A stretch of DNA of 64,000 nt, taken from assembly GCA_017413025.1 (NCBI GenBank), contig JAFPVE010000017.1, positions 44,159 to 108,158 on the forward strand. Reading direction: 5' to 3'. The DNA is from Acetobacter sp. (GTDB taxonomy: Bacteria; Pseudomonadota; Alphaproteobacteria; Acetobacterales; Acetobacteraceae). Below the pieces are notes generated by a model. It was given only the letters and a program-made list of their open reading frames with translations. It made no database searches and had not been told where the DNA came from. Position 1 is the first letter of the stretch. Each line of letters starts with the position of its first letter. Made by a program: the position numbers and the translations under genes. Below are positions 1 through 64,000 of the stretch, one piece after another.

Positions 1-2
1 TA

Positions 3-569
3 GAGAGCTATCGGGCAATCGGTATTCATCCTGAAAAACATGATATCCGTTTTGTGGAAGATGACTGGGAAAACCCTACTATTGGCGCGTGGGGACTTGG
101 TTGGGAAGTTTGGTGTGACGGTATGGAAGTCACTCAATTTACTTATTTCCAACAAGTGGGAGGTATTTCAGTCAGTATGCCTTCTACAGAGCTAACGTAT
201 GGATTAGAACGGCTTGCTATGTACATACAGGGTGTAGAAAATGTTTATCACCTTGATTTTAACGGTACAGGCTTAACCTATGGCGACGTTTTTTTACGTG
301 CCGAAAAAGACTATTCACGCTATAATTTTGAACTCAGTGATACAAAAAAACTTCTTCAACATTTTACAGATGCAGAAGAAGAAAGTTTTAAACTTGCGCA
401 AGCCGGTATTGCCCAACCTGCTTATGACCAATGTCTCAAAGCTAGCCACATTTTTAATTTACTTGATGCTCGTGGGGTTATTAGCGTAAGTGAACGATCT
501 TCTTATATTGCTCGTGTCCGCGCGTTAGCGAAATTATGTTGCGAAACATGGCTAGCCAATGAGGAATAA
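3..569 (+). CDS. glyQ: Glycyl-tRNA synthetase alpha subunit (3' part, cut by window edge)
   Basis: This is the C-terminal part of the alpha chain of the alpha2beta2 glycyl-tRNA synthetase, which activates glycine and charges tRNA-Gly in the cytoplasm. The frame is open from base 3, so the true start lies outside the window. The visible protein starts with [20 protein letters not shown] and continues through the family's [16 protein letters not shown] block, [14 protein letters not shown] and [14 protein letters not shown], which belong to the catalytic class II core. The C-terminal helical part ends in [16 protein letters not shown]. The next gene, glyS, starts 9 bases downstream, the usual bacterial glyQS operon. 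Identity is clear from the motifs; only the N-terminus is missing. Confidence 0.97.
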
Positions 570-577
570 CCAGCATC

Positions 578-2638
578 ATGCCTGAATTACTAATTGAGCT
601 TTTTTCAGAGGAAATCCCATCAAGTATGCAAAAACAAGCAGGTAAAGATCTTTTACGCCTGCTCACTGAAGCACTTGACATGCTCCATCCTACACATGCT
701 GTTGCCTATACGGGTCCACGTCGTATTGCGGCGAGTCTTATTGTTGATGCAGAAGTACCAAGCCATACCCTTTCTGAACGTGGTCCACGTAAAAATGCTC
801 CTGCCCAAGCTTTAGAAGGCTTTCTTCGTAAACATGATGCTACACACGAAGATCTTATACTTCAAGGAGAATTCTGGCGATTAGAACGTCAAATTCCTTC
901 CTTAAGCGCTCGTTGTCATATTGCCAATATACTCCCTAATCTTTTATATCATTTTCCATGGCCGAAATCTATGCGATGGGGAACAGGAAGTTCTTTTACG
1001 TGGATACGTCCATTACGTCGCATTTTATGCCTGTTCGATGGACAAATCATTCCCTTTTCCCTTACACGAAATAATGACAATGGTCATGGTTTACATGCAA
1101 CCAATCAAACAGAAGGGCATCATTTTCTCAGCACAGGTTTGCTTACTGTTAACAGTGTAGAACAATGGAAACAAACCCTTCGAAAACACTATGTTATAGT
1201 CGATTCGGATAAACGTTGCCAAGCCATTATTGACGGTCTTAATAGACTTGCCTCTTATCACGGGTTAAGCATTGTCCCAGATATGAAACTTATTGAAGAA
1301 GTTGCCGGGTTAGTGGAATGGCCTGTTCCCTTGATCGGAAAAATTGATCCCATATTTATGAATTTGCCACCAGAAGTAATGCAAGTCTCTATGCGTATAA
1401 ACCAACGTTACTTTGCACTCCGTTATGCAGATGGTCATACTGCGCCCTATTTTGCTTTTGTGGCTAATATTATTCCTTCAGATGAAGGTAAGCTCATCAT
1501 TAAAGGAAATGAACGCGTTTTACGTGCGCGCTTTGCTGATGCACAACATTTCTGGAATTTAGACCTCAAGCAAACTTTAGAAAGTCGTCTCCCTGTACTA
1601 GAACATATCACTTTTCACGCCCGCATTGGTTCTCAAGGAGAACGTGTTAGACGTATTGTTCGATTAGCAAAATTTATTGCGCCTATGTTACATGCCCCTG
1701 TTGATCTTTGTGAGCGCGCTGCTTATCTTTCTAAAGCCGATTTATCAACAAGTATGGTTGGCGAATTTCCTGAACTTCAGGGTATTATAGGGGGTTATTA
1801 TGCCACCCACGATGGTGAACACACCCATGTCGCCCAAGCTATTCGTGATCAATATACACCACATGGTCCTACAGATCATGTACCAAGCCATCATGTTTCT
1901 ATCGTTCTCGGATTAGCTGACCGATTAGACATGCTCACAACTTTTTTTGCTGCTGGTGAAAAACCTTCTGGATCTGGTGATCCTTTTGCTCTTCGTCGTG
2001 CCGCATTAGGTATTATTCGCCTTATTCGGGAAAATACACTACGCCTTAATTTAACCCAATTATTGACATATGCAGCTGAAAACCTCCCAGCATCTCTCTG
2101 CAAAAGTTTTGATTCTACCGTTCTTTCTCAATTTATTATAGAACGTTTACGTGTACAGCTTCGTTCTGAAGGCATACGACACGATTGCCTGACCGCTGTA
2201 TTCAATAATGCGACAGATATAGACATTCTCCAACTTCTCAACCGAACACAAGCCCTTCAGGAAATGTTAGAAACAGAAGATGGTTCTAATCTCCTTGCTG
2301 CAACACGCCGTGCTACCAATATCCTTACTATTGAAAGTAAAAACGATGGTCCTCATCACGGAACAGTAAACCCTTCTCTTTTACAGCAAAAAGAAGAACA
2401 TGCCCTTTTTACACAACTTGAACATATTACCCCAGAAATAAAATTAGCTCTTCACGAAGAGAGATTTACCGAGGCTATGCATAAAATCGCAAGTTTACGT
2501 CAAACACTAGATAATTTTTTCTCTGCCGTTACAGTGAACACTTCCGATGTTCATTTACGTCTTAATAGACTATATTTACTCCACCACATAGTCAAAATAA
2601 CGCAACTTATCGCTGATTTTAGTCAGATCGAAAGATAA
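578..2638 (+). CDS. glyS: Glycyl-tRNA synthetase beta subunit
   Basis: The beta chain of glycyl-tRNA synthetase is needed for tRNA-Gly recognition. At 686 residues it has the usual family length (about 690). It starts MPELLIELFSEEIPSSMQ, which matches the family N-terminus (LLxELxxEEIP). It contains GPRRIAASL early, WPKSMRWG and FTWIRPLRRIL near residue 130, and the HD-like segment (GIIGGYYATHDGE, LADRLDMLTTFFAAGEKPSGSGDPFALRRAALGI, given here as separate pieces) in the middle. A GAGGAA ribosome-binding site inside the end of glyQ precedes the ATG. It is co-transcribed with glyQ. No frameshift or truncation is visible. Confidence 0.97.
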   Translation: MPELLIELFSEEIPSSMQKQAGKDLLRLLTEALDMLHPTHAVAYTGPRRIAASLIVDAEVPSHTLSERGPRKNAPAQALEGFLRKHDATHEDLILQGEFWRLERQIPSLSARCHIANILPNLLYHFPWPKSMRWGTGSSFTWIRPLRRILCLFDGQIIPFSLTRNNDNGHGLHATNQTEGHHFLSTGLLTVNSVEQWKQTLRKHYVIVDSDKRCQAIIDGLNRLASYHGLSIVPDMKLIEEVAGLVEWPVPLIGKIDPIFMNLPPEVMQVSMRINQRYFALRYADGHTAPYFAFVANIIPSDEGKLIIKGNERVLRARFADAQHFWNLDLKQTLESRLPVLEHITFHARIGSQGERVRRIVRLAKFIAPMLHAPVDLCERAAYLSKADLSTSMVGEFPELQGIIGGYYATHDGEHTHVAQAIRDQYTPHGPTDHVPSHHVSIVLGLADRLDMLTTFFAAGEKPSGSGDPFALRRAALGIIRLIRENTLRLNLTQLLTYAAENLPASLCKSFDSTVLSQFIIERLRVQLRSEGIRHDCLTAVFNNATDIDILQLLNRTQALQEMLETEDGSNLLAATRRATNILTIESKNDGPHHGTVNPSLLQQKEEHALFTQLEHITPEIKLALHEERFTEAMHKIASLRQTLDNFFSAVTVNTSDVHLRLNRLYLLHHIVKITQLIADFSQIER

Positions 2639-2792
2639 ATTAAAAAGTTAATTACTCTTCTTTTGACATAATTAAGCTTACAATTAAGCTTATACGGTTT
2701 AATGCTACGCTACAAAATTCACTTTTTTATTTTTTTAGTTAAAAATTTGAATTTTTGAGTTTTGTTGAACCAACATTAAAACAGTAATTATT

Positions 2793-3572
2793 TTAATATG
2801 TCGTTGGTGGCCCAATAACATCATAATTAATACTCCCTGCTGCGGGTCCAGGAGGAGGAGCCCCCCCTACAGCAACAGGAGTCATTTTATCTAAAGTTGG
2901 TCCTAACTCACGTGCACTAATTGCCGTACCCATGACACCATTACACCCTGCTCCCACGGCATAAAGCATATGCCCTGGTTTGAGCATATTGGCAACACGA
3001 ACAACTTCAGCAGGGGCAAGATGTATAACCGCATGATTCTTAAGAATAACACCAGCAACGCGACCATCCATCGTATAAAGTGGCATCCATATCTCACCAT
3101 GTAAAACGAGATCTGGCCCGGCTATGATTTCAGGTGAATATTGAGGCATTGTAATAAACGTATCACGTACAACACGACCGTCTGGACCAATCACCTCAAA
3201 AGCTCGTATAACAGGAAGCGTTCCCCCTTTTAAGCCTCGCACCTGCACAGTATCCCCGGGCTTAACAATACCCGCAAAGGCATACCCCTCCTCTGGAGTG
3301 ACAAAAACTTGGTACCCACCTCCTAAAATAAATCCTATAACAGCACCACCGGGAGATAACAAAAACTGAATAACTTTACCTGTAAAAAGATGCAAAGAGC
3401 TGAAATCATACACACCCTGACTTGTCACTTTTTTTGTTTTTACTAAAGGCTTAACAGAAGGTGATAAAACGTGGGAAGATTTTTCTGAAACAGATGCATA
3501 ACTTTTACTACTCATCACTATAGCAACAGAAAACGACAGCAACGCTACAAAAGTAAAAAAATGATGACGCAT
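2793..3572 (-). CDS. Exported protein with duplicated OB-like domain
   Basis: Function not recognised. The 259-residue protein begins with a basic residue run and a hydrophobic stretch (about residues 5-25) ending in SKSYAS, which looks like a Sec signal peptide, so it should be periplasmic. Two stretches, about residues 75-135 and 170-230, align with each other. Each has a G(V/F)I start, V-(T/L)-(P)-x-E, then A-x-(I/M)-(V/L)KPG, and later E-(V/L)-GP. This looks like a tandem duplication of a small beta-barrel unit of the kind annotated as OB-like in other proteobacterial exported proteins. The C-terminus is Gly/Pro rich (PPPGPAAGS). It stands alone between glyS and purH, with no clear operon partner. 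Confidence 0.7.
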   Translation of the reverse strand: MRHHFFTFVALLSFSVAIVMSSKSYASVSEKSSHVLSPSVKPLVKTKKVTSQGVYDFSSLHLFTGKVIQFLLSPGGAVIGFILGGGYQVFVTPEEGYAFAGIVKPGDTVQVRGLKGGTLPVIRAFEVIGPDGRVVRDTFITMPQYSPEIIAGPDLVLHGEIWMPLYTMDGRVAGVILKNHAVIHLAPAEVVRVANMLKPGHMLYAVGAGCNGVMGTAISARELGPTLDKMTPVAVGGAPPPGPAAGSINYDVIGPPTTY

Positions 3573-3731
3573 AACTCAACCACTCATAAACGAAAATCAG
3601 AAAACAGCACATTTACGTATTATATACAAGAACATAAAAGATTTTTCCTAAAAAATATAGAAACAGATTCTTTACACAGCCTAAAAATACTTACGCTATA
3701 TCTTCTCTTACAAGAAAAATAACACCAGAAA

Positions 3732-5324
3732 TTAGTGACGGAAATGACGCATACCTGTAAAAACCATAGCAATTCCTGCCGCGTTAGCTGCAGCAATAAC
3801 TTCATCATCACGAATAGAACCACCAGGTTGAATAACAGCAGTTGATCCCGCAGCAATAACTGTTTCTAAACCATCTGCAAATGGAAAAAATGCATCCGAC
3901 GCCACAACAGATCCTTGTGTTAGGGGTGTATCTATTCCTGCTGCGCGTGCTGCTTGACCACTCTTAATAGCAGCAATATGTGCCGAGTCAACACGACTCA
4001 TCTGTCCTGCCCCTATACCAACTGTTGCCTGATTTTTGGCATAAACAATAGCATTAGACATTACATACTTTGCAACGTGAAAGGCAAATAGCAAATCTTC
4101 TATTTCATGGCTCGATGGTGCTCGTTTTGTTACAACCCGTAATTTTTCACGCATAATATACCCATTATCACGTGTCTGAACCAGAAAACCTCCAGCGACA
4201 GAGCGCACCACATTGCCTCCATCAAAAGGATTAGGCAATCCACCTGTTACCAATACACGTAAATTTTTCTTATGTGTCAGCAACAAGCGTGCCTCTTCTT
4301 CTATATCAGGTGCAATAATCACTTCAAGAAAAAGCATTAAAATCTTTTCTGTTGTTTTAACATCCAACACACGATTAACAGCAACAATTCCACCAAACGC
4401 AGAGACAGGGTCACATTCGAGAGCTTTATCCCATGCCTCTGTAAGTGTTTTTCCTATCGCGACACCACATGGATTAGCATGTTTTACAATCACTACAGCA
4501 GGTTTATCAAACTCCGCTACAAGCTCAAAGGCTGCGTTCGCATCATTAATGTTATTATAAGAGAGCGCCTTACCTTGAATCTGTGTTGCTGTTGCAACAC
4601 CAAGTCGATGACTTCCATCACGATAAAAAGCTGCCTGCTGATGCTGATTTTCACCGTAACGCAAATCGTGAACCTTTTTCCCCACTAAAACAAAATTCTC
4701 TCCAAATACTTGTTTTGTTTTCTGTCCACTTGCTTGTTGAACAAACCAAGCGGCAATACCCGAGTCATAAGCAGCTGTATGTGCATAAGCTATACCTGCC
4801 CAATTTTTACGATCTTCTAGCGTCGTACCCCCATTCTCTAATGCTTTTATAAGGTCATTATATTGATTAGAGTTTGTCAAAACCACAACATGACTATAAT
4901 TTTTTGCTGCCGCACGAATAAGCGCAGGTCCACCAATATCAATATTCTCGATACAAATTTCTGCCTCTGCACCTGAAGCCACAGTCTTTTCAAATGGATA
5001 AAGATTCACAATGACTAGATCAATCGGCTCAATGCCGTTCTTTTTCATTTGTGCGAGATGTTCTGGCAGATCTCGACGTCCTAAAATACCGCCATGAATT
5101 TGTGGTACCAACGTCTTAACACGCCCATCAAGAATTTCTGGAAACCCTGTATAATCCGACACCTCTGTAACAGAAATCATCGCCTCACGTAGTATTTTAG
5201 CAGAACCACCCGTTGAAAGAATTTCCACGCCATACGCTTTCAAAGCTTGAGCAAGCTCTAGCAAACCCGTTTTATCAGAAACAGAAATAAGCGCACGTCG
5301 AATAGGTAACAAGGTTTGACTCAT
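3732..5324 (-). CDS. purH: Bifunctional AICAR transformylase/IMP cyclohydrolase
   Basis: This protein carries out the last two steps of IMP synthesis: formylation of AICAR with 10-formyl-THF, then ring closure. At 530 residues it matches the family (about 529 in E. coli). The N-terminal cyclohydrolase part shows [32 protein letters not shown] and HGGILGRRD. The transformylase domain carries the catalytic [11 protein letters not shown] (Lys-His) and DAFFPFADG, followed by the C-terminal [13 protein letters not shown]. An AGAGAGG ribosome-binding site lies 6-8 bases before the ATG. Neighbouring trmB and metK are on the same strand, but an 80-base gap separates them. No anomaly is visible. Confidence 0.97.
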
Positions 5325-5404
5325 AAAAGACCTCTCTCAACAACTAGCAACAAAACCAAGCGATTCATAAAACCGCTTTTCAATATCATTACGAATACTT
5401 CACA

Positions 5405-6127
5405 TTAACGGCGAACAAATGTCCAATATAAAGGCTGACGTCCTGCCATCATAGCTTTTGCTTCATACCGTGTAGAAACCCATCCTTCCTCTGGTCTTAT
5501 AGTTTGTGGTTTTGACACATTAAAATAAGGTTGATACGCCATCACCTCTTGCACCCAACCTTGATAAACAGGATCATCACTCGCTACTTGCCATATCCCT
5601 CCAGACTTCATTACACGTGCAAGCAAAGCAACATTTTGTGGATGTACAAAACGCCTCTTCGTATGACGGGCTTTCGGCCATGGATCAGGAAACATTAAAA
5701 ACACCCTATCCAGCACAGACTCAGGAAGTGCCATCAGCATATGACGCGCATCGTTATCCCAAAGACGCAACATTCCCGGCAGAGGTGCTGTAGCCTCTTT
5801 CCCAACTGGTACAAGACGACCAAGAAGAGAACATATCCCATCACGAAAAACTTCAGAGGCAATATAACCAACATGCGGATGCTTTGCAAGCTGTCCAAGA
5901 ACATGTTCCCCCCCACCAAAACCCACTTCAAACCAAATTTGTTGCGGTTTTTGATTAAATAAAGAGGCTAGATGTTCTATTTGTTCAAGAGAAAGACGTA
6001 TACGCGGCAATGTTTCGTCTAGTAATTTCTTCTGACGAGGGCGTAAGCTATGCCCTCGTTGCCGACCATACAGACGATTAGGCGACGGCTTTACAAGAAC
6101 GTTATCCAGATGACCGATCTTGTCCAC
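5405..6127 (-). CDS. trmB: tRNA (guanine-46-N7)-methyltransferase
   Basis: TrmB transfers a methyl group from SAM to N7 of G46 in the variable loop of tRNAs. The 240-residue protein has the SAM-binding GFGGGEHVLGQLAK loop, the acidic IASEVF strand end, and the diagnostic FPDPWPKARHTKRR motif around residue 145. The C-terminal VSTRYEAKAM resembles the family's YE.K ending. The start used is a GTG at 6127, preceded five bases upstream by GAGGGGG, which supports it. metK lies 26 bases upstream on the same strand, so the methyl-donor synthase and this methyltransferase are probably co-transcribed. Confidence 0.95.
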   Translation of the reverse strand: MDKIGHLDNVLVKPSPNRLYGRQRGHSLRPRQKKLLDETLPRIRLSLEQIEHLASLFNQKPQQIWFEVGFGGGEHVLGQLAKHPHVGYIASEVFRDGICSLLGRLVPVGKEATAPLPGMLRLWDNDARHMLMALPESVLDRVFLMFPDPWPKARHTKRRFVHPQNVALLARVMKSGGIWQVASDDPVYQGWVQEVMAYQPYFNVSKPQTIRPEEGWVSTRYEAKAMMAGRQPLYWTFVRR

Positions 6128-6153
6128 CAGACCCCCTCATTTTTAATCTATTT

Positions 6154-7341
6154 TCAACGATTAAAAGCTGTACGCAAACGATCGACTAAATCAATACGTT
6201 CCCAAGTAAAAGTATCCTGTTTATCATCAGGTGTACGACCAAAATGACCATAAGCTGAAGTAACAGCATAAATAGGACGATTAAGACGCAAATGTTTACG
6301 AATACCACGTGGTGTTAAATCCATCACATCACGTAAAACTTTCTCCAAAACAGCTTCATCAACATCTTTCCCTGTTCCCTCTAAATTAACATAGAGAGAA
6401 AGTGGATGAGAAACACCAATAGCATAAGAAAGTTGAATCGTACAACGATCGGCTAAGCCAGCAGCAACCACATTTTTAGCTAAATACCGACAAGCATATG
6501 CAGCAGAACGATCAACTTTTGTAGGATCCTTACCAGAAAACGCACCACCACCATGTGGTGCAGCGCCTCCATAAGTATCAACAATAATCTTACGCCCTGT
6601 TAGACCACAATCACCATCAGGTCCACCAATCACAAACACGCCAGTTGGATTAACGTAAAATTCACTCTCATGAGGCATCCACCCATCAGGCAAAACTTCA
6701 CGTGTTATATCCAATAATCTATTACGTAAACTAGATTGATCGATTCCTTCGTTATGCTGTGTAGAAATCACTATAGACGTTGCGCTAACAGGACGACCAT
6801 TCACATACCGTAAAGTTACTTGACTCTTTGCGTCAGGTTGAAAATCAGCAACACGCACATCTCCCTCACGACGCAAATCACGAATGCGATGCAAAATGCG
6901 GTGTGCGTAATAAAGTGGCGCAGGCATAAAGGTATCCGTCTCATTAGAAGCATAACCAAACATAATTCCCTGATCCCCTGCGCCTTCATCCTTATTAAAG
7001 GCACTATCTACCCCAACCGCAATATCTGCAGATTGTGCATGAAGATAATTAGCAACTTCAGCACGCCGCCAAGAGAACCCCTGTTGGTCATAGCCTATAT
7101 CCCTTACAGCCTCACGCGCTCGTTCAATAAGATTTTCAGAAGTAACAGAAGCAGGACCTCGAACCTCACCCGCTAAAACAATACGATTAGTTGTTACTAA
7201 TGTCTCACACGCAACACGTGCCTCAGGATCCGCGGCAAGATACGCATCTAAAATGGTATCGCTAATCCGATCAGCAACTTTATCAGGATGTCCTTCTGAA
7301 ACAGACTCCGAAGTAAACAAAAAATCGCCATTTTTACGCAT
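6154..7341 (-). CDS. metK: S-adenosylmethionine synthase
   Basis: MetK makes S-adenosylmethionine from ATP and methionine. The 395-residue length is typical. Motifs seen are [18 protein letters not shown] near the N-terminus, [12 protein letters not shown] (substrate-binding loop region), [19 protein letters not shown] (phosphate-binding, metal-binding Asp and Lys), and the C-terminal [22 protein letters not shown] sits upstream of the ATG with a long spacing. The 185-base upstream leader was searched for a SAM riboswitch and none was recognised. A TTGACT box lies near 7444-7449 on the minus strand, but the matching -10 is weak. Confidence 0.97.
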
Positions 7342-7526
7342 AAATATCGTTCACTCCATAATATCGTTGTACAAAAACACAAAAAAAACAGGTAATTTTC
7401 TATCTAAGAAAACACGGTACCTTATGGCGGAATAGTAACGTCTAGTCAAGAATATCTTTACTTTATGTACATTTTATAAAAAAATAGAAACATACGTTAC
7501 ATCACTTTCTTTATTTAACGTTTTTT

Positions 7527-8306
7527 TTATAAGGGAGGAAGACCTAAAACATCTTCCATACCGTATAACCCTGATGAGCGCCCGTGAATCCAACATGCTG
7601 CACGCACGGCACCTGTCGCAAAAATACGTCTATCAAAAGCCTTGTGTATAAGCGTAATTTGTTCGTCTACAGAAGTAAAAACAAGCTCATGCTCTCCGAT
7701 AATTTGCCCAGCACGCACCGCGGCAAACCCAATCGCACCACAAAGGCGTGCGCCGCAGTGGCCATCACGTCCACTTTCACGCACTTCGGACAAAACCACT
7801 CCTCGCCCTTGTGCTACAGATTCTCCAATAGCCAATGCCGTACCAGATGGAGCATCAACTTTTTGACGATGATGTCTCTCAATAATTTCTGCATCATAAG
7901 CATTAGCAGGTAAAGCGCGTCCCATCATCAATGCAAGACGACGTACTAACGCAACACCCGGAGAGAAATTAGGTGCATAAACTACTGCTATTTGTTCTGA
8001 TGCAGACTTCAGTGCTTTCTGTTGTCTTTCTGCTAAACCTGTTGTTCCTAATACCCATGCAACTCCACGTTCTGCCAGAACCTGTGCATGCGTTACAACC
8101 GTGTCAACATGCGTAAAATCTATCACCACATCACTAACTGCGGCCAATTCTGATAAATCCGAAAACAAATTTACCCCATCAAAAATTGTTTTCATTTTTT
8201 CTAACTGGCGTGTCGTTCCCCCAGAAAGAGTATAACCTGCTGCTTTTACCTCTTCTACCAATAAACGACCAACACGACCTGTAATCCCTGCAATACCAAT
8301 ACGCAT
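7527..8306 (-). CDS. dapB: 4-hydroxy-tetrahydrodipicolinate reductase
   Basis: DapB reduces hydroxy-tetrahydrodipicolinate with NAD(P)H in the diaminopimelate/lysine pathway. It starts MRIGIAGITGRVGRLL, a Rossmann fold. The diagnostic active-site motif ERHHRQKVDAPSGTAL lies around residue 145, with the catalytic His and Lys present. At 259 residues it has the normal size. Its start lies three bases after the dnaJ stop and is preceded by an AAGGGA ribosome-binding site, so it is translated from the dnaJ transcript. Pairing of a chaperone gene with dapB is a gene order I associate with acetic acid bacteria (from memory). Confidence 0.96.
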   Translation of the reverse strand: MRIGIAGITGRVGRLLVEEVKAAGYTLSGGTTRQLEKMKTIFDGVNLFSDLSELAAVSDVVIDFTHVDTVVTHAQVLAERGVAWVLGTTGLAERQQKALKSASEQIAVVYAPNFSPGVALVRRLALMMGRALPANAYDAEIIERHHRQKVDAPSGTALAIGESVAQGRGVVLSEVRESGRDGHCGARLCGAIGFAAVRAGQIIGEHELVFTSVDEQITLIHKAFDRRIFATGAVRAACWIHGRSSGLYGMEDVLGLPPL

Positions 8307-8309
8307 GAT

Positions 8310-9455
8310 TTACGATCCCTTAAAAAAACTCTGTATCCGTTGAAACCAACTTGCATGCTCTGGGCTATGTTTCGAGTCTTCTCCCGCTTCCTTCTCAAAT
8401 TCTTCTAATAACTCACGCTGACGTTTTGTTAAATGTTGAGGAGTTTCTACTGTTACATCGATATACATATCTCCTCTCGCACTCGAATTTAATACCGTAA
8501 AGCCTTTACCACGTAAAGAAAAACGAGAGCCTGTTTGTGTTCCGGACGGAATTTTCATACGAACACAGCTTCCATCTACAATAGGAAGATCTATTTCTGT
8601 TCCTAAAGCAGCTTGTGCCATCCTTAATGGAATACGACAGTACACATTAGCACCATCTCGTTGAAAAAGGTTATGCTCTTTAATAGAAACATGAACATAT
8701 AAATCACCCGCAGGCCTACCATTTGCCCCGGCATCGCCCTCACCTAATTTACGAAAACTCATATTATTTTCAATGCCAGCGGGAATTTGAACAGCAACAA
8801 CGCGTTCTTGTTCTACTGTACCGGTACCATGACACGTCGAACATGGATCTTTAACTGTATGACCTTTACCATGGCAACTCGGACATGACCTTTCAACAAG
8901 AAAAAATCCTTGTTGCACGCGAACTTTACCCGCACCATGGCAACTCGGACATGTTTGTACACCATCAGAACCACTCTTTGATCCCGTTCCAGAACACGCC
9001 TGACACGCAACACGAGATTTTACCGATATATCTTTTTGTACACCTGTAAAAGCTTCTTCTAATGTAATTTCAATATAAGCTTGAACATTATTACCACCCG
9101 ACTTTTCCCCACGACGACGTCCCATTGTATCGCCGAACATTTGTTCAAAAATTTCACCCAAACCACTTCCAAAACCACCAAAATCAAAATTAGAAAAGTC
9201 AAATCCACTTGCTCCGCCTGCACCACCTTCAAAAGCAGCATGTCCAAATTTATCATAGGCGGCACGCTTTTGCTCGTCTTTAAGGATATCATAAGCTTGG
9301 TTAATATCTTTAAATTTTGCTTCAGCCTCTTTATTACCCTGATTACGATCCGGATGATATTTCATCGCCAGTTTGCGATAAGATTTCTTAATTTCGTCAG
9401 CAGATGCTGTTTTAGAAACCTCAAGAATTTCGTAATAATCAAGCCGCGTAACCAT
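8310..9455 (-). CDS. dnaJ: Chaperone protein DnaJ
   Basis: DnaJ is the J-domain co-chaperone that stimulates DnaK ATPase activity and delivers unfolded substrates. The J domain starts at TRLDYYEILEVSK and contains the essential HPD (KYHPDRNQG). A Gly/Phe-rich linker follows (SGFDFSNFDFGGFGSG). The zinc-binding region has four CxxCxGxG repeats (CQACSGTG, CPSCHGAG, CPSCHGKG, CSTCHGTG), then the substrate-binding C-terminal domains. The frame can be read from an upstream GTG at 9479, but the ATG at 9455 has GGAGGG six bases before it and matches the family start, so the protein is 381 residues. It is separated from dnaK by two hairpin terminators. Confidence 0.97.
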   Translation of the reverse strand: MVTRLDYYEILEVSKTASADEIKKSYRKLAMKYHPDRNQGNKEAEAKFKDINQAYDILKDEQKRAAYDKFGHAAFEGGAGGASGFDFSNFDFGGFGSGLGEIFEQMFGDTMGRRRGEKSGGNNVQAYIEITLEEAFTGVQKDISVKSRVACQACSGTGSKSGSDGVQTCPSCHGAGKVRVQQGFFLVERSCPSCHGKGHTVKDPCSTCHGTGTVEQERVVAVQIPAGIENNMSFRKLGEGDAGANGRPAGDLYVHVSIKEHNLFQRDGANVYCRIPLRMAQAALGTEIDLPIVDGSCVRMKIPSGTQTGSRFSLRGKGFTVLNSSARGDMYIDVTVETPQHLTKRQRELLEEFEKEAGEDSKHSPEHASWFQRIQSFFKGS

Positions 9456-9513
9456 TAACACCCTCCAGAAGCTGCCCACACCAGCACGGCATCTCTTCTA
9501 CAAATAAAGAAAA

Positions 9514-9539
9514 GGCGTCCGTAAAAAAAAACGGACGCC
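9514..9539 (-). terminator. Rho-independent terminator between dnaK and dnaJ (second)
   Basis: A perfect 8-base stem GGCGTCCG/CGGACGCC closes a 10-base A/T loop. Read on the minus strand it is followed by TTTTCTTTATTTG. It is the second of two hairpins met by polymerase leaving dnaK, only about 60 bases before the dnaJ start. Confidence 0.85.
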
Positions 9540-9554
9540 CAAAACAAAAAAAAA

Positions 9555-9599
9555 TAAAGGTAGCTCTAAACCACTATATTGCATTTATAGCTACCTTTA
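9555..9599 (-). terminator. Rho-independent terminator after dnaK (first)
   Basis: The 11-base arms TAAAGGTAGCT and AGCTACCTTTA pair perfectly. Pairing continues across a one-base mismatch into TAAA/TTTA. On the minus strand the stem is followed by TTATTTTTTTTTGTTTT, a strong U-tract. It starts 15 bases after the dnaK stop codon, so it should end the dnaK transcript. Confidence 0.88.
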
Positions 9600-9613
9600 A
9601 AAACTACGCCCGA

Positions 9614-11515
9614 TTAGGATTTTTTGTTATCGCCCACTTCTTCAAAATCAGCGTCAACAATTTCCTTCTCGTCATGCTTCGTATTTTCAGAAGCATTTGC
9701 AGACTGAGTCTGATCCGCCTTATAAGCTGCTTCCCCTATTTTCATAGCCACTTGCGTTAGACGCTCTGTGGCTTCTTTCAACGCTTTCGCATCCGTACCG
9801 TCTAAAGCAGATTTTACAGCGGCAATTGCACTTTCAGCTTCACTTTTTTCAGAAGCTGAAATTTTACCCTCTGCTTCTTTCAAACTTTTTTCAGTCTGAT
9901 GCATAAGAGCTTCTGCATTATTGCGCGTTTCAACCAACTCACGCCGCACTTTATCTGCTTCAGCATTCGCTTCAGCATCTTTTACCATCTTTTCAATATC
10001 AGTCTCAGACAAACCACCGGAAGCTTGAATCTTAATCTGCTGCTCTTTGCCTGTGGCTTTATCCTTCGCCGTAACCGCGACAATACCATTTGCATCGATA
10101 TCAAAAGTCACCTCAATCTGCGGCACACCACGTGGTGCAGGTGGAATACCCGTAAGATCAAAGTTGCCCAGCAGTTTATTATCCGCTGCCATTTCACGCT
10201 CACCTTGATAAACCTTAATCGTAACAGAAGGCTGATTATCCTCCGCTGTAGAAAATACTTGGCTTTTCTTCGTAGGAATCGTTGTATTACGATCAATCAA
10301 GCGTGTAAACACACCACCAAGCGTTTCAATCCCTAAAGAAAGTGGCGTCACATCGAGCAAGAGAACATCTTTAACATCCCCCTTAAGCACACCCCCTTGA
10401 ATAGCGGCACCAATAGCCACAACTTCATCAGGATTAACGTTGCGCGCAGGATCTTTACCAAAAAATGTCTTAACAGTTTCAATGACTCTAGGCATACGCG
10501 TCATACCGCCAACCAGGATAACCTCCTGAACATCAGAAGCACTCAAACCAGCGTCTTTCAATGCAGCTTTACACGGACCTAATGTTTTTTGGATCAAATC
10601 TTCCACCAAACTTTCCAGTTTAGCGCGTGTTAATTTAAGTACAAGGTGTTTTGGTCCAGTAGCATCTGCCGTAATAAACGGCAAATTAATCTCTGTCTCC
10701 ATAGAGGAAGAAAGCTCAATTTTTGCCTTTTCCCCAGCCTCTTTTAAGCGTTGTAAAGCTAGCTTATCTTGACGAAGATCAATACCCTGATCACGCTTAA
10801 ACTCACTCACTAGATAATCAATAACACGCTTATCAAAATCTTCCCCACCGAGGAAAGTATCTCCGTTCGTCGACTTAACCTCAATCACACCATCCGAAAT
10901 CTCTAAGATAGAAACGTCAAACGTCCCTCCTCCAAGATCATATACAGCTACTGTACCGCTCTTTTTCTTCTCTAGACCGTAAGCAAGAGCAGCCGCTGTC
11001 GGCTCATTAATAATACGCAACACATCCAAGCCAGCAATTTTACCGGCATCCTTTGTCGCTTGGCGTTGTGCATCATTAAAATAGGCTGGCACTGTAATAA
11101 CGGCTTCTGTCACTTTGCACCCCAAATACGCCTCAGCCGTTTCCTTCATTTTACTTAAAACAAAAGCTGATACCTGAGAGGGCGCATATTTCTTGCCACG
11201 AACCTCAACCCATGCATCACCATTATCACCCTTAACGATAGCATAAGGTACCATTTCTTTATCTTCTTGAACCGTCTTATCATCAAAACGACGACCAATA
11301 AGACGCTTTACCGCATAAAGCGTATTTGAAGGATTCGTAACCGCTTGGCGTTTTGCTGCCTGCCCTACAAGCATCTCCCCTCCCTCCGTAAAAGCAACCA
11401 TCGAAGGCGTCGTACGAGATCCTTCGCTATTCTCAATAACTTTCGTTTCGTTCCCTTCACGTACCGCCACACAGGAATTGGTTGTCCCAAGATCTATACC
11501 AATCACTTTACTCAT
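9614..11515 (-). CDS. dnaK: Chaperone protein DnaK (Hsp70)
   Basis: DnaK is the ATP-dependent Hsp70 chaperone. The N-terminal ATPase domain shows [49 protein letters not shown] and the phosphate loop [31 protein letters not shown] marks the linker to the substrate-binding domain, and the tail ends in an acidic [13 protein letters not shown] segment. A GTG at 11518 is in frame, but the ATG at 11515 has AAGGAG eight bases upstream and gives the family N-terminus [10 protein letters not shown], so the protein is 633 residues. Upstream are a heat-shock promoter and grpE; downstream are two terminators and dnaJ. Confidence 0.98.
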
Positions 11516-11645
11516 CACAAAAACTCCTTACAAAAACTTATACCGCCCAAAGCACGAGGCTACAGCCTCTGATAATCCCCTTAAAATATCGTATTTATTG
11601 TTACCACTTCTCACTTTTACAGCACAAATAAATACTTCTCGTTAA

Positions 11646-11675
11646 CATATAGTAACCCCATCACTCTTTTTCAAG
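11646..11675 (-). promoter_or_regulatory. Sigma-32-type heat-shock promoter of dnaK
   Basis: On the minus strand the hexamer CTTGAA (11670-11675) is followed, after exactly 17 bases, by CTATATG (11646-11652). This fits the alphaproteobacterial RpoH pattern (CTTGAA-N17-CYTATNT). It sits about 130 bases upstream of the dnaK ATG. The leader contains a small hairpin (AGAGGCT/AGCCTC near 11558-11573). Confidence 0.75.
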
Positions 11676-11779
11676 ATGCAATAACAAAATACCAACATAA
11701 ATTTTGATTACCCTATTAGAAAACTCTCACATACACTTGTATTTTTATCTTCTAACTCTATTTTCTAAACCAGATACCT

Positions 11780-12529
11780 TTACGGTTTTGACTTCGAAAC
11801 AACAACCATCGCTGGCTTTAACAAACGTCCATGAAGAGTCCACGCAGGTGTTCCATGAATAACAGTCCCATGTGCATGTTGATCACTTTCTTGTTCAGCC
11901 ATAGCCTCGTGGTAATGCGCATCAAAAGGCTTTCCTACAGAATGATGGCACTGGACACCATACCGTTCTAAAGCAGAAAGAAGAGAACGTTCTATACCTT
12001 CAACCCCTTCACGCACACTCGCAAGAGCACTATTCTCCCCCTCTTGTACATGAGGTAAACTCTCTAATGCACGTTGAAGATTCTCAGCAACCTCCACTAT
12101 ATCTTTCGCAAATTTCTGTATAGCATATTGACGCGCCTCTTCTATTTCTCGTTTAGCACGTGCACGAATGTTTTGGCTTTCAGCTTCAGCATACATCCAC
12201 TTCTTCTTTAACTCTTCAACAGAACGTTCAAGCTCTTGAATCTGCCCACTCGTACCTACTACCACCTCCTCATGAGAAGCCATCGATTGGGAATCCTGTA
12301 AATAACGGGGATTATGACTATACGATACATCATGGTGTACCTTTTCAGCACTTTCTCTATCTTGAGAAGAGTTTTGAGAAACACCCTCTACCGAGGATTT
12401 TCCTTCCTCCCCCTGTTTCACTTGCGCATGTGAAAACGTATTATTACGCGATATGTCATGATGTACTTTGTTAGAATGTACCTCATTAGAATTAGAATAA
12501 TGTTGAGAATTTTTCGAACCTTTATTCAT
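11780..12529 (-). CDS. grpE: Nucleotide exchange factor GrpE with long disordered N-terminus
   Basis: GrpE releases ADP from DnaK. The conserved part starts about residue 95 with the long coiled coil (LERSVEELKKKWMYAEAE, then NIRARAKREIEEARQYA). It continues with the head domain (VEGIERSLLSALERYGV, KPFDAHYHEAMAEQES, GRLLKPAMVVVSK). The first 90 or so residues are rich in His, Ser, Asn and Gln and look disordered. They contain a repeated KVHHD(I/V)S motif at about residues 22 and 63. This extension makes the protein longer (249 aa) than the roughly 200-residue family norm. It is transcribed towards dnaK, with a 264-base gap holding the dnaK promoter. Confidence 0.93.
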   Translation of the reverse strand: MNKGSKNSQHYSNSNEVHSNKVHHDISRNNTFSHAQVKQGEEGKSSVEGVSQNSSQDRESAEKVHHDVSYSHNPRYLQDSQSMASHEEVVVGTSGQIQELERSVEELKKKWMYAEAESQNIRARAKREIEEARQYAIQKFAKDIVEVAENLQRALESLPHVQEGENSALASVREGVEGIERSLLSALERYGVQCHHSVGKPFDAHYHEAMAEQESDQHAHGTVIHGTPAWTLHGRLLKPAMVVVSKSKP

Positions 12530-13099
12530 GATTGTACCTGCCTTTGTTGATAGACCACTTAATACTCATACAGTACCTTATAAATAAATAACTACCTACT
12601 ATAAAGTACTATATTCCAGAGCTGTTCTATAAAATTTGAATCAGCATCCTGTATTTGCACTACATAATACATCTTAATAATAACACTTTATATAATTCCC
12701 TATAAACTAAACGTCTCAATGTTTTTCACTTTATTTAGATAGTTATATATTGACACAATGAGGAAAAAACAATGGTAAAAGATAAAAAACTTCTACTAAT
12801 AACAAACAAACTCCTTTATACTAATTCAAACGTAAATGACATTAAAATCGTAGAGATAGCTATCGAGTACCACTAAACCACTCACAAATAAAAATTCGGA
12901 TAATAATTAACTTTTAGTCTTAACAATAGAGTAAGTTATTCGTTAAACATCCTCAGTACGGTAACTAAAAACAAAAATACCCTTTAAAATTAGAGACAGA
13001 ACACTTTTACTTTAAAAACCAAAGAAACATGCTTACTGTTTTTCAATGTTTCTTTAAAATATCTCTTTAGAGACACATACTTTCTTTTCTCATTTCTAT
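12530..13099. other. 570-base intergenic region between yqgE and grpE
   Basis: This region is very AT-rich and has no convincing gene. Its last 80 bases hold the yqgE terminator. A 34-codon plus-strand ORF (12772-12876) begins with ATG, has GAGG nine bases upstream and a TTGACA at 12750, but its composition is random-looking and I do not call it. I could not find a sigma-32 promoter for grpE here. In many alphaproteobacteria hrcA precedes grpE; it is not present here. Confidence 0.5.
13021..13055 (-). terminator. Terminator of yqgE
   Basis: The arms AAAGAAACAT and ATGTTTCTTT (10 bases each) enclose a 15-base loop. On the minus strand the stem is followed by GGTTTTTAAAG. It lies about 45 bases after the yqgE stop. 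Confidence 0.65.
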
Positions 13100-13699
13100 C
13101 TAAGCGTATCCACTTTGTCCTACAAGCCTCGCTGGATCTACCCCTATTAATGCGAGCGCCTTACGCCATTTTGTTGTCTGATCTGTACCAAACACTAAAT
13201 CTCGCGTTGCAGGTGCAATAAACCAAGCATCGTACCGCAATATTTCCTCCTCTAATTGACCAACATCCCATCCAGAATGCCCCATGACCAACAAGGCATC
13301 TTGAGGACCTTTTCCCTCTGCTATTTCCTTCAAAACATCTTTACTCGCCGTTAGTGTCATATTATCTGTCACACACATACTTTCTTCCCCTTTCCAATCA
13401 GATGAGTGAAGGACAAAGCCATGTTCTTCACTGACTGGACCACCAGAAAACAAATCTACGCGTCGTATAGGAGGAAACGGTTTAATCTGTAATTGTTCAA
13501 GGAGTTCTTCAAGATCAGGACGCAGCAATCTTCGGTTCACAACCACTCCCATAGCACCGCCATCTGCTGTATGAGCACACATATAAATGACTGTTCTAGC
13601 AAAAGATGTGCCTTCTAAAACAGGTGTTGCGACAAGCAGCATCCCTGCAAGAGACGATACCGTTTTTTTTACAATATTTTTAGGAGACACTACACCCAT
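13100..13699 (-). CDS. YqgE/AlgH family protein (UPF0301)
   Basis: This is a conserved YqgE/AlgH-family protein of unknown biochemical role. Family marks are GMLLVATPVLEGTSFARTVIYMC, GAMGVVVNRRL, then LFSGGPV, GFVLHSSDW and ALLVMGHSGWDVGQLEEEI, which is the most conserved block. The C-terminus WRKALALIGVDPARL is also typical. The frame is open from a GTG at 13723, but the ATG at 13699 with GAGGAAG upstream gives a 199-residue protein closer to family size. No partner gene is obvious. A terminator follows. Confidence 0.88.
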   Translation of the reverse strand: MGVVSPKNIVKKTVSSLAGMLLVATPVLEGTSFARTVIYMCAHTADGGAMGVVVNRRLLRPDLEELLEQLQIKPFPPIRRVDLFSGGPVSEEHGFVLHSSDWKGEESMCVTDNMTLTASKDVLKEIAEGKGPQDALLVMGHSGWDVGQLEEEILRYDAWFIAPATRDLVFGTDQTTKWRKALALIGVDPARLVGQSGYA

Positions 13700-13723
13700 T
13701 GTTATAATAACTTCCTCATACAC

Positions 13724-14110
13724 TTAAAATTTAATGTAAGAAACAAAAAACTCATTATTATCAATTAAGGAACGTTGTACTATTTTTTACTAAAAAACCT
13801 ATAAGCTTATTTCAGACTTACCCCCACCATATCACATGGTTTAGCATACAAAAATCAAAATTCAAACAGTTAACGTTGTAACAACCAACAAAAATAAGAC
13901 AATATGACACAAAATATAGTTATAATTTGTCCTAAACCGTAGATTACTACTTGCATCAAAATTCATTTTCATCCATTATAGAATTGTTTATTCCTATAGA
14001 TAATTTTTGCGCTTTTAACAAATTTATCTTTAACAATTATGCGGGTTTGTTTTCAGAAGTGATCACTAATTGTAATCAACAAGTCTGAAAGTTATGTATC
14101 AGGAAATACA
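13724..14110. other. Divergent intergenic region between yqgE and the D,D-carboxypeptidase gene
   Basis: This is AT-rich sequence with no ORF of interest. It should hold both promoters. Candidate boxes on the plus strand near 13950-14050 (TTGCAT, TATAGA, TTTAAC) have poor spacing and are not called individually. A GGAAATACA precedes the ATG at 14111. Confidence 0.4.
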
Positions 14111-15226
14111 ATGACATACCAAAAAACAGAATTCACGACAGCAACGATAAGACAAATTCTATTGATCATTAGCGTCATTTTTAGTCTTTTTGTTTCCCAT
14201 AACGCTCACGCTCAATATCTACGGCATATAAGTAAGATTGTTATAGATGCGAAAACAGGTATTGTCCTTTCACAAACTGACCCTGATTTACAACGTTATC
14301 CCGCCAGCTTAACGAAGCTCATGACCCTTTATATGACTTTTAAGGCACTACAGTCAGGTATGATTACTTTACAGCAAAAAGTACCTATCTCTATCCATGC
14401 TTCTATGATGGAACCTTCTAAACTTGGTCTCAGACCGGGTATGTATTTAACGGTAGAGCAAGCTATTCTAGCACTTGTAACCAAATCAGCCAATGACGCG
14501 GCTTGTGCGTTAGGAGAACTTCTTGGACATGGGAGTGAGTTTCTTTTTGCTACAATGATGACACGACAAGCACATGTTTTAGGTATGACGAATACTGTTT
14601 TTCGTAATGCTTCTGGCTTGCCAAATCCAGAACAAGTTACCACAGCACGTGATTTAGCTATTTTAAGTCGTAGAATTATTCTAGATTTTCCTGAATATTA
14701 CCATTATTTCTCAACGCCTGATTTTTACTTTCACGGACGTTACATTCCCAACCATAACCCAATGCTTAAAGAGTATGTCGGTGCTGATGGTATGAAAACA
14801 GGTTACACACAAGAAGCTGGTCATAACCTTGTAACTTCAGCTTTTCGTAATCATGTGCGCCTCATTGGCGTTGTTTTAGGTGCTTCAAGTAACGCACAAC
14901 GATCAATTATCATGGCCGATCAACTCGACAAAGGATTTAAGATTGAAGGCGTTGATCCTATTCCTCACACCCTGATTTTTGCTCATGTTATGCCTTATAG
15001 CAGACGATACCGTACCAGACATCATAGATATTCTGCTAGAAATCATAAAATCAGACTAGCACGGACATTTCACAAACATAATCACCATGACAATACTTTT
15101 GTATCTCTCTCTTTTATTACACACAAACATCATATGCATTTTATAAAAATGAAAAAGCATATTACACCTATTTTCTATACACGTAATACACTCTTCTCTA
15201 CCCGATATCACAGCAGTCGAACTTAA
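14111..15226 (+). CDS. D-alanyl-D-alanine carboxypeptidase (DacF/PBP5-like) with basic His-rich tail
   Basis: This is a low-molecular-mass penicillin-binding protein that trims the terminal D-Ala from peptidoglycan stem peptides. An N-terminal hydrophobic segment ending in HNAHAQ (about residues 15-35) is a signal peptide. All three catalytic motifs are visible: SxxK as YPASLTKLMT, SxN as TKSANDAACALG, and KTG as DGMKTGYTQEAGH. After the catalytic domain (about residue 290) the usual beta-rich domain and amphipathic anchor are absent. Instead there is an 80-residue tail very rich in His, Arg and Lys. The tail may bind wall polymers or metal, but that is inference. A small hairpin follows the stop. 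Confidence 0.92.
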   Translation: MTYQKTEFTTATIRQILLIISVIFSLFVSHNAHAQYLRHISKIVIDAKTGIVLSQTDPDLQRYPASLTKLMTLYMTFKALQSGMITLQQKVPISIHASMMEPSKLGLRPGMYLTVEQAILALVTKSANDAACALGELLGHGSEFLFATMMTRQAHVLGMTNTVFRNASGLPNPEQVTTARDLAILSRRIILDFPEYYHYFSTPDFYFHGRYIPNHNPMLKEYVGADGMKTGYTQEAGHNLVTSAFRNHVRLIGVVLGASSNAQRSIIMADQLDKGFKIEGVDPIPHTLIFAHVMPYSRRYRTRHHRYSARNHKIRLARTFHKHNHHDNTFVSLSFITHKHHMHFIKMKKHITPIFYTRNTLFSTRYHSSRT

Positions 15227-15257
15227 TGTTTAATTTGATATTACATGTTATGTATAA

Positions 15258-15280
15258 CGTAAAAAGTATTCTTTTTTACG
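15258..15280 (+). terminator. Possible weak terminator after the carboxypeptidase gene
   Basis: CGTAAAAAG and CTTTTTTACG pair with one bulged base around a four-base loop. The stem itself carries the U-run. It lies 32 bases after the stop and before map. Confidence 0.4.
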
Positions 15281-15335
15281 ATTGCACTCTATAACGTTTA
15301 TACAGTAAAAACCACAACAATATGGAGATGGCTTA

Positions 15336-16136
15336 ATGGCAAACAAAGAGGAGATTACTATCCACACGGAGAAAGATTTTAAATATTTACGCATTGCAGG
15401 TCACCTTGCTGCTCAAACGCTGGATATGATCACACCTTATGTTCAACCTGGCATCACGACTGCAGAACTTAATCGTATTATCCATGACTATACATTAGAA
15501 CATAACGCCATACCTGGTCCTCTTAATTATCGCGGATATCCAAAGTCCTGTTGTATTTCCGTTAATCATGTTGTTTGCCATGGAATTCCTAATGAACGTG
15601 CTTTACAAGAAGGGGATATTGTTAATATTGATGTGACGCCCCAACTTAACGGATGGTTTGGAGACTCAAGCCGTATGTATACAGTCGGTAAAGTAGCCGT
15701 CAAAGCAGAGAAACTGATTGCTGTCACTTATGAAAGTTTAATGCGAGGCATTGAAATTGTCCGTCCTGGTGCAACATTAGGCGATATTGGTCATGCGATT
15801 CAAAGTTATGCAGAAAAACATCGCTTCTCTGTTGTTAGAGATTTTTGTGGACACGGCATTGGTCGTGTTTTTCATACACATCCACACGTTTTACATTTTG
15901 GTCGACCTGGCGAGGGTATGACATTAAAAGCAGGTATGGTTTTTACTATTGAGCCGATGATCAATATTGGTAAACCCGATACTAAAATTCTTAATGACGG
16001 ATGGACAACTGTTACGCGTGACCGTTCTCTCTCTGCCCAATTCGAACATACGTTAGCTGTTACAGAAACAGGTTACGAAATTTTTACTCTCTCTCCTGCA
16101 GGATATACTTGTCCTCCTTATATACCTAAAAAGTAA
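15336..16136 (+). CDS. map: Type I methionine aminopeptidase
   Basis: Map removes the initiator methionine from nascent proteins. The 266-residue protein carries all five metal ligands of the family: Asp in VNIDVTPQ, Asp in GWFGDSSRMY, His in FCGHGIGRVFHTHPHV, Glu in FTIEPMIN and Glu in EHTLAVTE. The substrate-binding His in VVCHGIPNE is also present. A GGAGATGG lies close before the ATG. ggt begins only four bases after the stop, so the two are likely one transcript. Confidence 0.96.
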   Translation: MANKEEITIHTEKDFKYLRIAGHLAAQTLDMITPYVQPGITTAELNRIIHDYTLEHNAIPGPLNYRGYPKSCCISVNHVVCHGIPNERALQEGDIVNIDVTPQLNGWFGDSSRMYTVGKVAVKAEKLIAVTYESLMRGIEIVRPGATLGDIGHAIQSYAEKHRFSVVRDFCGHGIGRVFHTHPHVLHFGRPGEGMTLKAGMVFTIEPMINIGKPDTKILNDGWTTVTRDRSLSAQFEHTLAVTETGYEIFTLSPAGYTCPPYIPKK

Positions 16137-16140
16137 AACC

Positions 16141-17925
16141 ATGATGATATCAACCTCTTATCGTTATCCTCTTCAATCTCTTGCACTTGCTTTATTACTT
16201 TCCTGTAGACATGTACAACCAACGCACGCGGCTGATAATAACCCTCTTACTTTTAGTGCGATTCAACCCAATACTCTCCCCCCACTTCCTCCAGCCTCTG
16301 GAAAACACGGAATGGCTGTTTCAGCCCACGTATTAGCCTCAAGAGTTGGTGCGGAAATTTTAGATAAAGGTGGAAACGCTGCAGATGCAGCCGTAGCTAT
16401 GGGCTATGCTCTTGCTGTTGTTTACCCGGCAGCAGGTAATCTTGGAGGAGGAGGTTTTACGATATTACGTCCCCCTGGTAAAAAAGGGGTCTTTATAGAT
16501 TTTCGTGAGAAAGCACCATTAGCCGCGACAGAAAACATGTATCTTGACGCCAAAGGTTATCCTCTCCCTAACCTTGCAAGACTCGGCTGGAAAGCTGTTG
16601 CTGTACCAGGTACAGTCGCCGGTTTAGAAGAAATTCATCGTCTATGGGGACGGCTACCCCGCAAAGTTGTCATGGAACCTGCAATAAAGCTTGCAGATGA
16701 AGGTTTTATTCTTTGTCAAAGAGATGCCGACCTTTTAGCAACATCTACCGCTGCTTTCCGTAAAGATCCTTATGCACGCGCTATTTTTCTACGCCCAGAC
16801 GGTCTCCCCTTACGAGCTGGAGATAGACTTATCCAAAAAGATCTTGCTAACACACTTAATCTCATTGCTCAAAAAGGTGCAGCTGCTTTTTATAGAGGAC
16901 CTATTGCAAAAATCATTGTTAATACTTCCCGTGAACATGGTGGTATTCTTCAAATGGCAGATTTTGAACGCTACAAAACACGTATACTACCACCTCTAAC
17001 GTGTCATTACAGAGGATTCACTGTCGAAACTGCTCCACCTCCAAGCGCAGGCGGTGTTGCATTATGTGAAATGTTAGGTATTCTTTCCGGATATGATATG
17101 CATTCTCTTGGGTTACATACAGCCCCAGCACTTCATTATCAAATCGAAGCCATGCGCCATGCCTATTCAGATAGACGAAATCTTGGAGATCCTGATTTTG
17201 TAAAAAACCCTGTTGCCCATTTATTAGATCCGGCTTACCTTGCTGCTATAAGAGCAAGTATTCCTCCTAAAAAAGCAATACATTCTCGCGATTTATTGAT
17301 GGGAGAACCCTCTCCAGAAAAACCTCAAACGACGCAGTTTTCTGTTATAGATCGTGATGGTTTTGCTATTTCCACAACATATACATTAAACGGCTGGTTT
17401 GGTGCAAAGGTTATAGGTGGAAAAACGGGTATCATCATGAACGATGAAATGGATGATTTTTCTATCAAGCCCGGCACACCTAATATGTTTGGTATTCCAG
17501 GAAGTTTAGCCAATGCTATAGCACCAGGTAAAACACCTCTTTCTTCCATGACCCCAACTATTCTCTCACGTGATGGCAAACCCGTTTTAATTATTGGTAG
17601 TCCAGGTGGATCGCGCATTCCAACTATTGTGCTCTCCGTTATACTCGGTGTGGTTGATTATGGTCTCGATATTCAACAAGCCATAGATTTACCCAGAATA
17701 CATGAGCAGTGGATGCCAGATACGGTAGAGGTAGAAGCTGGTGCTATCACACCTGAAACGCAGCATATATTAGAGCAGGAAGGTTACCATTTCGTTCACC
17801 ATGCTCCTTGGGGTATCCCCGAAGGTATTCTAGTTGGTGGACCTAAACTTGGTGTACCAGGATCTTCTCTTTACTATGGTGGTTATGATCGGCGCCACAC
17901 AGGTGGCGGTGCTGTAGGAGAATAA
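16141..17925 (+). CDS. ggt: Gamma-glutamyltransferase (glutathione hydrolase), probable lipoprotein
   Basis: Ggt cleaves the gamma-glutamyl bond of glutathione and related peptides, usually in the periplasm. Family marks include HGMAVSAHVLASRVGAEILDKGGNAADAAVA, given here as landmark pieces, then GNLGGGGFTI and the autoprocessing site PQTTQFSVIDRDG. There the second Thr should become the nucleophile at the start of the small subunit. GSPGGSRIPTIV follows. The N-terminus has a hydrophobic stretch ending LLLSC (Cys22), which fits a lipobox, so the enzyme may be lipid-anchored. Length (594) is normal. It follows map by four bases. Confidence 0.94.
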   Translation: MMISTSYRYPLQSLALALLLSCRHVQPTHAADNNPLTFSAIQPNTLPPLPPASGKHGMAVSAHVLASRVGAEILDKGGNAADAAVAMGYALAVVYPAAGNLGGGGFTILRPPGKKGVFIDFREKAPLAATENMYLDAKGYPLPNLARLGWKAVAVPGTVAGLEEIHRLWGRLPRKVVMEPAIKLADEGFILCQRDADLLATSTAAFRKDPYARAIFLRPDGLPLRAGDRLIQKDLANTLNLIAQKGAAAFYRGPIAKIIVNTSREHGGILQMADFERYKTRILPPLTCHYRGFTVETAPPPSAGGVALCEMLGILSGYDMHSLGLHTAPALHYQIEAMRHAYSDRRNLGDPDFVKNPVAHLLDPAYLAAIRASIPPKKAIHSRDLLMGEPSPEKPQTTQFSVIDRDGFAISTTYTLNGWFGAKVIGGKTGIIMNDEMDDFSIKPGTPNMFGIPGSLANAIAPGKTPLSSMTPTILSRDGKPVLIIGSPGGSRIPTIVLSVILGVVDYGLDIQQAIDLPRIHEQWMPDTVEVEAGAITPETQHILEQEGYHFVHHAPWGIPEGILVGGPKLGVPGSSLYYGGYDRRHTGGGAVGE

Positions 17926-17947
17926 AAATCCATAAAAAATTTATTGG

Positions 17948-18997
17948 TCACAGGTACTCTAAATTATGTGGGAGCCCTGATGGATCCCTTACACGTGAAG
18001 GGCCATCTATGTAGTTTGGTCCTAAAGGGATTTTGCCATATCCTCCTGGTATATCTAACGTATATATTGGCCATGCTAGCCCTGTAACACGCCCACGTAA
18101 TTTTGATAATAAACGTCGTCCTTCTTGCATCGGTACATAAAATCGTTCTGTTCCAGGTGCTCTGTCCAGATGGTGTAAATAGTAAGGTCGTATACGGTTT
18201 TCTACCATAGCACGGAAGAGATTTTCTAACGCTTGCTCTGTATCGTTAATTCCACGTAAAAGCACTGACTGCCCTAGTAAAGGAATACCACGCTGTATAA
18301 CACGTTTAAGACTTTGCTGTGCTTTAGCTGATAATTCACGTTCGTGATTAATGTGCACTGCCATCCAAACAGCTTTTTTACTCTCCAATGCATCTAATAA
18401 ACTCCCTGTTATGTAGTCTGGGACTGCCACAGGGACACGCGTATGTATACGAATCGTTGTAACATGTTCTATATTTTCTAACGTTTGTATAATCATGGCT
18501 AACCTACGTGGCGATAATATAAGAGGATCTCCCCCTGTTAAAATCACTTCACGAATCTGTGAGTGTCTACGTAACCACTCTAAAGCTATATTCAGATCCG
18601 CATCACCAAGAATCCCGCCATTTTGTCCTACATGCTCTCGTCTAAAACAAAAGCGACAATATAACGGACAAATAAGCAATGGTTTTAGCAAAGCCCTGTC
18701 TGCATAACGATGAACAATTCCTTGAACAGGAGAAAAAGTTTCATCGCCTATAGGATCAGATCGTTCAGCTTGTGTTATAGTAAGTTCTTGCACAGATGGT
18801 ACAACTTGCTTTGCGATTGGATCATCAGGGTGTTCAATTAAGGCAAGAAAATCTGGTGGAATTGCTATAGCGTAACGTTGAGCGACCCTATTGAGATTTT
18901 CACGCTGTTCTAAAGGGACAAGCCCTGCTTCTATTAATTCATGAGGGTTACGAAGTGTTTTTCCTAATGATAATAATGATTTAACGACGAAAGACAT
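17948..18997 (-). CDS. epmB: EF-P beta-lysylation protein EpmB (lysine 2,3-aminomutase-like radical SAM)
   Basis: EpmB turns (S)-alpha-lysine into (R)-beta-lysine, which is then attached to elongation factor P. The radical-SAM cluster motif CxxxCxxC is present as CPLYCRFCFRREH around residue 115, followed by ILTGGDPLILSPRRL. PLLGQSVLLRGINDT and RPYYLHHLDRAPGTERF are typical of the aminomutase family. At 349 residues it has the size of EpmB and lacks the C-terminal domain of catabolic KamA. The divergent neighbour, whose start is 20 bases away, is the ligase epmA, which strongly supports this assignment. Confidence 0.94.
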   Translation of the reverse strand: MSFVVKSLLSLGKTLRNPHELIEAGLVPLEQRENLNRVAQRYAIAIPPDFLALIEHPDDPIAKQVVPSVQELTITQAERSDPIGDETFSPVQGIVHRYADRALLKPLLICPLYCRFCFRREHVGQNGGILGDADLNIALEWLRRHSQIREVILTGGDPLILSPRRLAMIIQTLENIEHVTTIRIHTRVPVAVPDYITGSLLDALESKKAVWMAVHINHERELSAKAQQSLKRVIQRGIPLLGQSVLLRGINDTEQALENLFRAMVENRIRPYYLHHLDRAPGTERFYVPMQEGRRLLSKLRGRVTGLAWPIYTLDIPGGYGKIPLGPNYIDGPSRVRDPSGLPHNLEYL

Positions 18998-19017
18998 TTT
19001 TTATCTTTACTCCCATC

Positions 19018-20076
19018 ATGCCTACAACAGAACTCCCTTTGACAACACACACGCAACTAGACCCCCTTCACCTCAAAGACCGTATGCCTTACCTCATGCG
19101 ACGTAGTTTGCTTCGGCGCGCTTGTCGCTGTTTTTTTGAAAGCCGGGGTTATATAGAAGTTGAAACCCCTTACGCTGTTAACACACCAGGAGAAGAAGTT
19201 CATTTACTTCCCTTTGTTACTGAATATGAAACACCTACAGGATTACGTCATAGACTATTTCTTCATACTAGTCCAGAATTTGCTATGAAACGAATCATTG
19301 CTGCGATAAATCTCCCTATTTTCCAATTTGCCCGCGTGTGGCGCAATGCTGAAAATAGTTCTCAACATACTTCAGAATTTACCATGCTCGAATGGTATCG
19401 TCCAAACATAGGGTTAGACGAACTTATGGAAGAAACACAGACTTTGATCCAATCACTTTTTCCACCAACTTTACAATATGGTTCTTTTAATATTGATCTT
19501 AGCCAACCCTTTGAACGACTTACTCTAGAAGAAGCTTTTCAGCAATACGCCCATTGTGATGACTTACTCTCAACACAAGGTGATGCTCAAAAATTAGCAT
19601 ACGCAGCACAATGCCCTCTTAGAAAAGGAGAAAGTTGGGAAGATCTTTTTTTCCGTCTTTTATTAGAACGCGTTGAACCTGCCATCGGTCGTACACGCCC
19701 CACTTTTTTAACACATTGGCCGATAGAGCAAGCCGCTTTAGCTTGTAAAAGCCCTCGTGATCCACGCGTTGCCTTACGTTTTGAACTTTATCTTGCTGGA
19801 ATAGAGCTCGCCAATGCTTTTGAAGAACTCACCGATGCTACAGAACAACGTGATCGCTTTGAAAAAGATCGCTTTAGGCGTACAAATCTTTACCCTCATC
19901 GCCCTCACTGGCCCATTGATGATTCTCTCCTGACAGCTCTTTCCTATATGCCTCGTTGTTCAGGTATTGCTCTTGGATTTGATCGCCTCGTTATGCTAGC
20001 CTGTTCAACACCACGAATACAGGATGTGCTATGGATTAACGATCATATAACCGCTACAATAAGCTATTCTTCATAA
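19018..20076 (+). CDS. epmA: Elongation factor P-lysine ligase EpmA (PoxA/GenX)
   Basis: EpmA attaches beta-lysine to a conserved Lys of EF-P. It resembles the catalytic core of class II lysyl-tRNA synthetase without the tRNA-binding domain. Motifs are FFESRGYIEVETPYAV, LHTSPEFAMKRIIAA, FQFARVWRNAENSSQHTSEF, TMLEWYRPN (motif 2 region) and SGIALGFDRLVMLA (motif 3). The start codon at 19018 has no clear ribosome-binding site, so a later start such as the ATG at 19084 is possible. The 20-base gap to the epmB start means that promoters must overlap the coding ends. No efp gene lies in this window. Confidence 0.94.
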   Translation: MPTTELPLTTHTQLDPLHLKDRMPYLMRRSLLRRACRCFFESRGYIEVETPYAVNTPGEEVHLLPFVTEYETPTGLRHRLFLHTSPEFAMKRIIAAINLPIFQFARVWRNAENSSQHTSEFTMLEWYRPNIGLDELMEETQTLIQSLFPPTLQYGSFNIDLSQPFERLTLEEAFQQYAHCDDLLSTQGDAQKLAYAAQCPLRKGESWEDLFFRLLLERVEPAIGRTRPTFLTHWPIEQAALACKSPRDPRVALRFELYLAGIELANAFEELTDATEQRDRFEKDRFRRTNLYPHRPHWPIDDSLLTALSYMPRCSGIALGFDRLVMLACSTPRIQDVLWINDHITATISYSS

Positions 20077-20108
20077 CTTTAACCGTATATTGTTAGGCTC
20101 TCTCTTTT

Positions 20109-20486
20109 ATGAAACTTTTGACACACTTATCACTCACAATTCTTTTAGCTCTTACGGCCTGTCAAGGTCTCTCTAAAAAAGAACGTAAATATCTTAACTC
20201 GTTCATTGGTAAGCATACTATTGACGTTATACGTGCTTTCGGTGTACCGAACCGTGAATTTGTCAGTGGCAAGCATACTTTCCTAGCTTACATTCACAAT
20301 GAAACAGATTACTCCATGCCCATGAGTGGTTGGGGTTGGGGATGGGGTGGCTATGGATGGGGACCCGGCTGGGGTTGGGGTGGTTGGGGTATGCCAGCAA
20401 TGGCATACAGTTATACCTGTCAAACTACTTTTGAATTTGTTAACGGTGTCGTCATCCATTGGACAAGAAGAGGAAATGGTTGTTAG
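20109..20486 (+). CDS. Small lipoprotein A of a tandem family, Trp/Gly-rich
   Basis: This is a 125-residue predicted lipoprotein: LALTAC gives the lipobox, with Cys18 lipidated. Residues about 30-62 (LNSFIGKHTIDVIRAFGVP, then FVSGKHTFLAYI) and the end (CQTTFEFVNGVVIHWTRRG) are shared with the next two genes. This layout resembles alphaproteobacterial lipoproteins with a BamE/OmlA-like fold (my inference). Between the two conserved blocks is a tract of alternating Trp and Gly, residues 74-94. The gene starts 32 bases after epmA. Function unknown. It is the shortest of three paralogues and lacks the SWCG ending of the others. Confidence 0.8.
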   Translation: MKLLTHLSLTILLALTACQGLSKKERKYLNSFIGKHTIDVIRAFGVPNREFVSGKHTFLAYIHNETDYSMPMSGWGWGWGGYGWGPGWGWGGWGMPAMAYSYTCQTTFEFVNGVVIHWTRRGNGC

Positions 20487-20520
20487 CCATTGCCTTATGT
20501 GCGTGCGTTCCCCTCCATAA
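20487..20520 (+). repeat. Duplicated 3' flank, copy 1
   Basis: The sequence after lipoprotein A (CCATTGCCTTATGTGCGT, then TCCCC and CCATAA) recurs after lipoprotein B at 21163, with a four-base difference. It shows that the gene and its downstream flank were copied together. Confidence 0.8.
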
Positions 20521-20537
20521 GAAACTCGTCAAATCAA

Positions 20538-20576
20538 AAATATAGTTGTTTTTCAAATATAAAAACAACTATATTT
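20538..20576 (+). terminator. Perfect 16-base hairpin after lipoprotein A
   Basis: Two 16-base arms (AAATATAGTTGTTTTT and its exact complement) enclose a seven-base loop CAAATAT. The stem is mostly A-T, with two G-C pairs, and is followed by AACTTTTCAC. It probably acts as a terminator, possibly in both directions. Confidence 0.6.
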
Positions 20577-20623
20577 AACTTTTCACAATCTTTACGTTTT
20601 TTAGTTTACGAGATTTTCCCATA

Positions 20624-21091
20624 GTGAAACTTTTGAGCAAAATAACCACCGTTAGCCTCTATCTGCCTCTATGTTTAACTGCATGCTTTCATTCTAGTCC
20701 ATTACAGAAAGAGTTAACAGAGAAATTTTCTCCATCGCACCTAAACACCTTTCTTGGTAAGCCTTATCAAGATCTCATCAAAGAATTTGGTGTACCCACA
20801 CGTAAATTGGTCAGTGGTAATCAAACTTTACTCGTTTTTTATTCTAACAAGAATATAATCTTCCAGGAACAAACAGGAGCTTGGTCAAACTGGGGCTATA
20901 ATCCCAACCTCTATGGTGATGATAATCGTATTGGTTATGAAGAGCCAGGTCTTAGTGGTGTAGATGGGTATAGGACTGTTGCTAAAACATGTCAAGTTAC
21001 TTTTACACTTGTCGATAATGCTGCGATCCATTGGACTAGACAAGGTAACACGTCATGGTGCGGGAGTAATGGTTCGAGTATAAATCAATGA
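20624..21091 (+). CDS. Small lipoprotein B of the tandem family
   Basis: This 155-residue predicted lipoprotein has the signal ending LCLTAC (Cys21). It shares with its neighbours HLNTFLGKPYQDLIKEFGVP, LVSGNQTLLVFY, CQVTFTLVDNAAIHWTRQG and the ending SWCG. The middle is Asn/Gly/Tyr-rich rather than Trp-Gly. The start context is atagtgaaactt, so the reading may begin at the GTG at 20624. No enzyme motif is seen. It is clearly paralogous to the genes at 20109 and 21307, and closer to the latter. Function unknown; likely outer-membrane or periplasmic. Confidence 0.8.
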   Translation: MKLLSKITTVSLYLPLCLTACFHSSPLQKELTEKFSPSHLNTFLGKPYQDLIKEFGVPTRKLVSGNQTLLVFYSNKNIIFQEQTGAWSNWGYNPNLYGDDNRIGYEEPGLSGVDGYRTVAKTCQVTFTLVDNAAIHWTRQGNTSWCGSNGSSINQ

Positions 21092-21162
21092 TGTTCTGTT
21101 ATATCTCACAGATTGTAAATCTAGACTAACAGAACGTAGAGAAGAAGCAACGCTTGCTAAAT

Positions 21163-21196
21163 CCATTGCCTTATGTGCGTTCCCCCTCTATAAAAG
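21163..21196 (+). repeat. Duplicated 3' flank, copy 2
   Basis: Second copy of the flank found at 20487-20520 (CCATTGCCTTATGTGCGT followed by TCCCCCTCTATAA). It lies about 70 bases after lipoprotein B and before lipoprotein C. Confidence 0.8.
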
Positions 21197-21306
21197 GCAA
21201 GTCATCCCAAATACTGTCTTCTCACTGTTTGTACCTCAAATAAGAGTTGATTATGCGTGATTCTTTTGATAGCCTTTGCGGAGTTTTAATAAGGATTCGA
21301 TATTAT

Positions 21307-21798
21307 ATGAAACTTTCAAATAGGATTATTCTTTTACTCTCACTATCTCCCTACCTTTGCCTAACTGCATGTTCTGGTGGACCTAACCGATTACAGATGC
21401 AATTAACAAAGAAGTTTTCTCCATCGCACCTGAACAGCTTTCTTGGGAACAATACTCAAGCTCTTATAAAAGCCTTTGGCTTACCACAACGCCGTTTTGT
21501 CGCTGGTAATCAAACTTATCTCGTTTTTGCTTATAACCTACATTTTCAGGTTATGGAGCAAACAGGGTACGCATCGAGCTGGGGCTGGTCTCCCAATGCT
21601 TATGGTCCCGGCAAATATGGTTATCAACAGGGTAATAATGGGTACAACTTTTACTCTGCCGTACCAGTCACAGAAACGTGTCAAATCACTTTTACTCTTG
21701 TCGGTGGCGTTGCGATCCATTGGACGAGACAAGGAAGTGCATCGTGGTGCGGAGGTAGTGGTATGGGGGTACCTAACTACTATGGTGGGTACTCATAA
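21307..21798 (+). CDS. Small lipoprotein C of the tandem family
   Basis: The protein has 163 residues from the ATG at 21307, chosen because it gives the MKL start of its paralogues and has AAGGA 11 bases upstream; the frame is open from a TTG at 21247. The lipobox is LTAC (Cys22). The conserved blocks are HLNSFLGNNTQALIKAFGLP, VAGNQTYLVFAYN, CQITFTLVGGVAIHWTRQG and SWCGG. The middle (ASSWGWSPNAYG and following) is Gly/Asn/Tyr-rich. The C-terminus adds a short Gly/Tyr tail. Function unknown. A T-rich inverted repeat downstream (21814-21871) may terminate it and the convergent fbaB. Confidence 0.8.
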   Translation: MKLSNRIILLLSLSPYLCLTACSGGPNRLQMQLTKKFSPSHLNSFLGNNTQALIKAFGLPQRRFVAGNQTYLVFAYNLHFQVMEQTGYASSWGWSPNAYGPGKYGYQQGNNGYNFYSAVPVTETCQITFTLVGGVAIHWTRQGSASWCGGSGMGVPNYYGGYS

Positions 21799-21912
21799 TT
21801 AAGGGTAGGAAGCAAAAGGAAAAAAGGGAAAGTTAAGAGAAAGTCACAAATATAAACCCATTTTTCCTTTTAATGACACCTATACACTCTGACAGATTTC
21901 ACACTCTCGCGC

Positions 21913-22833
21913 TTATTTCTCACCCTTAAAAATGGCAATAATCTGATCGAGCAAAGCAAGAGCTTCAGGTTTAGAACGTTGGAAGACATTACGACCAATA
22001 ATAGACCCAAAACCACCCCCAAGATGAATTCCCTTAATCGTGGTTAATAGGCTATCATTGCTCGTATGCTCGCCCCCTGAAAAAATAACAATACGACGCC
22101 CAGCAAAGCTAGACTGTACAACATGGCGAACACGCACGGCTAATGTCGAAACATCTATACTATTTTTCTCATACACTGGTTGATTCGCTTGAAGTGCAAC
22201 AACATCCGTTGGCGGTTTTACCTTAATGATATGCGCCCCACACAATGCTGCCATATGCGCCGCATAAGCACAGACATCAACAGCTGTTTCAGCCTTTTTA
22301 TCCAAACCAGGACCACGCGGATAACTCCAAACAACAACAACCAATCCGACGGCTTTTGCTTCAGAAGCCAGTTCTTGCAATTCTTCTATTTGTTCAAAAC
22401 AATATTCAGATCCCGGGTAAATAGTAAACCCAATACCTGCACACCCTAAACGTAAAGCATCAGAAATACGCCCGGTGACGGCCTGATCTTTTTCATGAGC
22501 AAGACTATTAGAACTATTACATTTTAGAATAAGAGGAATTTCCCCCGCATAGGTTGCCGCACCACATTCTAACATGCCAAGGGGTGCCGCATACCCATTA
22601 AGCCCTGCCTCAATTGCTAGTTTGAAATGATAATGCGGGTCATAAGCTTCTGGATTGGGGGCAAATGATCGCGCCGGACCATGCTCAAAGCCTTGATCCA
22701 CTGGTAAAATAACAAGCTTACCCGTACCTCCCAGACGACCCGCATTAAGCAACCTTGCTAAATTCATTTTTGTCCCGGGATTATCACTTTCGTACCCGTT
22801 AAGAATAGTCTTTACTTGCGATGTTAACACCAT
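21913..22833 (-). CDS. fbaB: Class I fructose-bisphosphate aldolase (FbaB/DhnA type)
   Basis: This enzyme cleaves or forms fructose 1,6-bisphosphate in glycolysis/gluconeogenesis by Schiff-base chemistry. Marks are GKLVILPVDQGFEHGPARSF, the Schiff-base lysine region HIIKVKPPTD, and the phosphate-binding IFSGGEHTSNDSLL and GGGFGSIIGRNVFQR blocks. An upstream TTG (22851) is in frame, but the ATG at 22833 has AGAGG seven bases before it, giving 306 residues. It stands alone, convergent with lipoprotein C. Confidence 0.94.
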   Translation of the reverse strand: MVLTSQVKTILNGYESDNPGTKMNLARLLNAGRLGGTGKLVILPVDQGFEHGPARSFAPNPEAYDPHYHFKLAIEAGLNGYAAPLGMLECGAATYAGEIPLILKCNSSNSLAHEKDQAVTGRISDALRLGCAGIGFTIYPGSEYCFEQIEELQELASEAKAVGLVVVVWSYPRGPGLDKKAETAVDVCAYAAHMAALCGAHIIKVKPPTDVVALQANQPVYEKNSIDVSTLAVRVRHVVQSSFAGRRIVIFSGGEHTSNDSLLTTIKGIHLGGGFGSIIGRNVFQRSKPEALALLDQIIAIFKGEK

Positions 22834-23068
22834 ATTAAAAACCTCTTTCAACCATTACATGACAACGATTAAATACGTTATTTTCTGATATATCTAATAA
22901 CACATATACTTTTATAAGATATCACAAAATAACAATACTATCTCTGATAGCAACAAAATAACACGCTTAAATCATAGAAGATTTTTATGATGAACTATAG
23001 AATATAGATCAAAACTTTGCATAAACTTCTATATGCCAACGCCGATATGCTTAATGAATTATTATACT

Positions 23069-23461
23069 TCAATATTCATTATTGATTGTTTTTGGTCTCT
23101 CTGAAAGAAGGATGCCTCCCTCTTGTTTATAGAGGGCTTGGGCTGTAACATTTTGCAAGTTATCACTTTTAAGTAGCACGGCTGCACGTTGCCCCTGTGT
23201 AAGAGCCATAACCGCATGGGATGGACTCGTTGCACAATCAAGCACATGCATAAAACGTTGTTTAACTGTATTTTCTAACTCCTGTACAAGAGCATGCCAC
23301 CATGGCACGCCCATAAAACAGCCCGCACCTACAGACGATAATAAAGCCACATTCCCTTCCTTTTTCAGTAAGCCCATTGCGTCAGCCAGCTCAAGCCCAT
23401 ATATACCAGAAGCACGATCAGCCACAAGCACAAAATAATGTGGAAGAGGAGGAATCGTCAC
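23069..23461 (-). CDS. Conserved hypothetical protein (130 aa)
   Basis: I do not recognise the family firmly. It has no signal peptide or membrane segment. It looks like a small alpha/beta protein: LADAMGLLKKEGNVALLSSVGAG, HVLDCATSPSHAVMALTQGQRAAVLL, then GGILLSERP. The DC-(A/G)-x-x-P-x-x-A-hydrophobic and ILLSERP patterns are, from memory, conserved in short hypothetical proteins of acetic acid bacteria. It uses a GTG start with a weak AAGG upstream. It reads away from the zapA operon and ends about 220 bases from the fbaB start. Confidence 0.6.
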   Translation of the reverse strand: MTIPPLPHYFVLVADRASGIYGLELADAMGLLKKEGNVALLSSVGAGCFMGVPWWHALVQELENTVKQRFMHVLDCATSPSHAVMALTQGQRAAVLLKSDNLQNVTAQALYKQEGGILLSERPKTINNEY

Positions 23462-23548
23462 AACAAAAGAAACCTTTTTGCAAGAATGCTTTATATTATC
23501 TTATTTAAAGGTAATATTCTTACAGAAAAAGTTTTACAAGGAGAAACC

Positions 23549-23950
23549 ATGCAAGATCGCCCAACAGACTCGTCTGTCTTATCTCAAGCAGATCATCAAG
23601 CAGATAATGAACATTTAGAAAGTGCCTTTACAACAGAGGAAGATCCCGTTACACGAATCGACATAGCATTGCAACGTATTTCTTCTGCCGTTCATAAAGT
23701 TATAGACCAAAAACAACGAAACCTTGACCATGTTCCTAGCACTCCTAACACCCCTAATATTGTCACACAACCAGAACTTCTTAAAACCATTCATATGATG
23801 CAACAAGAACTTCTAACAAACGTCAACGCATTACTTCTGAATATGCAACATATCCTTAATGCTTTAACACCTCACACCCCCTCAAATCATACCTCTCTTC
23901 CTAATAGTCCACGCAGAAAACCTGATAATTCACGCAAAGAAAAGGAATAA
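23549..23950 (+). CDS. Small acidic coiled-coil protein upstream of zapA
   Basis: The protein has 133 residues from the ATG at 23549, which has AAGGAG six bases upstream; the frame is open further up but without support. It is rich in Gln, Asn, His and Asp, with a helical segment at about residues 34-58 (RIDIALQRISSAVHKVIDQK) and another at about 75-108. The C-terminus is Pro/Ser-rich and basic. It lies four bases before zapA. In many alphaproteobacteria a DUF4164-like coiled-coil gene sits at this place, and this may be its diverged equivalent. A cell-division role is inferred only from position. Confidence 0.7.
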   Translation: MQDRPTDSSVLSQADHQADNEHLESAFTTEEDPVTRIDIALQRISSAVHKVIDQKQRNLDHVPSTPNTPNIVTQPELLKTIHMMQQELLTNVNALLLNMQHILNALTPHTPSNHTSLPNSPRRKPDNSRKEKE

Positions 23951-23953
23951 ACT

Positions 23954-24322
23954 ATGGCTGTTGTTTCGATCACTATTAACGGTCACAGCTATACAATCGG
24001 TTGTGAAAATGGCGAAGAACGACATGTTCAAGCTATGGCACACCAAGTCGAACAACGTATCCAACGTGTTCGCGCCTTAGGCTTTAATGACGATTCTCGT
24101 ATTCTTGTACTCGCAGCCTTACTCATGGCTGATGAAATACAAGACCTTATAGATAGCAAAGAAGCTGATTCTACAGCACAAGCTACCCTTGAAATTGAAC
24201 GCCTCCGTGCCGAACAGGCTTTAACCCATTATCGTCTTACAGAACTTGCCAAACGTATAGAAGCCCTTGCAACAGATATCGAACACGTTTACACTCAGAA
24301 AGAGGAACGACCCGACACGTGA
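23954..24322 (+). CDS. zapA: Cell division protein ZapA
   Basis: ZapA binds FtsZ and promotes bundling of the Z-ring. The N-terminal fold is clear: VVSITINGHSYTIGCENGEERHV, then LGFNDDSRILVLAALLMADE, which matches the family's helix. A C-terminal coiled coil follows (RLRAEQALTHYRLTELAKRI). Length is 122 residues. It is followed immediately by 6S RNA and fau, the arrangement known from many alpha- and gammaproteobacteria. Confidence 0.93.
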   Translation: MAVVSITINGHSYTIGCENGEERHVQAMAHQVEQRIQRVRALGFNDDSRILVLAALLMADEIQDLIDSKEADSTAQATLEIERLRAEQALTHYRLTELAKRIEALATDIEHVYTQKEERPDT

Positions 24323-24455
24323 GGCGTATCACCCTTGAACCGATAAATCTTTCATAGGGAACTGGCTCTGTTGTAGCTGTGGTTACATTATCTGGTGCCC
24401 ACCTGTATACACAGGTTCAGAGAGGTTAGAAAGACCCACGGTCAGGGTGGTTCCT
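24323..24455 (+). ncRNA. ssrS: 6S RNA
   Basis: The stretch between zapA and fau folds as 6S RNA. Its ends pair: CACCCTTGAACCG (24330-24342) with CGGTCAGGGTG (24439-24449), which closes the long stem. Inside are GGGAACTGGCTCTGTTG and GGTGCCCACCTGTATACACAGG, both resembling conserved parts of alphaproteobacterial 6S RNA, leaving a central open bubble. The RNA mimics an open promoter and holds sigma-70 RNA polymerase in stationary phase. Exact ends are estimated from pairing. The zapA-ssrS-fau order is an established neighbourhood. Confidence 0.83.
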
Positions 24456-24469
24456 CTTAATTGGAAATA

Positions 24470-25048
24470 ATGGTAGAAATCTCTCTCAATAAAACACAAG
24501 CGACTCAAAAAGCGATTTTGCGCAAGCGATGTCGTAACGCTTTGTGTATGCGTGATAAATCTCAAGATAAATATATTATTCAACATCTGTTAGACTGTAT
24601 TCCTCTCGAACCGAAACAAGTCACCGCTGCGGTGTGGCCACTACCAGATGAAATTGATTTACGCCCCCTTTGCTATACGCTCTATGCGCAAGGTATTCCT
24701 TTAGTATTGCCTGAAACACCTCCAAAAGGTCATCCTCTTATTTTTAGGCGTTGGACTCCTCAAAGCCTTATGATCCAAGGGCTTTTTGGTACTTATTATC
24801 CTGATGGTGAGATTCTTACACCCCAAATTATTATTGTCCCTCTTATCGGGTTTGATCGAACCTGTCACAGGCTAGGATATGGCGGTGGGTATTACGACCG
24901 TACTTTTGCCACCCTTCCCCATACCTTACGCATAGGGTATGCTAACTCTGCTCAAGAAGTGCCTAGTATTCCGAAAAATCCTTATGATTACCCTTTGTCT
25001 TACATTGTCACAGAAAAAGAAATACACCACTGTTGTCAATTTTCCTAA
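24470..25048 (+). CDS. fau: 5-formyltetrahydrofolate cyclo-ligase
   Basis: This enzyme converts 5-formyl-THF to 5,10-methenyl-THF with ATP. The C-terminal motif RLGYGGGYYDRTFA is diagnostic, and the N-terminus has the basic ATP-binding helix KAILRKRCRNAL. IVPLIGFDRTCH precedes the motif. The start is placed at the ATG at 24470 (192 residues); a TTG at 24461 is in frame and the ribosome-binding site is weak either way. It lies directly after 6S RNA and may be co-transcribed with it. Confidence 0.93.
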   Translation: MVEISLNKTQATQKAILRKRCRNALCMRDKSQDKYIIQHLLDCIPLEPKQVTAAVWPLPDEIDLRPLCYTLYAQGIPLVLPETPPKGHPLIFRRWTPQSLMIQGLFGTYYPDGEILTPQIIIVPLIGFDRTCHRLGYGGGYYDRTFATLPHTLRIGYANSAQEVPSIPKNPYDYPLSYIVTEKEIHHCCQFS

Positions 25049-25072
25049 AAACCCCTCTCAAGAGATAGTTTC

Positions 25073-25885
25073 ATGAGATTCCTTTTCCTCGGTGATATTG
25101 TTGGTCGCACCGGTCGTGATGCCGTTATAAAAAGCATTCCTTATTTACGTCGCACGTTATCGCTTGATTTTGTTGTTGCCAATGCTGAAAATGCTAGTCA
25201 TGGGTTTGGGTTATCCCCTAGTGTTAGCACTTCTCTTTTAGAATGCGGTATTGATGTTCTCACCCTTGGCAACCATGCGTGGGATCAACGCGCTCTCATC
25301 AACTATATCAATACACAACCGCGTATTATTCGCCCTCTCAATTACCCGCCAGACACCCCAGGTCAAGGTTCTGTTCTCGTAACCCTCACAGACGGTCGTA
25401 AAATATTAGTTGCCAATATTATGGGACGCTTGTTTATGGATCCCCTTGATGATCCTTTTCGCAGTATCAACGAATTGCTTACAAAATATAGGCTTGGCAC
25501 GACCGTGCAAGCCATTATTGTTGATATTCATGCTGAAGCGACAAGTGAAAAATGGGCTTTGGGACATATGCTTGATGGACGCGTCTCGCTTGTTGTTGGA
25601 ACGCATACACACGCCCCAACAGCAGATTATCGTATTTTTGCTAACGGCACTGCTTTTCAAACCGATGTTGGCATGTGTGGTGATTATGATAGTGTCATTG
25701 GCATGGGAAAAGAAACCGCTATAACGCGTTTTACACGTAAAATACCCACAGAACGCCTCCAGCCCGCAGAAGGTGAGGCGACGATTTGTGGTCTGCTTGT
25801 AGAAACAAATGCCTATGGTCTCGCCCAACGCATCGCTCCTCTACGCCTTGGCGGTATTCTCGAACAAACCATACCCAATTTCTGA
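25073..25885 (+). CDS. YmdB-family metallophosphoesterase (TIGR00282 type)
   Basis: This is a calcineurin-like phosphoesterase of the YmdB group; the Bacillus member cleaves cyclic nucleotides. The di-metal centre motifs are visible: FLGDIVGRTGRDAV (Asp), ANAENASHGFG (Asn/Glu), LTLGNHAWDQ (Asn-His), IVDIHAEATSEK (His) and VVGTHTHAPTAD (His-x-His), with TDVGMCGDYDSVIGM near the end. Length (270) is typical. It follows fau by 24 bases and may share its transcript. The physiological substrate in this organism is unknown. Confidence 0.9.
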   Translation: MRFLFLGDIVGRTGRDAVIKSIPYLRRTLSLDFVVANAENASHGFGLSPSVSTSLLECGIDVLTLGNHAWDQRALINYINTQPRIIRPLNYPPDTPGQGSVLVTLTDGRKILVANIMGRLFMDPLDDPFRSINELLTKYRLGTTVQAIIVDIHAEATSEKWALGHMLDGRVSLVVGTHTHAPTADYRIFANGTAFQTDVGMCGDYDSVIGMGKETAITRFTRKIPTERLQPAEGEATICGLLVETNAYGLAQRIAPLRLGGILEQTIPNF

Positions 25886-25918
25886 CTATTTTCTCCCTCT
25901 ATCCCCTCTTGCCCCCTT

Positions 25919-26764
25919 TCAATACCGCAATCGCGACATTACCCGCACATCCGTCCCATTGGAATAATCTTTTATCTTCTTAAATGCCTCTTCTTGAGTC
26001 ATCTGGTCAACACCACTTAACACCCATACACTTGCTAGCCCAGATGATGCTGCCCCTTTTATATCTGTTTCTAACGAATCACCTATTGCGAGAATACGTT
26101 CTTTTGGAAGTGCCAATAAATCAAGTACCCGGTTATAAACAGCGCGATATGGTTTGCCTATCCAAAAAACATCTCCTCCATGATCCTCGTAGAAAGCTGC
26201 CATAGCTCCAGCACAAATTAAACGTTGTCCCCCTTTTACAACAACTTTATCCGGATTCGCACAAATCATTGGCAGTCCATGATCCAGAGCCGTACAAAGC
26301 TGCGGCAAATAAGGGTCTAATGTCAGCGATCCTCGCTCTAAATCGGGACCTGTACATACAATAAAGTTAGCCTCGTCAACGGCTGTAACACGTTGTAATG
26401 ATAATTCCTCATATAAAACGAGATCATGCGTACCACCTATGGGTAAAACACGCTGCCCAAGTTTCTTAAAGCATGGTTCTATGCCCTCTTTGAAATAACG
26501 GCAAGTTTCTTCCCCACTTGTCAGGAGAGTATGATAAAGCGTGCGAGAGATACCCATTCCCTCCAATTGCGTAACAACGCTATGAACTGGACGTGGCGCG
26601 TTTGATAATAAAACCACTTTTTTTCCGCGCTTTTTTAACATATCTAAACACGTTATAGATCCCTCAAAAGGTGCAATACCGTTATGAAGAGTCCCCCATA
26701 AATCTATGATATACCCATCGTAGCGATCCACTACGTCCGACAAACCTGATATATTTGTGAACAC
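25919..26764 (-). CDS. HAD-IIA family hydrolase (TIGR01459-like)
   Basis: This is a haloacid-dehalogenase-type phosphatase. The nucleophile motif is IIDLWGTLHNGIAPFEGS, where the usual second Asp position is Trp; this DxWG form is known in the TIGR01459 subgroup. Motif II is KVVLLSNAPRPV. Motifs III/IV are KPYRAVYNRVLDLLALPKE and ILAIGDSLETDIKGA, with GL(A)S following. It uses a GTG start. The substrate cannot be predicted; relatives (NagD-like) act on nucleotides or sugar phosphates. It is encoded 47 bases downstream of pyrD on the same strand. Confidence 0.88.
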   Translation of the reverse strand: MFTNISGLSDVVDRYDGYIIDLWGTLHNGIAPFEGSITCLDMLKKRGKKVVLLSNAPRPVHSVVTQLEGMGISRTLYHTLLTSGEETCRYFKEGIEPCFKKLGQRVLPIGGTHDLVLYEELSLQRVTAVDEANFIVCTGPDLERGSLTLDPYLPQLCTALDHGLPMICANPDKVVVKGGQRLICAGAMAAFYEDHGGDVFWIGKPYRAVYNRVLDLLALPKERILAIGDSLETDIKGAASSGLASVWVLSGVDQMTQEEAFKKIKDYSNGTDVRVMSRLRY

Positions 26765-26811
26765 TTTCTGTAATCTCTTTCTCTTTTTTACGTTTTTTTA
26801 CGTCTTACAAT

Positions 26812-27885
26812 CTAAAGCGCAGAACCACGTATATCGTTAAGATTTTGAACACCTTGTCGCAGCATAATAGAAAGCATCTCTCGCTTAAGACGAGGGAGAA
26901 GAGCAGGTCCCTCATAGGCAAAAGCGGTATACACTTGTACCAAATGTGCCCCTAAACGAATACGCTCAAGTATATCTAACCCACTTTCAATACCACCGCA
27001 TGATACAAGAACTAACCGCCCTGCAGAAATCTGTGCAATACGTCGTAACAATGCAAGAGCCTGCGGTGTTAACGGTCTTCCAGATAATCCACCGACTTCT
27101 TTCTTTTGTGAGCTTCGAAGATTCACTGGACGCGCCAATGTTGTATTACAAACAATAAGCCCCTGAACACCACCTTCTACAGTAGCCTCAACAATGTCTG
27201 GAAGTGTCTCATCATCAAGATCTGGTGCTAATTTTACAAATAAAGGTGGGTGTTTATCATGACGTGCCGCAATAGAATCAAGAATTTTTCTTAAACGTGT
27301 CGCATTTTGAAGATCTCGTAACCCGGGCGTATTAGGCGATGAAACATTGATTACAATATAATCAACATAGGGTTTCAGCCGTGTTACTAAAGCTGGATAA
27401 TCTTGTTCTGGATTAGCCCCTTTCTTATTAATACCAATATTTGCGCCGACAGGTACGCTAGCCTCCCCCTTTTTCCATGGTGGTTTTGAGTGTAACAAAC
27501 AAGCTAACCGATCCGCAAAACGATCCACACCCTGATTATTAAACCCCATACGGTTAATAACGGCTCTATCTTCTTCTAGTCGAAACAAACGCGGCTTTGG
27601 ATTACCCTCTTGCGGACGTAGCGTTACTGTACCTGCTTCAACAAAACCAAAACCCATTTGCGCCAAAGAACGCACAACACGAGCATTTTTATCAAATCCT
27701 GCCGCAATGCCTATAGGATTTGAAAAACGCAACCCCAAAACGTGTGTTTCTAAAGCAGCCCTATCTTTTGGACGAGATAAAGGCACAGAGACTCCCCACG
27801 CCAGAGCTTCTAAAGCAATTTTATGGGCTACTTCAGGGTCTAAATAGCGTAATAACGGCAAAACAAGAGATTTTAACAACACCAT
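26812..27885 (-). CDS. pyrD: Dihydroorotate dehydrogenase (quinone), class 2
   Basis: PyrD oxidises dihydroorotate to orotate in pyrimidine synthesis and passes electrons to quinone. The N-terminal membrane-associating helix is LLKSLVLPLLRYLDPEVAHKIALEAL. The FMN domain has GLRFSNPIGIAAGFDKNA, FGFVEAGTVTLRPQEGNPKPR, INRMGFNNQG, the catalytic serine loop VNVSSPNTPGLRDLQ, and GGLSGRPLTPQAL. Length (357) matches class 2. The ATG at 27885 has no strong ribosome-binding site. The HAD hydrolase gene follows. Confidence 0.96.
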   Translation of the reverse strand: MVLLKSLVLPLLRYLDPEVAHKIALEALAWGVSVPLSRPKDRAALETHVLGLRFSNPIGIAAGFDKNARVVRSLAQMGFGFVEAGTVTLRPQEGNPKPRLFRLEEDRAVINRMGFNNQGVDRFADRLACLLHSKPPWKKGEASVPVGANIGINKKGANPEQDYPALVTRLKPYVDYIVINVSSPNTPGLRDLQNATRLRKILDSIAARHDKHPPLFVKLAPDLDDETLPDIVEATVEGGVQGLIVCNTTLARPVNLRSSQKKEVGGLSGRPLTPQALALLRRIAQISAGRLVLVSCGGIESGLDILERIRLGAHLVQVYTAFAYEGPALLPRLKREMLSIMLRQGVQNLNDIRGSAL

Positions 27886-28211
27886 ATGACAAACATAATC
27901 ACTAAAATTTATATAAAGAGATTCTTACCAACAAACGTTAAAGAACTTTTACAAACATACGTAATACATATCATCATCTTATGCCACTTCTTAAAAAGAG
28001 AACATCCAAGAAGATCCCAAAAACAAGGAGAAGAAACAAGGAGAAGAGGAAAGAAATAAAAAAATCACCCTCGAAAACCATAAACTAAACTCATAAAAAA
28101 AGAAAATGTCTACCAAAAAATAATTGCTCTTTATAAAAATCCTTTATGATATGTTGACAAAATCTGTTTCGTTTCTAACAATTCTGACAGTTCTGACACA
28201 TAGACTTCGTT
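27886..28211. other. Divergent intergenic region pyrD/asparaginase
   Basis: 326 AT-rich bases without a gene. It holds a short direct repeat (ACAAGGAGAAGA twice, 28022-28047) and a candidate asparaginase promoter: TTGACA at 28154-28159, a 17-base spacer and a weak -10 AACAAT at 28177-28182. Confidence 0.5.
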
Positions 28212-29243
28212 ATGACACACGATATTTTATTTGCTCAAGCCTTCCGCGGTGGTCATGTCGAATCGTGCTATTACGGGGCTATTGCCGTTGTTGATTCCAC
28301 GCAAAAAGTCGTTTTTGCTGCAGGTGATATCACAACCCCTGTTTTTCCTCGCTCAACGGTCAAAGCACTTCAAGCCTTGCCTTTTGTTGCCGAAGGGGCA
28401 GCCGATCGTTTTTCATTCCCAGAAGAAGCCCTTGCGCTAGCTTGCGCCTCTCACCAAGGAGAGCCTGCCCATATTGCGACGGTCTCAGACATACTGACCC
28501 GTCTCGGGTTAGATCATAACGCTTTAGAATGTGGAAGCCACTGGCCCCTTGATACCACGGCAACGCATACTTTGGTTGCCGCAGGGAAAAAAGCTAGTGC
28601 TTTACATAATTGTTGTTCTGGAAAACATGCGGGTCTGATAAGCCTCGCCTGTGCTTTACATCATAACTTTCAGGGCTACACGCACCCCGATCACCCGGTT
28701 ATACAACGCGTTGCCCGTACCCTTGCCCACATCACACAAACCCCTCATACAGAAACAAATCTGGGCATTGATGGCTGTTCTCTTCCAACGTGGGCTATTC
28801 CTCTTACTGCATTAGCCCTTGCTTTTGCCCGCTTTGCAACAGGTACATACTTACCTGATGACTATGCTACAGCCGCCACACGGTTACGCACAGCTATGAG
28901 CAGGCACCCTTTTATGGTTGCCGGTAGCCATCAGTTTGATACCCTCATTTTGCAAGAGCTTGCCCCCCGTGTTCTCACAAAAATGGGGGCAGAAGGGGTT
29001 ATGACCATCGCACTTCCCGAACAAGGGCTTGGCATTGCGCTTAAATGCCGCAGCGGTCATATTCAGGCGACAGAAGCCGCCGCTGCCGCTATGATTCAAC
29101 GTTTTGGCAAAATAGAAAACCCCGTTTTAACGCATTTTATGGCGAGAAAACTTAAAAATTGGAACGGTCAAGAAGTAGGTGATCTCCTCGTTGCACGAGA
29201 TTTACAAGCAAAAACATCCTTGCCTCCAATAACAATAAGATAA
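28212..29243 (+). CDS. Asparaginase II family protein (Rhizobium AnsA type)
   Basis: This is a predicted thermolabile L-asparaginase of the Pfam Asparaginase_II family, unrelated to the E. coli enzymes, hydrolysing asparagine to aspartate and ammonia. Family marks are FRGGHVESCYYGAIAVVD, FPRSTVKALQALPFV (with the SxxK-type pair), LACASHQGEPAHI, LECGSHWPL, NCCSGKHAGLI, and GIDGCSLPTWAIPL. Length is 343. By eye the gene is richer in G and C than most of the window. There is no signal peptide, so it should be cytoplasmic. Confidence 0.9.
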   Translation: MTHDILFAQAFRGGHVESCYYGAIAVVDSTQKVVFAAGDITTPVFPRSTVKALQALPFVAEGAADRFSFPEEALALACASHQGEPAHIATVSDILTRLGLDHNALECGSHWPLDTTATHTLVAAGKKASALHNCCSGKHAGLISLACALHHNFQGYTHPDHPVIQRVARTLAHITQTPHTETNLGIDGCSLPTWAIPLTALALAFARFATGTYLPDDYATAATRLRTAMSRHPFMVAGSHQFDTLILQELAPRVLTKMGAEGVMTIALPEQGLGIALKCRSGHIQATEAAAAAMIQRFGKIENPVLTHFMARKLKNWNGQEVGDLLVARDLQAKTSLPPITIR

Positions 29244-29387
29244 CCCCACATTCCAACGCTAACAAAACAGAAAATAATACTTGACGCCCAGTACTCCTAA
29301 TGGCTGCCCTTATGGTAGAACAACAAAACCCCGTCTGACAAACCACCTCAATAAAGATCAAAAAAAACGTATATCTCATAAAAACAC

Positions 29388-29415
29388 TTGACAATAACTG
29401 ATTTTTTATTATTTT
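29388..29415 (+). promoter_or_regulatory. Sigma-70 promoter of the 29458 lipoprotein gene
   Basis: TTGACA (29388-29393), a 16-base spacer and TATTTT (29410-29415) give a good housekeeping promoter. It ends 43 bases before the start codon. Confidence 0.6.
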
Positions 29416-29457
29416 TGCAGTAAACATTTTTAACGAAGGAATACTCATAGTGATTAT

Positions 29458-30330
29458 ATGTTAAAAGCTCTCATTTTTTTAACGCTTTGGCTATCGCTTC
29501 CGCTGGCGAGTTGTGCTGGGTATTGGAGAACACAATATCCGAAAGCAACTCTTGAGACATGTTATAAAAACCCTCAAATTCAACGTGACGAAGATGCAGG
29601 GTTAGAACGGCTTGTTTTTTTCTCTCTGGGCAACCAAAGAGTTCTCGAGGGTCCTAACAATAATCTCCACATAGGGTATGTCAATGGCATGCAGCAGCTG
29701 GAAACTGCTATACAAGCTTTCAAAGTTGGAAATGCTGCCCCTCTAAATGCCATTTATACGCAAATAACACCAAAAGCACTCAGTAACTTTATGATCGCCT
29801 GTAACAACTTAAACATTCATAGCGTTAATCATGCATTGACAAAGGTGTTAAAGAAAGGTGCATTGGGAAGGAAAATGTCAGCGTGGCAACAATACCTCAA
29901 TACAACAACCGCCCCTCAACCAACGCTGTTTCTTACAAAACCAAGAACGGGAACATGCTCTGATCAATATGCAAAAAGTCATCCAGAGGTAACCAAGGCA
30001 GTCAAATATGTTTTTTTGATGTATGAGATGAAGCCTTTCCTTAACAGTAACTTGAGTGAGATAATGCAAGCGGCACAAACAGATAAACTCGTAGCACAAA
30101 TAGAGAAAAAAGCACCAGGAAATGCGGCAGCAGTACAAGCTTTTCTCAATAATAATCCTAATTCTGCCAATTCAGGGACGGCTGTTGTTCAAAAAGCTCT
30201 CCTAGAATCGGAAAATGGGAATTGGACAGACTTGATAGCGATTTTTCAACAGGTTCAACCTCCACAATGGCGTCACTTTTTGGTAGGCTGTGGGGAGCTT
30301 GGGCAAAAATATCATCTTAAAAACCACTAA
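29458..30330 (+). CDS. Lipoprotein, paralogue of the heptad-repeat lipoprotein at 43889
   Basis: This is a 290-residue predicted lipoprotein (signal ending LPLASC, Cys19). Function unknown. Three blocks match the gene at 43889: GNAAPLNAIYTQITPKALSNFMIACN, quoted here as a landmark in parts, the linker WQQYLNTTTAPQPT, and the end NGNWTDLIAIFQQVQPPQW followed by FLVGC and HLK. The coiled-coil expansions of the paralogue are missing. It has paired cysteines that could form disulfides in the periplasm. It has its own promoter and lies between asparaginase and mtnA, 20 bases from the latter. Confidence 0.78.
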   Translation: MLKALIFLTLWLSLPLASCAGYWRTQYPKATLETCYKNPQIQRDEDAGLERLVFFSLGNQRVLEGPNNNLHIGYVNGMQQLETAIQAFKVGNAAPLNAIYTQITPKALSNFMIACNNLNIHSVNHALTKVLKKGALGRKMSAWQQYLNTTTAPQPTLFLTKPRTGTCSDQYAKSHPEVTKAVKYVFLMYEMKPFLNSNLSEIMQAAQTDKLVAQIEKKAPGNAAAVQAFLNNNPNSANSGTAVVQKALLESENGNWTDLIAIFQQVQPPQWRHFLVGCGELGQKYHLKNH

Positions 30331-30350
30331 AACTCTTAAAGAGTCACACA

Positions 30351-31472
30351 ATGAAAATTAACGGCATTCCCTATCGTAGTGTTTGGGTTGATGACAAAGA
30401 TGGCTGGTCTGTTCATATTATTGACCAAACCCGTCTTCCTTTTTCTTTTCAAACACGCCGCCTAACAACCGCAGCCGATGTTGCACAGGCTATTTGTACG
30501 ATGCAGGTTCGAGGCGCACCTCTTATTGGGGCTGTCGCCGCTTATGGCATAGCCCTCGCTTTACGTGTTGATAGCGAAGACAAAACACTTAACGACACCG
30601 CGGCGATGCTTATGAACACCCGCCCAACCGCTGTTAATCTTCATCACGCTATTCAACGTATGGTGGCTTACCTCCACCCTATCTCCCCTCATCAACGTGC
30701 CCACGCCGCCTATGAAGAAGCTGCCCGTATCTGTGAAGAAGATATTCAAACAAATAAAGCTATAGGTAATTACGGACTCGATATTTTACAAGAGATTGCC
30801 CACAAAAAACATCACGTTCATGAACCTCTGCATATTTTAACGCATTGTAACGCAGGCTGGCTGGCAACGGTTGATTATGGTACAGCGCTCTCCCCTATTT
30901 ACATGGCGCATGATGCCGGGCTTAATGTCCATGTTTGGGTTGACGAAACACGCCCACGCAATCAAGGGGCTTCTCTTACCGCATGGGAACTCCAAAGCCA
31001 TGGCGTGCCTCATACGGTTATTACCGACAATGCTGGCGGTCATTTGATGCAGCACAAACATGTTGATATTATTATTGTTGGGGCTGATCGGGTTACGCGT
31101 ACAGGTGATATCGCTAATAAAATTGGCACCTATCTCAAAGCCCTTGCAGCGCGTGATAACGCTGTACCTTTTTGGGTTGCCCTTCCTTCAACAACCATTG
31201 ACTGGACGATAAGCGATGGACTTAAAGATATTCCTATCGAAGAACGTTCTTCCATAGAGGTAACACATGTTACAGGTCGTAACGCGCAAGGTTTGATCAC
31301 ACAGGTTTGTGTTGTGCCGGAGAAAACAAAAGTTGCCAACCCAGCCTTTGATGTGACACCTGCACACCTTATTACAGGTTTAATTACAGAAAAAGGATGT
31401 TGTGCCGCCACCCCCAAAGGAATGCTTTCCCTTTTTCCAGAAATGAAAGAATATTATTCTGACTCTTTATAA
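30351..31472 (+). CDS. mtnA: S-methyl-5-thioribose-1-phosphate isomerase
   Basis: MtnA isomerises methylthioribose-1-phosphate to the ribulose form in methionine salvage. Motifs are MQVRGAPLIGAVAAYGIALA, LTHCNAGWLAT (catalytic Cys), DETRPRNQGASLTAWEL, and VGADRVTRTGDIANKIGTYL (catalytic Asp). Length (373) is typical, which excludes the shorter eIF2B-alpha-like relatives. No other methionine-salvage genes are in the window, so its pathway partners must be elsewhere. It starts 20 bases after the lipoprotein gene, with AAAGAG as the ribosome-binding site. Confidence 0.93.
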   Translation: MKINGIPYRSVWVDDKDGWSVHIIDQTRLPFSFQTRRLTTAADVAQAICTMQVRGAPLIGAVAAYGIALALRVDSEDKTLNDTAAMLMNTRPTAVNLHHAIQRMVAYLHPISPHQRAHAAYEEAARICEEDIQTNKAIGNYGLDILQEIAHKKHHVHEPLHILTHCNAGWLATVDYGTALSPIYMAHDAGLNVHVWVDETRPRNQGASLTAWELQSHGVPHTVITDNAGGHLMQHKHVDIIIVGADRVTRTGDIANKIGTYLKALAARDNAVPFWVALPSTTIDWTISDGLKDIPIEERSSIEVTHVTGRNAQGLITQVCVVPEKTKVANPAFDVTPAHLITGLITEKGCCAATPKGMLSLFPEMKEYYSDSL

Positions 31473-31490
31473 GGGTTTATATCCCTTGTA

Positions 31491-31530
31491 AGGTTTTATT
31501 ATGTGAGGTTTTATTATGTGAGGTTTTATA
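31491..31530 (+). repeat. Short tandem repeat upstream of the DUF2272 gene
   Basis: A 15-base unit, AGGTTTTATTATGTG, occurs twice in direct tandem (31491-31505 and 31506-31520), and a third partial copy follows. It is confined to the gap between two genes. Confidence 0.75.
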
Positions 31531-31549
31531 AAGTGGTTTTATCTCTACC

Positions 31550-32452
31550 ATGACTCATACTCAAAAATTTCGTTTTTTCATGACACACCGCGTTTTATTC
31601 ACAGTCTTTTTAGCTGCCTTTTCTCTTACCGCCTGCGCTCCCACTCGTAATCAACATCGGATCTCTCCTGCGGAAAGCCATGCCGATGCGCATGTACCTG
31701 ATTTTGCAACTCGTCCTTTTGAACCTTTCAATCGACAAGATGTTGTTGCACTTGCCATGCGTGAATGGCGATTATTTGGCGGCCCTATTGATGATAGCGA
31801 TCCCGAACAAAGACCACCACCTCAAAGCGCTGCATTGAAACCTGAGCGGGCGCCTGGATTATGGCAACGTGTCGGTGAATATTGGTGGATCGGGATGAAT
31901 CCCAACTCAAAAACAGTCTCATGGACAGGTAAACACGACGCCAATGGTCAATTGACTGATTTTACACACGATGATCACTACGCTTGGTCTGCAGCTTTTG
32001 TTTCTTATATTATGCGCATCGCAGGAGCGGGCAATCGTTTCCCTTACTCACCTAACCATTCCACCTATATTAACGCTGCAGCAAGTGGAGAGTCTCCCAT
32101 ACTCCAAGCTCGAGACCCTGCAACCTATGCTCCCCAACCAGGTGATTTATTATGTACAGCACGCGGTCAGGGTAAATACAACATCCGATTTACAAGCCTC
32201 CCAACATCTTACCATTTTCCTGCTCATTGTGGTTATGTTGTCGCTACGGGACAAAATGCTCCTCCCTTTGGACATGAAATTAGTATTATTGGCGGTAATG
32301 TTGATGATTCTGTTGCCCTTACACACGTTCCGACAGATGCTAAAGGTATGATCGCTTCTCCTGATGGGCATGTTTACGATTCGCGTTATCCATGGTGCGT
32401 AATTTTACAAGTACTTTATGACGCTGAAAGAGAACCTGACGCAGGGGATTAA
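31550..32452 (+). CDS. DUF2272 domain lipoprotein
   Basis: This is a predicted lipoprotein (lipobox SLTAC) with a DUF2272 domain. Typical parts are VALAMREWRLFGGPIDD, GLWQRVGEYWW, AWSAAFVSYIMRIAGAG (the Cys/Ser-like position before the helix resembles NlpC/P60-like folds), and HSTYINAA, followed by HCGYVV and GGNVDDSVALTHV. The family is common in alphaproteobacteria and is probably linked to the cell envelope; its activity is not established. Start is either 31550 or the ATG at 31580, which would give a more usual 19-residue signal. It follows mtnA by about 77 bases. Confidence 0.85.
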   Translation: MTHTQKFRFFMTHRVLFTVFLAAFSLTACAPTRNQHRISPAESHADAHVPDFATRPFEPFNRQDVVALAMREWRLFGGPIDDSDPEQRPPPQSAALKPERAPGLWQRVGEYWWIGMNPNSKTVSWTGKHDANGQLTDFTHDDHYAWSAAFVSYIMRIAGAGNRFPYSPNHSTYINAAASGESPILQARDPATYAPQPGDLLCTARGQGKYNIRFTSLPTSYHFPAHCGYVVATGQNAPPFGHEISIIGGNVDDSVALTHVPTDAKGMIASPDGHVYDSRYPWCVILQVLYDAEREPDAGD

Positions 32453-32664
32453 AGATCATAGTATACCTAACCAAGTAAGGATCGCTTATAAAAACTTATA
32501 AGACAAAAAAAAACAAAACGGAGAGATTTGCCATAAGCACATCTTTTTTCAACTCTTCCTTGTAAGTCACCTTCATATTTTAAGTAGAGTTTTTATGCCC
32601 CTATAGTCCAAACAGAATGTAAAATCAAAAAAAACGCTGTGACTCTGTAACTAGCCCTATGATA

Positions 32665-32949
32665 TTAAACATATAGTAAATTCCATACGATAGGCTCGAT
32701 AAGATATTCAATCACAAAGAATACTACAATAGGGCTTATATCGATTCCCCCAACAATAGGCACTATACGACGTACAGGTTCCAAAATAGGCTCTGTAACA
32801 CGTTCAAGAAAAACACCGATACTCCCAATAACTTTATGGCGACTATCTAATAGACCAAAAGCCTCTAAATTCACAAAAAGACATGCAGCAAGTAAAATCC
32901 AACAATAAAGTGTTAAAAGTTGAATAAGAATAATAGCCATAAAAACCAC
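32665..32949 (-). CDS. YggT family membrane protein
   Basis: This is a 94-residue inner-membrane protein with two hydrophobic segments (about residues 4-24 and 66-92). Between them is the family pattern FLERVTEPILEPVRRIVP and GGIDISPIVVFFVIEYL. YggT proteins are widespread in bacteria and possibly connected with cell shape or osmotic stress; the molecular role is unknown. It is transcribed alone, opposite to tRNA-Ala. Confidence 0.9.
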   Translation of the reverse strand: MVFMAIILIQLLTLYCWILLAACLFVNLEAFGLLDSRHKVIGSIGVFLERVTEPILEPVRRIVPIVGGIDISPIVVFFVIEYLIEPIVWNLLYV

Positions 32950-33011
32950 AGTAATCCCCTTTTATAAATTCTTTCTATAGCAATAGAGCAATAGTGAGAA
33001 TATATTATATC

Positions 33012-33039
33012 TTGACAAATAAATACGTTTGATTATAAG
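33012..33039 (+). promoter_or_regulatory. Promoter of tRNA-Ala
   Basis: TTGACA (33012-33017), a 16-base spacer and TATAAG (33034-33039) lie 22 bases before the first tRNA base, a close match to a sigma-70 promoter. Confidence 0.78.
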
Positions 33040-33061
33040 ATCTTGTTCTAGCAAACAAATT

Positions 33062-33137
33062 GGGGTTGTAGCTCAGTTGGGAGAGCGCCTCGTTCGCAAT
33101 GAGGAGGTCAGGGGTTCGATTCCCCTCAGCTCCACCA
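33062..33137 (+). tRNA. tRNA-Ala (anticodon CGC)
   Basis: A complete cloverleaf of 76 bases including an encoded CCA. The acceptor stem is GGGGTTG with CAGCTCC, containing the G3:U70 wobble pair that identifies alanine tRNAs. The anticodon stem-loop CCTCG-TTCGCAA-TGAGG gives anticodon CGC, reading GCG. The T-loop is GGTTCGATTCC-like. Confidence 0.95.
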
Positions 33138-33264
33138 CTCTGCCTTGCCTTGTTGCTTTTTCGTTTGCTAAATTTTCTGCTCATAAGTTTTTTTATAATT
33201 TAGTACATTAGTCTGTAAAAAGACTTTATATGTCGTATACGAGCAATGTTTGAGTATTGTGTTA

Positions 33265-34224
33265 ATGAATAACCAAATTCTGATATTTGGTGCAGGAGCT
33301 TGGGGAACTGCGCTTGCACTTCATGTTGCACGTGCAGGGTATCATGTTCATTTATGGACACGCAAAACTTTCCCTCTCCCGTCTAGAGCTATGCCGTGCT
33401 TGCCAGAATTTCCACTCCCTACGACTGTTCGTGTTTCGTCAGAGTTACCAACAGCTTCTTGGTGTTGTGTCCTTATTGCTATACCGACACAATCTATTGC
33501 CTCTATCATGCCTCTTCTTCCGAAAGGCGTGCCAACGCTTCTCTGTTGTAAAGGGATAGAAAAAGGATCTCTCTCTTTTCCTCTCGATATTCTCGCCCGA
33601 AATCGTCCAGATATTTCAGGCGCAGTCCTCTCAGGTCCTAATTTTGCCCACGAAATCGCTGCAGGTCTCCCCGCAGCATCTGTTATTGCCGCATCAGAAG
33701 GAGCTTATGCCCGTATTTTTGTGGAGAAACTCGCAACACCTCTTTTTCGACTTTATACAAGTTCTGACATAACAGGTGTACAGTTGGGAGGGGCGGCTAA
33801 AAATGTTATCGCGTTAGCCGCAGGTATTACGATGGGCGCTAATCTTGGTGAAAATGCGCGTGCTGCTCTTATCACACGCGGACTCGCTGAAATAACACGC
33901 CTTGCACTCTCACTTGGTGCACAACCTACAACCCTTGCCGGGCTATCAGGTCTTGGAGATTTACTTTTAACCTGTACAAGCCATATATCACGTAATTATC
34001 AACTCGGGTTTGATTTAGGTAAAGGTGTTTCTTTACACAAAGCTATATTAGACCTTCCTGGTGTTGCCGAAGGCGTTACAACAGCATCAGCTCTTTTAGC
34101 ACTTGCCCGCACATATCAAGTTGATGTTCCTCTAACAGAATGCATCACTGCCTTTTTAGAAGGACAAATCAATCTAGCAGAAGCACAGAAACTTTTACTT
34201 AGCCGCCCTATCAAAGATGAATAA
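33265..34224 (+). CDS. gpsA: Glycerol-3-phosphate dehydrogenase [NAD(P)+]
   Basis: GpsA reduces dihydroxyacetone phosphate to sn-glycerol-3-phosphate for phospholipid synthesis. The N-terminal Rossmann motif is LIFGAGAWGTALALHVA. VLSGPNFAHEIAAGLPAA, GGAAKNVIALAAGI (catalytic Lys) and GLSGLGDLLLTCTS are all family blocks. The ATG at 33265 is preferred over an in-frame TTG at 33250, giving 319 residues. It lies downstream of tRNA-Ala on the same strand. Confidence 0.95.
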   Translation: MNNQILIFGAGAWGTALALHVARAGYHVHLWTRKTFPLPSRAMPCLPEFPLPTTVRVSSELPTASWCCVLIAIPTQSIASIMPLLPKGVPTLLCCKGIEKGSLSFPLDILARNRPDISGAVLSGPNFAHEIAAGLPAASVIAASEGAYARIFVEKLATPLFRLYTSSDITGVQLGGAAKNVIALAAGITMGANLGENARAALITRGLAEITRLALSLGAQPTTLAGLSGLGDLLLTCTSHISRNYQLGFDLGKGVSLHKAILDLPGVAEGVTTASALLALARTYQVDVPLTECITAFLEGQINLAEAQKLLLSRPIKDE

Positions 34225-34368
34225 AATTTAATATCATCAAAGAACAGTGTAAGCCCCTATTATTATTTTCTCTTTTATTTTTTACCTTTTAGTTGCTTAC
34301 TTACAAACAAGAAAAAATTTAAAGTTCTGACACTTCTATAAAAAAAACAAACTTTCCAACAAATATTT

Positions 34369-35553
34369 TTAAGAAGGCGTTACTTGAGTAAAAGCCCAGT
34401 CTAGCCACGGCAATAGTGCTTGAATATCGCTTGTTTCAACTGTAGCCCCACCCCATATCCGCAAGCCTACAGGTGCATCACGATAACTTGCAATATCAAA
34501 GGCAACAGATTCTTGTTCCAAAAGCGTCAGCATTTTTTTGAGTGTCGTCATTTGTTTCTCACGTTCTAACCTCTCAAACCATGGTGCAACGATCCGCAAA
34601 CAAAGAGCCGTAGAAGAACGTTCTTCAACACGAGAAGCTAAAAACTCTACCCAATCTGTTTGAGAAACCCAAGCCGTCAAGGCGGCAAGATTAGCTTGAC
34701 TCCGTTTTTTTAAGCCTATAAGCCCTCCCACCGATTCTGCCCATTTAAGACTATCTAGCGCATCTTCAACACATAGTAACGAAGGAGTATTTATTGTATC
34801 TCCTTGAAAAAGACCCTCAATAAGCACATTAGCAGATGTCATACGAAAAATTTTAGGCAATCCACGAGAAGGAACATACGTTACAAGACGTGCTACAGCA
34901 CGTGGGGAAAGCGCAATCATACCATGTGCAGCTTCCCCACCTAAGGCTTTTTGCCAAGACCACGTTACAACATCGAGTCTCTCCCAAGGAAGATCCATCG
35001 CAAAAGCAGCTGACGTAGCATCACAAATCACCAACCCCTCATGTTGTGCTGGAATACTCTCTGCACCAGGGAAACAAACGCCTGATGTTGTACCGTTCCA
35101 CGTTAGTACAACATCATGCGCCCAGTTAACAGCTGAAAGATTAGGCAAAGAACCATAATCAGCCTGAAAAACACGGGCATTATGGGGTTTTATTTGTTCT
35201 ATAACATCATACGCCCATTGGGCTGAAAAACTCTCAAACGCTAAAACATCGACAGGACGTTCACCCAGCATTGACCACAACGCCATTTCGACTGCCCCTG
35301 TATCAGAAGCCGGAACAATACCTACACGCCACTCTTCTGGAATACCTAATATACGCCGTGATCTGACAATAACTTCATTCAAACGGGCACGCGCAGGTGC
35401 AGAACGATGAGAACGCCCGACCAAAGCTTCAGAAAGTACAGAAACAGACCACCCTGGTCGCTTTGCACAAGGACCTGATGAAAAACATGGATTAAGAGGA
35501 CGAACCTTAGGTGGAGGCAGAATAGAACGACTCGTAGCGCAAGAAGCAGACAT
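34369..35553 (-). CDS. serC: Phosphoserine aminotransferase (alphaproteobacterial type)
   Basis: SerC transaminates 3-phosphohydroxypyruvate to phosphoserine, the second step of serine synthesis. The N-terminus PLNPCFSSGPCAKRPGWS and GRSHRSAPARARLNEVI belong to the TIGR01365 subgroup seen in alphaproteobacteria. The PLP-binding Lys is in VVTWSWQKALGGEAAHG, and the substrate-side motif is VLTWNGTTSGV. Length (394) fits. No serA is next to it, which is a small difference from species where serC and serA are adjacent. Confidence 0.94.
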   Translation of the reverse strand: MSASCATSRSILPPPKVRPLNPCFSSGPCAKRPGWSVSVLSEALVGRSHRSAPARARLNEVIVRSRRILGIPEEWRVGIVPASDTGAVEMALWSMLGERPVDVLAFESFSAQWAYDVIEQIKPHNARVFQADYGSLPNLSAVNWAHDVVLTWNGTTSGVCFPGAESIPAQHEGLVICDATSAAFAMDLPWERLDVVTWSWQKALGGEAAHGMIALSPRAVARLVTYVPSRGLPKIFRMTSANVLIEGLFQGDTINTPSLLCVEDALDSLKWAESVGGLIGLKKRSQANLAALTAWVSQTDWVEFLASRVEERSSTALCLRIVAPWFERLEREKQMTTLKKMLTLLEQESVAFDIASYRDAPVGLRIWGGATVETSDIQALLPWLDWAFTQVTPS

Positions 35554-35733
35554 TAACGTTTAACGATAATTTTGACCAAAAATTTATAAGAGAAATAACA
35601 AAATTACCCAAAAGTAACAAATACAACCAACATATTTACAGAAACGTTAGAAAACTTATAAAAAGCGTTTAACACATAACGACAAAACTGCCTAAAAAGG
35701 CAAACACGCATAATGCTAACCACAAAAGAAAAA

Positions 35734-35817
35734 TGGTACGAGAGAGGGGACTTGAACCCCTATGCCTTTCGGCGGTCGATTTTGAGTCGACTACGTCTAC
35801 CGTTCCGTCACTCTCGC
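35734..35817 (-). tRNA. tRNA-Leu (anticodon CAA)
   Basis: An 84-base class II tRNA on the minus strand. The acceptor GCGAGAG pairs with CTCTCGT, the anticodon arm GTCGA-CTCAAAA-TCGAC gives CAA (reads TTG), and a variable arm CGCCGAAAGGC forms a short hairpin. The T-arm is GGGGTTCAAGTCCCC. CCA is encoded. Confidence 0.94.
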
Positions 35818-36056
35818 GCATTTATTTTTCTATTCTAACAAGAAAATGTCCTCTAATAAAGAGAGAATTTACTATTTCTTTTTCTTTATAAAAAAACAGA
35901 CTATCCATTTCCTATGCTTTCTTCCATTTTTACTCTTTTCCCGTTACTTGGATCAAAAGAATACTTTTAAGTTTACAAAACCGTTCAAGACACGATACAT
36001 CACAGCCCTTATAGAACAGAAACAGTTCAGGAGAAGAAAACAAAGAAAAAAAACTT

Positions 36057-36518
36057 TCAACGGCAAACACTCCGTGTACCATCCGCAGCAATATAGGTGC
36101 CCGTTTGTGTATCAAAACACGCATTTTGCACGCATTTATCTCCCGTCATTAAAGGTTGAGGATAGTTCCTGACACCTATTTCGATAGATAAAGCCCGTGT
36201 TACCCCGCAAAGTTGTGTATCTGTTCGTATAGAGAAATTATTTTGCAAGACGGTTAAGTGATGACTATATAAACTATTTTGATAAAATATTTTGGAAGGT
36301 TTTTTTAAAGCCGTTTGATCAGAAGGTCTATTTACCACCCGATCTGATACTGTTTGTGAAACTGTCGCCTGTTTTTCTATCTTTTGAGAACCCCTTCCTT
36401 GCAAAGAAATATTTTGTACAGAAACCTTTTGCACGGGAATAGAATGACACCCCATAAGCGTGCCGCATACAAAAAAAATACTCCCTAAACACTGCATAAA
36501 AGACTTAAACTTTTCCAA
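36057..36518 (-). CDS. Small lipoprotein with Cys-rich C-terminus
   Basis: This is a 153-residue predicted lipoprotein (TLMGC, Cys24). Function unknown. The mature part is Ser/Gln/Val-rich and probably flexible up to about residue 85. The C-terminal third has five cysteines and ends CFDTQTGTYIAADGTRSVC, a motif that looks like a small disulfide-closed beta unit; I have the impression that it recurs in acetic acid bacterial hypothetical proteins. It stands alone between tRNA-Leu and bcp. Confidence 0.72.
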   Translation of the reverse strand: MEKFKSFMQCLGSIFFVCGTLMGCHSIPVQKVSVQNISLQGRGSQKIEKQATVSQTVSDRVVNRPSDQTALKKPSKIFYQNSLYSHHLTVLQNNFSIRTDTQLCGVTRALSIEIGVRNYPQPLMTGDKCVQNACFDTQTGTYIAADGTRSVCR

Positions 36519-36577
36519 AAAACGAACCCTTTACAAAAGATTCCTCTTTGTTTTTATATTTTCAAAAGATTGTCGCC

Positions 36578-37087
36578 TTATGACACACTATTCGTTACTG
36601 CGTGGAGTACAGCGTGCACATGTCCTGTGACTTTCACTTTACGCCAAACACGCACAATGATCCCTTGTGCATCAATCAAATAAGTGGTACGCTCAACCCC
36701 CATGGAGGTTTTGCCATAAAGTTTTTTTTGCACCCATACCCCATAAGCTATGCTTACATGTCCATCAATATCAGAAGCAAGCGGAAACATTAAATTATAT
36801 TTATCCGCAAATAAATCAAGTTTTTTGACTGTATCACGCGATACCCCGATAACTTGCACATTCCTACGCGCAAATTCAGGTAAAGCGTTAGAAAAATCAA
36901 CAGCCTCTTGTGTGCACCCGGGTGTATGGGCTCTCGGATAAAAATAGAGAATAAAAGATGTTCCTTTAAGAGAGTCCAAAGAAATCGTACGCCCTCTACT
37001 AGCTGCCATAATAAAAAAAGGTGCTTTATCCCCTACAGTGAGTTCTGTTTCTTTTTGTCCCTCGTGCTGTTGCGTTTGATCTCTCAT
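36578..37087 (-). CDS. bcp: Peroxiredoxin of the Bcp (PrxQ) family
   Basis: This thiol peroxidase reduces hydrogen peroxide and organic peroxides. The peroxidatic Cys lies in FYPRAHTPGCTQEAVDF near residue 57; the second Cys five residues later found in E. coli Bcp is absent (Val), so a one-Cys mechanism is likely. GDKAPFFIMAASRGRTISL is the typical start. VERTTYLIDAQGIIVRVWRKV is the end. It lies 46 bases upstream of the glnE stop side and reads the same way as glnE. Confidence 0.92.
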   Translation of the reverse strand: MRDQTQQHEGQKETELTVGDKAPFFIMAASRGRTISLDSLKGTSFILYFYPRAHTPGCTQEAVDFSNALPEFARRNVQVIGVSRDTVKKLDLFADKYNLMFPLASDIDGHVSIAYGVWVQKKLYGKTSMGVERTTYLIDAQGIIVRVWRKVKVTGHVHAVLHAVTNSVS

Positions 37088-37133
37088 AAAGTCTTCCTTT
37101 TACTTTAGACGTTATTTTATTTTTTAGACATTA

Positions 37134-40100
37134 TTATAGACAACCTATTAAACTTTCAAAGCATCCTCTAACATTTTTGGCTAATTGCTCTGTTCGTTCT
37201 ATTAAAGCAGGAATATCGCGCATTTTCATGTTTCGTAACAGCACATGACAAGCAACATGTCCCAACTCTTTTTCTAGGTCAACAGGTGGTTTTGGTCCGT
37301 ATAAAAGGCGTAATTGTGCTTGTAACCGACGCCAAAAACTCCCTGCTTGGCACAATGTAGCCACTTGTTCTTTTGTTAGAACTCCTTCTCGTGCTAAACG
37401 TCGTAGAGCATATCGGGTTATAGGGCTGCGTACCCTAGCATCGGCAGCACATAATTGAAAAATCTGCGCTATAAATTCTATTTCCATAAGACCACCATCA
37501 CGCCGTTTAATATCCCACATCGATGTTGAAGGTAAATCCCGTGCAAGACGTAAACGCATATTACGCGCATCTTCGCGCAATGACCGACAGGTTGGAGGTA
37601 CTGTTAAGATTGTTCCATCGAGAATTTGAGCTAAATCTTGTGTTAAAACCGAACGTAAAAAATATGGAGCAACAATAATCCGCGCCCGTGTTAAAGCCAT
37701 ACGCTCCCATGTCCATGCAGAATTAGCATAGTAATGTAAAAAGGCTTTACGTGATACAACAATAGGACCAGACCTACCAGAGGGACGTAAACGCATATCT
37801 ACTGTATAAAGTGGTCCTTCAGTTCCTGGTGCTGTTAATGCAGCAAACAATGCACGCGCAAGCCGCGTATAATAAGCGTTCACTTCTAACGAACGTCCAG
37901 ATTCTCCCTTTTTGACAAAACTTTCTTGCACAGTCTCAGGATAATCGCAAACGATCATTAAATCGAGATCAGAAGCAGGCATCATCTCACGCGAACCTAA
38001 TCGCCCTAATGCAATGACTGCCATACCACCACCATGAACATGCCCATACTTAGCTGTATGTTCCTCTATGACGGCTTCCCATAAAATTTTTATAATGACA
38101 TCAGCCAAACTTGTACGTTCACGCTCTGCCATTTCTTCACTCATATACCCTTCTAACAATGCTACAGATAAGCGAAACTCCTCCCCTCTCAAAAGTGGGC
38201 ATAAAGCCTTTATTTTTTCTTCGACACTTTTTACTTCCTTTACACTTTTGTACAAACGTGTTACCGCGACACGCGTCGTGTCGTAAGCCATTTCCAATAG
38301 ACCTTCTAAAGCCGATGGATGATTGGCTAAATAATCCGATAAAAAAGGAGAAGCATTAAAAATATGTGTGACTTTATCTATCAATTCTGGATGATGCTTA
38401 AACAACGTTAAAACTTGAACACCTGCATGTTGGCACGTCAAAAAAGCGTCAAAATTTAGTAAACACGCGAACGGATCGTGACTTTGGCTAAAACTCTTTA
38501 ATAAAAGCGGAAAAAGAGAACGTAACAGCGCCTGTGCTCGCGCCGAACGTAAAGCACGCACGCTACATCCTTGCCAACGCGCTAATACCTGTTTGGATTT
38601 TGCTATCTGTTGTTCTTGAAAACCGTATTTTAATAATACTTCTTCTATCTTTCCCTCTTCCAAATCAGAAATTAGAATATTTTGATCGGCTTTTACACTT
38701 TCATGGTCTGTTATAAAATTCCGCTCAAAAATACGCCTAACCTCTCGCATATAAGGCAAAATATGTTGTGCAAAAGCGCACCCGTCTGGATAATTCATAA
38801 ACACAGCAAAAGAGTTAAACTGTACCTCATCTTCGGGAAGGCTATGTGTTTGATAATCATTCTGCATTTGCAAGCGATGTTCTGTTTCTCGTAAGAGATA
38901 ATAAGCCTCTATCAACACGTTAGCTTCTTCATACGTAAGATAGCCTGCGGCTGCCAATTTTTTTAATGCGCCACACGTCGTTTTTTCACGCAAGACATGT
39001 TCACGCCCCCCCCAAATCAGTTGTTTTGCTTGCGCTATAAATTCGATTTCCCGTATCCCTCCTTGTCCGAGTTTAACATTATGTCCCAAAAGCCATGTAT
39101 AACTCATTGTAACATCCATAAGCATGGTATCCGATAGTTCTGACAAATTACGGCGACCTGTATGGCGATAACTATCAATCCGATCTTTCATATCGTGCAA
39201 ATCATCAATAAGCGTAAAATCAAGATTCCGACGCCAAATAAATGGGCGAATATCGGCAAGAAATTGTTTTCCTAGCGTAATGTCTCCTGCCACAGTTCTT
39301 GCACGAATCATAGCTGCCCGTTCCCATGTCTGTCCTAAACTTTCATAGTAAACAAGAGCCGCCTGTACTGTCACAGCAGGAGGTGTAGAAGAAGGATCTG
39401 GTCGCAGCCTAAGATCAGTACGAAAAACATACCCATACTCATCATGTGCTTCTAAAATATTGACCAAATCATTCGTTAAACGTATAAAAACCCTCCTTAC
39501 ATCATCAGATCGTGTATAAAAAGAAGGATCATACAAAACCATAATGTCTATATCTGATGAAAAGTTAAGCTCTCGCGAACCAAGCTTCCCCATAGCAAGA
39601 ACAGTAAAACCACACCCACGTGTAGGATCTTCCGGGTTAGGCAATTCTAACTGTCCTGTATGAAAAGCCCTTAATAGTAAATGTCTAATAGCTAGTTCAA
39701 GTGCTGCTTCAGCAAAAGAACTCAGAGTCATTGTTATTTCTTCTAATGTCCAAAATCCACCAAGATCAGCGACAGCGCAAGCAAGTGCAATTTTTTTCTT
39801 AAGAGTTCTTAAAAAAAATACAACCTCCTCTCGCTTTGTGTTAGGATTAAATTTTGCACATTCTGTTAATGCTACTTGGGTGTAGTATTTTGGTCCATTT
39901 TCAAGCAAGGTTATGAAACCTGCTATATCGCCTCGCACAAGATCGGACAAATAAGGGCTATTCCCCCCTAGACATGCTATAAGAGTGCGCACAGAAGCGT
40001 TTTGTAATATATCCGACTTTGATTCTATTTTGTCAGAAAGTTTATGTATTTCCTCTACAAAATCAGCTGCCATTACACGATCCGCAGGTTTGGGCCAACG

Positions 40101-40181
40101 TGTGCAAGGCCACACTTGTGTATTATGCTGACAAGAACTCTGTATATTACGAGAAAAAAAATGTTTAGTCTGTATTGTCAT
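37134..40181 (-). CDS. glnE: Bifunctional glutamine synthetase adenylyltransferase/adenylyl-removing enzyme
   Basis: GlnE controls glutamine synthetase by adding or removing AMP in response to PII signals. Two nucleotidyltransferase domains are visible. The N-terminal removase has MGKLGSRELNFSSDIDIMVLY and the C-terminal transferase has ALGRLGSREMMPASDLDLMIV, each with the catalytic D-x-D. Between them is the regulatory helical region. At 1015 residues it is slightly longer than the E. coli protein (946). The N-terminal CTRWPKPADRVMAADF looks conserved, so a start at or near 40181 is likely. The start codon overlaps that of the divergent giant gene by two bases. Confidence 0.95.
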   Translation of the reverse strand: MTIQTKHFFSRNIQSSCQHNTQVWPCTRWPKPADRVMAADFVEEIHKLSDKIESKSDILQNASVRTLIACLGGNSPYLSDLVRGDIAGFITLLENGPKYYTQVALTECAKFNPNTKREEVVFFLRTLKKKIALACAVADLGGFWTLEEITMTLSSFAEAALELAIRHLLLRAFHTGQLELPNPEDPTRGCGFTVLAMGKLGSRELNFSSDIDIMVLYDPSFYTRSDDVRRVFIRLTNDLVNILEAHDEYGYVFRTDLRLRPDPSSTPPAVTVQAALVYYESLGQTWERAAMIRARTVAGDITLGKQFLADIRPFIWRRNLDFTLIDDLHDMKDRIDSYRHTGRRNLSELSDTMLMDVTMSYTWLLGHNVKLGQGGIREIEFIAQAKQLIWGGREHVLREKTTCGALKKLAAAGYLTYEEANVLIEAYYLLRETEHRLQMQNDYQTHSLPEDEVQFNSFAVFMNYPDGCAFAQHILPYMREVRRIFERNFITDHESVKADQNILISDLEEGKIEEVLLKYGFQEQQIAKSKQVLARWQGCSVRALRSARAQALLRSLFPLLLKSFSQSHDPFACLLNFDAFLTCQHAGVQVLTLFKHHPELIDKVTHIFNASPFLSDYLANHPSALEGLLEMAYDTTRVAVTRLYKSVKEVKSVEEKIKALCPLLRGEEFRLSVALLEGYMSEEMAERERTSLADVIIKILWEAVIEEHTAKYGHVHGGGMAVIALGRLGSREMMPASDLDLMIVCDYPETVQESFVKKGESGRSLEVNAYYTRLARALFAALTAPGTEGPLYTVDMRLRPSGRSGPIVVSRKAFLHYYANSAWTWERMALTRARIIVAPYFLRSVLTQDLAQILDGTILTVPPTCRSLREDARNMRLRLARDLPSTSMWDIKRRDGGLMEIEFIAQIFQLCAADARVRSPITRYALRRLAREGVLTKEQVATLCQAGSFWRRLQAQLRLLYGPKPPVDLEKELGHVACHVLLRNMKMRDIPALIERTEQLAKNVRGCFESLIGCL

Positions 40182-43100
40182 GAATAATACTCCCCCTCTC
40201 CTTTCTCACACAAAAGAAACATGTTCTTTGAAAAAGAGAAATTTTTTTCGTACTGCGTGCGTTTTCTTTTTCACATTTATTTCTCTTTCTCTTCTCATTG
40301 TTCTTTTATTTTTTATAGATATCTCTTTTAGACCTCTATCTATAAAACCAGTCTTACGCTATTTTTTACCTTTAACCATTATTCCCGCACAATCTGGTCA
40401 TCCGCCTGTACAATTAGATTTTCGTAATATCTCTTTATACTGGAATATCTTCCATAAGGGATTAAACGCACCGATAACCCTTTCTGCTACAGATATCACA
40501 CTTCAATTACCACAACACCATGGTTCAACACATAAGATTTCAACTAATTCAACCGTTCAAAAATTACCGCCACCAACAATAGGATCTGTTTATGACAGTA
40601 TACAACACCTTACCCTTGTGTTAGATCCCCGTGCTTTATTCCACGGCATATTTGCTCCAAAAAGTTTAGTGATTCATCAAGCCCAATTTAGTCTCATACG
40701 CAATCATAACAACACAATAGGGCTTGATTTTGGGCAAACATCAGATGTTTCCTCAAACAACAATATTCCTATAACACTCAATAATATTGAACATATCACT
40801 CTAGACAATGTAACCATTACCCTTCGCGACTCTCTTGTCCATACATGTTGGCGTATTTCACCTCTTAATGCCCATCTCAACCTTCATACAATTAACCAAC
40901 AAAAAGGGCTTATTGGCACACTTTCGGCAACCTTGGCTAATCGTGACATCCCTACTAACACTATACACTTTACAGCACGCGGGACTCCTACCAATACGCC
41001 CATTAATACAATCCAAAAACAATCTCAAAATGATTCAAGAGAAACATCGCCTCTCCCAACTTTGACAACCCCAAAAAATACCAATATTCAAAATATTTCT
41101 CTTCTCCCCTCTCAAAAAATGACTTTTAGACCTCAAAAAGTTGACAAGGGGATTTTATGGCATATGGAAATCGCTACGCCTCATTTAGGCGTATTTGACC
41201 ATACAATACCAGCTTTTTCTCTTTTCGATGTACCCCTTACCATTTCAGTTGATACGTGGTTTAGCCCAACTTTTTCACGTTATCAAAAACTACCAAAACA
41301 ACAACTAGCCGAGAAAAAAACATCATGGCTTTTACCACAAAGAATTACTCTTCATACCGTTCTCGGTGCGGGACATATGAGTATAGCAGGAAGCACTTAC
41401 GAAGCCGACCATGGACAACTTAACCTTACCCTTCAACAAAACATGTCTGACATAAACCAATCTCCTTTGACACAACTTAAGCTTTCTAATACAGAAATTG
41501 TTTTACGACACCCACAATACCCTCTGAATAATCAACATCAACTTACACTTCACCTCAACGGTCAGTTAACAGTATCAAACTTTCTTACCCCTTCAACAAT
41601 AAATGGCACCCTTACAGCCGATATTCCGCATGTCGCCTTTCAAGACCTCAACTACTATTGGCCGAATAAAGCCGCTAAAGGCGGTAAAGAATGGGTTACA
41701 AGAAATATTACATCGGGCATGGCTTCTCATCTTTATACGCAAATACGTTTTAAGAATTCCCAAGGCTGGAAGCACCTGAAAATTACCGGATTAGATGGAA
41801 ACGTCGATGCGAGAGGACTCACAATCCATTGGTTACGCCCCATTACGCCTATTAAAAATATGCATGCACGATTAGAAATACACAATCTTCATGTGTTAAC
41901 TATTGATTTTAATGGTGGATACCAACCCATAGGTCGTTACAGTCGAATAAAAACAGGACCGGGACGTATGACCATTAGCCATCTCGAACGTAAAATTCCA
42001 ACCGGTACTATTGTCTCCGATTTAGAAGGCAAACTAGATAGTGTCTTAAAACTCCTTAAAGAGCCTCGCTTACATTTATTTGTCCACCGTAAACTGAACT
42101 TAAGCAATCCACGCGGTAACACTAAAATCGCTTTCAAAATTTCTTTACCGCTCGCCAAACACATAAAAAATAGTGATATTCTTATAAATGTTCATGCGAA
42201 CATCACACATGCCGCACTTGATAATGTCGTCGCCGGACGCGGTATTACAAATGGGCATTTTATTTTAGATGCCGATACAAGCAAACTCTCCTTATCTGGA
42301 CAAGGAATGATTGGCAATATCCCCTCTCATATTTTTTACTCAGCTAATCTTCATCACGCTGGTCCACAAGAAATATTAGAACAAGCGCATGTCACTTCTT
42401 GCCTCACCCCTGCCCTTCTCGCTGCAGCGGGTTATCATACCGATAACTATTTTTACGGTAGCACAAACCTAACCGTCCAATATCGCCAAATGGGAAATCA
42501 TACAAGCACGATCCAAGTGGGATTAGACCTAACGCCAGCTCTTATAAAAACGCCCCTATGGCGTAAAAAAATAGGACAACCCGCCGAAGCTTCCGCTTCT
42601 ATAGAACTCACACATGGACATATTACAACGATTCAGCATATCACAGCTTTAGGTCAAGGGCTCTCTCTTCTAGGAAATGCAACAATTTATCCTGATAAAT
42701 CTTTTGATCTGTTTTTTTCCTCATTTCAAATTGCCAATTCTGTTGGACAGGCACAGTTTGTCTTTCCTACTTTCGCTTCTGATAAGGCTAAATTTCTTCA
42801 AAAACAGAAACGTATTGTTTACGCCAATATCCAAGCCAGCCGCCTTGATCTTTCTTCTCTCATAAGCCATAGGTTATCAGATCAAAAAATTAAAAAAGAA
42901 GTACAGCACACCTCAAACCTTCATAAAACCCAAACGATGAAAAGCCTTACTTGGATCGTTAATGTTGCAGCCCAAAACCTTTGGTATTCTAAAAATAAAC
43001 CTCCCATTAGCGGAGTTACAGCCTCTTTTGAAGAAAGCAAAAATCACCTTGAAAAATTAAATTTTTCTATGCGTGATCCAACCCCCGTTCAAATCAGCTT

Positions 43101-43695
43101 AACACCTGTTAAACAACAACGTGTTGTAACAGCCCGTATTGAGGATGTTGGTCATCTTCTGGCGGCATTTAATATTCTTCCAGACGTTCAAGGAGGAAAT
43201 GCTATTCTAAAAGGATCTTTTAACGATACAGAACCATCAGATCCTTTTAGCGGAAAAATTACTGTTTCCCCTTTTGTCCTCAACAAAGCCCCAACAACAC
43301 TACGCATTATGCGCGACGTCTCATTACCGAGCTGGATTACGGCACAAAACTCTTCAAGTTTAAAGATTACCCACCTGACCATACCTCTGACATTCGAAAA
43401 TGGGACGATCAAAATCAATAATGCGAGAACGGGAAATATGGCTCTTGGCGCGACAATAAAAGGAATCATTAACATTGCACAAAACAATATTCATTTACAA
43501 GGTACTGTTGCTCCTTTATTTGCTATTAACAGACTTCCCGGAAAAATACCTGGGCTTGGATGGATTTTTAGCCCAGAAAGAGAAAGCGGCATTTTGGCTT
43601 TTACGTTTGATGTCACAGGAAAATTAAAAAAACCTACACTCCATATCAACCCGTTTTCAATTTTATTGCCAGGCGCGTTACGGCACATCCTGTAA
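40180..43695 (+). CDS. YhdP-like AsmA-family giant membrane protein (DUF3971)
   Basis: This is a 1171-residue envelope protein of the AsmA/TamB/YhdP type, thought to bridge the periplasm and assist phospholipid transport to the outer membrane. It starts with a basic stretch and one hydrophobic segment (FFRTACVFFFTFISLSLLIVLLFF region, about residues 21-48). Then comes an all-beta repeat body and the typical end: LRIMRDVSLPSWI-like, then GTVAPLFAINRLPGKIPGLG and FDVTGKLKKPTLHINPFS with SILLPGALR. The TamB/AsmA-like C-terminal block is clear. Regulation is unknown; its start codon overlaps that of glnE on the opposite strand. Confidence 0.88.
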   Translation: MNNTPPLLSHTKETCSLKKRNFFRTACVFFFTFISLSLLIVLLFFIDISFRPLSIKPVLRYFLPLTIIPAQSGHPPVQLDFRNISLYWNIFHKGLNAPITLSATDITLQLPQHHGSTHKISTNSTVQKLPPPTIGSVYDSIQHLTLVLDPRALFHGIFAPKSLVIHQAQFSLIRNHNNTIGLDFGQTSDVSSNNNIPITLNNIEHITLDNVTITLRDSLVHTCWRISPLNAHLNLHTINQQKGLIGTLSATLANRDIPTNTIHFTARGTPTNTPINTIQKQSQNDSRETSPLPTLTTPKNTNIQNISLLPSQKMTFRPQKVDKGILWHMEIATPHLGVFDHTIPAFSLFDVPLTISVDTWFSPTFSRYQKLPKQQLAEKKTSWLLPQRITLHTVLGAGHMSIAGSTYEADHGQLNLTLQQNMSDINQSPLTQLKLSNTEIVLRHPQYPLNNQHQLTLHLNGQLTVSNFLTPSTINGTLTADIPHVAFQDLNYYWPNKAAKGGKEWVTRNITSGMASHLYTQIRFKNSQGWKHLKITGLDGNVDARGLTIHWLRPITPIKNMHARLEIHNLHVLTIDFNGGYQPIGRYSRIKTGPGRMTISHLERKIPTGTIVSDLEGKLDSVLKLLKEPRLHLFVHRKLNLSNPRGNTKIAFKISLPLAKHIKNSDILINVHANITHAALDNVVAGRGITNGHFILDADTSKLSLSGQGMIGNIPSHIFYSANLHHAGPQEILEQAHVTSCLTPALLAAAGYHTDNYFYGSTNLTVQYRQMGNHTSTIQVGLDLTPALIKTPLWRKKIGQPAEASASIELTHGHITTIQHITALGQGLSLLGNATIYPDKSFDLFFSSFQIANSVGQAQFVFPTFASDKAKFLQKQKRIVYANIQASRLDLSSLISHRLSDQKIKKEVQHTSNLHKTQTMKSLTWIVNVAAQNLWYSKNKPPISGVTASFEESKNHLEKLNFSMRDPTPVQISLTPVKQQRVVTARIEDVGHLLAAFNILPDVQGGNAILKGSFNDTEPSDPFSGKITVSPFVLNKAPTTLRIMRDVSLPSWITAQNSSSLKITHLTIPLTFENGTIKINNARTGNMALGATIKGIINIAQNNIHLQGTVAPLFAINRLPGKIPGLGWIFSPERESGILAFTFDVTGKLKKPTLHINPFSILLPGALRHIL

Positions 43696-43784
43696 CCTCA
43701 TTTTTTGTCTCATATAAAAAACATGCCTGTTTTAGAAATCTCCCAAAGATTCAAAAAAAGAGCTTTCAAAAAAAAGAATTTTTA

Positions 43785-43812
43785 TTGACATTACGAAGAA
43801 CATGCTTATACA
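43785..43812 (+). promoter_or_regulatory. Promoter of the heptad-repeat lipoprotein gene
   Basis: TTGACA (43785-43790), a 16-base spacer and TATACA (43807-43812). It ends 76 bases before the ATG at 43889, which has AAGGA upstream. Confidence 0.68.
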
Positions 43813-43888
43813 AAGGACAGACTTTAACCTTACTTTACTTTCTTTCAACTTTGGTATTTTATAACACTGCGACAAAAGGAATTTTTCA

Positions 43889-45301
43889 ATGAAAAGAAAG
43901 AAAAAATACCTTTTACCCCCCCCCTTAAAATTTTTGTTAAGTATTAGTCTTTTTGTCTCTCTTTCTGGTTGTGCTGGATCTGGAACATGGAATAATAATT
44001 GGAATAATAGTTGGAATAATAATAATTGGAGTAACATCACAGGCGGTGTTAGAGATTACGGAAAATACCCAACACCTAATGCAGTCACGTGTTTTATTAA
44101 CCCAACACTGGAGCATGACATACTACAAGGACTTGAGAATTTAGCATTGCAGAAAGAAAGAGAAGGCATACCTGCGATACTACTCGTCAAAAATTATCTG
44201 ATCCCCGCTACAAATCAGATTCCCGTACAAGGCAATGCCCAGCCATTGAATGCACTTTTCGCACAAATCCAGCCACCAACACTCGCTAACTTCATGATCG
44301 GCTGTAACGAAGTTATGGTGCAAGAAAGACAACAACTCATACAAGGATACAAAACACTTGTACAAGAAAGAGAACAACTTGTGCAAGAAAGAGAACAACT
44401 TGTGCAAGAAAGAGAACAACTTGTGCAAGACAACAAAAAACTATTTCATATCAAAAGCGAACTAGAACAGGAAAGAGCCACTTGGCAACACTACCTCAAT
44501 ACCACACCAGCACCACAACCAACAGCTGAAACATGCAATAATAACTATTTTTCAAAAACTGTACTACGTCAGGCAGACATAGATCTTGTAAACTTATATG
44601 AGTCGAAACCTCTTCTTCTTGCTGTAAGGTTAGCCCTATATATACCATATCAACTGGATCTATTAGAAAAATTCCTCAACATAAGAACACTTCAAGGCTT
44701 ACAAAACTTTCAACAACAGTTACAAAAAAAGCACCTACTAACAGATGGCGCACCACCAAGTGTATCCCCTCTACCACCACCACCGCCTCCTCCAATCAAT
44801 TGGGCACAATATAAAATAACATTTAGCAGTGTTCTCGCGGGTGCCATCGAACGTATGTTCGATCCATTACTTATAAAAACATCCATCAGAAAACTTGAAC
44901 AACAATTACAAGGAGTTCACCAACAATTACAAGGAGTTCACCAACAATTACAAGGAGTTCACCAACAATTACAAGGAGTTCACCAACAACTACAGGAATT
45001 ACACCAGCAGTTACAGAGATTTTATCAACACTCTCAACACATTCAGCAAAGTGCGCAAACACTAGGAGTACATAGCACACCACAAGAAATCCTCAATGTA
45101 TTAGAACCTGAACATTTTTCTGGCAATTCTAGAATCATCAATTACGTAAAAGCTGCCATCGCATCACAAAATGGCAATTGGTCACCTCTTATCGCCATTT
45201 ATAAACAAGTTCAACCTAAAACATGGGGTAATTTTTTTGCAACCTGTTATCAAGGGACACAACAAGCTCATCTCAAAGCCAAAGTCGAGAACGTTTTTTG
45301 A
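43889..45301 (+). CDS. Lipoprotein with two expanded heptad coiled coils
   Basis: This is a 470-residue predicted lipoprotein (SLSGC, Cys28). Function unknown. After the Cys comes an Asn/Trp-rich spacer (about residues 32-52). A globular block ending LNALFAQIQPPTLANFMIGC follows. Then comes a coiled coil with an Arg-Glu-Gln-Leu-Val-Gln-Glu type heptad repeat (about residues 150-195), then WQHYLNTTPAPQPT, a helical middle, a Pro run (about 293-302), a second coiled coil of QLQGVHQ heptads (about 338-378), and the end NGNWSPLIAIYKQVQP. It shares the globular blocks with the lipoprotein at 29458. The stalk may be a surface or periplasmic spacer; that is inference. Confidence 0.82.
   Translation: MKRKKKYLLPPPLKFLLSISLFVSLSGCAGSGTWNNNWNNSWNNNNWSNITGGVRDYGKYPTPNAVTCFINPTLEHDILQGLENLALQKEREGIPAILLVKNYLIPATNQIPVQGNAQPLNALFAQIQPPTLANFMIGCNEVMVQERQQLIQGYKTLVQEREQLVQEREQLVQEREQLVQDNKKLFHIKSELEQERATWQHYLNTTPAPQPTAETCNNNYFSKTVLRQADIDLVNLYESKPLLLAVRLALYIPYQLDLLEKFLNIRTLQGLQNFQQQLQKKHLLTDGAPPSVSPLPPPPPPPINWAQYKITFSSVLAGAIERMFDPLLIKTSIRKLEQQLQGVHQQLQGVHQQLQGVHQQLQGVHQQLQELHQQLQRFYQHSQHIQQSAQTLGVHSTPQEILNVLEPEHFSGNSRIINYVKAAIASQNGNWSPLIAIYKQVQPKTWGNFFATCYQGTQQAHLKAKVENVF
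44363..44425 (+). repeat. 21-base in-frame repeat, array 1
   Basis: Three perfect 21-base units (CAAGAAAGAGAACAACTTG plus TG) run in tandem, with related partial units on each side. Each unit encodes one seven-residue coiled-coil heptad of the lipoprotein. Confidence 0.9.
44900..45004 (+). repeat. 21-base in-frame repeat, array 2
   Basis: Four identical 21-base units (CAACAATTACAAGGAGTTC plus AC) at 44900-44983 and a diverged fifth at 44984-45004. Each encodes the heptad QQLQGVH. The sequence is unrelated to array 1. Confidence 0.9.
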
Positions 45302-45349
45302 AACAGTAAATAACTTGACCAAAGACCATAAAAGAATAAGGAGAGACGT

Positions 45350-45586
45350 TTGAAACACGCCTTATCTTCCTTAACCAAAATACCCCTCTTGTTGTTTATT
45401 GGGTGTTTCTTTGGGAGTGTTTTGCTTGGCTCGCCCCTCCCATGCCACGCCCAAACATTCAATAGCGGGGGCATACTCTCACAACAAAACGGCGATAATT
45501 CTAATACCATCGACCAAACAATGACGGCTAATGTTTGTAATAGTTCCTCCCCTCATGCTGTTCCTAAATCGAGCTTTGATCGATAA
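45350..45586 (+). CDS. Small secreted protein (TTG start)
   Basis: This is a 78-residue predicted exported protein. It starts at TTG, supported by an AAGGAGAG ribosome-binding site eight bases or so upstream. The first 34 residues form a Sec signal peptide (basic start, FIGCFFGSVLLGS core, cleavage likely after PCHA). The mature part of about 44 residues (QTFNSGGILSQQNGDNSN...) is Asn/Ser/Gln-rich, with one Cys. No family recognised. It lies 48 bases after the heptad-repeat lipoprotein gene and may be in the same transcript. Confidence 0.65.
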   Translation: MKHALSSLTKIPLLLFIGCFFGSVLLGSPLPCHAQTFNSGGILSQQNGDNSNTIDQTMTANVCNSSSPHAVPKSSFDR

Positions 45587-45668
45587 AGAGATTTGAAAAA
45601 ATCTAAAACGTTAAAAAGAACGAGAAAAACTTCAAAATAGGGGTGAGGGATATTTTTAACGGCTTGTG

Positions 45669-46460
45669 CTAATGTGTCGTTGTAGATTTTTTTAAATTTT
45701 TCCCGCTATTAATATTTCCTTTTATTTCTTTATTAGTCCCTTTATTTATTTCTTCTGTTGGTAAATCACTTGTCATATCCCGTTCGATCTGAAGAATCTT
45801 CTGAGTATCTGGATCGTGTGGTAGACCATCTGTAGAAATTGTTGGTAAATCAGCTTCTGTTTCTTGTAAGTCAATAATCTCCCCAAGCACATTCTCTGGT
45901 GTCGCCTGTAATTTACCTCCTTGCACCACAGTACGAAAAAGGTCATCTTCACTATAAAGATTGGTTTCTACACCGTTACCTCGTACCCTCCCTATAGCTA
46001 AAAAATGACCACGTGATGTAGGTCTAACCGGCACATTTAACCAATTTCGCGTATGCGAACGTAAACTCGCAGCATCAGCATCAACACAAGGCTGACCTGT
46101 CGTGAGCGTTACGGTCTCTGTTGTCACTAAGGCTTGACCAGAGTTTGATGGATCCGTTATCGGTTGAGTTGTTGTAGATGATTTTGTAGAAAGCTGTTTT
46201 ATCGATTTAGAAAGTATGGGCTTTTTAGAAGGCACAAAAACAAATACTGTACCAGACGGTACAATAAGCATCAGCGACATATCTCCCCGCAAAGTATTTT
46301 GCCTGTTTTTCTGCCCGGGAAGGATCATACAAACACGTGCGCGCCCAGATGGTGACCAAAATTGTCCACCAGATTGAGCCTTAACAGGAACAGACCAGAC
46401 AAATAAACAAATAATCCACAACACAGCTCCCCATAAGGGCATTATTCGATTTCTCCTCAA
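45669..46460 (-). CDS. Exported hypothetical protein
   Basis: This is a 263-residue protein with a signal peptide (LWIICLFVWSVPVKA, cleavage near residue 29). Function unknown. The mature part opens with GGQFWSPSGRARVCMILPG and a hydrophobic strand (SLMLIVPSGTVFVFVP). A Ser/Thr-rich linker follows (about 88-112), then a globular block with TGQPCVDADAASLRSH and HFLAIGRVRG. The tail from about residue 215 is polar, with Asn, Lys, Gly and Thr, and looks disordered. Two Cys might form a disulfide. It is convergent with the small secreted-protein gene. Confidence 0.68.
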   Translation of the reverse strand: MRRNRIMPLWGAVLWIICLFVWSVPVKAQSGGQFWSPSGRARVCMILPGQKNRQNTLRGDMSLMLIVPSGTVFVFVPSKKPILSKSIKQLSTKSSTTTQPITDPSNSGQALVTTETVTLTTGQPCVDADAASLRSHTRNWLNVPVRPTSRGHFLAIGRVRGNGVETNLYSEDDLFRTVVQGGKLQATPENVLGEIIDLQETEADLPTISTDGLPHDPDTQKILQIERDMTSDLPTEEINKGTNKEIKGNINSGKNLKKSTTTH

Positions 46461-46789
46461 TAATATTCAAAAGTTTTATTCTTTTATTATTGCCTTGATT
46501 GTTGCCTTATCTATAAAGTTAATGTCTTGATCTTAATCTATCTTTAGTCTTCAATTTTTCAGTTTTATGAAAAGAAATTCTTATGAAAGAATTTTATTGT
46601 AATAAAATATGCTCTTCAGACAATAGGCACCGGGTAAATGCTATAAAAAATAATTAACATTACATCTAAAACATCTTGATTCGTTATATCAAAAAATTAT
46701 AGTAGGCTTTTTTAATTCTACTAACTCGACTCCTCCCTTTTCAGATTAATGCGTAAAATCTGAGTAAAGAAACTAAAGGAACACTCTCT
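46461..46789. other. Divergent intergenic region upstream of the 63-residue membrane protein gene
   Basis: 329 AT-rich bases. A candidate promoter points right: TTGATT (46676-46681), a 16-base spacer and TATAGT (46698-46703). A short inverted repeat TCAGATT/AAATCTGA lies at about 46741-46763. AAAGGA precedes the ATG at 46790. No further gene is seen. Confidence 0.5.
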
Positions 46790-46981
46790 ATGAATATTCG
46801 TCTATTTTGTGTATTAGGTATTCTTCTTTGTATGGTGATTTCTTGGCTTGCCCCCCATTATTTGAACGCGTGCAAAATCATTGGATACGGTTTTTTAGGT
46901 ATGGCTGTCCTTTCCTGCTTTATTGAACGCGATTCAAATCAGCCGCCATCACCTGATCAATCATCACCTAAACAAGAGTAA
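46790..46981 (+). CDS. Small membrane protein (63 aa)
   Basis: Two hydrophobic segments (about residues 4-22 and 29-46) and a polar Pro/Ser/Gln C-terminus (QPPSPDQSSPKQE). It has a clear ribosome-binding site AAAGGA and a promoter candidate, and stops four bases before the convergent ecsC stop. No known family recognised. The length, the segment placement and the upstream signals make it a plausible small inner-membrane protein. Confidence 0.6.
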   Translation: MNIRLFCVLGILLCMVISWLAPHYLNACKIIGYGFLGMAVLSCFIERDSNQPPSPDQSSPKQE

Positions 46982-46984
46982 CCG

Positions 46985-47866
46985 TTAATCATAAAATGAT
47001 TTATCTACGCCTTGTGCTGTAAAAGACTCACGCATAGCTGAAGCTGTATCCCATACAATAGGACCATGTTCTCGCACAAGACGACGAATAATAAAATGTG
47101 CCTGCGCTAAAGCACGATAATGAGCAAGAAAAGCCGCGTTAAGCGAAGCACCACACAATGCCCCTGCAACAGGCATCAATTGAAGAGAAAGTTTTTGCCC
47201 TAACACAAACCCATAATGTGACGCAACTTCAGAAATTAGCATTACAACGGGTCGACCCCGAAGTAAAATTTTTGCCGAGAAAAAACCCAACTCACTTTCT
47301 TCCCCATTACGCATATTAGGGAAAGCACGCAATGCAAAAACTTCTAAACATGCTTTTCGTGTATCGGAATCATTAAGATCTTCCCCTTGCTCTCGAGCAA
47401 TACGGGCAATTTCGCGCATAATTGTTAAAGTCGTAAAACCAACATCTGGTCCAAAACCTACAAGCCCCCCAAAACCACCAACAGCACCAGAGACAACAAC
47501 AGCAGCACGCGTCACATAGTCTCGCCAACGTGGCATAATGTCATCATCACTTACAGTAGTGTATACAGGTGTAGTCCCCTGCATTCCTAAAATAGCCACC
47601 TCAAAAGCATAAGTGATAGCCGTTTCTGCTATGTTACGTAATTTATCTTCTATTTTAGGGGCTATACCTAAACTACGAATCCCAAGACGCGTGGCGTGAC
47701 CTACTGCCCCCCCCATTAAATCAGCTAATCGAACTAATGCCCCTCGTCCAGCTTCAACAGCAGCGAAAGCCTGCTCGAGATCTTCCAAATCCTGACTATT
47801 AAGTGCTGGTGACACTAACATGTTCTGTTCTGTTTTACTCGTTGTCATTTTTTCCATCTGCCTCAT
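46985..47866 (-). CDS. EcsC family protein
   Basis: Protein with the EcsC domain. The centre has RNIAETAITYAFEVAILGM, the hydrophobic glycine-rich block VVVSGAVGGFGGLVGFGPDVGF, and TTLTIMREIARIAREQGED, which is diagnostic. Next is CLEVFALR, and the C-terminal part has LMPVAGALCGASLN and FLAHYRALAQAHF. EcsC is encoded next to an ABC transporter in Bacillus, but in alphaproteobacteria it is usually alone, and its action is unknown. Start could be ATG 47866, 47857 or 47848; the Shine-Dalgarno fits the last two poorly. Confidence 0.87.
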   Translation of the reverse strand: MRQMEKMTTSKTEQNMLVSPALNSQDLEDLEQAFAAVEAGRGALVRLADLMGGAVGHATRLGIRSLGIAPKIEDKLRNIAETAITYAFEVAILGMQGTTPVYTTVSDDDIMPRWRDYVTRAAVVVSGAVGGFGGLVGFGPDVGFTTLTIMREIARIAREQGEDLNDSDTRKACLEVFALRAFPNMRNGEESELGFFSAKILLRGRPVVMLISEVASHYGFVLGQKLSLQLMPVAGALCGASLNAAFLAHYRALAQAHFIIRRLVREHGPIVWDTASAMRESFTAQGVDKSFYD

Positions 47867-48326
47867 TTGTCTACAATAAGTTCAATAACATATTCATCTG
47901 ACACTCGCCATAATCTGATATTCAGCATGTGCATGATCATGGCAAACAAAACTAGCCTAGTGTTTATAACACAGTACACTTCTACAGCGTTACATGTTTT
48001 TTATTTTAATCTTTTGAAATTAAAGTTATACTCATTATCGGTTTAAGTTTAATTAGTTTAATTTGTTTGTTTAATTTGTTTAATTTGTTTGATCTTAATC
48101 TTCATCTTTCCAATCTCTCTTTAACTGTTTCTCTCCTCTTGAACTACTATAGATAATAATCATCGCGTCTCCTGATTAAGTGAGTTAATGTAATTTTGAC
48201 TTGTTCTTTATTCTTTCTCGTTGACAAATACTCAAAATAGGGGATATTATATTCAAGTAGAAGATATATACTGAATCATACAGAGTCTAAAATATCGTGC
48301 TCACCTTATAAATAAGGAGTTTTTCT
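47867..48326. other. Intergenic region with a T-rich tandem repeat, upstream of the DUF442 gene
   Basis: 460 AT-rich bases without a gene. At about 48041-48092 a TTTAATTTG-like unit recurs in tandem with small changes. A promoter for the next gene is likely: TTGACA (48221-48226), an 18-base spacer and TATTAT (48245-48250). AAGGAG at 48313-48318 precedes the TTG start. Confidence 0.55.
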
Positions 48327-48665
48327 TTGCATTACAACTACCTTACCCAAGATTTTGCTGTCTCTCCTCAGATTTTTATTCAAGATGTACCTACCATTCG
48401 TGAGGCAGGTTTTAGAACTGTTATCTGTAACCGACCTGATGGAGAGGAAGTAGATCAACCTGATAGCGAAACTATTGGTCATAGTGTAAGAGAGGCTGGT
48501 CTTTTCTTTATTATGCTTCCTGTTAAAGCAGGCTCTACTCCTTCATCGGATACTGTTCAGAAAATGCAAGAGGCTCTGCGTACTTTACCAGGTCCTTTTC
48601 TAGCTTATTGCCGTACAGGTAACCGCGCTGCGCAAGTCTACAATATGGCTACTCAAAATGTATGA
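48327..48665 (+). CDS. TIGR01244/DUF442 family phosphatase-like (Blh-type) protein
   Basis: This is a 112-residue protein of the DUF442 family, related to dual-specificity phosphatases and found as a domain in Blh sulfur-handling proteins. The strand-turn ISPQ-like start (VSPQIFIQDVPTIREAGF) and TVICNRPDGEE match. The Cys-loop is LAYCRTGNRAA, which contains the C-x5-R of the phosphatase superfamily. It uses a TTG start, with AAGGAG spaced eight bases upstream. The substrate is unknown; a role in sulfide or beta-lactam-hydrolase-like systems is seen in relatives but cannot be shown here. Confidence 0.85.
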   Translation: MHYNYLTQDFAVSPQIFIQDVPTIREAGFRTVICNRPDGEEVDQPDSETIGHSVREAGLFFIMLPVKAGSTPSSDTVQKMQEALRTLPGPFLAYCRTGNRAAQVYNMATQNV

Positions 48666-48729
48666 AACAATATTGCTAAACTCTCATCATTGTGCCTTTT
48701 GTAGAACTTTTACTCACACTTAATTGTTT

Positions 48730-49149
48730 TTAAGGAGATTCTTGCCATCCTCCCATACGGCATAGTATTCTCCAATGTTCGTCTGAAATAGGACAAACAG
48801 AGAGGCGTGGTTGTTTAATAAGCATTAACTGATTTAATAAAGGTTCCTTTTTGATCTGAGCCAAAGGCACAGGAATAGGCATAGATTCTATTGTTTTAAC
48901 GTCTACACAAACCCAATTTCCTTCGTTTGCTGTTGGATCAGGATAAGCGGATCTTACAATTTCTACTACTCCAACGATCGCCCTCTGAATATGAGAATGA
49001 TAGAAAAATGCACGATCACCAATTTTCATGGCAATAAGGTTTTTGCGTGCCTGATAGTTACGCACGCCCGTCCACGATTCTACTTTATGTGCCACTTGAT
49101 CTGTCCAACTAAAAACGTGAGGTTCACTCTTTATAAGCCAATAAGCCAT
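48730..49149 (-). CDS. EVE domain-containing protein
   Basis: This is a 139-residue EVE-domain protein (PUA-like fold). Typical blocks are YWLIKSEPHVFSW, SWTGVRNYQARKNL, MKIGDRAFFYHSH and GVVEIVRSAYPDP. The EVE domain is thought to bind modified bases in nucleic acids. It has no partner gene in the window. The predicted ATG has GGGAG directly upstream. Confidence 0.92.
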   Translation of the reverse strand: MAYWLIKSEPHVFSWTDQVAHKVESWTGVRNYQARKNLIAMKIGDRAFFYHSHIQRAIVGVVEIVRSAYPDPTANEGNWVCVDVKTIESMPIPVPLAQIKKEPLLNQLMLIKQPRLSVCPISDEHWRILCRMGGWQESP

Positions 49150-49412
49150 ACTCCCACCTAAAGGTCTGTTTTGTAATTTCTAACTATAACAAAAATTCAA
49201 TAAAATATTCTGAACGTTTATTTCTAATAATGAGGCGTAGTTTTTTCGTTTTTTGCTAGAAAAAACTAACTTGAAAAGTACTCTAAAAAATCATACAATA
49301 CGAAAAAACATAAAAACCAAGTTATCAACATACTGCCGTATTACACCACTGCCATATATACGTGGTATGTTTTTATTTCACATTTTCCACAACAAAAAGA
49401 TAAATACCTTAA

Positions 49413-50213
49413 ATGACTCGCTCTTTATTACCTCCTCGTTCTTCCTCCACATTACAAGGTAATGTCTTTAGCCGTTTTTTTCACTATTACGCTAATCCGG
49501 GTAGATTTTTACACATGGGTACCCGCGTCCAACCATACCTAACCTATTCTGCCCTGTTCTTCACTTTTATAGGCTTGGTTTGGGGATTGTTTTTTTCACC
49601 TCCAGATTGGCAACAAGGTGATACTGTACGCATTATGTATGTCCATGTGCCAACAGCCATTCTCGCTTCTAGCGGATATGCCGCGCTTGCTCTCTGCGGG
49701 CTGTTTTCGCTTGTTTGGCAGCATCCTTTAGCCAATCTCGCTGCTGCAGAAATAGGTCCTGTTGGAGCATGTGCCACTGCTCTTTGTCTTGTGACAGGAT
49801 CATTATGGGGGAAACCCATGTGGGGTACCTATTGGGTATGGGATGCACGATTAACTTCCGTTCTTATTTTGTTTTTTCTCTATTTAGGTCATATTTCCCT
49901 TATACATGCTTTTGAAGATCAACAACACGGTTACCAAGCTGCCGCTATTCTTGCCCTTGCTGGTGTTATTGATCTTCCCATTATTAAATTTAGCGTCGAT
50001 TGGTGGAATACGCTACACCAACCAGATAGTATTACTCTTACTAAAGCACCAACAATTTCTAGTTCTATGCTCTGGCCCCTTGCCTTTTCTATGGTGGGTT
50101 TTTTTCTTGGCTTTTGTGCTATTGTTCTCGCACGTTTGCGTGCCGCTATTTTAGAAAGACGTATCCGAAACCTCCTTTTTCCTTCTCACCATCAACCATT
50201 TAACAGCCGATGA
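49413..50213 (+). CDS. ccmC: Heme exporter protein CcmC
   Basis: CcmC is an inner-membrane protein that presents haem to CcmE for cytochrome c maturation. Six hydrophobic segments are visible. The haem-handling loop WGTYWVWDARLTSVLILF (the WxWD signature) is present, as is the family core MYVHVPTAILASSGY. Length is 266 with a longer than usual N-terminus. It opens a seven-gene run; ccmA and ccmB, which normally lie upstream, are not in front of it. Confidence 0.95.
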   Translation: MTRSLLPPRSSSTLQGNVFSRFFHYYANPGRFLHMGTRVQPYLTYSALFFTFIGLVWGLFFSPPDWQQGDTVRIMYVHVPTAILASSGYAALALCGLFSLVWQHPLANLAAAEIGPVGACATALCLVTGSLWGKPMWGTYWVWDARLTSVLILFFLYLGHISLIHAFEDQQHGYQAAAILALAGVIDLPIIKFSVDWWNTLHQPDSITLTKAPTISSSMLWPLAFSMVGFFLGFCAIVLARLRAAILERRIRNLLFPSHHQPFNSR

Positions 50214-50350
50214 CACATCTTCCTTTTATCGTTGCAAGTTATGGGATAACCCTTATAACAATAATTGTGCTTTCAGTAGGGGCTATCCGTCGTTTACGGC
50301 GCGCTCGTGCACAATTAGCGTCACTCGAAAAAATAACCCATCAGTCATAA
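50210..50350 (+). CDS. ccmD: Heme exporter protein CcmD
   Basis: This is a 46-residue reading frame that overlaps the ccmC stop by four bases (ATGA). It has one transmembrane segment (about residues 5-25: PFIVASYGITLITIIVLSVG) and a basic tail (RRLRRARAQLASLEK), exactly the shape of CcmD. CcmD stabilises the CcmABC-CcmE complex. The family is poorly conserved, so identity rests on size, topology and place. Confidence 0.85.
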   Translation: MTHLPFIVASYGITLITIIVLSVGAIRRLRRARAQLASLEKITHQS

Positions 50351-50368
50351 CAAACAGATTATTACAGT

Positions 50369-50839
50369 ATGACACGAAAAATCCGTCGCCTTTGGTTTGT
50401 TGTGATCTTTATAGCTTGTTTTGGCACAGCTATAGGGCTTATTTTAAGGGCTTTTTCATCTGATATTGTTTTTTTTGTAACCCCTTCACAGATAGTTTTC
50501 TCTCCTCTCTCTTATCATCGTGTTGTTAAATTAGGTGGAATGGTTGTTGCTGGATCTGTTCATTGGAAAAAACATACTGAAACACCTACAGTTACTTTTG
50601 ATGTCACTGATGGACTTAAGGCTATCACGGTAATTTATCGTGGTATTTTACCTGATCTTTTTCGCGAAGGGCAAAGTGTTGTTGTTATTGGAACAACCAC
50701 ACCTCAACACACTTTTATAGCTTCCGAAGTTCTCGCTAAACATGATGAAACCTATATGCCTAAAGAAGTTGCCGATGCCTTACGAAAATCAGGAAAATGG
50801 GATCCTCGCTTTGGTCCTCCTCCTTCTGATATACGTTAA
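50369..50839 (+). CDS. ccmE: Cytochrome c-type biogenesis protein CcmE (haem chaperone)
   Basis: CcmE carries haem covalently in the periplasm. One N-terminal transmembrane segment (about residues 8-28), then an OB-fold with KLGGMVVAGSV, VTDGLKAITVIYRGILPDLFREGQ, and the haem-binding site VLAKHDETYMP, where the His is the covalent ligand. The FIASEVLAKHDE block is the usual alphaproteobacterial form. Length (156) fits. Confidence 0.95.
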   Translation: MTRKIRRLWFVVIFIACFGTAIGLILRAFSSDIVFFVTPSQIVFSPLSYHRVVKLGGMVVAGSVHWKKHTETPTVTFDVTDGLKAITVIYRGILPDLFREGQSVVVIGTTTPQHTFIASEVLAKHDETYMPKEVADALRKSGKWDPRFGPPPSDIR

Positions 50840-50886
50840 GATTGTTTTAATCCACTTTCCTATCATTTATCTTATACTGATCACAT

Positions 50887-52890
50887 ATGTTTTTTAGCCC
50901 TGAACTTGGCCATTATGCCCTTGCTTTAGCCTGTATTATTGCAACTGCACAAGGAATTTTTCCTTTTATAGGTCTTTACTATCGTAATAGCTTACTGATC
51001 AATCTTACTTATAGGCTTGCTTACGGACAGTGTATTGCACTATCAGTTTCTTTTCTATGCCTTATTTATGCTGCAGTTACAAATGATTTTTCTGTCGAAA
51101 ACATAGCTATGAATAGTGCCGTTTCTAAACCACTTCTTTATAAAATAACAGGTGTATGGGGTAATCACGAAGGTTCTATTCTTCTATGGGCTTTTATTCT
51201 TAGCCTATGTGGTACTGTTGTTTCACTTTTTGGGCGTCACTCTTTACCAACATCTCTTAAAGCGCGTGTTATTGCCATATTAGGGTTAATCGCTGCAGGC
51301 TTTGAACTTTTCTGTCTAACAACTTCTAATCCTTTTATGCGCATTTTTCCTGCTCCATGGGACGGACAAGGTATGAACCCTCTTTTACAAGATCCGGGTT
51401 TAGCTTTTCATCCCCCTATTCTTTACGCAGGTTATGTAGGTTTTGCGGTCCCTTTTGCTTTTGCTATAGCTGCCTTATTAGAAGGACATGTTGATGCAGC
51501 ATGGGGACAATGGGTACGTCCTTGGGCTATCACTGCCTGGTGTTTTCTGACATGTGGTATCGCAGCAGGATCATGGTGGTCATATTACGTATTAGGCTGG
51601 GGAGGATATTGGTTTTGGGACCCCGTAGAAAATGCTTCTCTCATTCCGTGGCTCACAGGAACTGCACTTATTCATTCTGCAATCGTTGTAGAAAAACGTA
51701 ATACGCTTAAAATTTGGACTATTCTTTTATCTATTGGCACTTTTTCCTTTTCTCTTTCAGGCACATTCCTTGTTCGTTCAGGTATTCTTAATTCTGTACA
51801 CGCTTTTGCAAATGATCCCGCACGTGGCATATTTATTCTAGGACTACTTGGAATCGTTATCGGCGGATCACTTCTACTTTTTGCTTATCGTGCCCCTCTT
51901 CTTACAGAAACAAATAGTACTTTGTTTGAGCCGCTCTCGCGTGAAGGAATGTTACTTCTTAATAATATCTTACTCTGTTCTCTCTGTGCTGTTGTATTGA
52001 CAGGTACCCTTTACCCGCCTTTTATGGCTATTTTAACAGGACAAACGATTTCTGTCGGAAAACCTTTTTTCGATGCGACAACCATTCCCCTCGCTATTCC
52101 TCTTTTTATCGCAATGGGAATTGGGCCTATGCTACCATGGAAACGTGCACATTTATGGCCTCTCCTTAACAAACTTTGGTTTGTCATCGCTCTCACAGCT
52201 ATTGCTGCCCTTATTGCTTCTCATAAGTTCTATGGTCTTTTACCACTCGTCTGTGCAACAATAGCGATTTGGATTATAATCGCAAGCCTTTCCGACATAG
52301 CCCAACGTGTTGCCTTATTACGCGCACCTTTTTTAACCAGTATAAATCGTGCTTGTGCTTTGCCACGATCCGTCATTGGAGTTGCTATCGCCCATATTGG
52401 CGTTGGTATTACAGTACTCGGAATTTCTGCTATGTCACAAGCCCAACACCTTATTGTAGAAATGCCCATCGGCACAACAAAACATCTCGCAGGTTACGAT
52501 TGGACTCTGACAGGCATTGCTAAAAAACCTGGTCCCAACTATATGGCTCTTGTCGCCACATTAGAAGTACGCAATAACGGAAAATTGATTGCCACACTTC
52601 ACCCAGCTAGACGTCATTTTAATACCCAAAATCAAACGATCGCCCATGTTTCTATTGCCTCACTCCCCTTCGCGGATCTTTACAGTGTACTCGGTAAACA
52701 ACGTACTATAGATCACACGACAACATATGTTCTTAAGCTCCACTACAACCCTCTTGCCTCATGGATATGGGGCGGTGCACTCATTATGGTTATAGGAAGT
52801 GCCTTTTCGTTTTCTGACCGTCGCAACAATCACTTTCGACATATTCTACACCGCCAACACCTTTCCCCTTCTGTAATAGAAGCACTATGA
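50887..52890 (+). CDS. ccmF: Cytochrome c-type biogenesis protein CcmF (haem lyase)
   Basis: CcmF is the large multi-span subunit that attaches haem to apocytochrome c. The haem/tryptophan-rich motif WGGYWFWDPVENASLIPWL (about residues 235-255) is diagnostic. Further family blocks are GVWGNHEGSILLWAF and NPLLQDPGLAFHPPILYAG. About 15 hydrophobic segments run through the 667 residues. Its stop overlaps the start of ccmG by four bases. Confidence 0.95.
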   Translation: MFFSPELGHYALALACIIATAQGIFPFIGLYYRNSLLINLTYRLAYGQCIALSVSFLCLIYAAVTNDFSVENIAMNSAVSKPLLYKITGVWGNHEGSILLWAFILSLCGTVVSLFGRHSLPTSLKARVIAILGLIAAGFELFCLTTSNPFMRIFPAPWDGQGMNPLLQDPGLAFHPPILYAGYVGFAVPFAFAIAALLEGHVDAAWGQWVRPWAITAWCFLTCGIAAGSWWSYYVLGWGGYWFWDPVENASLIPWLTGTALIHSAIVVEKRNTLKIWTILLSIGTFSFSLSGTFLVRSGILNSVHAFANDPARGIFILGLLGIVIGGSLLLFAYRAPLLTETNSTLFEPLSREGMLLLNNILLCSLCAVVLTGTLYPPFMAILTGQTISVGKPFFDATTIPLAIPLFIAMGIGPMLPWKRAHLWPLLNKLWFVIALTAIAALIASHKFYGLLPLVCATIAIWIIIASLSDIAQRVALLRAPFLTSINRACALPRSVIGVAIAHIGVGITVLGISAMSQAQHLIVEMPIGTTKHLAGYDWTLTGIAKKPGPNYMALVATLEVRNNGKLIATLHPARRHFNTQNQTIAHVSIASLPFADLYSVLGKQRTIDHTTTYVLKLHYNPLASWIWGGALIMVIGSAFSFSDRRNNHFRHILHRQHLSPSVIEAL

Positions 52891-53456
52891 CACATTTTTC
52901 GCCTTTAACACGCCGCCGTTTACTGATGAGCATACCTCTTATAGGCGCTATGGGAATAGGTTTTTCTTTTTGGAAAATGCTCACAGATATGTCTGCCGGC
53001 ACTTTCAATTCTCATGATATCAACACACCTATCTTAAACCGTCCTGTACCCTATTTCACTCTTCCTGGAGTCATACCACAGCAAGGTTTTAGTAGTACCG
53101 AACTCAAACACCTTAACACACCTGTCCTTGTCATATTCTTCGCTTCTTGGTGTATTCCATGCCTTGAGGAAATGCCTATTTTATTGAGTCTTAAAAATTT
53201 TTTGCCTTTATGGGGTATTGCTTATAAAGATAGTCCCTATAACGTCAAAGAATTCCTACACAATTCAGGCAATCCTTTTACACGACTGGCAGAAGATCGT
53301 CATGGACTCGTAGGTATTGATTGGGGAATTTCTGGCGTACCAGAATCTTTCCTTATTGGTGCTGGAGGTATAATTCGCTGGCATAACCCTAACCCTTTAA
53401 CTGAAGAAACTATGACACATATTCTCCTACCTCTCGTAAAAAAAATATCATCATGA
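52887..53456 (+). CDS. ccmG: Thiol:disulfide interchange protein CcmG (DsbE)
   Basis: CcmG is a membrane-anchored periplasmic thioredoxin-like protein that reduces apocytochrome haem-site cysteines. It has a signal anchor (about residues 12-32) and the active site FFASWCIPCLEEMPILL (CxxC). GISGVPESFLIGAGGIIRW is the cis-Pro region and specific to the DsbE branch. It overlaps ccmF and ccmH by four bases on each side, so translation is coupled. Confidence 0.94.
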   Translation: MTHFSPLTRRRLLMSIPLIGAMGIGFSFWKMLTDMSAGTFNSHDINTPILNRPVPYFTLPGVIPQQGFSSTELKHLNTPVLVIFFASWCIPCLEEMPILLSLKNFLPLWGIAYKDSPYNVKEFLHNSGNPFTRLAEDRHGLVGIDWGISGVPESFLIGAGGIIRWHNPNPLTEETMTHILLPLVKKISS

Positions 53457-53935
53457 AATTTTCTACTCTTTTTAAAACTATCTTTGTTGTGCTCTGTATT
53501 CTCTTCCCATTCTCTCTCCTTGCTGTCGATGATCCAGAAGAAATGCTTCCAAATCCTAAGGCAGAAGCCCGTGCTGAAGCTATAGGAGAACAGTTACGTT
53601 GCCTTGTATGTCAAAATGAATCTATTGAGGATAGTAGTTCAGCACTGGCTAGAGATCTTCGAAAAATAGTCCGTGAGCATGTTGCACAAGGAGAAAGTAA
53701 CCAACACATTATAAATTGGATGGTTCAACGTTATGGTGCATTTATCCGCTTACGACCAGCATTCTCTTCAAGCACTCTATTACTATGGAGTGTACCTTTT
53801 TTAGCACCTTTCATAGGATGTTTTATCGCTTATTTCTTTTATTATCGTCACAAAAAAACTCTTCCTCCACATGCGCCTCTTACACAAGAGGAAAAAAAAC
53901 GCCTTAATATACTCATCAAGGACACACATTCATGA
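53453..53935 (+). CDS. ccmH: Cytochrome c-type biogenesis protein CcmH
   Basis: CcmH helps present apocytochrome c and reduces it. It has a signal peptide (LCILFPFSLLAVD) and the motif LRCLVCQNESIEDSS, whose two Cys are redox-active. A C-terminal transmembrane segment (about residues 102-126) follows. It covers the short N-terminal domain form of CcmH, with the TPR part in the separate gene ccmI. It overlaps ccmI by four bases. Confidence 0.94.
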   Translation: MKFSTLFKTIFVVLCILFPFSLLAVDDPEEMLPNPKAEARAEAIGEQLRCLVCQNESIEDSSSALARDLRKIVREHVAQGESNQHIINWMVQRYGAFIRLRPAFSSSTLLLWSVPFLAPFIGCFIAYFFYYRHKKTLPPHAPLTQEEKKRLNILIKDTHS

Positions 53936-54684
53936 TCTGGCTTTCTATTGTCGTGATTAGTCTTTTTGCCCTTGCACCTAGCTTTTCTCTTCTTTTCTGC
54001 CGTCAAAAAACACCTTTCAACGACGACCAGACTATTCTTTTAACCGCGTATAAAAAGAAACTTCGTGATCTCGAACATGATGTTCATATAGGTCTTATTT
54101 CCACTCATGATCACGATACTCTACAACTAGAAATTGAACGCTGCATTCTCACTACTCACAACAATAATACCCCGCTATCTATAATACACAACAAAACACC
54201 TCAACATGCGACAAAAATCGCATGGTGCGGTCTTATACTTACGCCTTTTGCTGCTTTAGCTTTATATCTCATCAACGGTAACCCTGAACTGCCTGCGCAA
54301 CCTCTTACCCCACGTCTGATAGCACAACATGCACAAGATGTTCAAGAAGATACCCTTATTAACACGTTACGACACATGCTTATGACTCTACCTAAAACCG
54401 ATCCCCGTCTTCAGCAAGGATATATTCTCCTTGGACAAGCGGAAATGGCGCGTAACCATTATCATGCAGCTGTAGATGCCTATTCTCACGCACTTGCATT
54501 AGGATTCGACCCGGAAATTGCAGCACGCACAGCAGAAGCTATAACACAAGAACATCATTTTGTTACACCTAAAGCATTAGCACTTTTTCGTAAAGCGCTA
54601 GCAACAGCGCCAAAAAACGCACCTTGGTATAAAAGCGTACAAATACGTGTTGTACAAGGCGAACATGAACAAAACCATTTTTAA
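53932..54684 (+). CDS. ccmI: Cytochrome c-type biogenesis protein CcmI
   Basis: CcmI is an apocytochrome c chaperone. Two hydrophobic segments near the N-terminus (about residues 1-22 and 93-112) flank a cytoplasmic acidic part. Tetratricopeptide repeats follow in the periplasm (for example GYILLGQAEMARNHYHAAVDAYSHALALG). Length is 250, shorter than E. coli CcmH's TPR region but usual for alphaproteobacteria. It is the last gene of the ccm run. Confidence 0.88.
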   Translation: MIWLSIVVISLFALAPSFSLLFCRQKTPFNDDQTILLTAYKKKLRDLEHDVHIGLISTHDHDTLQLEIERCILTTHNNNTPLSIIHNKTPQHATKIAWCGLILTPFAALALYLINGNPELPAQPLTPRLIAQHAQDVQEDTLINTLRHMLMTLPKTDPRLQQGYILLGQAEMARNHYHAAVDAYSHALALGFDPEIAARTAEAITQEHHFVTPKALALFRKALATAPKNAPWYKSVQIRVVQGEHEQNHF

Positions 54685-54736
54685 TAGATTCTATAAAATC
54701 TCTATTCTATAAAAACCATAACTAAAAAATGGAAAC

Positions 54737-55267
54737 TTACGAAAAACCTGCCCCTTGTCCAACAGTTGTTTTATACCATGTTTTTTCATTTGATTGCTTA
54801 TAGGGTGGACGCGGTTGACAAGAAATGAAGTATAGTCCTACAGTGAACACAATATTTGAAAAAGCATCAAACCACGCAGAAATACTAGAATCTACAGAAG
54901 ATGTCATCGCCTGATAAATAACATAGGGAATTAAAGGAACAGATAACACACGTACACTAAATAACATGTGCCGTAATGGATTAGGTCTATCTGCTCTTAC
55001 AAGTCCACGAAACCGTCCTAACCCTATAAAAAAACTAACACATAAACCCCACACAAATATGTTAAAAACAGTTTCCCAAATACCTTTGAAACCTGTTTCT
55101 ATAAAAGTTGCTATAATAGAAACAGCTGAAAACAAAAGGGCTCCAAGCTGACAGCTCATCCCCGTTTCAAAAGCAGAAAAATGTTCTGGAAGCTTATCTG
55201 CTACTGGCTGACAAACTTCATCTAAAAGCCAATCATCGATGCGTACAACGTATTGTCCAAGTTTCAT
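54737..55267 (-). CDS. Four-span membrane protein of unknown function
   Basis: This is a 176-residue inner-membrane protein with about four hydrophobic segments (residues 38-55, 66-86, 105-122 and 135-155). The N-terminal cytoplasmic part (RIDDWLLDEVCQPVADKLP) is amphipathic. No family recognised with confidence. It faces the end of the ccm operon and is separated from the divergent FUSC gene by about 300 bases. Codon use looks like that of the neighbours. Confidence 0.62.
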   Translation of the reverse strand: MKLGQYVVRIDDWLLDEVCQPVADKLPEHFSAFETGMSCQLGALLFSAVSIIATFIETGFKGIWETVFNIFVWGLCVSFFIGLGRFRGLVRADRPNPLRHMLFSVRVLSVPLIPYVIYQAMTSSVDSSISAWFDAFSNIVFTVGLYFISCQPRPPYKQSNEKTWYKTTVGQGAGFS

Positions 55268-55570
55268 ATTTCAAACAAATAATCATAACTATTACTGATA
55301 CGAAACAACACCTTCTACCAAATGTACAGGCAAACTTGATTGTATATGAATTTATACATAATTGTAAAGAAACCACTAATAAAGTATGTTACCCCTTACA
55401 GGGAATATATAAATCTTTTTCTATTAAGATTTAAGATAAGACTAACATTTTTCTCGAATAAATATGATAATATTGTGTCCTCAAGCATGTTAAGGTAAAA
55501 AAACCTTTAGACTATGGTTCATATCATATTTTCTCTATTTCCTATCCGTTGCAGTCTAAAGTAATCTGCT
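55268..55570. other. Divergent intergenic region upstream of the FUSC gene
   Basis: 303 AT-rich bases with a partial inverted repeat around 55339-55357 (TGTATATGAATTTATACAT). It holds the promoters of both neighbours, but no box is clear enough to call. No gene seen. Confidence 0.4.
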
Positions 55571-57751
55571 ATGTCTTACTCTATTTCTTCAATTGCACGT
55601 TCAGCCTTTATAAAACTCGGCTTACAGCACATTGTCAAATCATTCTTTTCACCTAATAGTAAACAAAATATACCATTTGCGTGGTTGTTTACTCCAACCA
55701 TGCCCGCATTACGCTTTGCTTTATGTGCCTCTACAGCTGCCATACTCGCGGTTATTATTGCCGTATGGCTCGAGTTAGACGACCCTGCGTGGTCAGCCAT
55801 GTGTGTCTGGATTGTGGCACAAGGTACACGAGGTGAAAGTTTATCAAAATCTCGATGGCGCATTATTGGTACTACATTAGGAACCGTTATGGGATTTACC
55901 TTGGTTTCCGCGTTCTATCAACAACCTTGGCTCTTTTTCCCATTTTTAGGACTATGGATGGCTATTTGTTGTACATTAGCCGTGCTCACACGTAATTTCC
56001 GTTCATACGCGCTTGTCCTTGCAGGATATACAGCCGCAATCATCTCTGCACCAGCTATTGCTCATCCAGATAATATCTTTTTTATTTCCATGTCACGTAT
56101 GACGTATATCTTACTCGGAGTTGTATGTGAAAGTGTTATATCCAATCTCTTCTACCCCAATATGGCTAGTACAGCCCGCCGTAATATACGCAATAGGTTA
56201 CGCGCTGTTCTTAGTGATGTTTCTGAAAATATAGCAAGCTTACTTTCTGGTGATAGTGAAGCCTTAATCCGCGCACGATCAATGTTTGAACCTTTATTAG
56301 CTGTCAATAACCAAATTGAATTTTCTGTAAATGAAATGGGACCTCGCACCCATGAAGGAGACCATGCACGCGCAGCCCTTGCAACTGCTGCCGTTACTTT
56401 AGCACGCGGATTAAGTATGGCCACACAGTTAAAGTCTATTCAAACAGATCAGCCTATTTTCCGTGAAACATCGGCTATGATTAGTAGCTTTCTTATATCC
56501 TTACGTCAACGTCTCAATTCGGATACTCCTATCCGCGAACTGCTTCATGATTTGCGATTAGTCCGTGCAGAATGTCGTCAGCAAATCGTTAATGCTTTCT
56601 CGCAAGAAGTTAATGCTTCCTCTAACGCAGAAATGACCGTTTTACTTGATAGTCGCATTCTTCATAATTCATTAAATGAAATACTTTTAGAATTAGAACA
56701 CGCCCTTCAGGAATATGACGCTAGCCAACGTTCTACCTTTAATGACCGCTTTCGTTTGCGTATCCAAGGACATCTTGATAACAAAGAAGCTTTTTATAAT
56801 GGTATACGCGCTTTTACAACCACTATTTGTGGTGGATTAGTTTATGAATGTACAGCATGGCCTCAAGGGCTAACCTTTGTAACTTATGCTACTTTAGTCT
56901 GTGGACTATTTGGCGTAAGAGAAAATCCAGTCCTTGTAACATGGCAATTCTTTGTTGGCTGTTTATGGGCAGCACTTGTTTCATTTTTTCTGACATTTTA
57001 CGCCCTTCCAACACAACCTGTTTATGAAACTTTAGCTGCAACACTCGCTGTACCCTTTATCGCCGGAGGATTAGCTATGCGTAATCCGTCTACAGCCATT
57101 CAAGGCGTAGCTTTTACGCTTGTACTTCCCGCCGTGCTTCATCCCATTAACCAAGGTCGTACAGGCGAAATTGTTTGGTTTAATTCAACTTCAGCGACAG
57201 TATTAGGATGCGGTTTTGCCACATTGTGCTTCAGCTTAGTACTTCCTTTTAGCAATACAGATGAACGCCAATATATGCGCAAAATCATCTTAAAAGACCT
57301 ACGTAATTTAGCCTTAGATAATCAAACACCCTCTATGCAAAACTGGGTTACAAAGAATATTGATCGTCTTTCACGCCTAACACGACACGCAGGTGCAACA
57401 CCTTCTTCTACTATTGAACAATATTTACAAGGTGCACTTGCCACGATGACCATTGGCATCAATGTTATTCGGCTACGACTTCTTCTACAACGTAACCAAC
57501 TTCCCCCTACAGCTCATCAAATACTTGAAATGGTGATGTATCGCATGAGCCACTTTACAGGACGTTATGGACGGACGGCACGTACAGCGCATATGGCTAT
57601 AAGAACACTTCGCAACATGGAAGCCAATGAGTTCAATATGACCAAACGTATTGAACTTACTCGTGCCATTACCTATCTCACCGTCATTTCTTCTGAATTA
57701 GACGCCAACACAGCGTTTCTTAATACCTCTCAACCTTTTAAAGCTATCTAA
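55571..57751 (+). CDS. FUSC family efflux-type membrane protein
   Basis: This protein belongs to the fusaric-acid-resistance (FUSC/AaeB/YccS-like) family, thought to move aromatic acids or related molecules across the membrane. It has two repeats of about six hydrophobic segments: the first around residues 45-200 (with TAAILAVIIAVWLELDDPAWS and the RWRIIGTTLGTVMGF signature), the second around 405-545. Long soluble helical regions follow each. Length is 726. The usual partner genes (HlyD-type and DUF1656) are not next to it, so it may work alone or with distant partners. It converges on the lipid-transport operon. Confidence 0.88.
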   Translation: MSYSISSIARSAFIKLGLQHIVKSFFSPNSKQNIPFAWLFTPTMPALRFALCASTAAILAVIIAVWLELDDPAWSAMCVWIVAQGTRGESLSKSRWRIIGTTLGTVMGFTLVSAFYQQPWLFFPFLGLWMAICCTLAVLTRNFRSYALVLAGYTAAIISAPAIAHPDNIFFISMSRMTYILLGVVCESVISNLFYPNMASTARRNIRNRLRAVLSDVSENIASLLSGDSEALIRARSMFEPLLAVNNQIEFSVNEMGPRTHEGDHARAALATAAVTLARGLSMATQLKSIQTDQPIFRETSAMISSFLISLRQRLNSDTPIRELLHDLRLVRAECRQQIVNAFSQEVNASSNAEMTVLLDSRILHNSLNEILLELEHALQEYDASQRSTFNDRFRLRIQGHLDNKEAFYNGIRAFTTTICGGLVYECTAWPQGLTFVTYATLVCGLFGVRENPVLVTWQFFVGCLWAALVSFFLTFYALPTQPVYETLAATLAVPFIAGGLAMRNPSTAIQGVAFTLVLPAVLHPINQGRTGEIVWFNSTSATVLGCGFATLCFSLVLPFSNTDERQYMRKIILKDLRNLALDNQTPSMQNWVTKNIDRLSRLTRHAGATPSSTIEQYLQGALATMTIGINVIRLRLLLQRNQLPPTAHQILEMVMYRMSHFTGRYGRTARTAHMAIRTLRNMEANEFNMTKRIELTRAITYLTVISSELDANTAFLNTSQPFKAI

Positions 57752-57786
57752 TCTTTCAAAAAATCGAGAGTTTATTATGTAAAGTG

Positions 57787-58680
57787 CTATTTTTCTGATT
57801 CCGTCGATTCAGTTACTGATAGTGCTAGTTGTGCTAATGTTGCCGTATTCATAGTGTCTAATTTACTGAGCGTATCTGCTTTACCTAACATGACAGATGC
57901 ACTCTGTGCAGCACGCATCCATAAACCACGTGCCTTATTTTGTAGCCCCATTGTTTCGGCAATTCTTGCCTCAAGAATAAGAGCACGTAGCATATCGTGA
58001 TAAGCACCTATTTTCTGACGAATCTTTGCCGATTGATCAGCCAGAATAATCGCTTGCGCTGGATTATTTTTTCGTAAAGAACGAGCCTGCAACTCATCTA
58101 AATCCGCTAAATGCGTAAGAGATAACGGTTTTTTAAACCGTTCTAAGCGCGCAATCGCCTTTTCTAGTAGAAAATAATCCCCACGCCGATCAGCCGCAAC
58201 CCCAAGAATAAGAGCAGCACGGGCTGCTATTTCTGTATTTGGTACGTCTAAAAGTTCTTGTGCAAGATATTCCGCTTTCTCATAGCGACCAAGACGATCA
58301 TATACCGCCGCTTCAACAAGTAAAAGGTACGGAAGTGGTTTATTTTCACGTAAAAGAACAGCTTTACGCGTTACTTGCACTGTTTCTAGTGCTTTCTGCG
58401 GTTGATTTTCTGTCAATTGAGTAACAGCTAAATTATAGCCTGCTTCTTCCAAACCATACGCGCTATCATGTAAAAATGCTAAATCAAAGGCTTTACGGTA
58501 CTGTGTTTGTGCTGTTGCGTAACGCCCCAACATAAAAGAATCATGCCCTGCTGTTATGAATTGACTCCACATAGGACTTTCACGCAGCATAAGATTCTCT
58601 CTTTTCTCACCGCTACAAGCAGAAAGCAACAAAAACACTACCACTATTGAGCAATGAGTGGAAAAAAAAGTTGTTCTCAT
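57787..58680 (-). CDS. TPR-type lipoprotein, last gene of the Mla-like operon
   Basis: This is a 297-residue predicted lipoprotein (LLLSAC, Cys22) made of helical pairs of the tetratricopeptide kind: SFMLGRYATAQTQYRKAFDLA, AGYNLAVTQLTENQPQKALE, AVYDRLGRYEKAEYLAQELL and AALILGVAADRRGDYFLLEKA. It probably docks another protein in the periplasm. Its start overlaps the mlaD stop by four bases, so it is translated with the lipid-transport genes, and a role in that system is likely by context. The function is otherwise unknown. A short gap separates it from the convergent FUSC gene. Confidence 0.8.
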   Translation of the reverse strand: MRTTFFSTHCSIVVVFLLLSACSGEKRENLMLRESPMWSQFITAGHDSFMLGRYATAQTQYRKAFDLAFLHDSAYGLEEAGYNLAVTQLTENQPQKALETVQVTRKAVLLRENKPLPYLLLVEAAVYDRLGRYEKAEYLAQELLDVPNTEIAARAALILGVAADRRGDYFLLEKAIARLERFKKPLSLTHLADLDELQARSLRKNNPAQAIILADQSAKIRQKIGAYHDMLRALILEARIAETMGLQNKARGLWMRAAQSASVMLGKADTLSKLDTMNTATLAQLALSVTESTESEK

Positions 58681-59606
58681 GGCTGAACCTCAACAGGGTC
58701 AAGACGTTCATGTTGTATACTCTTGTGCCCACCCAAAAGCCACATCCCCCTAAGTTGAATAACCAACTTTTGCAACTCATATAAACTTACCTGAGCCTGC
58801 GTTAAAAGTGCCGGGAGATCTCCTGTACTTACCTCAACGTTATGAGCAATTTTTGGCAAGCGTGGAGTCGCCTTTTTAACATCGCCAGAAACTGCCTCAA
58901 CATTTTTCATAACACCAGAAACCTGTTCTTCTATAGGTTTTATCCGATTTATCACATCATTTAAAGAAACCATGACTTGCTCTGCCTGATGAATTAACTT
59001 ATCACTAGTCAGCAACTGTCCAACGGTTCCCTTACCCTCATGTACGTTAGTGATAGTGCTATCAAGTTGTGCCATCATATGACGTGCACTTACTAACACA
59101 GGTATAACTTCTGACTTAATACTCTCTAAAGTCGCTACAATTTGCTTTGTAGGATCAGGTGCTTGTTTTGCCGTAATCACGGCATAGCTCCAATCCATCG
59201 GCTTACCATGTCCACGAATCAATTCCAGATAAGAAGCACCTGCAACAACAAATTGACGACGAATCAAAGCAGTACTATCACGTCGAATAAAAGGTTTTGC
59301 TTGTGGGTCAAGATCCACGATCGCATACATATTTCCCGTAGGATTAAGCTTTATATAACGAATATTTCCCGCATGTGCCCCCATCAACTGAACATCTCCA
59401 CCAACGGTCAACCCTCCAACACCAGAAGATGGAAGAATAACACGCAAACGTGCAGGAGGCGTTAACCAATCACGCAAAACACCTGCTTCTATAATGGCAC
59501 AAACACAAATCACTATACTCAGAAAGACAAGAAAACCTACCCACTCATCCACATAACGTAGATCAATAAGAGGTTTGACTTTTTGCTTCAAACGAAACTG
59601 AAACAT
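58677..59606 (-). CDS. MlaD family protein (MCE domain)
   Basis: This is a 309-residue inner-membrane-anchored protein with one MCE domain, the periplasmic lipid-binding ring of Mla systems. There is one N-terminal transmembrane segment (about residues 22-44). The MCE core is LPSSGVGGLTVGGDVQLMGAHAGNI and AIVDLDPQAKPFIRRDSTA. A long alpha-helical part follows (about residues 150-300), with the PQQ-like STITNVHEGKGTVGQLLT block. The permease and the ABC protein lie upstream in the same operon. It is longer than E. coli MlaD (183) because of this helical tail. Confidence 0.93.
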   Translation of the reverse strand: MFQFRLKQKVKPLIDLRYVDEWVGFLVFLSIVICVCAIIEAGVLRDWLTPPARLRVILPSSGVGGLTVGGDVQLMGAHAGNIRYIKLNPTGNMYAIVDLDPQAKPFIRRDSTALIRRQFVVAGASYLELIRGHGKPMDWSYAVITAKQAPDPTKQIVATLESIKSEVIPVLVSARHMMAQLDSTITNVHEGKGTVGQLLTSDKLIHQAEQVMVSLNDVINRIKPIEEQVSGVMKNVEAVSGDVKKATPRLPKIAHNVEVSTGDLPALLTQAQVSLYELQKLVIQLRGMWLLGGHKSIQHERLDPVEVQP

Positions 59607-60307
59607 TAACCCATCCGTACTGTTACAAAGCCATTATCTGTAAAGCGCAAAGCTGATGTCACACCCTGTTGGTAATACTTACGCATAGCATTACCAGATG
59701 CTAACCAGACAACCCCTGCACCATAGTCTCTTGCACGCGTAATGGCTCTCAAAAAAGCATCTATTAGTTCCCTTGAAGCATCTCGCATAGGATCCTCCAA
59801 CAACAACAACTGTGGTCTTCCAAGCAAAGCACGCACACAATTCGCACGATGCAAATCCATCGCAGACATTGAATTAGGATTGAGCATGGGAAGACCTGGT
59901 AAACCAAACTCCTCTGACAATACAGCCGCATCAAACAGCAAAGTCTCTTGCGAGATTGTTGTATGATATAGCTGCTGCAACATTATTGCCATATGAACAG
60001 GCATAAAATCTGGCCAGCTTCTCCGTTTCGTTATACGTCCTATACGCCCACGTAAACTGTTAACCTCTTTTTCGTTTAAACGGCACCAATCAAACCCCAT
60101 AAACTGTACACTACCCGATTCTAACGGAACCAAACCACTACAAACATCAGCAAGCATTGTCGCACGACTTATATCGTGAATATCAATAAATACACAATCT
60201 CCAGGCATTAAGCGCATATTGAAAGGTACAGGAGGTAGTCCACTTTCTTCAAACGAAGGTACAGCATTTTTTAATTCTAACAAAGGTCCTGTAAAGGATA
60301 TTTTCAT
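59606..60307 (-). CDS. MlaF-like ABC protein without catalytic motifs (pseudo-ATPase)
   Basis: This 233-residue protein is collinear with ABC ATPases of the MlaF type, but nearly every catalytic motif is altered. The Walker A segment (GPSGIGKTT in MlaF) reads IHDISRATM at residues 43-51, so the glycines and the Lys are lost. The Q-loop position has no Gln (RITKRRSW). The signature LSGGQ-like segment reads MSAMD (147-151). Walker B is LLLLEDP (167-173), with the Asp and Glu exchanged. The H-loop His is lost (VVWLASGN). The frame is continuous, so this is not sequencing damage. The surrounding fold is retained (GSVQFMGFDWCRLNEKEV, RANCVRALLGRPQLL), which argues for a structural or regulatory role. 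Confidence 0.85.
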   Translation of the reverse strand: MKISFTGPLLELKNAVPSFEESGLPPVPFNMRLMPGDCVFIDIHDISRATMLADVCSGLVPLESGSVQFMGFDWCRLNEKEVNSLRGRIGRITKRRSWPDFMPVHMAIMLQQLYHTTISQETLLFDAAVLSEEFGLPGLPMLNPNSMSAMDLHRANCVRALLGRPQLLLLEDPMRDASRELIDAFLRAITRARDYGAGVVWLASGNAMRKYYQQGVTSALRFTDNGFVTVRMG

Positions 60308-60308
60308 T

Positions 60309-61217
60309 TTATAGATCCAAGCTAAACAGAACGCTCACAAGCATCACAATTAGTAGCCCCCTAGAAAAACTTCTTGGTAATAATGAACGTAGTGTATCTT
60401 GATTCGTAGCCGTAAGTCCTGTTAAACACCCACCCAGCCCTACAACAAAACCAACGATAATAAAGTTCAAAGGAATAGCGACATAATCAAGCGGAGAAAC
60501 AGCCGACATAAGATTACTAAAAAACGTCCAAACAGGTGCTGTAATAACACCAGAAATGCGACTCATGACATATCCTGTAATAAGAGACGCACAAGAAAAC
60601 AAAATCCCTAGCGTAAAACCTCCCACAGTAAAGGCAAGAGTACGCGGCAAAATAAGCAATAGAAAAGGATCAATACCCATTGCTTGCATAGAACGAATTT
60701 CCCCGTTCATAACCAACAAACCTAGCTCAGTCGTTGACAATATCCCGTTACGACCGAGAAGAAGTACGCCAACTAAAATAGGCGCAATTTCGCGTACCAC
60801 AATATTAATTAAGACAGATCCCGTCATCGTCGCGAGTCCTGCAAACCCTAACCAATAAATCACCTGAGATACTGCAGCAACTCCTGTTAAAACTCCCGTA
60901 AACACTGTTGCAAAAAGCCCTCCACGAATAATGCTATTTGTTGTGCTAACAAACTCATAACGAACACTTCTCCGCCAAGAACTTACCCGCAAGCTTTCGA
61001 AGACAACACCCCAAAACGCCCCTAACATAATCAGGAGAAACCTTATATGCCGACGAAATATCTGCCCTATCCATACAAACCTACGTCGTATCCAACACAA
61101 CAGAACAGAAACACTTTTCTCTCGTCTCTGAGACAGTTCTGACATATGATCAGTATCATTTTCTGATAATACGTCTTGATCTGGATTTTGTTCTTGCTGA
61201 ATAGGAAAATCTCTCAT
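60309..61217 (-). CDS. MlaE family ABC permease
   Basis: This is a 302-residue permease of the MlaE family. After a soluble, charged N-terminus (about 55 residues) come five to six hydrophobic segments. The core is marked by REIAPILVGVLLLGRNG (cf. the REXXPXLXGXXXAGR family motif), TTELGLLVMNGEIRSMQAMGIDPFLLLILPR and GLGGCLTGLTATNQ. Pairing with MlaD and the ABC protein is standard for phospholipid transport between the membranes. It overlaps the end of the sensor gene by four bases and lies one base before the ABC gene. Confidence 0.94.
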   Translation of the reverse strand: MRDFPIQQEQNPDQDVLSENDTDHMSELSQRREKSVSVLLCWIRRRFVWIGQIFRRHIRFLLIMLGAFWGVVFESLRVSSWRRSVRYEFVSTTNSIIRGGLFATVFTGVLTGVAAVSQVIYWLGFAGLATMTGSVLINIVVREIAPILVGVLLLGRNGILSTTELGLLVMNGEIRSMQAMGIDPFLLLILPRTLAFTVGGFTLGILFSCASLITGYVMSRISGVITAPVWTFFSNLMSAVSPLDYVAIPLNFIIVGFVVGLGGCLTGLTATNQDTLRSLLPRSFSRGLLIVMLVSVLFSLDL

Positions 61218-63562
61218 CGACGAGCAACCAACGTATAAGCACGCCCAACACCTAAATTAGAGGCAAAAAATGTTCCACGACTACGAAGGAGATATTGTTC
61301 TCGCAATACCGCGTAAACACGTTCTGTTACCTGAATAACTCCTGGATCAGAAGCGCTTTCAGCCATAAGTTCAGCCAGAGAAACTGTCTGCCCCCACAAA
61401 TTAAAAACGTGCCCTTCCTCTCCTAGCATTCCTCCAAAAGCTGGTCCGTAATCAATACCCATAGAAAAAACAGGTTCCAAATCAGCATCTGCCAACGTAC
61501 GAATAAAAGCCTCACGCATTTTTAGAGCTGCATCAGCAATACACACAAGAGCATTGGAATCAGACTGTGTTGTACAACCTGCCATACAGATCATTCTATG
61601 TCCTGCTAATTCAACGGCAAAAAGCTGCTTCTCCTCTGCAACTGTCTTAACATCTATAGCCAAACGACTAATTAGTGTCAAAAGACTCTCAACATCCCGC
61701 ACATTCATTATAACCGGATCAGAAAAGGTAACAACGAGCACGGCAACAGCATCATAAACCCCTACCCCTCGCATAGAGTCCAAAGCTGGATCCTGCATTA
61801 AAAGATTATTAAATTGCAAAGGAGAAAGAATACTTTTTTCTATTTTATTGTCTTTCTCTTTAGCATCTTCTCGTGAAGAAAGACGAGATTCATTTTGTGT
61901 TTGTGCTGAAAAACGTATTCCAGAAATTGCGCTCACTAACGCCATAAAATACTGTTGATATGGTGCTATTGTCGCATCTTCTAATATTAGTACCCCTTGA
62001 ACCCTCTGTAGACTACCCGTAATAGGATACATTGACAATGCATGTGTACCAATTTCACGCATAACCAAACGATCAAAGGCTTTTGTACGTTCATCTAAAT
62101 CTGCAGATGGAACCTCTATAATATTCCCTTCCTCTACTGCTAAAAAAAATGGCTCGAGTTGGGAACGACCAATTTGAAATCCACCTGTATGCGTATTTTG
62201 CATACCATCATAAGAATCTTCGCAGATTATACCCGCACCATCATGCAAAAAACGCCACAAACTCGCACGACGTGCCTGAGTCACCTGAACTAATTGTTCT
62301 GTCAACACTGTAGGTTCTGCCGTAGGATTAAATAAGTCAGGTGCTACTGCAACTTTCCATACTGCTGTACTTTCGCGGATCATCTGAGACCTCTGCTCCG
62401 TTATAATACGAAGACCTCGCTCTGCACGCCGTAATTGTCGAATAAACAATCCCCCTAACAAACCAGAAAAGACTATAATAATTCCAACAAATTTAAGACT
62501 TTGCCGACGACTTTGAGTTGCAAAACTTGAGAAATCTTTTTCTGGAACAACAATCAGTAAAACCCATCCCGTTGAGTACTTTAACTTAGAAGATAAAACG
62601 ATATAGGATTTTCCTTTTCGTGTAATATACGCTGCGCCAGGTCCCATCACACGATAATGATCATATCCAAGAGCAAAAATTGGGTGGTTAGTTGGACCAA
62701 GCACCCTACTTTCTGATGTCAATCTTCTCCCTACTGCCCATCTACTCGAAAAAAGATGCGGAACTATCAGCATGTCCCGTGCAGCAATCATTCGCCCGTC
62801 ATTATCGACAATCATTGCATTACCGTCATGTCCAATTTTAATATCTCCAAGATAATCACTTAACTCATTCAAAGAGATATTTGCTGCATAGACAAATGTA
62901 TGTCCGTCATCAGAATGAAATCGAATAGAGCTCGTCATAACCAACTGCCTATCTGCTGGAAATAAAAATGGTTTAGCCCATTTTATTCCCTTCACATTTG
63001 CAGTATCCTTATACCAAGAACGCTCACGCGGATCATATTGACCAGCGCTTTGCTCGTATTCTTTAATTTTAATACCTCGAATATTGTACAACGTATGGCG
63101 AAAAAAACGTTGTTTCCCTTTTGTTACTAATTTGATATGATCAAAAACACCTTTCTGTTGCGCACGGGTTATTAATATAAAATCACCTTGATCATTTGCC
63201 AGATAAAATGATTGAAGCTGCGGTACTTTTTGCAACATCGTTGTGCTATACGAATAAAAAATCTTGTCTCGTAATTGAGGAGGGGTATATGCTAGCATGC
63301 TACTCGCCACCATATCCCCAGCAGAAGCGGGCATAATATACCCCCCCACTTCTTGTCCAATATAACGCTGAGACGCATCCATTAAATCACGCGTTAGTTT
63401 TAATGCACCGTTATTGGTTGCTTTGTAAGAAGTAATACCCACCCATGCAATAACCCCCAACGCCACCACTGTCAGAAAAAACGGCAAAACAAAATGCACC
63501 CATGTACGTTCACGATCTGTTTCGTCTATAACAACAGGATCTATAATTTCTTTAGAAGACAT
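61214..63562 (-). CDS. Membrane sensor with Cache, GAF and degenerate cyclase domain
   Basis: This 782-residue protein is encoded first in the operon. A transmembrane segment (about residues 21-45) leads to a periplasmic double-Cache sensor domain (about 50-355; KDTANVKGIKWAKPFLFPAD is typical). A second transmembrane segment (about 359-380) follows. The cytoplasmic part has a GAF domain (about 420-555) and a class III adenylate/guanylate-cyclase-like domain (about 605-775; FSMGIDYGPAFGGMLGEEGHVFNLWGQ region). The first metal Asp is kept (TFSDP). The second is His (AGHRM where GD is normal), and the VN..R pair is VS..E (TVSLAELM). It should therefore not make a cyclic nucleotide. It may act as a signal-binding or scaffold part for the transporter. 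Confidence 0.85.
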   Translation of the reverse strand: MSSKEIIDPVVIDETDRERTWVHFVLPFFLTVVALGVIAWVGITSYKATNNGALKLTRDLMDASQRYIGQEVGGYIMPASAGDMVASSMLAYTPPQLRDKIFYSYSTTMLQKVPQLQSFYLANDQGDFILITRAQQKGVFDHIKLVTKGKQRFFRHTLYNIRGIKIKEYEQSAGQYDPRERSWYKDTANVKGIKWAKPFLFPADRQLVMTSSIRFHSDDGHTFVYAANISLNELSDYLGDIKIGHDGNAMIVDNDGRMIAARDMLIVPHLFSSRWAVGRRLTSESRVLGPTNHPIFALGYDHYRVMGPGAAYITRKGKSYIVLSSKLKYSTGWVLLIVVPEKDFSSFATQSRRQSLKFVGIIIVFSGLLGGLFIRQLRRAERGLRIITEQRSQMIRESTAVWKVAVAPDLFNPTAEPTVLTEQLVQVTQARRASLWRFLHDGAGIICEDSYDGMQNTHTGGFQIGRSQLEPFFLAVEEGNIIEVPSADLDERTKAFDRLVMREIGTHALSMYPITGSLQRVQGVLILEDATIAPYQQYFMALVSAISGIRFSAQTQNESRLSSREDAKEKDNKIEKSILSPLQFNNLLMQDPALDSMRGVGVYDAVAVLVVTFSDPVIMNVRDVESLLTLISRLAIDVKTVAEEKQLFAVELAGHRMICMAGCTTQSDSNALVCIADAALKMREAFIRTLADADLEPVFSMGIDYGPAFGGMLGEEGHVFNLWGQTVSLAELMAESASDPGVIQVTERVYAVLREQYLLRSRGTFFASNLGVGRAYTLVARR

Positions 63563-63725
63563 GGGCTATATCCGCAACCTTAATACTTTACAATCAATGA
63601 AATACCTACAAACAAGCTTTCAAAACAACTATTTCGTAATGGTATGCTACCTATTTAGGCACAAAATAACAACAAAAACATATCTTTCATTTTTAGTAAA
63701 CTTTTTCTGATTCCTAGCACTTTTC

Positions 63726-64000
63726 CTAATTTTCCGTACTCATATCTAAACACTCTAATACACGGACGGCTAACGCACGTGTAACAACACCGCCTTCTGC
63801 TATAGCCATTTGGTCCAACAAGGCAACACAGTCACATACAGCCCTCGCCTGCCGTGGCGTACGATATAATAACCACATAACAATTTGATGGGGGACAACA
63901 AGCTGTCGTTCGGCTAACAAACGTAGAAATAACCTATACAACAAATACTCCTCTGCCTGATCTATAGCCACACTCGCCGTTGCACGCAAGCGACTTTGTA
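63726..64000 (-). CDS. hdaA: DnaA-like regulatory protein HdaA, C-terminal part (cut by window edge)
   Basis: This is the C-terminal helical part of an alphaproteobacterial Hda/HdaA protein, which works with the sliding clamp to inactivate DnaA after replication starts. The frame is open to the window end. In the visible 91 residues LQSRLRATASVAIDQAEEYLLYRLF and ERQLVVPHQIVMWLLYRTPRQARAVCDCVALLDQMAIAEG (given in part) match the lid of the AAA+ family. A GTG/TTG-like start inside would not be genuine. The gene continues beyond base 64000. Confidence 0.78.
   Translation of the reverse strand, partial: QSRLRATASVAIDQAEEYLLYRLFLRLLAERQLVVPHQIVMWLLYRTPRQARAVCDCVALLDQMAIAEGGVVTRALAVRVLECLDMSTEN

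Follow-up and report, generated by a model that had tools for sequence, protein, structure and literature searches.

An MCE-type operon of Acetobacteraceae whose ATPase-like subunit has lost its ATP-handling motifs

ATP hydrolysis is the defining trait of ABC transporters, and a gene on the minus strand of a 64,000-nucleotide stretch of Acetobacter sp. DNA (the window, in what follows) raises the question of what an ABC-type subunit does in a lipid-transport operon of the MCE type when its ATP-handling motifs are gone. A conserved MCE system whose sole encoded ATPase-like subunit is incapable of hydrolysis would separate the role of scaffold from that of motor, and would bear directly on what drives lipid flow between bacterial membranes, and which way. 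Among the matches listed in a search of the open-access literature, there was no report of a motif-less MlaF-type subunit, nor of a degenerate cyclase encoded in an MCE operon.

The reading frame in question (59606..60307, minus strand) is open and intact and encodes 233 amino acids; its product is termed here the pseudo-ATPase. Structure prediction gave an ABC nucleotide-binding-domain fold (pLDDT 92.7), and the Pfam ABC_tran profile matched at 16.5 bits, under its cut-off of 25, as against 116.7 and 98.3 bits for the two intact MlaF proteins of the same genome. In an alignment with these two references, which read GRSGSGKS, LSGGM, FDEP and TH (contig C16) and GGSGCGKS, ISGGM, FDEP and SH (contig C15), IHDISRAT falls on Walker A, MSAMD on the signature and LEDP on FDEP. 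The degenerate Walker A, IHDISRATM (residues 43–51), lies at 60155..60181, the degenerate signature, MSAMD (residues 147–151), at 59855..59869, and the degenerate Walker B, LLLLEDP (residues 167–173), at 59789..59809, all on the minus strand, as are the Q-loop position (60026..60028), where Lys94 stands in place of Gln, and the H-loop position (59696..59698), where Ser204 stands in place of His. An earlier note on this DNA, made from the letters alone, had described an MlaF-like ABC subunit without its ATP-handling motifs, and its reading of these motifs was exact in residues and coordinates. Its label "MlaF-like" fared less evenly: the label rests on the operon context, which agrees with it, whereas a profile of the pseudo-ATPase family matches MacB, BceA, LolD and FtsE chains (about 58–68 bits) somewhat better than MlaF (55.5 bits). 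A search of PHROGs gave no match. The Walker A Lys would stand at residue 49, in the stretch where the usual phosphate-loop geometry of Walker A would be expected; in the structure model, a helix is already under way there, its first residue being 46, three positions earlier. The sequence suggests that the pseudo-ATPase does not hydrolyze ATP; binding of ATP by an unusual mode is conceivable.

The pseudo-ATPase gene is the third of five on the minus strand, in the order cyclase-like gene, MlaE, pseudo-ATPase, MCE protein and TPR lipoprotein; adjacent genes overlap or are separated by gaps of a few bases, and all five frames are intact. The first gene (61214..63562) encodes a 782-residue membrane protein with dCache, GAF and class III cyclase-like domains, identified by Pfam and alignment, and the second (60309..61217) a 302-residue permease of the MlaE family (PF02405, 114.1 bits, cut-off 22.5). 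The fourth (58677..59606) encodes an MCE (MlaD-like) protein of 309 residues (PF02470, 38.2 bits, cut-off 25.1), and the fifth (57787..58680) a TPR-like lipoprotein of 297 residues, assigned from Pfam and relatives, with a lipobox, LSAC, read from the sequence. In the model of the MCE protein, a membrane helix (16–41) and a beta domain (52–148) are followed by a long helical C-terminal part, in which helices at 152–189, 202–246 and 266–289 are predicted with low confidence (mean pLDDT 64.8). None of the five proteins of the operon gave a match to STAS (an MlaB-like partner) at E 0.1, and no ABC_trans_aux domain (PqiC-type lipoprotein) was matched in the operon, which has the TPR-like lipoprotein instead.

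This layout recurs in relatives. Homologs of the cyclase, mlaE, pseudo-ATPase and mlaD genes were found in all 56 first-fetched loci and the TPR gene in 52 of them; 5 of these 52 TPR proteins gave no match to the lipobox pattern. The gap between mlaE and the pseudo-ATPase gene is at most 40 nt in 49 of 55 loci, as is that between the pseudo-ATPase gene and mlaD in 53 of 55. Twenty further loci contained mlaE (20), mlaD (19), the TPR gene (17) and the cyclase-like gene (14). The six further loci lacking a cyclase-like gene all belong to genus g119, one of them being cut by a contig end, and the gene is not obligatory to the operon, because none was found upstream in the five assessable loci of this genus. 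At the three g119 loci that were checked (L138, L139 and L140), a gene for a family 5 solute-binding protein lies upstream.

Whether the loss of the ATP motifs is peculiar to the window was asked with 76 aligned orthologs, namely 55 of the 56 first-fetched loci (the fragmented locus L092 being left out of the pseudo-ATPase counts), the 20 further loci and the window itself; these sequences are a part of all carriers, and the counts depend on the alignment. The same loss in relatives, which the earlier note had proposed as a check, was found throughout: the Walker A Lys is kept in none of the 76, which include one ortholog from another family, and neither is the last P-loop Gly. The two signature glycines are kept in 2 and 4 orthologs, respectively, a [LI]SGG string occurs in one ortholog only (L144), and the fifth signature place is Asp in 70. 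The Walker B Asp is kept in a single ortholog and replaced by Glu in 73, the catalytic Glu is kept in 10 (the window reads ED), and the H-loop His, Ser in the window, is kept in 2 orthologs by a first alignment and in none by a second. The Q-loop Gln (18/76), a Ser or Thr at the last Walker A place (38/76) and the signature Ser (49/76) are retained more often. As a control, intact MlaF paralogs were taken from 29 carrier genomes, and each ATP motif residue is present in 29 of 29; the D-loop Asp, not among the motifs counted, is present in 17 of the 29 as aligned. The loss is therefore old and common to several genera, since the 76 orthologs lack the motifs that the intact MlaF control keeps; the earlier note, which saw a single sequence, had missed this.

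Over the whole family, the P-loop columns are more variable than the average column (mean entropy 2.50 versus 1.99), and the helix after the signature is well conserved (entropy 1.12). Several residues absent from both MlaF proteins of the genome are invariant or almost so in the pseudo-ATPase family: Arg86 and Gly138 (76/76 each), Pro140 (75/76), Trp74 and His115 (74/76 each), Glu171 (73/76), Trp98 (72/76) and Asp151 (70/76). Because P-loop entropy is high while these family-specific residues hardly vary, the sequences indicate that the ATP site has been given up across the family and that other parts of the protein have come under new constraint.

The distribution of the gene was determined with a profile of 56 orthologs in 397 Acetobacteraceae genomes, a row of at least 158 bits defining a carrier. 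At least 137 of the 397 sampled genomes, or about a third, carry the pseudo-ATPase (158–352 bits, from the best 7 candidates per genome); below them came a second piece in genome G391 (126.7 bits) and an end fragment in G355 (86.5 bits, left out of the carrier count), and ordinary ABC proteins scored 81.3 bits or less. All 37 genus genomes, that is, 36 relatives and the source genome, carry the gene; the genus Acetobacter, of which laboratory strains exist, is among the carriers, and an Acetobacter sp. metagenome-assembled genome from sheep abomasum yielded the single locus of a scan of named genomes. The presence of the permease and that of the pseudo-ATPase agree (60 and 61 of 200 genomes), the difference being G196. 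In a scan of the class, 5 of 289 genomes matched at 1e-25, and no match was found in 72,556 plasmid records. One of the five, G470, belongs to another family, and its locus (L135) shows the same operon and the same motif loss; the operon thus either predates the family or was transferred. Motif status was read solely in the 76 aligned orthologs, which represent a part of the carriers in the 397-genome scan. An ancestral form of the operon, still possessing Walker A, was found neither in the 397 family genomes by the family profile, nor in 200 family genomes by a permease profile, nor in the 289 class genomes, in searches of the best 7 candidates per genome in the family scan and up to 19 elsewhere, by which divergent copies could be missed. 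In about ten genomes of genus g56 (for example, G239 and G103), the match to the pseudo-ATPase profile continues past one TGA; the frame at L101 (G239) stops close to the C-terminus, and the protein seems a few residues short.

The gene is under purifying selection and is not decaying. By the method of NG86, a simple pairwise estimate, the dN/dS of the pseudo-ATPase between the source genome and G012, the closest pair, is 0.116, similar to the value of 0.135 obtained there for the working MlaF, in agreement with the earlier note, which had held the gene to be under selection. In this pair, the other operon genes gave 0.129 (MlaE), 0.077 (MlaD), 0.143 (cyclase-like protein) and 0.201 (TPR lipoprotein), and the Mla-type MlaE, a further control, gave 0.076. 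Finite dS was obtained for 12 of 14 species pairs, among which the pseudo-ATPase ranged from 0.061 to 0.330, two of these pairs being higher (0.289 and 0.330), with many dS values among the species pairs near saturation. An intact Walker A in close relatives together with a decaying gene, the combination named in the earlier note as counter-evidence, was looked for and was not found. Broken operon genes occur in 5 of the 76 fetched loci. At L092, the cyclase, mlaE and mlaD genes are in fragments in a one-contig genome (G196). A genus mate of G196, G117 (L091), retains the operon, which points to natural loss in G196. Split genes were seen at L072 (G014; mlaD), L078 (G212; mlaE) and L081 (G206; cyclase and mlaE), and pieces of operon genes at L145 (G331); these four cases reflect either decay or assembly error.

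The reading that we prefer, and to which we give an even chance, is that the operon encodes an MCE-type lipid conduit in which a former ATPase now serves as a gate or scaffold, with no ATP hydrolysis there. The five gene products would form an envelope-spanning lipid-transfer complex of the MCE type, with the MlaE-like permease in the inner membrane, the long C-terminal helices of the MCE protein extending into the periplasm and the outer membrane as the probable site of the TPR lipoprotein. The pseudo-ATPase, retaining its fold, would dock on an MlaE coupling helix that has adapted to it, and would act there as a structural clamp or gate; this would be its likeliest role, because the only ATPase-like subunit of the operon has no competent ATP site. 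The sensor with its apparently dead cyclase domain would probably set this gate on a periplasmic signal, and the putative lipid cargo would flow passively, in its presumed direction, driven by a lipid gradient or another force and not by ATP hydrolysis in the pseudo-ATPase. The operon should encode a bridge from the inner to the outer membrane; the argument is made by analogy with the Mpc system of Brucella, which has the same long MCE layout, because confidence in the MCE model is low towards the C-terminus. The excerpted report on Mpc describes proteins that were pulled down as a complex and proposes that they bridge both membranes (PMC12436622). A bolder version, in which a signal-gated, energy-independent lipid channel runs between the membranes, with the pseudo-ATPase as its gate, locked to the rewritten coupling helix under the dead cyclase sensor, in a lineage of MlaE/MCE transporters that has abandoned ATP, is offered tentatively, as possible and somewhat improbable.

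The permease bears on whether the conduit is driven by a borrowed motor. In the MlaFEDB complex, the coupling helix of MlaE between TM2 and TM3 touches MlaF, according to the structural report (PMC7790496). For mycobacterial permeases, a second paper proposes that MceG has its shared site at the EExDA motif (PMC9947336). In the window, the coupling-helix region (60666..60713, minus strand) is rewritten, with NGEIRSM aligned to TDQIDAL. The comparison was extended to 74 operon permeases (those of 240 aa or less and, among the new loci, those of 200 bits or less being dropped) and 28 Mla-type MlaE proteins from 29 MlaF loci. The Asp of QIDAL, which apparently corresponds to the Asp of the EExDA motif, is present in 28 of the 28 Mla-type proteins from carrier genomes; at this position, Arg predominates among the operon permeases (53), followed by Ala (7) and Lys (6), and Asp is kept in 2. 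Three residues before it, 26 of the 28 Mla-type proteins have Asp and 68 of the 74 operon permeases have Gly. A tree places the operon permeases together in a single clade (support 0.91), to which neither the Mla-type proteins nor the single C15 permease belong. We read the permease and the pseudo-ATPase as co-adapted, because the coupling helix, the docking site of the ATPase, has been rewritten.

Ordinary ATPases that might serve the permease are at hand. A second intact mlaF gene, which the earlier note had suggested looking for, proved to be present twice in the source genome, on contigs C15 and C16. A search at E 1e-60 detected an intact MlaF in 29 of the 30 carriers, and direct reading revealed a more divergent but intact one in the thirtieth (G101) and likewise in G187 and G137, giving 32 of 32 carriers checked. 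On contig C15 (L067:717-4294), the intact ATPase lies in an operon with an MlaE, an MCE protein and an ABC_trans_aux lipoprotein; this MlaE gives a STAS match of 23.5 bits, below the cut-off of 29.2. That such an MlaF from another locus powers the operon permease, either by itself or paired with the pseudo-ATPase in a mixed dimer, has published precedents, since MceG is shared by Mce1 and Mce4 (PMC9947336) and ABC exporters often form mixed dimers in which one site is degenerate (PMC7756269). Against it, the intact MlaF adjoins its own MlaE in the source genome and in four other loci that were read, and a mixed dimer would have both of its composite sites half missing, because the pseudo-subunit lacks Walker A and the signature alike. 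By motif pattern, no intact ABC ATPase was found on the operon strand in the 76 fetched loci (stretches of 3–18 kb), and the nearby ones in 3 of the 76 are all on the opposite strand. The earlier note had named two alternatives, another ATPase encoded elsewhere and a passive lipid bridge; this absence and the rewritten coupling helix lean against the first, a borrowed motor, the near-complete replacement of the docking-helix Asp being the best evidence against an ordinary MlaF driving the operon permease, and we consider this explanation rather unlikely.

A different use of the old site would be for the pseudo-ATPase to bind ATP or another nucleotide without hydrolysis and to open or close the permease on sensing energy state or a second messenger. 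The operon is headed by a signalling-like protein with dCache, GAF and a cyclase fold, a carboxylate, nearly always Glu, still occupies the place of the Walker B Asp, and the former Walker A stretch is fairly constant within the genus (RATMFAD in most rows), all of which would suit such a sensor. Across the family, however, the P-loop columns vary above the average, unlike those of a re-used binding site, and in the structure model the early start of the helix seems to close the phosphate loop; this possibility is accordingly judged unlikely.

The cyclase-like domain at the head of the operon (61265..61693, minus strand) appears to have followed a similar course. It matches PF00211 at 60.4 bits (cut-off 21.9) and was aligned by MAFFT, which gives the register, to 5o5k, an adenylate cyclase of known structure. 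In the window, the second metal Asp has become His, the transition-state Asn has become Ser and the Arg has become Leu, residues which we take to have the metal-binding and transition-state roles implied by these names. Among 67 such domains (L081, L092 and new loci of 600 bits or less being dropped), few retain these residues: 5 have the second metal Asp, 3 the transition-state Asn and 4 the Arg; the Asp of the DVWG motif is kept in none, with Asn in 63. A reading in which all the catalytic residues of the cyclase are lost is contradicted by the first metal Asp, kept in 45 of 67, its register being uncertain. The domain, on which the earlier note was silent, is probably a pseudo-cyclase and the second pseudoenzyme of the operon. 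Two enzyme folds that have both shed catalytic residues, with a sensor domain and a TPR lipoprotein at the two ends of the operon, could also be parts of an assembly that transports nothing, a sensory or tethering link between both membranes in which the permease and the ATPase are scaffold. Such an assembly is unlikely in view of the MlaE and MCE domains, which score above their family cut-offs, and of the low dN/dS of both proteins in the closest pair.

An error of sequencing, or the decay of a pseudogene within a reduced genome, might be suspected from a 1.46-Mb draft in 45 contigs and from the fragmented operon of G196 and the four other loci with broken genes, which suggest decay or assembly error in relatives, but error is ruled out as the cause by a loss common to all 76 orthologs, and decay by the same shared loss together with low dN/dS, in a window whose five frames are intact, so that the probability of either is negligible.

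To our knowledge, PqiABC and LetAB have no ABC ATPase, in which they are like the operon described here. They use PqiA/LetA-type membrane proteins and have no MlaE permease with a retained ABC fold. The PqiABC components are described in an excerpted source as an MCE-based lipid system (PMC10897342). From MlaFEDB of Escherichia coli, the operon differs in the lost ATP motifs, the lack of an MlaB/STAS match, the long predicted MCE helices, the rewritten coupling helix and the addition of a TPR lipoprotein and a probable pseudo-cyclase; the pseudo-ATPase also ends about 35 residues earlier than MlaF, without the C-terminal handshake extension described in the part of that report drawn on here (PMC7367683). 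Mpc of Brucella abortus (MpcEFDA, a chimera of Mla and Pqi) resembles it in its core of four genes, for a permease, an ATPase-like subunit, an MCE protein (with a long helical part that is predicted here at low confidence) and a lipoprotein; unlike the operon here, Mpc has an MlaF-homologous ATPase, a permease that bears a STAS domain and a lipoprotein of the PqiC type (PMC12436622). It is the C15 operon of the source genome that resembles Mpc. Mce1 and Mce4 of mycobacteria have MlaE-like permeases, as here, in an excerpted account (PMC9947336), together with a working shared ATPase, MceG, and permeases bearing EExDA, the Asp of which is gone in most permeases here. Loss of catalytic residues kept by selection is likewise described, in an excerpted source, for the degenerate-site ABC exporters MRP1, Pdr5 and ABCG5/G8, which retain one working site (PMC7756269); a homodimer of the pseudo-ATPase would have none, because the operon has no other ATPase-like gene and in this one Walker A, Walker B, the signature and the H-loop are all lost.

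Two further genes of the window were noted. A gene for a FUSC-family transporter (55571-57751, 487.8 bits) is convergent with the 3′-end of the operon, and a 1171-residue protein encoded at 40180-43695 gives a weak YhdP (AsmA-like) match (41.8 bits, cut-off 46), which makes it another possible lipid-transport protein in the window.
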